A stretch of 22,489 nt of DNA, from positions 1 to 22,489 of IMG/VR virus record IMGVR_UViG_3300035698_013655; one strand, given 5' to 3'. Below, one piece after another: positions 1-22,489 of the stretch. The notes beneath the pieces were generated by a model that searched no databases, was not told where the DNA came from, and worked only from the letters and a program-made list of their open reading frames with translations. The number at the start of each line of letters is the position of its first letter. Within the stretch, counting starts at the first letter, position 1. This stretch comes from a virus. The position numbers were made by a program, and so were the translations under genes.

Positions 1-858
1 ATTGGCCACAGTGAATCGCTCGTTATTTAGCTGAACCATCCCCGCAACATCAGTAATCAGAACAATGTCACCATTGGCGTAGGTATCGCTTCCCGCATAG
101 GTAACGACTGCCGGATTAGCCTGAGTGATGCCGGTGATAATTTGCGATAAATTAAATGTCTCTCTCACGGGGGCGTGATTCGTCAGAGTCCAAGCGGTTG
201 CCCCTGTGGTCTCCAGCTTCTTAGGATTATGAGCCTCGTGGGCGATATAGATCGTGACTCCAGTTTCCTGAGCGAACTTTAAGTCACCGAGCTGAGCGGC
301 CGTATATGGGGTTGCCACCTCTACGATTGTCTCAATAGACCCTCCGCTAGTGTATGTCGTGTATGAAGTACTGTCGATTCCTGTCAGCTCGAAGGTATTT
401 AGCCCCACATTGACATTTGCTACGATATACTCCTTGCCATCGGCCTCGATCATTCCACCTATATTACTGAGATACACGCTATCGCCATTGGCGTAATTAT
501 CAGCACCAGCGTAAGTGACGACAGCGGGGTTAGCCTTTGTGATTGCCGTGATGTCCTGAGCAGCTTCTTTTACCTGAGCACCATTGCGGTGGAACCGAAG
601 AAAAAGAGGTGTGAACTCCAGTATGTAGGTGAACTCCTCCGTGATGTCAATTTGGTGGAGGTGCGCCGCCTGCCCAAGCCGGGTATTTGAAACATAAATC
701 GTGCCCGTGCGAAACTTAGCCCCGCCGGTGGCGCGTGTGATAAAATTCTCGGCCTTCTTTAATCCCTTGTAGTATATTCCAAGGTCAATTCTTCCATCCA
801 GCTCATCAGAAATCTCGCCGGCGGAAAAGTCAGGGTATGATACGTTTACTTCAACCAT
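1..858 (-). CDS. Tail tubular-B-like / stabilisation protein with FCCH-like repeats (partial)
   Basis: This frame opens with ATG at 858-856 and stays open for 286 codons to the left edge, so the C-terminus is missing. The N-terminus has the pattern PDFSAGEIS..L.GR.DL..YYKGLKK..NFI....GGAKFR.GT.YV (residues 9-56), typical of the large tail nozzle or stabilisation proteins of short-tailed phages. Residues about 103-173 and 241-286 are two related modules sharing ANPAVVTYAG, YANGD and V..GM motifs; they resemble the small domain annotated in phage tails as ubiquitin-activating E1 FCCH-like. The ATG lies 8 bases inside the end of the upstream tail adaptor gene, so the two are probably translationally coupled. 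The family call is from memory of such proteins. The role, forming the tail tube below the adaptor ring, is inferred from position. Confidence 0.75.
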   Translation of the reverse strand, partial: MVEVNVSYPDFSAGEISDELDGRIDLGIYYKGLKKAENFITRATGGAKFRTGTIYVSNTRLGQAAHLHQIDITEEFTYILEFTPLFLRFHRNGAQVKEAAQDITAITKANPAVVTYAGADNYANGDSVYLSNIGGMIEADGKEYIVANVNVGLNTFELTGIDSTSYTTYTSGGSIETIVEVATPYTAAQLGDLKFAQETGVTIYIAHEAHNPKKLETTGATAWTLTNHAPVRETFNLSQIITGITQANPAVVTYAGSDTYANGDIVLITDVAGMVQLNNERFTVAN

Positions 859-1480
859 CGAAATAAATCCTATGAGAAGATCTGTGATACCCCTGACGGC
901 GGCTACGAAGAGCGCGACTTTGCTCTCTGCGGATTGGAGGGGATTCCTGCCCGTCTACGGAGCGTGATAGCATGCCGCGCTCCCTGCGGAGATCCGCTAG
1001 AATTTTTACAAGGTTTTTATCGCCAGCGACTTTGAACGCCGTATGCAGCGCAATGTCCATAGCCAGAAGGGTGACGAACAGCGTGTCCATCACACTTACA
1101 TCAGTGACATCATAAATATAAACCAGCCGGAGGGAGGATGTGTCGCCACTGTATAGTATCTGGCGCTTCTCGTATCTCCATAAAGCACTATCAATAATAA
1201 TCCCTTCATCGCTCTCCACGTACAGCGGGCGAATGCAGTCAGCAGGGACGGGGAATGCCTTTGAGTGCCCAAAAACAGGGGCTGTCGCAGAGGCGGCCAA
1301 CAAAACGCGCTCTGTTGCGAAATTCCACGGGTGCTCTCGTAAGAGCTTTTTTCTGAGAATAGTGTACCACCGGGCGAGTAGAGATTCGGTGGGGTCTGTT
1401 GGGTTTTCAATATCGGTTACTGTCCCAGCGGTTAATAGATCAAGAGCGAGATTGCCTATATTGGTGCTAGAATCAGCCAT
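851..1480 (-). CDS. Tail adaptor, tail tubular protein A-like (gp11-like)
   Basis: This 209-residue protein is the size of podovirus tail tubular A proteins, which form the ring between the portal and the tail nozzle. The N-terminal half follows the family pattern: IGNLALDLL near the start, then PTDPTESLLARWY, RK.LLREHPWNFA and FPVPADCIRPLYV. The start ATG at 1480 has GGGG a few bases upstream. The gene lies just after the intrinsic terminator at 1511-1537, so its expression probably depends on readthrough or on the longer upstream transcript. Its stop overlaps the ATG of the next tail gene. The C-terminal 50 residues are rich in Arg and Ser. The assignment rests on sequence pattern and gene order; no search was run. 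Confidence 0.75.
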   Translation of the reverse strand: MADSSTNIGNLALDLLTAGTVTDIENPTDPTESLLARWYTILRKKLLREHPWNFATERVLLAASATAPVFGHSKAFPVPADCIRPLYVESDEGIIIDSALWRYEKRQILYSGDTSSLRLVYIYDVTDVSVMDTLFVTLLAMDIALHTAFKVAGDKNLVKILADLRRERGMLSRSVDGQESPPIRREQSRALRSRRQGYHRSSHRIYFDG

Positions 1481-1490
1481 ATGTACCCCA

Positions 1491-1537
1491 TAACATAAAA
1501 AAATAAATCAGATGGGGGTAGAATAACTACCCCCATC
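1491..1537 (-). terminator. Intrinsic terminator after the capsid/decoration genes
   Basis: A perfect 11-bp stem, GATGGGGGTAG (1511-1521) pairing with CTACCCCCATC (1527-1537), closes a 5-base loop. On the minus strand it is followed by a T-rich run (about 1507-1491, including seven T in a row). It lies 14 bases after the stop of the decoration-like gene and upstream of the tail adaptor, so it should separate abundant capsid transcripts from tail transcripts. The plus strand side lacks a T tract, so it reads as a minus-strand terminator. Confidence 0.85.
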
Positions 1538-1551
1538 CAACCACACAAGCA

Positions 1552-2043
1552 TTATAGGTAAGCAAAAGTACCCACAACACGGATAGTACCGGCGGCAGAA
1601 CCGACGGTATTCGCAGTCAACGCAATGTCGTACGCTGACGAAGGATTAGTCTGGGCACTTACAGTTGCCAGATTCTGAGCACCATTAGCGATACCAATGG
1701 TAGTCATTCCCACATTGTTAGACACGGCGACGACACGAGCAGTAGCCATGCTGACGCCGTCAGCAAGGATGTCTTTGTCTACTACAGCACCGCTGTTTTC
1801 TTCATACAGGCCAAAATCATAATCAGTGCCACTCGTAATCGCAGTGTTATGCACTGTGAGATTGATAGGAACTGCATTAGCCGGGACGCTCTTAAAGATA
1901 CGATAGATAGAACCATCATCATCTCCTGATGCCACCGCAGCGGTGCCAACAACAGTAAAGGTGTCGGTTCCACTGGCGGTAAGAGCAGCGGCTTTCTTGC
2001 CTGCTTCTAAAGCAGAATCGGTATATTTATCAACTACAGCCAT
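1552..2043 (-). CDS. Probable capsid decoration or head-associated protein
   Basis: This 163-residue protein is rich in Ala, Thr, Val and Gly, with a predicted beta-rich look and no motifs that fix a family. It starts at ATG 2043 with a clear AAGGAGA Shine-Dalgarno site. It follows the major capsid gene by only 18 bases and precedes the strong terminator, so it is co-expressed with the capsid protein and probably at a similar high level. Small proteins directly after the capsid gene are often head decoration or stabilising proteins, which is the basis of the call. The body includes TASGTDTFTVVG, NLTVHNTAI and a C-terminal GTIRVVGTFAYL. It could instead be another minor virion protein. Confidence 0.5.
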   Translation of the reverse strand: MAVVDKYTDSALEAGKKAAALTASGTDTFTVVGTAAVASGDDDGSIYRIFKSVPANAVPINLTVHNTAITSGTDYDFGLYEENSGAVVDKDILADGVSMATARVVAVSNNVGMTTIGIANGAQNLATVSAQTNPSSAYDIALTANTVGSAAGTIRVVGTFAYL

Positions 2044-2061
2044 TGTAAATTCTCCTTATAA

Positions 2062-2946
2062 TTAAGCAGTTGTTTGAACTTTTTGAACCAAAACGCCTTC
2101 GGTACGAACAGCGCCAATTTCAAATACTACCTGAACTTGGTCTGTTTCGATAAAGTCGTTACGAGGCTCAATCTTGATGGACATCTCTTTCGAGAGGCCT
2201 AGGCAAATGCCGCGAGTAGATGCGAACAGAAGATCGCGAACACCGCCAGTGACATTCAGAATCGGGTTAGGAACAGAACCAGCAAAAGGAATCAAGTGCA
2301 TTCCTAGAGCGTTACTCACGTTACCCTTCTCAACATTAAAGTCGCTGGTATAATCACCGGATACAAGCTCAATCTCGCCCATAAGAGCGGTATTTTCTTT
2401 ACCGGCAATAGTACCATAGATGTCTTCATTCGCGTCGAGACCAACATCAGCATCCCAGAAATTCTGACGAATCTCCAGCATCTTCTCGTAGGTAAGACCC
2501 GATGTAGCATCAACAGTGACAACGCCATCAGTGGCAGCCGTAACAGTGGTCTCAAAATCACGACCAGTCAAAACAGAGGCAAAAGCAGCTTCGTATGCAA
2601 CGCGATCATATTCACGCAATGCACCAGCGGCAATAGCTTTTCCGTATTCAGATCCGGGATTCATAAGAGCACCACGAACGTCACTTGCATCGATCGGCAA
2701 GTTGATAACGAAACGACGACGGCTAATTTTCCGACGATTGTGCTCGATATTGTCGAACGTTGCAGGAACATTACGTCCTTGAACTTCACGTGCTTCCACG
2801 CGGCCAAGGCCATCATATGCCCAAACATCACCAGACATTTGTTTAACCATTAAAAAGGGGCGAAGACGAGCAGCTAATTGCTGTGTCTCCTGATGAATTA
2901 CGTCACTAAACTCGGTGGTTAGCGACTTATCAAAAGAGTCTACCAT
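2062..2946 (-). CDS. Major capsid protein (HK97-fold type)
   Basis: The protein has about 294 residues and sits after the scaffold-like gene and before a decoration-like gene, the normal position of the major capsid protein. Features include an N-terminal helical segment, a basic stretch RRKISRRRFVINLPID, a central GSEYGKAIAAGALREYDRVAYEAAF segment and a beta-rich C-terminal part ending EGVLVQKVQ. ATG 2946 is preferred because the AAGGAG site lies 6 bases upstream; a GTG at 2949 is also in frame but only 3 bases from it. The gene has its own promoter candidate (3084-3112) and a leader with hairpins, and transcription can stop at 1511-1537. The family assignment comes from gene order and overall pattern, without a structural search. 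Confidence 0.75.
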   Translation of the reverse strand: MVDSFDKSLTTEFSDVIHQETQQLAARLRPFLMVKQMSGDVWAYDGLGRVEAREVQGRNVPATFDNIEHNRRKISRRRFVINLPIDASDVRGALMNPGSEYGKAIAAGALREYDRVAYEAAFASVLTGRDFETTVTAATDGVVTVDATSGLTYEKMLEIRQNFWDADVGLDANEDIYGTIAGKENTALMGEIELVSGDYTSDFNVEKGNVSNALGMHLIPFAGSVPNPILNVTGGVRDLLFASTRGICLGLSKEMSIKIEPRNDFIETDQVQVVFEIGAVRTEGVLVQKVQTTA

Positions 2947-2949
2947 CAC

Positions 2950-3083
2950 ATTCTCCTTGTGAGTGCGTTAAAAAGAAAAAATTAATTTTCGATTCGCTAC
3001 CCACAAAGAAGTGGACGACATCTAAGGATTTACCTCTACTTAGATGGACTCCAGTTTAAAACCAAAGCTACCCGTCACTAATA
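2950..3083 (-). promoter_or_regulatory. Structured 5' leader of the major capsid mRNA
   Basis: Between the capsid promoter candidate and the capsid start lies about 130 bases with no gene. It contains an 8-bp perfect stem (CATCTAAG at 3019-3026 with CTTAGATG at 3039-3046, 12-base loop), a small stem CCAC/GTGG at 3001-3014, and a palindrome AAAATTAATTTT at 2978-2989 followed on the minus strand by a T-rich run. The Shine-Dalgarno site of the capsid gene follows. The stems could stabilise the mRNA or act as a processing site; a weak terminator for transcripts arriving from upstream is also possible. Confidence 0.5.
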
Positions 3084-3112
3084 TTTATAACACTGCTAAA
3101 CGACTGTTTCAA
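3084..3112 (-). promoter_or_regulatory. Sigma70-like promoter for the capsid cassette
   Basis: On the minus strand TTGAAA (3112-3107) and TATAAA (3089-3084) are separated by exactly 17 bases. Each hexamer differs from consensus at one position. The -35 element overlaps the stop codon of the scaffold-like gene, and transcription would run into the capsid leader. Confidence 0.55.
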
Positions 3113-3996
3113 GTCTTTTTATCGTAGTGGCGTTTTACTGCCCCAGATAATTCCGCAATTCTGCCCTGGATTTTCTTGTGATCAGGGTGAGAAAAATCCT
3201 TTCCCTCCTTTGATACACGTAGCTTAGCAAGCTCCGCACGAGTCTCTTCAATAGGCTGAGCAGAGGTTTTATCCCCTGACGTTAAATCATCTTCCACACC
3301 GAATTCCTTTTTGATGGAAGCAACTTCTTCAAGTGCTTTATTTACCTGATAGATAGCAGCAACCTGAACATCAGGTGGGGCAGCAGCCAAGGCCTGACGA
3401 AATTCTGCGGGGGCATCGCCCATGGATGCGAGGACTTTTTCCTGAACGGCGTCGTAGTTTTCGCCAAAATGCTCAGTAGTCAGCTCATTGAACTTATCGC
3501 TAAATTCTTTCGCCTGCCCGGTCTGGTTTTCTAGGTTTACCTTGCTGGCTTCCAGCTCGGCCTCTATGTATGGCGTCCAAAGTAGATCAACCTGCTTAGG
3601 GCTTAGCCCGGCGGCGTGGAAGAGCTGTTTCGCCTTGTCCATCTGCGGGGTGAGGTCAAAGCCCTCTGGTATTCCGTCAACAGCCTTGAACTCATATTTA
3701 TCTGGTGTTTCCGGCCTTCCCGCTGCGTTGAAGAAATTACTCCAGTCTTCATCGGAGGCACCAACGTCAGGTATCCCGGCCGGCCGTTTTCCGAGCATGG
3801 TCTGGGCATTTGCAAACTGATCAAAGAGATCGTCGTTGCTCTTAATATTGTCAGCCCAACCAGACTTAGCGTACCTGTCAGGAACAGCGAATCCATTGCT
3901 GTCATTAGACTGATCCCCCGTCGCCGCCTGTTGGGTTGCTTGACTTGCTGATGCCGCTTCGCTTGCGCTTTGCGACGATTGTTGTTCTTCGCTCAT
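3109..3996 (-). CDS. Putative capsid scaffolding protein
   Basis: This 295-residue protein is acidic to neutral and mostly helical, with a Ser/Gln/Ala-rich N-terminus (residues 1-30) and a charged, Lys-rich C-terminus, as is usual for phage scaffolding proteins. The middle has the pattern GRPETPDKYEF and FHAAGLSPKQVDLL, seen in phage scaffold or capsid-assembly proteins. It lies between the Bbp19-like gene and the major capsid gene, the normal scaffold position. The start ATG 3996 has GGAAGG upstream and lies inside the preceding gene, giving a 92-base coding overlap. It would act inside the procapsid and leave before or during DNA packaging. The call depends on composition, motifs and gene order. 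Confidence 0.7.
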   Translation of the reverse strand: MSEEQQSSQSASEAASASQATQQAATGDQSNDSNGFAVPDRYAKSGWADNIKSNDDLFDQFANAQTMLGKRPAGIPDVGASDEDWSNFFNAAGRPETPDKYEFKAVDGIPEGFDLTPQMDKAKQLFHAAGLSPKQVDLLWTPYIEAELEASKVNLENQTGQAKEFSDKFNELTTEHFGENYDAVQEKVLASMGDAPAEFRQALAAAPPDVQVAAIYQVNKALEEVASIKKEFGVEDDLTSGDKTSAQPIEETRAELAKLRVSKEGKDFSHPDHKKIQGRIAELSGAVKRHYDKKT

Positions 3997-4249
3997 CTTT
4001 TATGACCTTCCGTGTGTAATTGAACTCTATTTGCTTTAAATACTCGTGTTTAATCTTTTGTCTCAATCCCGCATATACCCCGCGCAATATAGCGTAGTAA
4101 TGTGAAACCTGTGGATCGTCACTAGCAAGATATACCTGATCATACAAGCACGAATCCTTTATCATAGCTAGGACTACCTGACCGTCCTCTGTCGCGGCGA
4201 CACGATTAAGTGCCTCCTTAAACATCGTTTCATCAACCTCAACCACCAC
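3905..4249 (-). CDS. Bbp19-like phage protein
   Basis: This small protein of about 114 residues has the core FKEALNRVAATEDGQVVLAM, a tyrosine-rich middle and YYAILRGVYAGLRQKI. It matches my memory of the Bbp19 domain family, named after a Bordetella phage gene and usually found in the structural cluster between portal and scaffold or capsid. The C-terminus (about residues 85-114) is basic, then Gly/Ser rich. AAGGAGG lies 3 bases before GTG 4249 and 6 bases before GTG 4246; either may be the start, and 4246 has the better spacing. It overlaps the portal C-terminal fragment by 11 bases upstream and the scaffold gene by 92 bases downstream. Its molecular role is unknown to me. Confidence 0.6.
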   Translation of the reverse strand: MVVEVDETMFKEALNRVAATEDGQVVLAMIKDSCLYDQVYLASDDPQVSHYYAILRGVYAGLRQKIKHEYLKQIEFNYTRKVIKDERRTTIVAKRKRSGISKSSNPTGGDGGSV

Positions 4250-4595
4250 TGGCCTCCTTGGCTAGTTTCTGTGCGCTGGCAGCAGTTTCGCTGGTCTGAG
4301 CCGCTTGCTCGGCAACTTGCATCGTCTCTGCTAACTCCTGCCTCTTCGCGTCAGCTTCATCGAGCGCCTTAACTTCATCATCCTGACGGATAATTCCAAT
4401 AGGCAGTCCTCGAATTTCGCCCATTTGCTTGTAGGCCTCGTTCACATTCACGCGATTTTTCACTCCCGGGAACAGCTGTATATCCTGACGGAGCTGCCCC
4501 AGCATTTCTAAAATTGCCAGATAGTCCTCAGTATTCAAAGCGGCCGCACCCTTGGTCTTGAACTTAACCGTATAAATATCCTTGCCCGCTTTCAA
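4239..4595 (-). CDS. Portal (head-tail connector) C-terminal fragment
   Basis: This 118-residue frame is in the same register as the portal gene just upstream, separated only by the TAA at 4622-4620. From the codon after that stop it reads LPEIIQERLKAGKDIYTVKF and continues through LNTEDYLAILEMLGQLRQDI, FPGVKNRVNVNEAYKQMGE and RGLPIGIIRQDDEV, then a Glu/Ala/Lys-rich tail. That resembles the end of T7-like head-to-tail connector proteins: two helices, then a D.a...a...G.P..ll.s..ev pattern. A TTG at 4595 is the only plausible local start, with weak AAGAG upstream. Portal plus fragment would be about 569 residues, the usual family size. It could be made by readthrough or reinitiation, or it could be the remnant of a broken gene. 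Confidence 0.65.
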   Translation of the reverse strand: MKAGKDIYTVKFKTKGAAALNTEDYLAILEMLGQLRQDIQLFPGVKNRVNVNEAYKQMGEIRGLPIGIIRQDDEVKALDEADAKRQELAETMQVAEQAAQTSETAASAQKLAKEASGG

Positions 4596-4619
4596 GCGCT
4601 CTTGGATTATTTCCGGTAA

Positions 4620-5948
4620 TTATTCCGGGGTCTCGCCAGCAGCAAGCAAGGCCTCCTCCTCTTCGGTGCCGGCAGACACGCCGAACTCGCCATCAAGCCA
4701 TAGGATATTGATTCCTCTTTCGATCAGCGGAACCAGCACCTCAGATAGCTGACGAGCGAACAAAGCTGCCAAGGACTGAGTGCGTATCTGGTCACGGATC
4801 TGTACCTCGCCCAGCGTCATCTCTGTGTTGCTGTTAAAATCAAGCAGGCGATCGAGGAAGAAATGCTGAGCAATAGATTCTTTCAAATCCTCAAGTCTTT
4901 TCAGTGCTGTGTTCATATCTCCGACCGTATTGATCGGAAATACGGGCGGGCGATTATTCTGATTATGCGTCGCATTGAAGACATTCGTTGCGCCGGCCGA
5001 TGTGTCTATAACTGAGCCTCCGAGCATGCCACTATCCAGAATCCCCAGAGGCGGATCGAGGACTTTTTCGGTGGCGATAATGATTGCCTCGCGCAGAACA
5101 TTCGCTTCCTTGATGTCTGGGAGCGCGTTCATACCCGGGCTGCGGCCGTACTCTTCGTAGGTGAGTTTGCGAAATCTGCCGAATTTTATGGGTAGATCTT
5201 CGTAGCCGGATTCCTTTAGAATAGTGCTTGAATCGTACTCCATGTGAATCGACTCGAACGGCATAGCCAACTGACCCTTGGTGGCGGTTGGCTTCGTGCG
5301 CGGGGCGATACGCCGTAATATCTTGAATTTCTTATTGTGCTCGCCGTCTTTCCAAGCCTTCGCTAATTTTTCGCTCAAATTTTCCTCGCCGTACTCAGCG
5401 ACGATACGGTGTAGAGTCCACTCGTAGAAAATATAAATCGTATCAACCAGCCCGTTTTTACCGGATCTGATGTAAATCTCTTTGATGCCATACGGCTTAA
5501 ATAGGAGCTTGCTGTCCTCACCGCGCTCAACACTAACCCCAGAGGAGCCGAAGATCAATTGATCCTGCATGTATTCGTCGAGAGCAAGCGTCAGATTCGC
5601 CTTGGGGTCGTCGAGAGCAGAGTAAGCCCGCTTATTAATTTTCGCGTAGAACTCAGCCAGATCTGTCGTCATCCCCAGATCATCAGGTGGCTCAAGTGCG
5701 AGTGATTTTTTTGCCGTACCATTCCACAGCATGCCCAGCAGCGAAGCAGAGGAATTAAACGCTGCGAAGGTGCCGGTCGAATCATAAACATCATCAATTA
5801 AAAAATGACCGGGGGTCTGGTCGATGGTGAAATTCTGCTTATACTGGGAGATATACTCGCCGAGAATCTGGTACATGTTGTTCCATGTATCCCTATCTGA
5901 CATTGCCTCTTTAAATTCGGTTTTTATCTGCTCGGGGGTTTGCTTCAT
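4620..5948 (-). CDS. Portal / head-tail connector protein, ended early by in-frame TAA
   Basis: This 442-residue protein fits the T7-like head-to-tail connector (portal) family: an N-terminal helical segment, FAAFNSSASLLGMLWNGTA near residue 62, a long central domain with YEEYGRSPGMNALPDIKEANVLREA, and a C-terminal part with E.TLGEVQIRDQ and LAALFARQLSEVLVPLIERG. Portals form the dodecameric ring at the packaging vertex, where terminase docks and the tail attaches. The start ATG 5948 has GAGG upstream and overlaps the previous gene as ATGA. Translation stops at 4622-4620, but the same frame continues as recognisable portal C-terminus. The stop sits in a near-duplicated 12-base stretch (CCGGAATAATTA then CCGGAAATAATC), so a small in-frame insertion could have created it. 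Confidence 0.85.
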   Translation of the reverse strand: MKQTPEQIKTEFKEAMSDRDTWNNMYQILGEYISQYKQNFTIDQTPGHFLIDDVYDSTGTFAAFNSSASLLGMLWNGTAKKSLALEPPDDLGMTTDLAEFYAKINKRAYSALDDPKANLTLALDEYMQDQLIFGSSGVSVERGEDSKLLFKPYGIKEIYIRSGKNGLVDTIYIFYEWTLHRIVAEYGEENLSEKLAKAWKDGEHNKKFKILRRIAPRTKPTATKGQLAMPFESIHMEYDSSTILKESGYEDLPIKFGRFRKLTYEEYGRSPGMNALPDIKEANVLREAIIIATEKVLDPPLGILDSGMLGGSVIDTSAGATNVFNATHNQNNRPPVFPINTVGDMNTALKRLEDLKESIAQHFFLDRLLDFNSNTEMTLGEVQIRDQIRTQSLAALFARQLSEVLVPLIERGINILWLDGEFGVSAGTEEEEALLAAGETPE

Positions 5949-6175
5949 CGCGCCCTCAAGAATCGTTTACGGCCATCGTCGTCGTCGTTGGCTGCAAGCG
6001 AGGCGGCAAATGCTGAGCGACGGGATGTGGCATCCGCCTGTGTTTTAGCACCGGTTATCTGAGCGTCAGCTCTGGCTTTGGCGTCGAGCTGCTCTTGGTT
6101 CGCACGATCCTCCTCCACCTTCTGCTGATTAATAACTGCTGAATTATCAGCCTTCGGCGAAAATAAACTTCCCAT
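5945..6175 (-). CDS. Small charged phage protein between terminase and portal
   Basis: The 76-residue protein begins MGSLFSPKADNSAV, has a Gln/Glu/Ala/Lys helical middle compatible with a short coiled coil, and ends in NDDDDGRKRFLRAR. I do not recognise a family. ATG 6175 has AGAGGGG upstream. Its TGA overlaps the portal ATG (ATGA), so it is very likely translated with the portal. Small helical proteins in this position are common in short-tailed phages, but that gives no function. Confidence 0.6.
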   Translation of the reverse strand: MGSLFSPKADNSAVINQQKVEEDRANQEQLDAKARADAQITGAKTQADATSRRSAFAASLAANDDDDGRKRFLRAR

Positions 6176-6212
6176 GAAACACCCCTCTATGGGATATTAC
6201 AGTAACACGCCT

Positions 6213-7553
6213 CTACATCTGCCTCAACCCTTTTCTGCTGCCCTGCCCAAATCGGGCGAGCGTCTTTAACCCGCCGCCCTTCTTCCGAATACCCATTTTA
6301 TTCTGCTGGGCTGACGGTGGACGCAGCCTAACACCGACCGCCAACGCCAGTGCATCCAGTAAATCGGTGGACGCTATTCCGCGAGATTTCATCTGACGCT
6401 TGCTCTCGACAACCAATTTACCCTGATCGTTTTTACCGACGAACGGACTGCTCATTTCATTTTTTAATTTACGAATATCCGGGATCGAGCCGCCGCGCTC
6501 CATCCAATCCAGTACCCCGTGCATCATCTCGCTACGCATGTTCGCATACAGAGGATTACTCGCAGACCCGCCAAACGGGATCTCCATGATCGAATACCCT
6601 GAGGAGCGTAGATAATCAATCACGCCCTCTCCGCGACCGGCATCAACCCTCACGTAATCTGGCATGAACGTATTTATCTGGTGGATAACTTTCTGAGCCA
6701 ACTCGACATTACTTAGCCCGGAATATACCAGCGGCTCGTATGCCTTGAGTCCAGCGGTGGGGAAAATAACGCTGGTATCATTACCGTACCGGGCAACATC
6801 AATACCCAAAACACGCACCTGACCCTTAACCTCAACGTCCGTGACCACCTTCTGAGCGGCTGCCTCCGCCATGACCATCGGAACCAATACCTCATCAGCG
6901 CCAGCCATCGGGTCACACAGAAATTCCCGCGCATACTGGGCTTCCGTCATCTCCGCCCGGGCACTCTCCAGCTCCTCGTCATCAATCAGTTTCGTGTCAA
7001 CTACGCTAAATACCTTCGCAAACCAACCCGGGGTGCTCTCGGCCATCTGGTACAGATCATACAAAATATCCACACCACGGAACGTCCCGATGAACAGTGC
7101 CCAGCCCTTGCGATCTGACAGCGCAGGACGAATTACCTCTCCCCACAGGTTCGGCTTACTGTCTGCAACCTCATCAATTACCACGCCGTCGAGGTACATA
7201 CCACGCAGCGCATCCGGGTTGTCACCACCAAACAGATGTATCTCGCACCCGTTGGGGAACTGAACTTTCAATTCGGATTCGTAGAATTTTACGTTGGGGA
7301 CGTGGTAACAGAATTTCTTGAAATAATCCCACGATACCTTTTTTGCCTGCTTGTAGTACGGGGCGATATACCCATACCGGCCATCGCCTGTCTCGTTCCT
7401 GAGTGCCGCATCAATCAGAGAAGCTACCGCCATGACCGTCTTCCCCATCCGCCGGTGGCATACCGCCACCCCGAATCGGTGTTCCGACATCAACTGGTGT
7501 AATTCCAGTTGAGATGGTCTCGGATCGTATGGTATCGTTATGATTTCGGCCAT
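6213..7553 (-). CDS. terL: Terminase large subunit (packaging ATPase-nuclease)
   Basis: This 446-residue protein drives DNA into the prohead and cuts the concatemer. Walker A is CHRRMGKT at residues 32-39, with the adenine-binding PSQLELH upstream. Walker B is GVVIDE at 123-128, with the catalytic Glu at 128. A coupling motif FIGTFRG lies at 154-160. The RNase H-like nuclease domain begins at GIDVARYGNDTS (Asp252), has RVDAGRGEG (Asp304) and ends at STDLLDALALA (Asp397 or Asp400). All motifs are intact and the length is typical. No strong Shine-Dalgarno site precedes ATG 7553, so it may be translated by coupling with the gene ending 23 bases upstream. The C-terminal tail is basic (KMGIRKKGG... 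to the end). Confidence 0.95.
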   Translation of the reverse strand: MAEIITIPYDPRPSQLELHQLMSEHRFGVAVCHRRMGKTVMAVASLIDAALRNETGDGRYGYIAPYYKQAKKVSWDYFKKFCYHVPNVKFYESELKVQFPNGCEIHLFGGDNPDALRGMYLDGVVIDEVADSKPNLWGEVIRPALSDRKGWALFIGTFRGVDILYDLYQMAESTPGWFAKVFSVVDTKLIDDEELESARAEMTEAQYAREFLCDPMAGADEVLVPMVMAEAAAQKVVTDVEVKGQVRVLGIDVARYGNDTSVIFPTAGLKAYEPLVYSGLSNVELAQKVIHQINTFMPDYVRVDAGRGEGVIDYLRSSGYSIMEIPFGGSASNPLYANMRSEMMHGVLDWMERGGSIPDIRKLKNEMSSPFVGKNDQGKLVVESKRQMKSRGIASTDLLDALALAVGVRLRPPSAQQNKMGIRKKGGGLKTLARFGQGSRKGLRQM

Positions 7554-7576
7554 GGGTATTACCGGCGTGTGTGGCG

Positions 7577-8011
7577 TTACCGACGTTTCGCTAATTCGGC
7601 GGCGACTGCTTCTGCTTTCGCCTTGGCGGCAGCCTTCTCGTTACGGACTTTCGCACGGTCGATCGCCGTCTCCAACGCCTTCGTGCGGGTTTTATCTGTG
7701 CGGTAACGGTCATATCCGTCTGGCATGCACTGTAAACGTGTCGCCTCCAGCATCAATTTATCCAGCTCGCTGCTCTGGCTTTCCTTATCGGTGTCCGTCA
7801 GCTCAATAACCTGACAAGTTCGTACGCACTTGAACTGTGGGTGGGACTTTCGTAGGATTTCGGTGATCATGCCGTTCTGGATAACACAGCGGGCTTCGCC
7901 GATCGTGTCAATGCTGTCATCAAGGACAATTTCTACTTCGTACCATTCCGGCCACTTGCTCTTGCTATCCGCTAAAATTACTTCGCCTTCGACTTTCGCT
8001 AATTTACCCAT
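7577..8011 (-). CDS. Uncharacterised protein upstream of large terminase
   Basis: The 144-residue protein has a beta-looking N-terminal part (VEGEVILADSKSKWPEWYEVEIVLDD), a middle with two cysteines, and a strongly charged Ala/Lys/Glu/Arg helix at the end (about residues 110-144). I do not recognise its family. ATG 8011 has a clear AAGGAG site, which lies inside the end of the preceding microprotein gene. It ends 23 bases before terL. A packaging-related role, including a divergent small terminase, is possible from position only; no HTH is evident by eye. Confidence 0.65.
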   Translation of the reverse strand: MGKLAKVEGEVILADSKSKWPEWYEVEIVLDDSIDTIGEARCVIQNGMITEILRKSHPQFKCVRTCQVIELTDTDKESQSSELDKLMLEATRLQCMPDGYDRYRTDKTRTKALETAIDRAKVRNEKAAAKAKAEAVAAELAKRR

Positions 8012-8180
8012 GGCTCGACTCCTTGTGTGGCTCTACCACATAAAAACTTATTACCCCTTCGTTCAGAACTTCTTCCATAAACGCGGGATCTTGCTTCCTC
8101 GAATTTAAAGCAACTATTGCTGCCTCCGGGCTCTCGAATGAGCCTAATTCATACCGTATGCTTAGGTCGTATATCCTCAT
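8004..8180 (-). CDS. 58-residue microprotein, related to the one at 10153-10305
   Basis: The frame MRIYDLSIRYELGSFESPEA ... ESSHG runs from ATG 8180 to TAA 8006-8004. The start has GGGAG 7 bases upstream, in a C/A-rich leader nearly identical to those before the genes at 9597 and 11229. Aligned without gaps over 44 residues, it shares about 15 identities with the 50-residue microprotein on the opposite strand at 10153-10305, including M.xY...I.Y..G.FE..E.A and D..F...V..E. Its last 8 bases overlap the next gene's start. Function is unknown; its small size and position suggest an accessory or host-directed role. Confidence 0.6.
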   Translation of the reverse strand: MRIYDLSIRYELGSFESPEAAIVALNSRKQDPAFMEEVLNEGVISFYVVEPHKESSHG

Positions 8181-8542
8181 GGTGTGTCTCCCTGTGTGTG
8201 GCCGTGTTGTGTGTTCGTGTAACCGTCGGTGAGATTATCACGCTCGGTGCCGTGTGTCAAGCCATCGTCACAGGGGAGGCGATTTGTAAAGCACAATTAT
8301 TGTGGGTGGTGTAATCCCTGGCTAACAGCCTGCATACGCAGCCCCCTCCCCCCGTCTGCTGACTGGCGGCATTGATACCCCCCCCCATCCTAATTACATG
8401 AGCTGCGGTCGATTGGCTTAAATGCCAGAGGGTATTATAATCACGTAATTACAGATTGGGGTGCATTAAGCCTGTGGATAACATTGTGCTCGATGCCACA
8501 ATACACTGTGATAACAGAGGGTTACAGCCTGTTCTTAAAGTA
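8181..8542. other. Noncoding stretch with C tracts and a DnaA-box match
   Basis: No convincing gene is seen in these 362 bases. They contain two C-rich tracts (about 8341-8353 and 8377-8386), TAATTACA twice (8391-8398, 8446-8453), and a perfect match to the DnaA box TTATCCACA on the minus strand (TGTGGATAA, 8473-8481), with a shorter similar TGTGATAA at 8507-8514. A plus-strand promoter-like pair TTGGCT (8413-8418) and TATAAT (8436-8441) is separated by 17 bases and would read antisense into the next gene. On the left, the strand complementary to 8181-8260 is a C/A-rich leader for the 8180 gene. Packaging sites (cos or pac) often lie near terminase genes, so this is one place to look. Confidence 0.4.
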
Positions 8543-8956
8543 CTACATTAACTCGCCTGCTGGTTGTGGTGCATGGTCGATGGTGACGGGCTTGGTCCCA
8601 CTGTTAGGCGGCAATGGTATGCCACTAACCACGGTGATAGTCATGTCAGTCTGCACTGATGTGGCTTGATGTGGCTTGCCGTGCCCTCGATCCAACAGCG
8701 CACCGGCGGCGGCAATTACCGCATTGTATGGCGCGTATGGATCGCCGAGGATTCGATTTAAAGCACGTACAGCAGCGGGAGAGGCTTCTTGTGCTAGTTG
8801 GGTCACATCATCCGAGTTAGACAGCTCAGGGGCGATTAAAAGTGCCTTCTCGTGGAATTTAGCCGCAACACGTGCCCCCGGATTCTTGCGAGCCATTGCT
8901 TGCATCCGCAATAATTCAATTTTTTCTTCTATTTGCTGCGATTCAAGGTCTGACAT
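8543..8956 (-). CDS. Helical phage protein, possible small terminase subunit
   Basis: This 137-residue protein has a charged helical N-terminus (QQIEEKIELLRMQAMARKNP), then ASPAAVRALNRILGDPYAPYNAVIAAAGALLDRGHGKP, a HEAT-like helical motif common in small phage proteins near packaging genes. The C-terminus is Pro-rich and ends HAPQPAGELM. It is the first gene of the leftward block, about 1 kb upstream of terL with two small genes and a noncoding gap between. I cannot show a DNA-binding HTH, so small terminase is only a guess from position. The start ATG 8956 has only a weak AGG upstream. Confidence 0.6.
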   Translation of the reverse strand: MSDLESQQIEEKIELLRMQAMARKNPGARVAAKFHEKALLIAPELSNSDDVTQLAQEASPAAVRALNRILGDPYAPYNAVIAAAGALLDRGHGKPHQATSVQTDMTITVVSGIPLPPNSGTKPVTIDHAPQPAGELM

Positions 8957-8984
8957 AACAAAAGCCTAGCAGTTTCAAACACTT

Positions 8985-9340
8985 CTGTCAAATCATTACG
9001 CTTTTGAGAGGGGCGTAAGAGATCTGTCAAGAGATTTAGAGAAAAAGTTAACTAATAATCAAGCATGTAAGCACCTATTATATATATATATTATATTATA
9101 TTATTATTATTATAGTATATATAGTATGACGGTATTGACGGTATTACGGGTAACGGATACCTATATGAGGTGTTAACCTTTTGTTAACCATTGTAATTGT
9201 GTCTTACAACCCTCAAATATAGCCGATGGTGTTTTTAGCGTAATGATCGTAAAGAGATCCGTGAAACGCCAGTGAAACAAGGGAAAATCTCTTGACAGAT
9301 CTCTTGACAGGGCGTAATGACGGCGTAAAGAGCGTAATGA
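8985..9340. repeat. Inverted repeat arms built from TTGACAG and GCGTAATGA units
   Basis: On the right arm ATCTCTTGACAG occurs twice in perfect tandem (9287-9298, 9299-9310) and GCGTAATGA three times (9239-9247, 9312-9320, 9332-9340), with CGTAAAGAG at 9248-9256 and 9324-9332. On the left arm the same words occur in reverse complement: CTGTCAAGAGAT at 9024-9035, and CTGTCA next to TCATTACGC at 8985-9001. The AT-rich core lies between the arms. Such repeated, oppositely oriented sites are typical of binding sites for an initiator or repressor. Confidence 0.7.
9075..9127. repeat. AT-rich core (TA/TTA repeats)
   Basis: About 50 bases made almost only of A and T, in TA and TTA repeats with a few G or C at the edges. 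It lies between the oppositely oriented repeat arms. Such a stretch melts easily and is the usual form of a DNA unwinding element. Confidence 0.7.
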
Positions 9341-9510
9341 CGGCTATTGATATAATTCAGGCACTTAGTTTTTTTTGTTAACTATTGGGGTCATGAGCGC
9401 CGAAAAATCACGCCTGTCAGATCGCCTGAAATTGAGCATAAATTTTGCATAAAACTGCACAAAACTACGCCACACTCACCACCAGATACACAGGTGCCAA
9501 GATTTGCCGC

Positions 9511-9539
9511 TTGACATTGCCGGAAATAGCTGCTATCAA
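9511..9539 (+). promoter_or_regulatory. Rightward early promoter candidate
   Basis: TTGACA (9511-9516, perfect -35) is separated by 17 bases from TATCAA (9534-9539, 4 of 6 matches to -10). It would start transcription near 9546, about 50 bases before the first rightward gene at 9597, through a C/A-rich leader. Confidence 0.5.
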
Positions 9540-9596
9540 TAGTTACATCGAGGCACACACTAGCACACCAGCCCCGACAACACAGGAGTACACACC

Positions 9597-9842
9597 ATGA
9601 CAAAAGGTGAATTAGAATACACGGCGGGTTTAAAGCATCATGAGTATGAGGAGATGCAAATCACGGTCAACACACGGGCGGATTTAGGTTGCCCCGTGGT
9701 GCGCATCACAGTTGCCGACAATGTGGAGAGTGCCAGCAAGTGTAGCTCCATTTTATTGACGGGCAGTGAGCTTTCGCAAATCTCTGATGCGTTGCGGGGC
9801 TACAAGCTGGCTGAAAAAATAATCAATGGGGGTGAGTCATGA
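9597..9842 (+). CDS. First rightward early protein, unknown function
   Basis: The 81-residue protein has a central beta-looking segment (EEMQITVNTRADLGCPVVRITVAD) and a helical C-terminus (SELSQISDALRGYKLAEKII). I do not recognise a family. It begins at ATG 9597 behind ACAGGAGTACACACC, a leader almost repeated before 11229 and, on the other strand, before 8180. Its end overlaps the next gene as ATGA. It is the promoter-proximal gene of the rightward block. Confidence 0.7.
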   Translation: MTKGELEYTAGLKHHEYEEMQITVNTRADLGCPVVRITVADNVESASKCSSILLTGSELSQISDALRGYKLAEKIINGGES

Positions 9843-10135
9843 TTGAATATTACAACTTTTCATATGATGGGGATACTTACGACCTCGAATGTGACACACG
9901 CAAAGAGGCGGAGGAATGGGCGCAAGCTTGGTGGGAAACCCGTTGCACCGACAACGCACAAATCAGAAACGGGCAATGCTTCACCGATACCGGCTATATT
10001 GATATGTGGCGGCTAGAAAATAATGGTGATGCGGAGCGATTCGAGTCACGCCCGGTCACGCTGCATTACGAACATTACCACGGCGATTTTGCCGAACACA
10101 ACACATACCACACAGGCGGTTTAGGCTGCCTATAA
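9839..10135 (+). CDS. Acidic, aromatic-rich phage protein, unknown function
   Basis: This 98-residue protein is rich in Tyr, Trp, His and acidic residues (for example ECDTRKEAEEWAQAWWETRC), with four cysteines across its length (residues about 18, 36, 47 and 97). No family is recognised. It overlaps the previous gene by ATGA and is followed 17 bases later by the microprotein gene at 10153, so it belongs to the same operon. Confidence 0.65.
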   Translation: MIEYYNFSYDGDTYDLECDTRKEAEEWAQAWWETRCTDNAQIRNGQCFTDTGYIDMWRLENNGDAERFESRPVTLHYEHYHGDFAEHNTYHTGGLGCL

Positions 10136-10152
10136 CCACAGGAGTAAAAATC

Positions 10153-10305
10153 ATGAAAACATATACCATAGATATAACGTATGACATCGGAGAATTTGAA
10201 AACAAGGAGTTCGCAGAAAAATACCTAGAAGAATCTAAATGCGATCTTGAATTTGTATGCGATGTCATCCGAGAAGCAGAAGTAACCGAACATGAGGAGG
10301 ATTAA
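10153..10305 (+). CDS. 50-residue microprotein, related to the one at 8004-8180
   Basis: The frame MKTYTIDITYDIGEFENKEF ... TEHEED is preceded by ACAGGAG 8 bases upstream of ATG 10153. It aligns without gaps to the 58-residue microprotein on the minus strand at 8004-8180 (about 15 identities in 44 positions plus many conservative changes). It is acidic and probably one beta-hairpin followed by a helix. Its GAGGAGG end forms the Shine-Dalgarno site of the next gene. Function is unknown; duplication across the divergent control region suggests both copies serve the same or opposed roles. Confidence 0.6.
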   Translation: MKTYTIDITYDIGEFENKEFAEKYLEESKCDLEFVCDVIREAEVTEHEED

Positions 10306-10309
10306 AATC

Positions 10310-10591
10310 ATGACAAGAAATATCACATTAGAGCAGGATTCACACTTTCCAGTGAGGCAAGATTTATTAGGAGCCTTGGAGCGCTACCTTAACAACGGCA
10401 TTTCACCGGGCGGGTTCTTAACCGCCGTTCTGGAAAATAACCTATCAGATGCTTTCACTAGGGCTGATATTGAAAACAGCACCAATATGAGAAACATTGT
10501 TGGGTATGTTTACAATAACATCCCAGGTTATGCGTGGGGAAGTCGCGATAGAGTAGGTCAGTATCTTGACCAACTCAGAAAGGGACAATAG
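10310..10591 (+). CDS. Small phage protein, unknown function
   Basis: The 93-residue protein has ARM-like helical segments: HFPVRQDLLGALERYLNNGISPGGFLTAVLENNLSDAFTRAD, followed by NIVGYVYNNIPGYAWGSRDRVGQYL. It resembles small phage proteins of about this size that carry a LLGALERYL..G..PGGFL.AVL pattern, but I know no function for them. ATG 10310 is chosen over the in-frame ATG 10292 because GAGGAGG lies 9 bases upstream, while 10292 has no clear ribosome site and would overlap the previous gene. Confidence 0.7.
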   Translation: MTRNITLEQDSHFPVRQDLLGALERYLNNGISPGGFLTAVLENNLSDAFTRADIENSTNMRNIVGYVYNNIPGYAWGSRDRVGQYLDQLRKGQ

Positions 10592-10593
10592 CC

Positions 10594-10671
10594 ATGACTA
10601 AACTAACGGTGAACGATACACCTGATGGGAAGATGGTAATAACCCTGATTAAAACCCTACCAAGGAGCTAA
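10594..10671 (+). CDS. 25-residue peptide ORF (doubtful)
   Basis: MTKLTVNDTPDGKMVITLIK then five more residues, with AAAGGGA about 9 bases upstream of ATG 10594. It fills the gap between neighbours, and its last codons form the AAGGAG site of the next gene. It may be a leader peptide or a spacer with no product. Confidence 0.3.
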   Translation: MTKLTVNDTPDGKMVITLIKTLPRS

Positions 10672-10675
10672 AACA

Positions 10676-10849
10676 ATGGATCACACAACCATAAAATTTA
10701 ACCAAAAACAGCTGCACGATGTCCGCAAGGCACAACGCAATCTATTTATCTCAGATATGATAATGGGCTGCATCGTTATGATGGCGGTCGCCTGCATATT
10801 CATATTCGTTTATGTAGCTGCAACGCCGGACATTCACACACATTTATAG
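10676..10849 (+). CDS. 57-residue single-span membrane protein
   Basis: The protein has a basic N-terminal half (about residues 7-22, KFNQKQLHDVRKAQRN) and one hydrophobic span at residues 25-48 (SDMIMGCIVMMAVACIFIFV...), then a short tail ending PDIHTHL. That suggests a single inner-membrane segment with the basic N-terminus in the cytoplasm. AAGGAG lies 8 bases upstream of ATG 10676. Its role is unknown; small membrane proteins in early phage operons often alter host membrane processes, but nothing here shows that. Confidence 0.6.
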   Translation: MDHTTIKFNQKQLHDVRKAQRNLFISDMIMGCIVMMAVACIFIFVYVAATPDIHTHL

Positions 10850-10858
10850 GGGGGTAAC

Positions 10859-11203
10859 ATGACCGTAGATAAAGCATTAGAGAGCCACGCCCACAAATTC
10901 AGTGACGTGGAAGCGTATGCAGTCACCAAGGACGGCGAACGAGTGGCAGCTATTTCATTTAAGCGCACCCCTAAGATGACGTACGCGTTTTATCGTCGTT
11001 TTGAGGGTCGTATTGCACAGGGGAGGTGCGTAACCCGTACTAAGGAGCATACCCATCAGAGACAATCAGCAGCCTTGCGTGACGCTATTTTCACGCTGGA
11101 TGGTGAAGCAGAATTTAAGGAGCTGTTTTTTAAAGCAGAGACACACCTTGGGTGGAGGTCATACCTCATTAACGCTGGATATACTGTCTGGCAAATTATT
11201 TAA
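10859..11203 (+). CDS. Basic early protein, unknown function
   Basis: This 114-residue protein is rich in Arg, Lys, His and aromatic residues, for example ERVAAISFKRTPKMTYAFYRRFEGR and ETHLGWRSYLINAGYTVWQII at the end. It may bind nucleic acid, but no known motif is visible. It starts at ATG 10859 after GGGGGG, 5 bases from the start. It is followed by the clamp-like gene after 25 bases. Confidence 0.65.
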   Translation: MTVDKALESHAHKFSDVEAYAVTKDGERVAAISFKRTPKMTYAFYRRFEGRIAQGRCVTRTKEHTHQRQSAALRDAIFTLDGEAEFKELFFKAETHLGWRSYLINAGYTVWQII

Positions 11204-11228
11204 CCACACACTTACAGGAGCACACACC

Positions 11229-11795
11229 ATGAAAGCTACAATAGATCAAAACACATTGATACAAACATTCAAAGCAATGAAACACGCTATATCAAAAGAT
11301 GAAACGCGTTACTATTTGTGCGGCATAAACTTAGAGTTTCAACACGGGAAATTCTTTGTATTCACTGCCACTGATGGCGGTCGCCTGTTTACCCGACACG
11401 TGTCCGGCTACCATGTCCCTGATACTGACAAAACATTTATCATACCGGCACCGCTAGTGACATTAGTATCTAAACATACCATCAGCAAGAAAGACGACCC
11501 GATTGCATCCATAGAGATCACCGACGAAGGCATTATTACAATAGCCGGGGATGATTGGTCGTTTAGAGGTAAAGCAGTCGAGGGCAACTTTCCGGACTAT
11601 CAGCGATGTATCCCAGTGGAAGCGGAGAGATACACAGCATTCAACGCCACGTACCTAAAGCAGCTTGCGGAATCTGCGATTGCCTTGGGTGAAAATCACG
11701 TAAAAATATACGAGCAAGCAGAAACTGGCGGGGCTTCCTGTATTAGGCTTGGTGACAGTGGTGTTAAGTACGTTTTAATGTCCACACGCCTATAA
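11229..11795 (+). CDS. Half-length DNA polymerase sliding-clamp-like protein
   Basis: The 188-residue protein resembles the DNA polymerase III beta clamp (DnaN): an N-terminal helix, FVFTATDGGRLFTRHV, FIIPAPLVTLVSKH, SIEITDEGIITIAG, a GNFPDYQRCIP element, and a C-terminus ending VKYVLMSTRL like the conserved clamp end. Bacterial clamps have about 366 residues in three repeated domains, so this one has about half, probably two domains at most. It could form a clamp with more subunits, replace or modify the host clamp, or bind its partners. ATG 11229 with ACAGGAG upstream is chosen over a longer frame from 11079, which would lie inside the previous gene. It is followed by a hairpin and a promoter candidate. 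Confidence 0.75.
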   Translation: MKATIDQNTLIQTFKAMKHAISKDETRYYLCGINLEFQHGKFFVFTATDGGRLFTRHVSGYHVPDTDKTFIIPAPLVTLVSKHTISKKDDPIASIEITDEGIITIAGDDWSFRGKAVEGNFPDYQRCIPVEAERYTAFNATYLKQLAESAIALGENHVKIYEQAETGGASCIRLGDSGVKYVLMSTRL

Positions 11796-11807
11796 ACCAC
11801 TCCCTAG

Positions 11808-11839
11808 CGAGGGGATTTGTCGCTTGACTTTTCCCCTCG
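11808..11839 (+). other. Hairpin after the clamp-like gene
   Basis: An 8-bp stem CGAGGGGA (11808-11815) pairs with TCCCCTCG (11832-11839) around a 16-base loop, 13 bases after the stop of the clamp-like gene. No T run follows, so it is not a typical intrinsic terminator; it may protect the upstream mRNA end. Confidence 0.4.
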
Positions 11840-11853
11840 TACCATCCTAACAT
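11824..11853 (+). promoter_or_regulatory. Candidate promoter for the primase-helicase genes
   Basis: TTGACT (11824-11829, 5 of 6 matches) and TAACAT (11848-11853, 4 of 6) are 18 bases apart and would start transcription about 25 bases before the gene at 11888. The elements overlap the hairpin above, so the two could interact. This is a sequence match only. Confidence 0.35.
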
Positions 11854-11887
11854 ATTTGAGCACACCAACCACACAAGGGGCAAAAAC

Positions 11888-12079
11888 ATGAAAAAAATCA
11901 CCCAGCTAATCGCAGATTTCAACCGAGCGAAGCGCGCCTATTATGCCGCCAGCGCAACCCACCACGACCATGAGTCCACCGGGACCTATATAGACCTAAG
12001 CCGAACATGCAAAGCCATGAATAAGGCGCAAGATGATATGGATGCTGCCATAAACGAACATCTTGAATCTCAGGGGTAG
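11888..12079 (+). CDS. 63-residue helical protein upstream of primase-helicase
   Basis: The small charged helical protein begins MKKITQLIADFNRAKRAYYAAS and ends MDAAINEHLESQG, with a His-rich middle (ATHHDHES). No family is recognised. AAGGGG lies 7 bases upstream of ATG 11888. It stops 2 bases before the primase-helicase start, and GGGG at its end acts as that gene's ribosome site, so the two are coupled. Confidence 0.6.
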   Translation: MKKITQLIADFNRAKRAYYAASATHHDHESTGTYIDLSRTCKAMNKAQDDMDAAINEHLESQG

Positions 12080-12081
12080 TT

Positions 12082-13872
12082 ATGGATAATAATGTATCTG
12101 ATTTCCTTGCGTTCATGGAATCGCATGATCTGGCACCGACCGATACATCAGTGATAATTGCGGATGATATACAGAATTACTATCAGGTTGCCGGCAGTAA
12201 GAATAAAAAGAGCGGACACTATACCCTAAAATTTGAGAACGGTTACGCCACTGGATATGTGGCAGCCTACAAAGGCGATCAGAAATTCACTTATAACGTT
12301 AGGATAGGTGAGTCGCCCAGCATGGAGGAAATCCAGAAAAGCAAGGCGAAAGCAGCCAAGGCGAAAAAGCACCGTGGAATAGCTGAGCAGAAAGAGATAG
12401 AGGATACGTCCGAGCGTGCAATGGAATTGTGGGGACGCGCTTCACCCCCGTTCGACGATCCCGCCTATGCAGTCAAAAAACAGATAACGCTGGCTGGGGT
12501 GCGTGAGCTTGACGACGAACTTATCATACCCATGATGGACTCTGATTACAAAATATGGTCATTGCAGCGTATACTCCCAGACGGAAAGAAATTGCACCTT
12601 ACCGGCAAAAAAAAACGGGGGATATTTTTCCCCCTGATCGAGGATTCAGACGACAACTCTACTATATTCATTTGCGAGGGTGTTGCCACGGCTGCGACCG
12701 TCAGGGAAGCTATGGTCGAACACCCTGTTTATGCAGCGTTTGATTGCGGCAGTTTAAAGCATGTAGCCAAAGAGCTTCGACAAGCATTTCCGGCCGCAAA
12801 AATAATCATTGCCTGTGATAACGACGTATTCACCACCACACAATCAGGCGAGCCACAGAATCCGGGTGTGGAGGAGGGGCAGAAAGCAGCCGGCGCAGTA
12901 AAAGGCTTTGCAATCTACCCTGAGTTCGGTGATAACAAAGAAAAATATACGGACTATAATGATCTGAAAATCCGCAACGGGATTGACGAAGTTCGTAGAC
13001 AAATTCTGCAAAAGATGGCTTCTATGGAGCCTGACATTGCAGAGTCGCCCCCCTCGGTTCCAGTAGAGGCTCCTGCTACTAATGGTGTGCAATCCGGGGG
13101 GGGGTCGTTATCTCATAGGGGCCTGCCTTTCAGGATAATGGGGCAGGACAAAGGGATGTATTACTATTATTCATTCACCAAGGAGCAGCTAGTAGAGCTC
13201 AATGCTACCGCACATAACAAATTAAACCTACTCGGGATGGCTGAGGCAAATGAGTGGCTGGATGTCTACAGCGACGGCAATGGTGGCGGGCAGCGTCCCA
13301 GTATGTCCCAAATATCAGATGTTGCTGCCGATGATATGATGTCAACGGGCAGGAAACTCCCTATTTTTAACGGCAATGATCTCATGAGGGGTATTGGTGC
13401 GTGGATGGATGGCGGCCGGCGGGTGCTGCATTGCGGTGACTGTCTCTTTGTTGACGGGAAAAAAATGGGTCTGAATGATTTTCCAAGCAAATATATATAT
13501 GAAGCCAAAGTGGGGGTATCAACTCCAGCAAGTGAAATTCTGCCACCAAGCAGGGCGGTTAAGCTAAAAGAAATATGTATGATGCCTACGTGGGAAGATC
13601 CTACCGCCGGGATGGTGTTAGCTGGGTGGCTGGTGATAGCACCTATCGGCTCGATTCTTAAATGGCGACCGCACATCTGGATTTCAGGTGAGTCACAAGC
13701 GGGCAAGAGTACAATCCTAGAGGAAATAGTCGATCCTGTTCTAGGTGACTTTAAAATCAAATTGGATGGAGAGACCACCGAGGCGGGTATCAGGCAGAGG
13801 ATGGGCATTGATGCTAGACCGCCCATTTATGATGAAGGTGAAATGGATAGCAGAAAAACCGGGCGATTATGA
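12082..13872 (+). CDS. Primase-helicase (TOPRIM + DUF927-type), N-terminal part
   Basis: This 596-residue frame holds a TOPRIM domain (about residues 190-290, with FICEG at 197-200 including Glu199, and ACDND at 244-248) for RNA primer synthesis. Then comes a DUF927-type helicase domain whose Walker A is GESQAGKST at 536-544 and Walker B PIYDEGE at 581-587. No zinc-finger cysteines are seen in the N-terminal part. Just after Walker B the frame runs out of homology, reading SRKTGRL then TGA, while the next frame continues the helicase. The break is at an A5 run (13854-13858), where skipping one base restores the product. This may be a programmed +1 frameshift, a genuine mutation, or a sequencing or assembly error. 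Confidence 0.85.
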   Translation: MDNNVSDFLAFMESHDLAPTDTSVIIADDIQNYYQVAGSKNKKSGHYTLKFENGYATGYVAAYKGDQKFTYNVRIGESPSMEEIQKSKAKAAKAKKHRGIAEQKEIEDTSERAMELWGRASPPFDDPAYAVKKQITLAGVRELDDELIIPMMDSDYKIWSLQRILPDGKKLHLTGKKKRGIFFPLIEDSDDNSTIFICEGVATAATVREAMVEHPVYAAFDCGSLKHVAKELRQAFPAAKIIIACDNDVFTTTQSGEPQNPGVEEGQKAAGAVKGFAIYPEFGDNKEKYTDYNDLKIRNGIDEVRRQILQKMASMEPDIAESPPSVPVEAPATNGVQSGGGSLSHRGLPFRIMGQDKGMYYYYSFTKEQLVELNATAHNKLNLLGMAEANEWLDVYSDGNGGGQRPSMSQISDVAADDMMSTGRKLPIFNGNDLMRGIGAWMDGGRRVLHCGDCLFVDGKKMGLNDFPSKYIYEAKVGVSTPASEILPPSRAVKLKEICMMPTWEDPTAGMVLAGWLVIAPIGSILKWRPHIWISGESQAGKSTILEEIVDPVLGDFKIKLDGETTEAGIRQRMGIDARPPIYDEGEMDSRKTGRL

Positions 13873-14746
13873 GGGGGTGCTTACCCTCGCACGCAAAGCG
13901 TCGTCGAATAGCGGCGCTGAAACAATCAAGTTCGGGCAGAAGCCGTATAAGGGTATGTGGTGCGGGTGCTTTGCTTCCGTCACCCCGACACTGGAGAGAG
14001 AAACTGACATCAGCCGCATACTGATGCTCAAGCTAAAGAAAAACACCAAGCCGGACGCACAAGATCATTTCGATATGCTTAAAAATGCTATTGCCGATCA
14101 CCTGACCCCGGAGTTTCAGGCTGGCTTGATCGCCAGAGTAGTACATCACATGCCTACCATCGCTAAGAACATTGAGGTTTTTGTACGAGTAATACGCAGA
14201 CGGCTGGGAAAAGCTAGGGTAGCCGATCAGCTCGCTCCTATTTTCGCTGGGCTGTATCTACTTGAACATGAGGATGTGCTCGACGAGGATCGTGCGAACG
14301 AGTTCTTTGGACACTATGACTGGGATAAAATTTCGGCTGTAAAATCTGAGCCTGATTATTTGAAGTTGATTCGACATATCAGGATGCATATCACCCAGAT
14401 GCGAGATGGTATTAATTTACCCATGGACGCCAGCATAGGGCAGATGATTCACGTTGTTCACCGAAAAATTGACTGGGGTAAGATCCGCGTGAAGGAAGCC
14501 GACATATATCTACGGCTGGGATCGATAAAGATCCATAAGGAGCGTGTCTATATAGGCAATACGAATGCATTCCTATCGAAGATTCTACGTGAAACGGCAT
14601 GGGAAAAAAGCTGGAAGGACGTGCTGGGAGCATGCCCGGAGGCAAAAAGCGAAGGTAACACATATTTTAACGTATCAGATAGCCAGCGAGCCACATCCCT
14701 GCCACTTGAGATGTTCGTACATGAAGGGAATGATGTAGATGTTTGA
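13856..14746 (+). CDS. Primase-helicase C-terminal part (after +1 frameshift)
   Basis: In the next frame the helicase domain continues: KPGDYEGVLTLARKASSNSG follows directly from the Walker B region of the previous frame, then GMWCGCFASVTPTLERETDISRILMLKL, the beta-strand core, and a helical C-terminal region ending EMFVHEGNDVDV. The open frame itself extends upstream to 13745, but that part reads in the shadow of the first gene and is not helicase-like. If joined by a single-base skip near 13858, the full protein would be about 887 residues. If separately translated, it would need ATG 13829 or similar with little ribosome-site support. Its stop overlaps the next gene's ATG by 8 bases. Confidence 0.75.
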   Translation, partial: KPGDYEGVLTLARKASSNSGAETIKFGQKPYKGMWCGCFASVTPTLERETDISRILMLKLKKNTKPDAQDHFDMLKNAIADHLTPEFQAGLIARVVHHMPTIAKNIEVFVRVIRRRLGKARVADQLAPIFAGLYLLEHEDVLDEDRANEFFGHYDWDKISAVKSEPDYLKLIRHIRMHITQMRDGINLPMDASIGQMIHVVHRKIDWGKIRVKEADIYLRLGSIKIHKERVYIGNTNAFLSKILRETAWEKSWKDVLGACPEAKSEGNTYFNVSDSQRATSLPLEMFVHEGNDVDV

Positions 14747-16130
14747 TCTTTATCCTGACCAAGACGAATCACTTGAGGCATTACGCGAAAGCATGCGCTC
14801 GGGACACCAGTCAGTTCTGTTGCAAGCGGCGACGGGCAGCGGTAAATCAGTCGTTGCGTCTAAGCTGGTGGAAGCAGCCCACCGCAAGGGGAAAAAGACA
14901 TTCTTCGTGGTGCCCCGTAGAGACCTGTTACGGCAGATGTCTCTCACGTACAGGGAGTTTGACATTCCGCACAGCTTCGTTGCTGCCGGGTATGATAGGC
15001 AGATACCACGGCCGCATAAGATATGTTCGCTGGAGACCTTGAAGCGGCGCATAGATAAGTTGGAGCCGCCAGATCTCGTCATCATTGATGAAACCCACGT
15101 TGGATCTGAGGGGCTGGATGGTGTTATAAAAAAGCTCAAGCTATGCGGCGCAAGGATCGTAGGTTTGAGCGCAACACCATGGAAGCTATCTGGTGCTGGG
15201 ATGGGGTGCTGGTACGGCGACATGATCGAGGGTAAATCTATACGCTGGCTAATTGATAACGGTAGGCTGTCTGATTACCGTGCGTTCGCACCGGCGGCAC
15301 CTGATCTGAGTGGTATAAAAAAGGTGGCGGGTGACTATTCCAAGAGTGCTCTCGATGAAAGAATGAAGGCGGATAGGGTGCTGATTGGTAATGCCGTCCA
15401 GCACTATAAGAAGTTTGCCATGGGTCGCCTGAATATAGCGTACTGCGTGTCCATCGCCCATAGCAAGATAGTATGTGAGAGCTTTAATAACGCCGGCGTT
15501 CCGGCCGCCCATATAGATGGGTCTACTTCTCAATTCGAGAGGCAGCGGATTATCCGTGCATTCGCCCAACGCGAGATATTGGTTCTGTGTAACTGCGAGT
15601 TGCTCACTTACGGGTTTGATCTTGCATCACAGGTGGGAATGAATGTTACGATTGAATCGATGTCAGATTTACGGCCGACAAAATCACTGGCATTACAGAT
15701 GCAGAAGTGGGGTCGTGTTCTGAGAAAGAAAGATAAGCCTGCCCTGATCTTTGACCATGCTAACAATTTTCAGGAGCACGGTCTGCCTTGTGATGATCGT
15801 AAGTGGACGCTGGATGATCGCATAAAAACAAGGGCTGGTGTAGGTGGCGAGAGGGATGTCGAGGTACGGCAATGTGGGAGTTGTTTCTTCTGCCACAAGC
15901 CAAGCCCTCGGTGCCCGAATTGCGGGTATGAGTATCCCATCGAATCCAGAGAGATAGAGGAGGTGGAAGGGGAGCTTGCTGAGCTGGATAAGCTTGCCGA
16001 AAAAAAGAAATCCCGAATCGAAGTTGGGGGAGCTAGAAATATTTCCGAGTTGAAAGCTATCGCTCGGGAGCGCGGGTATAAACCCGGATGGGTGTGGCAG
16101 ATGGCTAAAGCAAAAGGAATAAGAGCATGA
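14739..16130 (+). CDS. SF2 DNA helicase (DEAD/DEAH-type) with C-terminal zinc ribbon
   Basis: The 463-residue protein has a superfamily 2 motor: Walker A ATGSGKS at residues 31-37, DETH at 117-120, SAT at 144-146, a second RecA-like domain with FNNAGVPAAHIDGSTSQFER, and motif VI QMQKWGRVLR at 320-329. A zinc-ribbon-like cysteine cluster follows (C379, C382, C385, C392, C395). The C-terminus ends in a small helical motif (SELKAIARERGYKPGWVWQMAKAKG) shared with phage helicases of this type. It should unwind or remodel DNA during replication or recombination. It overlaps the primase-helicase frame by 8 bases at its start and a microprotein at its end (ATGA). Confidence 0.9.
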   Translation: MFDLYPDQDESLEALRESMRSGHQSVLLQAATGSGKSVVASKLVEAAHRKGKKTFFVVPRRDLLRQMSLTYREFDIPHSFVAAGYDRQIPRPHKICSLETLKRRIDKLEPPDLVIIDETHVGSEGLDGVIKKLKLCGARIVGLSATPWKLSGAGMGCWYGDMIEGKSIRWLIDNGRLSDYRAFAPAAPDLSGIKKVAGDYSKSALDERMKADRVLIGNAVQHYKKFAMGRLNIAYCVSIAHSKIVCESFNNAGVPAAHIDGSTSQFERQRIIRAFAQREILVLCNCELLTYGFDLASQVGMNVTIESMSDLRPTKSLALQMQKWGRVLRKKDKPALIFDHANNFQEHGLPCDDRKWTLDDRIKTRAGVGGERDVEVRQCGSCFFCHKPSPRCPNCGYEYPIESREIEEVEGELAELDKLAEKKKSRIEVGGARNISELKAIARERGYKPGWVWQMAKAKGIRA

Positions 16131-16303
16131 CCAGCACAACCGAATATATAGACGAGCTACTTAAGGCTTTAGACTATAGCCGTAGTAAAGCGCTTAATGG
16201 CTTGTCAAGGCATAGAGAATGTATAGCGCGTGCCTGCCACACAGCCATAGCCCTCCCCAAGCCTAAAGTGGATATTGAGGCGGCTGCTAGGGTTGAGGAA
16301 TGA
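16127..16303 (+). CDS. 58-residue linker protein, unknown function
   Basis: MTSTTEYIDELLKALDYSRS leads into a His/Cys-containing segment (LSRHRECIARACHTAIALP) and an acidic end. The frame is joined by ATGA overlaps to the helicase before and the VRR-NUC gene after, so it is very likely a real translated gene in a tightly packed operon. No family is recognised. Confidence 0.6.
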   Translation: MTSTTEYIDELLKALDYSRSKALNGLSRHRECIARACHTAIALPKPKVDIEAAARVEE

Positions 16304-16623
16304 AAGAGTCAAATATCCAGCAACAGTGCAGAATTGCAGCTTCCGAGATGGGGGCTATCGTCTGGCGCAATAACATCGGTGCAGCCCAAACCAAAGACGG
16401 CCGGTGGATTAAATACGGCGTGTGCAATCCGGGGGGCAGTGATCTTATCGGGGTCTACAAGGGGATGTTCTTAGCCATGGAAGTAAAGCAGCCGGGGAAA
16501 AAACCAAAACCTGATCAAATTAATTTTCTGAGGACGGTGCATGAAAAGGGTGGAATCGCAGGCGTAGTGCGATCCCCCGAGGATGTAAAAAAACTATTGA
16601 CAACAGGAAACTTGTTGCTATAA
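16300..16623 (+). CDS. VRR-NUC domain nuclease
   Basis: This 107-residue protein is a single VRR-NUC (PD-(D/E)XK-type) domain: E3 with QQQCR near the start, VWRNNIGAA, RWIKYGVCNPGGSDLIGVYKG (active-site Asp), FLAMEVKQPGKKP (E.K catalytic pair) and Q73 in KPDQINFLRTVHEKGGIAGVV. Proteins of this type from phages are structure-selective endonucleases that cut junction or flap DNA. It follows the SF2 helicase by a microprotein with ATGA junctions, suggesting they act together on recombination intermediates. A strong promoter overlaps its last codons and stop. Confidence 0.9.
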   Translation: MKESNIQQQCRIAASEMGAIVWRNNIGAAQTKDGRWIKYGVCNPGGSDLIGVYKGMFLAMEVKQPGKKPKPDQINFLRTVHEKGGIAGVVRSPEDVKKLLTTGNLLL

Positions 16624-16624
16624 T
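16597..16624 (+). promoter_or_regulatory. Consensus sigma70 promoter with internal dyad
   Basis: TTGACA (16597-16602) and TATAAT (16619-16624) are both perfect hexamers, 16 bases apart. The -35 element encodes Leu-Thr of the VRR-NUC gene, and the -10 overlaps its TAA stop. A dyad CAACA...TGTTG (16601-16617) sits in the spacer and could be an operator. Transcription would start near 16631 and serve the RecE-like gene and those after it. Confidence 0.8.
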
Positions 16625-16662
16625 AATTGATAGTAGAAACTTCACACGCACGGAGAGATTTA

Positions 16663-17472
16663 ATGAGCAAAATAACACAGGCAGGCGTCTACGACTTAAC
16701 AGCAAAAGAATATCACGCCGATCCCGTAGAAGGCGGTTCCTTGAGCCGATCATTCCTAGCGGATATTATCAAGCGTTCGCCGTACCACGCAAAACACAGA
16801 TCCGATGAAGGTGACAATGTTGACTCCAAAGCAGCTCGGTTAGGAACTGCCATGCACCAATACGCATTAGGCGGTGACAACCTGACTGTTCTTGGTTACG
16901 CTGATTTTCGCACCAAGGCAGCGAAGGAGGAGCGCGACGCATCAAGAGAAGCCGGACGAACACCTATATTGCAGCATGAGGATGACGAAGCTCGTCTGGC
17001 AGTCGGGAATCTGCCTGATATATTTGCCGGTGATAACGAGAAGGTATATGTATGGATGCGGGGCGGCCTGATGTGTCGAGCCATGATTGATAACGTTCCT
17101 GCCGACGGGTGGATCACTGACTACAAAACCACACAAGGCAGTGCAGAGCCGAGCGCGTGGGTGAGAGACCATCTTTTCGGGGATCTGTTGGACATGCAGG
17201 CGGCTTGGTACATCGAGGCCTACGAGCAGGCCACAGGTCAAACGGCAAAGGGATTCCGGTTCGTGGTGCAGGAGCAATCAGCACCGTATGCCCATAGCGT
17301 GGTTTTCTGTGATCTTGAAACTATCAGGCTTGGGCAGTCCCGAATAGAAAAAGCATTTGCCATAGCTAAAGAATCACTGGAAACAGGGAATTGGGACGGG
17401 TATCAGGCATGCACCGCCACACCACCACCATACATAATCGCAGATTGGGAGGAAAAGAATCATGTCGAATAA
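16663..17472 (+). CDS. RecE/ExoVIII-like PD-(D/E)XK exonuclease
   Basis: The protein has 269 residues from ATG 16663, chosen because GGAGAG lies 7 bases upstream; an earlier TTG at 16627 lies at the promoter start. It has the exodeoxyribonuclease VIII/DUF3799-type pattern: LGTAMHQY (His65), a mid-domain segment, AMIDNVPADGWITDYKTT with Asp143, Asp153 and Lys155 as catalytic residues, then LDMQAAWYIEAYE (Gln179, Tyr183). This class degrades double-stranded ends to expose single strands. It lies just before a Sak4-like ATPase, with which it would make a phage recombination pair. The C-terminal part is typical and ends EKNHVE. Confidence 0.9.
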   Translation: MSKITQAGVYDLTAKEYHADPVEGGSLSRSFLADIIKRSPYHAKHRSDEGDNVDSKAARLGTAMHQYALGGDNLTVLGYADFRTKAAKEERDASREAGRTPILQHEDDEARLAVGNLPDIFAGDNEKVYVWMRGGLMCRAMIDNVPADGWITDYKTTQGSAEPSAWVRDHLFGDLLDMQAAWYIEAYEQATGQTAKGFRFVVQEQSAPYAHSVVFCDLETIRLGQSRIEKAFAIAKESLETGNWDGYQACTATPPPYIIADWEEKNHVE

Positions 17473-17596
17473 CATATTAATTACAATAGCACTCGCGTTT
17501 ACGGCGCTCGCTGGCCTTGCAACGGCCATAAGATTAAATGACACCAGCAATAGAGTGGAGGTTCTGGAAAATGCCAGTAATATTCAAGCCCGTTGA
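17462..17596 (+). CDS. 44-residue membrane microprotein
   Basis: MSNNILITIALAFTALAGLA makes one hydrophobic span at about residues 4-23, followed by a polar segment that ends SNIQAR. It overlaps the RecE-like gene by 11 bases and the ATPase gene by 26 bases, so it is nested at the junction of the two recombination genes. Ribosome-site evidence is weak (GGAGG-like run GGGAGGAAAAGAATC about 6-14 bases upstream). It could be a small membrane protein; or its translation could mainly serve coupling of the next gene. Confidence 0.45.
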   Translation: MSNNILITIALAFTALAGLATAIRLNDTSNRVEVLENASNIQAR

Positions 17597-18539
17597 GGAC
17601 GTAACAGCGACCATACCAGTCGTATTCGGATTCTCGTCGCCTGCTGGTGGGGGTAAAACCTATTCAGCACTGGCGATGGCATCCGGCATGGCTAAGCCCG
17701 AAGAGATATTCATGATCGACACCGAGGCAGGTCGTGGTATGGCGTATCGCAAGGAGTTTTCCTACCAGTATACCCAGCTAAACGCGCCATTCTCCGTACA
17801 GGCATATAAGGAAGCTCACGTTGCGGCCGTCAATGCTGGTGCCAAGGTGATCATTGTAGATTCAATGTCCCATGAGCATGAAGGAGAAGGAGGCATGCTG
17901 GAGCAGGCAGAGCAGATAGTTGAACGCATGGCTGGGAATGATTGGAAGAAGCGTGAGAAAGTTGCCATGGTGGCATGGGCAAAAGTCAAGCCGCCCCGCA
18001 ACCGATTCATATCTTACCTGATGAACAGCTCAGTGGTTACGATACTGTGCTTCCAAGCTAGAGAAAAAACAAAGCCTGTTCGCAAGGACGGCAAAGTTGA
18101 GATAGTCAATATGGGTTTCCAGCCTGTGTGTGGTGTAGAATACACTTTCGCGCTTACGGCATTCGCTACCTTCGATCCGGCTCACCCGGGCGTACCTAAA
18201 TTCGGCGCAGATAGCAAGCCGCTGATGACGCAGTTGGAACCAGTGTTCCCTGCCGGTAGATTGATCGGGGAGGATACGGGGAAGGCACTGATGGAGTGGT
18301 GTGGGGGAGAAAAAAAGATATCGCAGCCGCCACCACCCGTCCCGGACGATGATGACGACGAGGTTGACGATGCCGAGATGATTGAGGCCGGTGACGCAGC
18401 AGCACGAAAAGGCGTGAAAGATTACACTGCATGGATTAATACGCTAACGAAGAAACAAAAAGAGCCGGTCAGGCAATACCACAAACAGTGGACTGAGCAG
18501 GCAAAAATAGCTGATATGGAGGCAACAAATGACACCTAA
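17571..18539 (+). CDS. Sak4-like RecA-fold ATPase (recombination mediator)
   Basis: The 322-residue protein has a RecA-like core: Walker A GFSSPAGGGKT at residues 20-30, FMIDTEAGRG at 47-56, and Walker B VIIVDS at 92-97. This fits the Sak4-type annealing/strand-exchange helper ATPases of phages, which work with SSB and a 5'-to-3' nuclease. An acidic linker PPPPVPDDDDDEVDDAE and a helical C-terminal segment follow; acidic tails are common in partner-binding regions. ATG 17571 is chosen over ATG 17538 because GGAGG precedes it; the earlier start would overlap the membrane microprotein more. It sits next to the RecE-like nuclease and shares the promoter at 16597-16624. Confidence 0.85.
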   Translation: MPVIFKPVEDVTATIPVVFGFSSPAGGGKTYSALAMASGMAKPEEIFMIDTEAGRGMAYRKEFSYQYTQLNAPFSVQAYKEAHVAAVNAGAKVIIVDSMSHEHEGEGGMLEQAEQIVERMAGNDWKKREKVAMVAWAKVKPPRNRFISYLMNSSVVTILCFQAREKTKPVRKDGKVEIVNMGFQPVCGVEYTFALTAFATFDPAHPGVPKFGADSKPLMTQLEPVFPAGRLIGEDTGKALMEWCGGEKKISQPPPPVPDDDDDEVDDAEMIEAGDAAARKGVKDYTAWINTLTKKQKEPVRQYHKQWTEQAKIADMEATNDT

Positions 18540-18714
18540 TGAATTAAAAGTAATACGGGCAGGCTTGGATATGAGCCAAGTTGAATTCTCACAATGGCTT
18601 CGCCCAACACGAACTCCTCGCATAGTTTCTATGTGGGAGCAAGGTCAATCTACAATACCAGAGTGGGTTGACAATTTTATCGAATTACAACAACTTAAAG
18701 GAGAAATGCTGTGA
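18529..18714 (+). CDS. Small XRE/Cro-type HTH protein
   Basis: The 61-residue protein has the Cro/CI-like helix-turn-helix form: PNELKVIRAGLDMSQVEFSQWL then a variable segment, PRIVSMWEQGQSTIPEW and a C-terminal helix. It would bind DNA as a small regulator; its site is unknown. It overlaps the ATPase end, and its own stop overlaps the next gene's GTG start, so it is part of the recombination operon rather than a separate repressor unit. Confidence 0.75.
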   Translation: MTPNELKVIRAGLDMSQVEFSQWLRPTRTPRIVSMWEQGQSTIPEWVDNFIELQQLKGEML

Positions 18715-18977
18715 CGACAATCGGCGGAGTAAATAACGAGCAGTTGCTCTCGGTTATTAAGCGAGTTGAAAAACTGACGGAAGAAAAAAGAGAGCTTCAA
18801 GAAGATATCACTCAGGTATTTTCTGAGGCAAAAGACAGTGGATTTGATGTGCCTGCACTCAAGAAGATTATCAAGCTTCGTACCCTGAGCGAAGATCAGC
18901 GTGAAGAACAGGAGCACCTTCTCGACACATACATGCGGGCAGTTGGTATGTTGCCGGAATCGGAGGATTATTCATGA
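18711..18977 (+). CDS. GapR-like (DUF2312) DNA-binding protein
   Basis: The 88-residue protein has the DUF2312/GapR pattern: NNEQLLSVIKRVEKLTEEKRELQEDITQVFSEAKDSGFDVPALKKIIKLRTLSEDQREEQEHLLDTYMRAVGM, with the SEAKDSGFDVPALKKIIKLR core intact. Known GapR, from Caulobacter, binds overtwisted AT-rich DNA ahead of moving polymerases and helps topoisomerases. A phage copy could do the same on the phage genome or block or mimic the host protein. It starts with GTG at 18711 overlapping the previous stop, with AAAGGAG 9 bases upstream, and ends in an ATGA overlap with the next gene. Confidence 0.85.
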   Translation: MTTIGGVNNEQLLSVIKRVEKLTEEKRELQEDITQVFSEAKDSGFDVPALKKIIKLRTLSEDQREEQEHLLDTYMRAVGMLPESEDYS

Positions 18978-19237
18978 AAAACACAATGGTCAATCGAGTA
19001 CTAAAGACTATATCGGATAGTGGGGAGGTAGGGGTTAGCTGTGGGAAGCTACAGCGCATCCTCGCTGACGACGATCTTGATACGGTTAAAAGTACCCTGT
19101 ACTCCATGGTAAAAAAGCGCCTTGCGAGAAAAACCAACGACAAGATGTGCGGCGAATGTTGCAGAAGTTACATGAGCTATAAGATTACAGAGGATGGACG
19201 TATGTTCCTCGCATCGGAGAGAAAGGGGGAAGCATGA
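18974..19237 (+). CDS. Small winged-HTH-like protein with a four-cysteine patch
   Basis: This 87-residue protein has a helical N-terminal half, MVNRVLKTISDSGEVGVSCGKLQRILADDDLDTVKSTLYSMVKKRLARKT, that looks like a winged helix, then CGECCRSYMSYKITEDGR with clustered cysteines (CxxCC) and a beta-wing-like segment. It may bind DNA. The wing assignment is by eye. It is joined by ATGA to both neighbours. Confidence 0.6.
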   Translation: MKNTMVNRVLKTISDSGEVGVSCGKLQRILADDDLDTVKSTLYSMVKKRLARKTNDKMCGECCRSYMSYKITEDGRMFLASERKGEA

Positions 19238-19497
19238 GAAATAACGTACAAGTACTAGCAGACGCTAACAGGCTACTAAGGCATCAACTAAGCGAGTCAG
19301 AATCCGCCTATATGGAATGCCTTGAAAACTATTTTCGCATCGCCAAGCTATTCGAGAAGTCTCTGGGGTTAATAAACACCCTACAGGAAAAGGTGGAAGA
19401 GATCGCAGCAAACCAGAAGGACGCGGAGAAAGCCATCATCGAGGAGGCGGTGAAAAACAAGCGTAAATTTGAGCGCATTCATTTAGTAAAAAAATAG
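19234..19497 (+). CDS. Coiled-coil phage protein, unknown function
   Basis: The 87-residue protein is almost fully helical, with long charged heptad-like stretches (LADANRLLRHQLSESESAYMECLENYF and NTLQEKVEEIAANQKDAEKAIIEE) and a basic C-terminus. It overlaps the previous gene by ATGA. Such proteins are commonly scaffolds or subunits of complexes, but no family is recognised. Confidence 0.6.
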   Translation: MRNNVQVLADANRLLRHQLSESESAYMECLENYFRIAKLFEKSLGLINTLQEKVEEIAANQKDAEKAIIEEAVKNKRKFERIHLVKK

Positions 19498-19506
19498 GGG
19501 GCTATC

Positions 19507-19893
19507 ATGGTATCGAACAATTTTAGAGAACGGCTATACCAACTAGGCTTAGACAAAGCCGAATTGGCTATGGAAATCAAGGAAAAGAAGAAGGCTGAGT
19601 TTTGGCACGAGGCAACCCAGATGTCGTTTTGCGAAGAGGCGGTTGTTGACTGGGCTGACCCCTGCGAGATGGCGGCCAACTTCCTGCACCTACTCGCCCA
19701 TCAAAAAAAAAGGGAGTCGGTGCTCGTCGAGACCCTAGGTGCTGGAGATCAACTGGCATCAGATACAATTAGAACCAGACTTAATTTCGTGGACGATATG
19801 TACGATCATGCCGAAGAACTTATGGATGAATATCTGGATAAGCAAGTTCATGATGCAATCGACGATATGGAAAATAATGGGGGGCGAGGATAA
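19507..19893 (+). CDS. Helical phage protein, unknown function
   Basis: This 128-residue acidic, helical protein has the segments MVSNNFRERLYQLGLDKAELAM, a Trp-containing middle (VVDWADPCEMAANFLHLLAHQKK) and an acidic C-terminus ending DDMENNGGRG. It starts at ATG 19507 after GGGGG, 4 bases away. Its end overlaps a 17-codon frame (MRLPEEFECTQYTRSEE) that precedes the methyltransferase. No family is recognised. Confidence 0.6.
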   Translation: MVSNNFRERLYQLGLDKAELAMEIKEKKKAEFWHEATQMSFCEEAVVDWADPCEMAANFLHLLAHQKKRESVLVETLGAGDQLASDTIRTRLNFVDDMYDHAEELMDEYLDKQVHDAIDDMENNGGRG

Positions 19894-19947
19894 TGCGCCT
19901 ACCAGAAGAGTTTGAATGCACACAATATACAAGGAGTGAGGAATGAT

Positions 19948-21291
19948 ATGTCAGCCTATTACAATGAATTTAAACCGGAAGCCGCACACATGCTTCGTCA
20001 GCTTATCACAGACGGGATTATTGCACCTGGTGATGTTGATGAGAGGAGTATTGTAGATGTTGGATCAGACGACCTCAAAGGATACACACAACACCACTTC
20101 TTCGCAGGTATTGGCGGATGGTCGGTTGCCCTGCGACTTGCCGGATGGGGTGACGACAGACCTGTTTGGACAGGCAGTTGCCCTTGTCAGCCTTTCAGCT
20201 CTGCCGGACGACAAAAAGGTAAAGCTGACGCTCGCCACCTATGGCCAGTCTGGTTTAACTTGATTAAGGAGTTGCGACCCGCTACAGTATTCGGAGAGCA
20301 AGTTGCATCGGCCGTAAATATGGGGGTTAAACGTGAAAGTGTGTTCAGTGTGCCAAACCGAGAAAGCGAAAGATATGTTCAGGTCGTACAAAGGGCGGTC
20401 GAAAGACGGTCTACGACCTCTCTGCATGATCTGTCAGAGGGAATACGAGAAGAAATGGCGGAGTACGTCAAAGGATTACAGGAAGAAACAGCGGCAAAAG
20501 AGGCGAGAAAAAGACAAGTCATACCGACAAAATTACATAGCCCAAAACAGGGCGAAATATCTGATTTCTCAGATTCGCAGGAATGCGAAGAAGAAAGAAT
20601 TGCCTTTCGACCTAGATGCTCATGTTGTGGAAATACAGTCACGGATAGATGTTGGAATATGCGAGGTGAGCAGCTACCCATTGGATATTGGAGTGCGGGG
20701 CGGGAGAGTGTTCAACACGCCGAGTATAGACCGAATAGTGCCAGAGAAAGGATATGTTTACGAGAACATAAGGATAGTGTGTTTTGCAATCAATGCCGCC
20801 TTTGGCGATTGGGGGTTGGAGAATACGAAGAAAGTTATGAACAGTTGGTTAGGAGATTCTTAAATGAACAGCCAAGACTTGCAGACGAGGTTAGATATAA
20901 ACTTGATGAGCCAATTGCCCACGGGTGGCTTGACGATGTTTATGAAGGGCTGGAGGCGGAAGACTACGCCGTTGGGTCGGCTATATTGCCAGCTTGCAGT
21001 GTCGGTAAAGCCCATAGGCGCAACAGATTATGGTTTGTGGCCCACTCCGAGGGCTACAAAGAACAATCATCAACAGAGGGGGGATTTTACACCAAACCTA
21101 GCGCAGAGGGTTATGGAGGCATCCACTGGCTTAACTGCCCCGACGAAAAAGCAAGGCCAGTTAAACCCGGCATTTGTCTGTTGGCTCATGGGGTACAGCA
21201 CCGCGCACCTATCCTCCATGCGTTTGGCAATGCAATCGTACCGCAAGTCGCGGCAGAATTTATCAAAGCAGCACAAGGAGCTAACCAATGA
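19948..21291 (+). CDS. Cytosine-C5 DNA methyltransferase with embedded HNH gene
   Basis: The 447-residue frame encodes a C5 cytosine methylase: FFAGIGG (residues 51-57, AdoMet loop), PCQPFS (79-84, catalytic Cys80), a variant FGEQVAS (EQV at 117-119, in place of ENV), KAHRRNRLWFVA near residue 360 and FGNAIVPQVAAEFI at the end. ATG 19948 has GAGG 6 bases upstream. Between residue about 123 (nt 20314) and about 322 (nt 20913) the frame runs through about 200 codons not expected in this family. These lie over an HNH endonuclease gene in the next frame. The conserved parts before and after are in one frame, so the insertion is a multiple of three and no stop interrupts it. Whether the product is active, cleaved or spliced is unknown. 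Confidence 0.75.
   Translation: MSAYYNEFKPEAAHMLRQLITDGIIAPGDVDERSIVDVGSDDLKGYTQHHFFAGIGGWSVALRLAGWGDDRPVWTGSCPCQPFSSAGRQKGKADARHLWPVWFNLIKELRPATVFGEQVASAVNMGVKRESVFSVPNRESERYVQVVQRAVERRSTTSLHDLSEGIREEMAEYVKGLQEETAAKEARKRQVIPTKLHSPKQGEISDFSDSQECEEERIAFRPRCSCCGNTVTDRCWNMRGEQLPIGYWSAGRESVQHAEYRPNSARERICLREHKDSVFCNQCRLWRLGVGEYEESYEQLVRRFLNEQPRLADEVRYKLDEPIAHGWLDDVYEGLEAEDYAVGSAILPACSVGKAHRRNRLWFVAHSEGYKEQSSTEGGFYTKPSAEGYGGIHWLNCPDEKARPVKPGICLLAHGVQHRAPILHAFGNAIVPQVAAEFIKAAQGANQ
20057..20263 (+). other. Alternate-frame ORF inside the methyltransferase, N part
   Basis: This 68-residue frame reads over the methylase region that encodes the AdoMet loop and PCQPFS. Its translation, MLDQTTSKDTHNTTSSQVLA and on to GQAVALVSLSALPDDKK and ATYGQSGLT, resembles proteins annotated near phage cytosine methylases, from memory. 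It stops before the inserted HNH gene. It may be only the shadow of conserved methylase DNA. Confidence 0.2.
20333..20863 (+). CDS. HNH homing endonuclease, nested in the methyltransferase gene
   Basis: The 176-residue protein has an N-terminal four-cysteine zinc finger (C4, C7, C31, C34), a strongly basic linker (residues 41-75) and an HNH-type core with C110, SIDRIVPEKGYVYENIRIVC at residues 131-150 and INAAFGDWGLEN after it. This is the usual homing-endonuclease layout. It starts with GTG 20333 (GGGGG about 5 bases upstream) and ends at 20863. It lies in the +1 frame relative to the methylase, inside the unexpected segment. The insert holds little beyond this gene, so there is no room for a full group I intron core. 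It probably copied itself into the methylase gene. Confidence 0.8.
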   Translation: MKVCSVCQTEKAKDMFRSYKGRSKDGLRPLCMICQREYEKKWRSTSKDYRKKQRQKRREKDKSYRQNYIAQNRAKYLISQIRRNAKKKELPFDLDAHVVEIQSRIDVGICEVSSYPLDIGVRGGRVFNTPSIDRIVPEKGYVYENIRIVCFAINAAFGDWGLENTKKVMNSWLGDS

Positions 21292-21304
21292 TACCAACAG
21301 TTGA
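20864..21304 (+). CDS. Alternate-frame ORF overlapping methyltransferase C-terminus (doubtful)
   Basis: This 146-residue frame starts at ATG 20864, directly after the HNH stop, and overlaps the methylase C-terminal domain in the +1 frame. It has KGWRRKTTPLGRLYCQLA, GLWPTPRATKN, LNPAFVCWLMGY and QSYRKSRQN. From memory, these patterns recur in proteins annotated beside phage methylases. It is in the same frame as the HNH gene and the 20057-20263 frame. It may be a truly overprinted gene, or the repeated shadow of conserved methylase DNA (RLWFVA and GNAIVPQ read in +1). Confidence 0.3.
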   Translation: MNSQDLQTRLDINLMSQLPTGGLTMFMKGWRRKTTPLGRLYCQLAVSVKPIGATDYGLWPTPRATKNNHQQRGDFTPNLAQRVMEASTGLTAPTKKQGQLNPAFVCWLMGYSTAHLSSMRLAMQSYRKSRQNLSKQHKELTNDTNS

Positions 21305-21443
21305 AGAGATGGTTGACCGCCTTATAAGGGGCGTAGTTACCAAGGAGCAGGCTATGCTATGGCTTGGGGAGCACTTCCGTAATGTAGGAGATAATGCTGT
21401 GGAACTCTACAGAGAGGGGACTTCTGCTTATGAAAACACTTGA
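21288..21443 (+). CDS. 51-residue protein, unknown function
   Basis: The frame MIPTVEEMVDRLIRGVVTKE and on is helical and acidic with a pattern of short phage proteins (K..QA..WL..H...). It overlaps the methylase end by ATGA (AAGGAG 8 bases upstream) and the following membrane protein gene by 14 bases. No family is recognised. Confidence 0.55.
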   Translation: MIPTVEEMVDRLIRGVVTKEQAMLWLGEHFRNVGDNAVELYREGTSAYENT

Positions 21444-21567
21444 GCAAACAACAGTATCCGACCCTAGCGCACTAGCCCAGTGGCTCATAGTCACGGACAA
21501 TGAAGAGTATTTCATTGCTGGTATCATAGTCGCCATATTGTTTATCATTTGGAGGGTGTTGCGATGA
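21430..21567 (+). CDS. 45-residue single-span membrane protein
   Basis: The frame MKTLEQTTVSDPSALAQWLI ends with a hydrophobic span (about residues 27-42, YFIAGIIVAILFIIWR). A soluble N-terminal half is followed by a C-terminal membrane segment, so it may be tail-anchored. It overlaps the previous gene by 14 bases and the next by ATGA; the GAGAGGGG run about 10 bases upstream can serve as its ribosome site. Function is unknown. Confidence 0.55.
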   Translation: MKTLEQTTVSDPSALAQWLIVTDNEEYFIAGIIVAILFIIWRVLR

Positions 21568-21755
21568 CAGATGAAACACAAAAGGCTTTTGAGGCTAAGT
21601 TTGGCGATACGTTTGACTATGTCCTTGACGAAGGCGGTCATTACTATTGCACAAGGACATATCATGCCTATCAAGGCTTCAAAGCAGGCATAGCCCACGC
21701 GCAAGCCTCGGCAGAAAACAGTAATGGGAGTGAAACAAATGACAAAAGAAAATGA
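21564..21755 (+). CDS. Small phage protein with WxGF-like motif
   Basis: The 63-residue protein (ATG 21564, GGAGGG 9 bases upstream) has TDETQKAFEAKFGDTFDYV, a tyrosine-rich middle and RTYHAYQGFKAGIAHAQA near the end. This F.AG.A.A pattern is common at the end of small phage accessory proteins of unknown role. An upstream in-frame TTG at 21549 is less likely. It overlaps the next gene start by 17 bases. Confidence 0.6.
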   Translation: MTDETQKAFEAKFGDTFDYVLDEGGHYYCTRTYHAYQGFKAGIAHAQASAENSNGSETNDKRK

Positions 21756-22035
21756 TTTAGTAGATCGGGTGGAGGTGGCACTGCTAGAGGCATATGAGCT
21801 TATCCCGAAGGGTACGCCTACTACAGATATGGTAGACCCTCTAACCCAAGCAGCCATCGAAGTCGTCAGGCAGGAGTTCGCGCCTTTGGTTGAGGCTTTG
21901 GAGTTTTATGGAGAAGAGGTTCTGACATATGCGATCACACAGGCAGAAGAACCTAGGAGTGTTGCTCATTATGATAAGGGAGCTAAGGTTAGAAAAGCAC
22001 TAGAAAACCTAAGCCTAGCATTAAAGGGAAATTAA
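21739..22035 (+). CDS. Helical phage protein, unknown function
   Basis: The 98-residue protein from ATG 21739 (GGGAG 8 bases upstream) is acidic and helical: NDLVDRVEVALLEAYELIPKG, then TQAAIEVVRQEFAPLVEALEFYGEEV and a short charged end. An in-frame ATG at 21724 is possible but lacks a clear ribosome site. The next gene starts one base after its stop. Confidence 0.55.
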   Translation: MTKENDLVDRVEVALLEAYELIPKGTPTTDMVDPLTQAAIEVVRQEFAPLVEALEFYGEEVLTYAITQAEEPRSVAHYDKGAKVRKALENLSLALKGN

Positions 22036-22036
22036 A

Positions 22037-22393
22037 ATGAAAATACCTAAAGAGATATGCTTCAAAGCATTAGACCGAGATGACTATACTGACGTTGTAG
22101 ATATGTTTAAGTACATTAGTCATACCATATGGGACTTTGTTGACGGGGATGATTTAGACGGGAAGATGTCGGAGCAAGCAGAGCATATGGTAGCAAGGAT
22201 AGATGAGATACAAAAAGCAATATACATAACATCAGAGGCTGACAAGTATCTCAACCAGCAAGCCGAGCTACTGGATATGGCGGTTGAGGCTTTGGAAATA
22301 GCGAAAACGTGGCGTCCCTTTGGTGATACAGTGCAGGGCACCTCATGCCCTGTTACAGAAGCCCTAGCCAACATAAAGAAAGCGAGTGAGTGA
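22037..22393 (+). CDS. Helical phage protein, unknown function
   Basis: The 118-residue protein is acidic and helical, with the segments CFKALDRDDYTDVVDMFKYISHTIWDF and LLDMAVEALEIAKTWRPF; the LDMAVEALE.A pattern is seen in many small phage proteins. It begins at ATG 22037 after AAAGGGAA. Its TGA overlaps the next gene's ATG. Confidence 0.55.
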   Translation: MKIPKEICFKALDRDDYTDVVDMFKYISHTIWDFVDGDDLDGKMSEQAEHMVARIDEIQKAIYITSEADKYLNQQAELLDMAVEALEIAKTWRPFGDTVQGTSCPVTEALANIKKASE

Positions 22394-22489
22394 TGACAAA
22401 TCAAGTTGAATTACAATTAATGATCGAAGGACGCACTAAGGCGGTAGTTTTCAATTTCATGGGTGATCCTGCGCATATCCCTTACTGGG
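22393..22489 (+). CDS. Partial gene at right edge, unknown function
   Basis: A frame from ATG 22393 (ATGA overlap with the previous gene) reads MTNQVELQLMIEGRTKAVVF and stays open for 32 codons to the edge. Too little is present to name it. Confidence 0.5.
   Translation, partial: MTNQVELQLMIEGRTKAVVFNFMGDPAHIPYW

Follow-up and report, generated by a model that had tools for sequence, protein, structure and literature searches.

How can a viral cytosine methylase gene carry an entire endonuclease reading frame in its middle and nevertheless remain open in its own frame? This question is raised by the stretch of DNA analyzed here (hereafter the window), which has 22,489 nt and represents an entire IMG/VR virus record (IMGVR_UViG_3300035698_013655). 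The features forming the interrupted gene are the following:

19948..21291, + strand: alpha, a C5 cytosine methyltransferase (ORF, PF00145, phrog_363, alignment with relatives)
20314..20913, + strand: insert of 600 nt, located after GEQVASA of alpha motif VI and ahead of the IAHGWLDD helix that precedes motif VIII (borders based on insert-free relatives)
20333..20863, + strand, alpha +1 frame: HNH-type, endonuclease VII-like ORF of 176 aa (phrog_3322, phrog_1035, relatives including L264)

The motifs FFAGIGG, PCQPFS, EQV, HRRNRLWFVA and GNAIVPQ were all found in a single open frame (19912/19948-21291; the TTG at 19912, upstream of 19948, is an alternative start). Alpha comprises 447 aa, 200 of which belong to the insert. 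It carries motifs I-VIII and X, and among these I, IV, VI, VIII and X could be named in the sequence. A Pfam search matched PF00145 in the alpha frame, and PHROG 363 (DNA methyltransferase) matched residues 11-458 with an E-value of 2e-65. In an AF2 model of alpha (43 sequences), the part preceding the insert has a pLDDT of ~90 and the motif X helix one of 93, with values from 31 to 85 inside the insert; the methylase core is modeled confidently and the insert is mostly poorly ordered. The top Foldseek matches of this model are C5 methylases, with weak scores (best E 2.5e-3).

The borders of the insert were determined using the loci of a viral scan and phages whose matches reach the junction, L196 and L008 being the nearest. 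In these insert-free relatives, the residue ending at 20313 is joined directly to the residue starting at 20914 and no host residue is lost; therefore, the insert is exactly 20314-20913. Thus, the alignment to insert-free methylases gives a precise length of 600 nt to what the original prediction had described as about 600 bases splitting the methylase motifs. The possibility that these 200 residues are a normal methylase domain does not hold, as insert-free homologs are the rule. The proposed HNH-type endonuclease in the +1 frame was recovered as well: the ORF extends from a GTG start at 20333 to a TAA stop at 20863, with a GGGGG at 20322-20326 upstream of the GTG, and is similar to phrog_3322 (E = 1e-27) and phrog_1035 (endonuclease VII; E = 2e-21). 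Only 69 nt of the insert lie outside this ORF. A PDB sequence search with the HNH protein revealed no credible relative among solved structures. Direct repeats flanking the insert, i.e., a target-site duplication at the DNA level, were not convincing in the window, L304, L306 or L307, and promoter and terminator scans gave results no better than chance.

A search for the same insert elsewhere was successful. The same site is occupied by the same HNH family in five further loci (L264, L304, L305, L306 and L307; six with the window), and the insert is absent from many relatives. Since five other loci carry a same-family insert at the same site, an assembly chimera, which had been considered initially, is very unlikely. 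The HNH of L264 lies in the same place and is 41% identical to the HNH of the window. L264 has an additional, different HNH at the motif X site, and its alpha runs for ~700 codons through both. Viral scans with the window HNH alone, or with the endonucleases of phages SBP and KpV2811 added, yielded zero same-site relatives; these were recovered when the L264 HNH was added.

The claim that the methylase frame stays open through the insert could be put in numbers. The alpha frame across the HNH ORF of the window has no stop, although the ORF contains 62 codons which would form an alpha-frame stop after a T; T precedes 0 of the 62. Within-gene synonymous shuffles of the HNH ORF produced a mean of 8.3 alpha-frame stops, and only a fraction of 5e-5 was without any (P = 5e-5). 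When the shuffles used the codon usage of the window, the mean increased to 12.1 stops and a zero-stop outcome was obtained in 0 of 20,000. The other frame contains 13 stops. The other same-site loci are likewise open, with 0 stops in L264 versus 6.4 expected (P = 2e-4) and 0 stops in L304, L305, L306 and L307 versus 6.8, 5.9, 4.5 and 4.5 expected, respectively. HNH ORFs located in the alpha +1 frame and inside the gene were found in 56 loci, a class size that permits statistical testing, and these have 0 alpha-frame stops versus 244 expected. HNHs of the same families situated beside the methylase, not inside it, serve as natural controls and have 18 (phage SBP), 6 (L308) and 2 (L309) stops in that frame. 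Since an avoidance of alpha-frame stops makes no sense otherwise, the alpha frame is probably read through the insert. Further, comparison of the window with L196 showed that 48 of 64 changes in alpha codons 1-100 and 20 of 40 changes in the 45 codons past the junction fall on alpha third positions. Such a bias on both sides of the insert would be as expected under continued selection on alpha, and part of the window-L196 divergence may predate the insertion.

What the original prediction had overlooked is that the host appears to be a dual-coded gene for two subunits, that the HNH lies in the frame of the second subunit, and that the insert seems to restart this subunit. Three further features concern this second polypeptide, beta:

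20057..20263, + strand: remnant of the original beta frame upstream of the insert (ORF list, codon agreement)
20864..20913, + strand: 3′ tail of the insert with a new beta start codon and a replacement for the beta N-terminal helix (gapless alignment to the family consensus)
20864..21304, + strand: beta′, TRD-like region and motif IX-like LNPAFVCWLMGY, 146 aa (phrog_1008 E = 2e-13, tblastn, alignment with 39 betas)

The host gene was analyzed in 192 different loci, drawn from bacterial genomes as well as viral contigs. In nearly all of them, the +1 frame is open from approximately nt 100-175 to just before the alpha stop, and the +2 frame mostly contains 5-25 stops. Synonymous shuffles exclude that the +1 ORF is a mere by-product of alpha codon usage, given that only 3 stops are seen between nt 300 and 700 in 179 loci versus ~400 expected. 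Fourfold-site entropy drops from ~1.75 to ~1.1 at alpha codon 101; hence, the constrained part of beta starts there. Based on an alignment with 39 beta sequences, beta has the pattern ..GSTLYKLTWKxxxTPxGR..WPTP..LNPAHSRWLMGLPPEW.., in which LNPAHSRWLMGLPPEW is the motif IX-like segment. This motif (LNPAxxxWLMGY) was found only in the +1 frame. In the monomeric C5 methylase gp69 of phage Starcevich the segment is present in line, and hhalign of the beta segment against gp69 gave an E-value of 1.4e-5 and a probability of 80. Using tblastn, beta′ matched +1-frame proteins which overlap phage C5 methylases. No credible relative of beta was found in a PDB sequence search; the AF2 model of beta′ is weak (pTM 0.30), and re-examination of its Foldseek candidates revealed no convincing match. 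Taken together, the host gene appears to encode alpha in one frame and beta, with a TRD-like region and the motif IX-like segment, nested in +1. Long dual-coded genes of this kind are very common in phages and prophages and are often annotated as one methylase, so that the second polypeptide is easily missed.

A described enzyme with a comparable organization is M.EcoHK31I, the second gene of which is located in an alternative frame within the first. Its large polypeptide carries motifs I-VIII and X, and motif IX is found on a second, smaller one (PMC3404938). By description, alpha and beta of the window resemble this pair, with motifs I-VIII and X in alpha and a separate motif IX-like segment. 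However, the predicted TRD of M.EcoHK31I belongs to the large subunit (PMC3404938), whereas the variable WPTP-containing region lies in the beta frame here, and the alpha of the window carries an HNH insert. In phage K1G, a ‘Mte8-like protein’ is annotated wholly nested in a C5 methylase. The ‘Mte8-like protein’ of Guernseyvirinae phages (K1G and others) corresponds to the same +1 second protein in the same methylase family; it is known by annotation only, and the methylases in question have no HNH insert, unlike the window. A literature search retrieved no functional study of the ‘Mte8-like protein’ and no explanation of the name ‘Mte8’.

The HNH frame is identical to the beta frame (alpha +1). 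Because the constrained start of beta (alpha codons 101-119) stands upstream of the insertion point, the insert severs it from the remainder. A beta-frame TGA (20261-20263), situated at alpha codon 102, terminates the old beta segment of the window. Within codons 101-119, the window shows a codon agreement of 0.30 versus 0.68 ± 0.07 in insert-free genes, and its agreement is normal in codons 21-100. Agreement in the old beta segment is likewise reduced in L264, L304, L306 and L307, and the segment has been released from codon constraint in these four loci and in the window. A new start is found directly after the HNH stop, where TAA is followed immediately by the ATG of beta′, and an AGGAG is located 8 nt upstream (20851-20855). 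The 16 residues fully encoded by the insert tail, MNSQDLQTRLDINLMS, align without gaps to SASAALQSSLASRLQA of the beta family, which suggests a rebuilt N-terminal helix. This match is short and its significance is moderate: the alignment score has a shuffle P of 0.0025 and is above 99.9% of window 16-mers, and the corresponding tail match in L264 has a shuffle P of 0.011. HNH and beta′ are separate cistrons in the window, whereas L264 and L304-L307 have the HNH joined in frame to the rebuilt beta helix, which reads SNxLSxxLxxRLxxRT..GSTLY in the latter four.

The anatomy of the locus, the borders and recurrence of the insert, the avoidance of alpha stops and the release of the old beta segment can be read from the sequences themselves. 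We consider it probable that a homing-type HNH insert resides in a dual-coded C5 methylase, with alpha being read through and beta being restarted from the insert. In such a scenario, an HNH-type homing element would have entered the gene past alpha motif VI and ahead of VII-VIII, at a point within the beginning of the constrained region of beta. The insert would never be spliced, and alpha would be translated through it, bearing 200 extra residues in a loop after motif VI. Its sequence would have to meet three coding demands, namely an HNH in the beta frame, a stop-free alpha frame and a 3′ tail restarting beta. The tail would provide a ribosome-binding site, a start codon and an N-terminal helix, such that beta is made anew from within the insert. 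HNH and beta′ would be produced from internal starts, and cleavage of insert-free alleles by the nuclease would allow the insert to spread. We infer that all three products are translated, that the methylase works in spite of the loop and that the element homes; a loop of 200 residues near the active-site motif VI could well impair the enzyme. An element of this type would illustrate how a homing gene can occupy a protein-coding gene in the absence of an intron or intein, namely through selection for an insert that can be read in the frame of the host.

The closest published case, which appears to be the same kind of element, is the ShiLan domain, one of the hidden out-of-frame HNH insertions (Arsenault, Gosselin and Gogarten, 2025, PMC11855218; Gosselin et al., 2023, PMC9957025). 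In that case, an insert of ~200 codons interrupts a phage DNA methylase gene at a codon boundary and leaves the host frame stop-free; an HNH in another frame starts from a GTG near the 5′ end of the insert, neither intron nor intein was found, and the distribution is patchy (PMC11855218). The window shares with ShiLan an insert between methylase codons which is absent from homologs, zero stops in the host frame and an out-of-frame HNH. However, the ShiLan methylase in phage Starcevich, taken as gp66, is of the N6/N4 type (PF01555) and its HNH is in the third frame, whereas the window has a C5 methylase and an HNH in the second (+1) frame; a comparison of the window HNH with the Starcevich ShiLan locus gave no match (E 7.9). 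The consulted text of the paper mentions neither a dual-coded host nor the rebuilding of an overlapping subunit (PMC11855218), and the window appears to have both. In OR475289 (phage Starcevich), an HNH-like ORF was detected in the third frame of the N6/N4 methylase gp66 (locus L325, ~1830-2390), which is presumably the published ShiLan-type element; it is weakly similar to the HNH of L135 (27%, E = 2e-5). A more distant parallel is the bypass in T4 gene 60, with the neighboring homing gene mobA, where the ribosome skips 50 non-coding nt (PMC5009743). As in the window, a homing-related insert in a phage gene is handled without splicing, but the insert of gene 60 is skipped and that of the window is kept readable in the host frame.

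HNHs were also detected elsewhere in the methylase. An HNH of another family lies between the end of beta and alpha motif X in L064, L135 and L202, yet another HNH family is present in the same gene in L010 and L137, and ~50 loci have other HNHs at the 3′ end of beta. A scan with the family found in L064, L135 and L202 gave 80 loci, mostly adjoining the N-part of a C5 methylase. In the 32 of the 56 loci that have a closely related alpha, the alpha frame runs on into a tail with a GN motif like that of motif X, although the tail of one of these (L234) is unlike motif X. Alpha ends ahead of the HNH in 19 loci, mostly more distant ones, yet the -1 frame of the HNH is free of stops there and reaches motif X in the examples inspected. 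We lean toward the view that widespread unspliced mobile inserts from several HNH families, a class so far undescribed, exploit dual-coded two-subunit C5 methylases; they would enter at either end of beta in its frame, evolve a stop-free alpha frame and rebuild the displaced end of beta.

Some related arrangements were observed in addition. Where the HNH is at alpha +2 (L225, L226, L260 and others), the C5 methylases are more distant and alpha ends before the HNH; the beta frame proceeds via the HNH -1 frame to motif X, placing motifs IX and X in one chain. HNH or endonuclease VII-like genes are found directly downstream of an intact C5 methylase in L048 (phage SBP, 1979-2455), L004 (phage KpV2811, 3474-3932), L308 and L309, and those of SBP and KpV2811 overlap the methylase 3′ end. 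Finally, the N-part of alpha and motif X are in different frames in L010, L017, L024, L034, L035, L040, L042, L043 and L055. Each of these loci has a tract of 8-9 G at the frame change or close to it; phase variation, slippage or assembly error may be responsible.

The main rival to a homing insert is a Vsr- or restriction-like role of the HNH, which we regard as unlikely. The HNH would then be a working partner of the methylase that serves in restriction or repair; its nested or neighboring position would be economical, and it would be linked to the recognition region of beta. A precedent for such proximity is vsr, which overlaps dcm. Three HNH families are represented within this methylase or immediately next to it, matches of one family mostly adjoin a C5 methylase, the endonuclease gene overlaps the methylase 3′ end in SBP and KpV2811, and HNH and beta are fused in L264 and L304-L307, all of which would suit a partner. 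However, insert-free genes are the rule, two different sites are occupied by unrelated HNHs, and L264 has two of them; for these reasons, repeated invasion of a conserved target fits better.

Less probable still is a methylase broken or split by the insert, with fragments that are inactive or complement each other and an alpha frame open only incidentally. The insert does adjoin motif VI, C5 methylases can function as fragments (PMC3404938), and alpha indeed stops before the HNH in ~19 distant loci. Nevertheless, the absence of alpha-frame stops in the six same-site loci and in 56/56 loci overall argues against it, as does the bias of window-L196 changes toward third positions of alpha, which is seen before as well as after the insert.

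Of the two options offered originally, a tolerated large loop is the better supported, and removal or bypass of the insert found no support. An intron, intein-like element or bypassed segment, resulting in a mature alpha without the insert, is very improbable, even though the insert sits between intact conserved segments and its length is a multiple of three. No Rfam intron family (group I or II) was detected in 19900-21310 at E up to 5, no Pfam family, and hence no Hint splicing domain, in the alpha-frame insert, and the 69 nt outside the HNH ORF are all that remains. Besides, removal at the RNA level or bypass would let alpha-frame stops accumulate, and none do. Although single ORFs of 200 codons do arise by chance in large data sets, an alpha frame open through chance or base composition is ruled out for practical purposes by the synonymous shuffles (P = 5e-5, with 13 stops in the other frame) and the 56-locus count (0 versus 244 expected), the beside-methylase controls containing stops.

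Elsewhere in the window, a Toprim primase/helicase-like ORF (12082-13872) ends and has an apparent continuation in another frame (13745-14746). The break is located at 13830-13870, near a run of A, and is possibly a frameshift or a sequencing indel.
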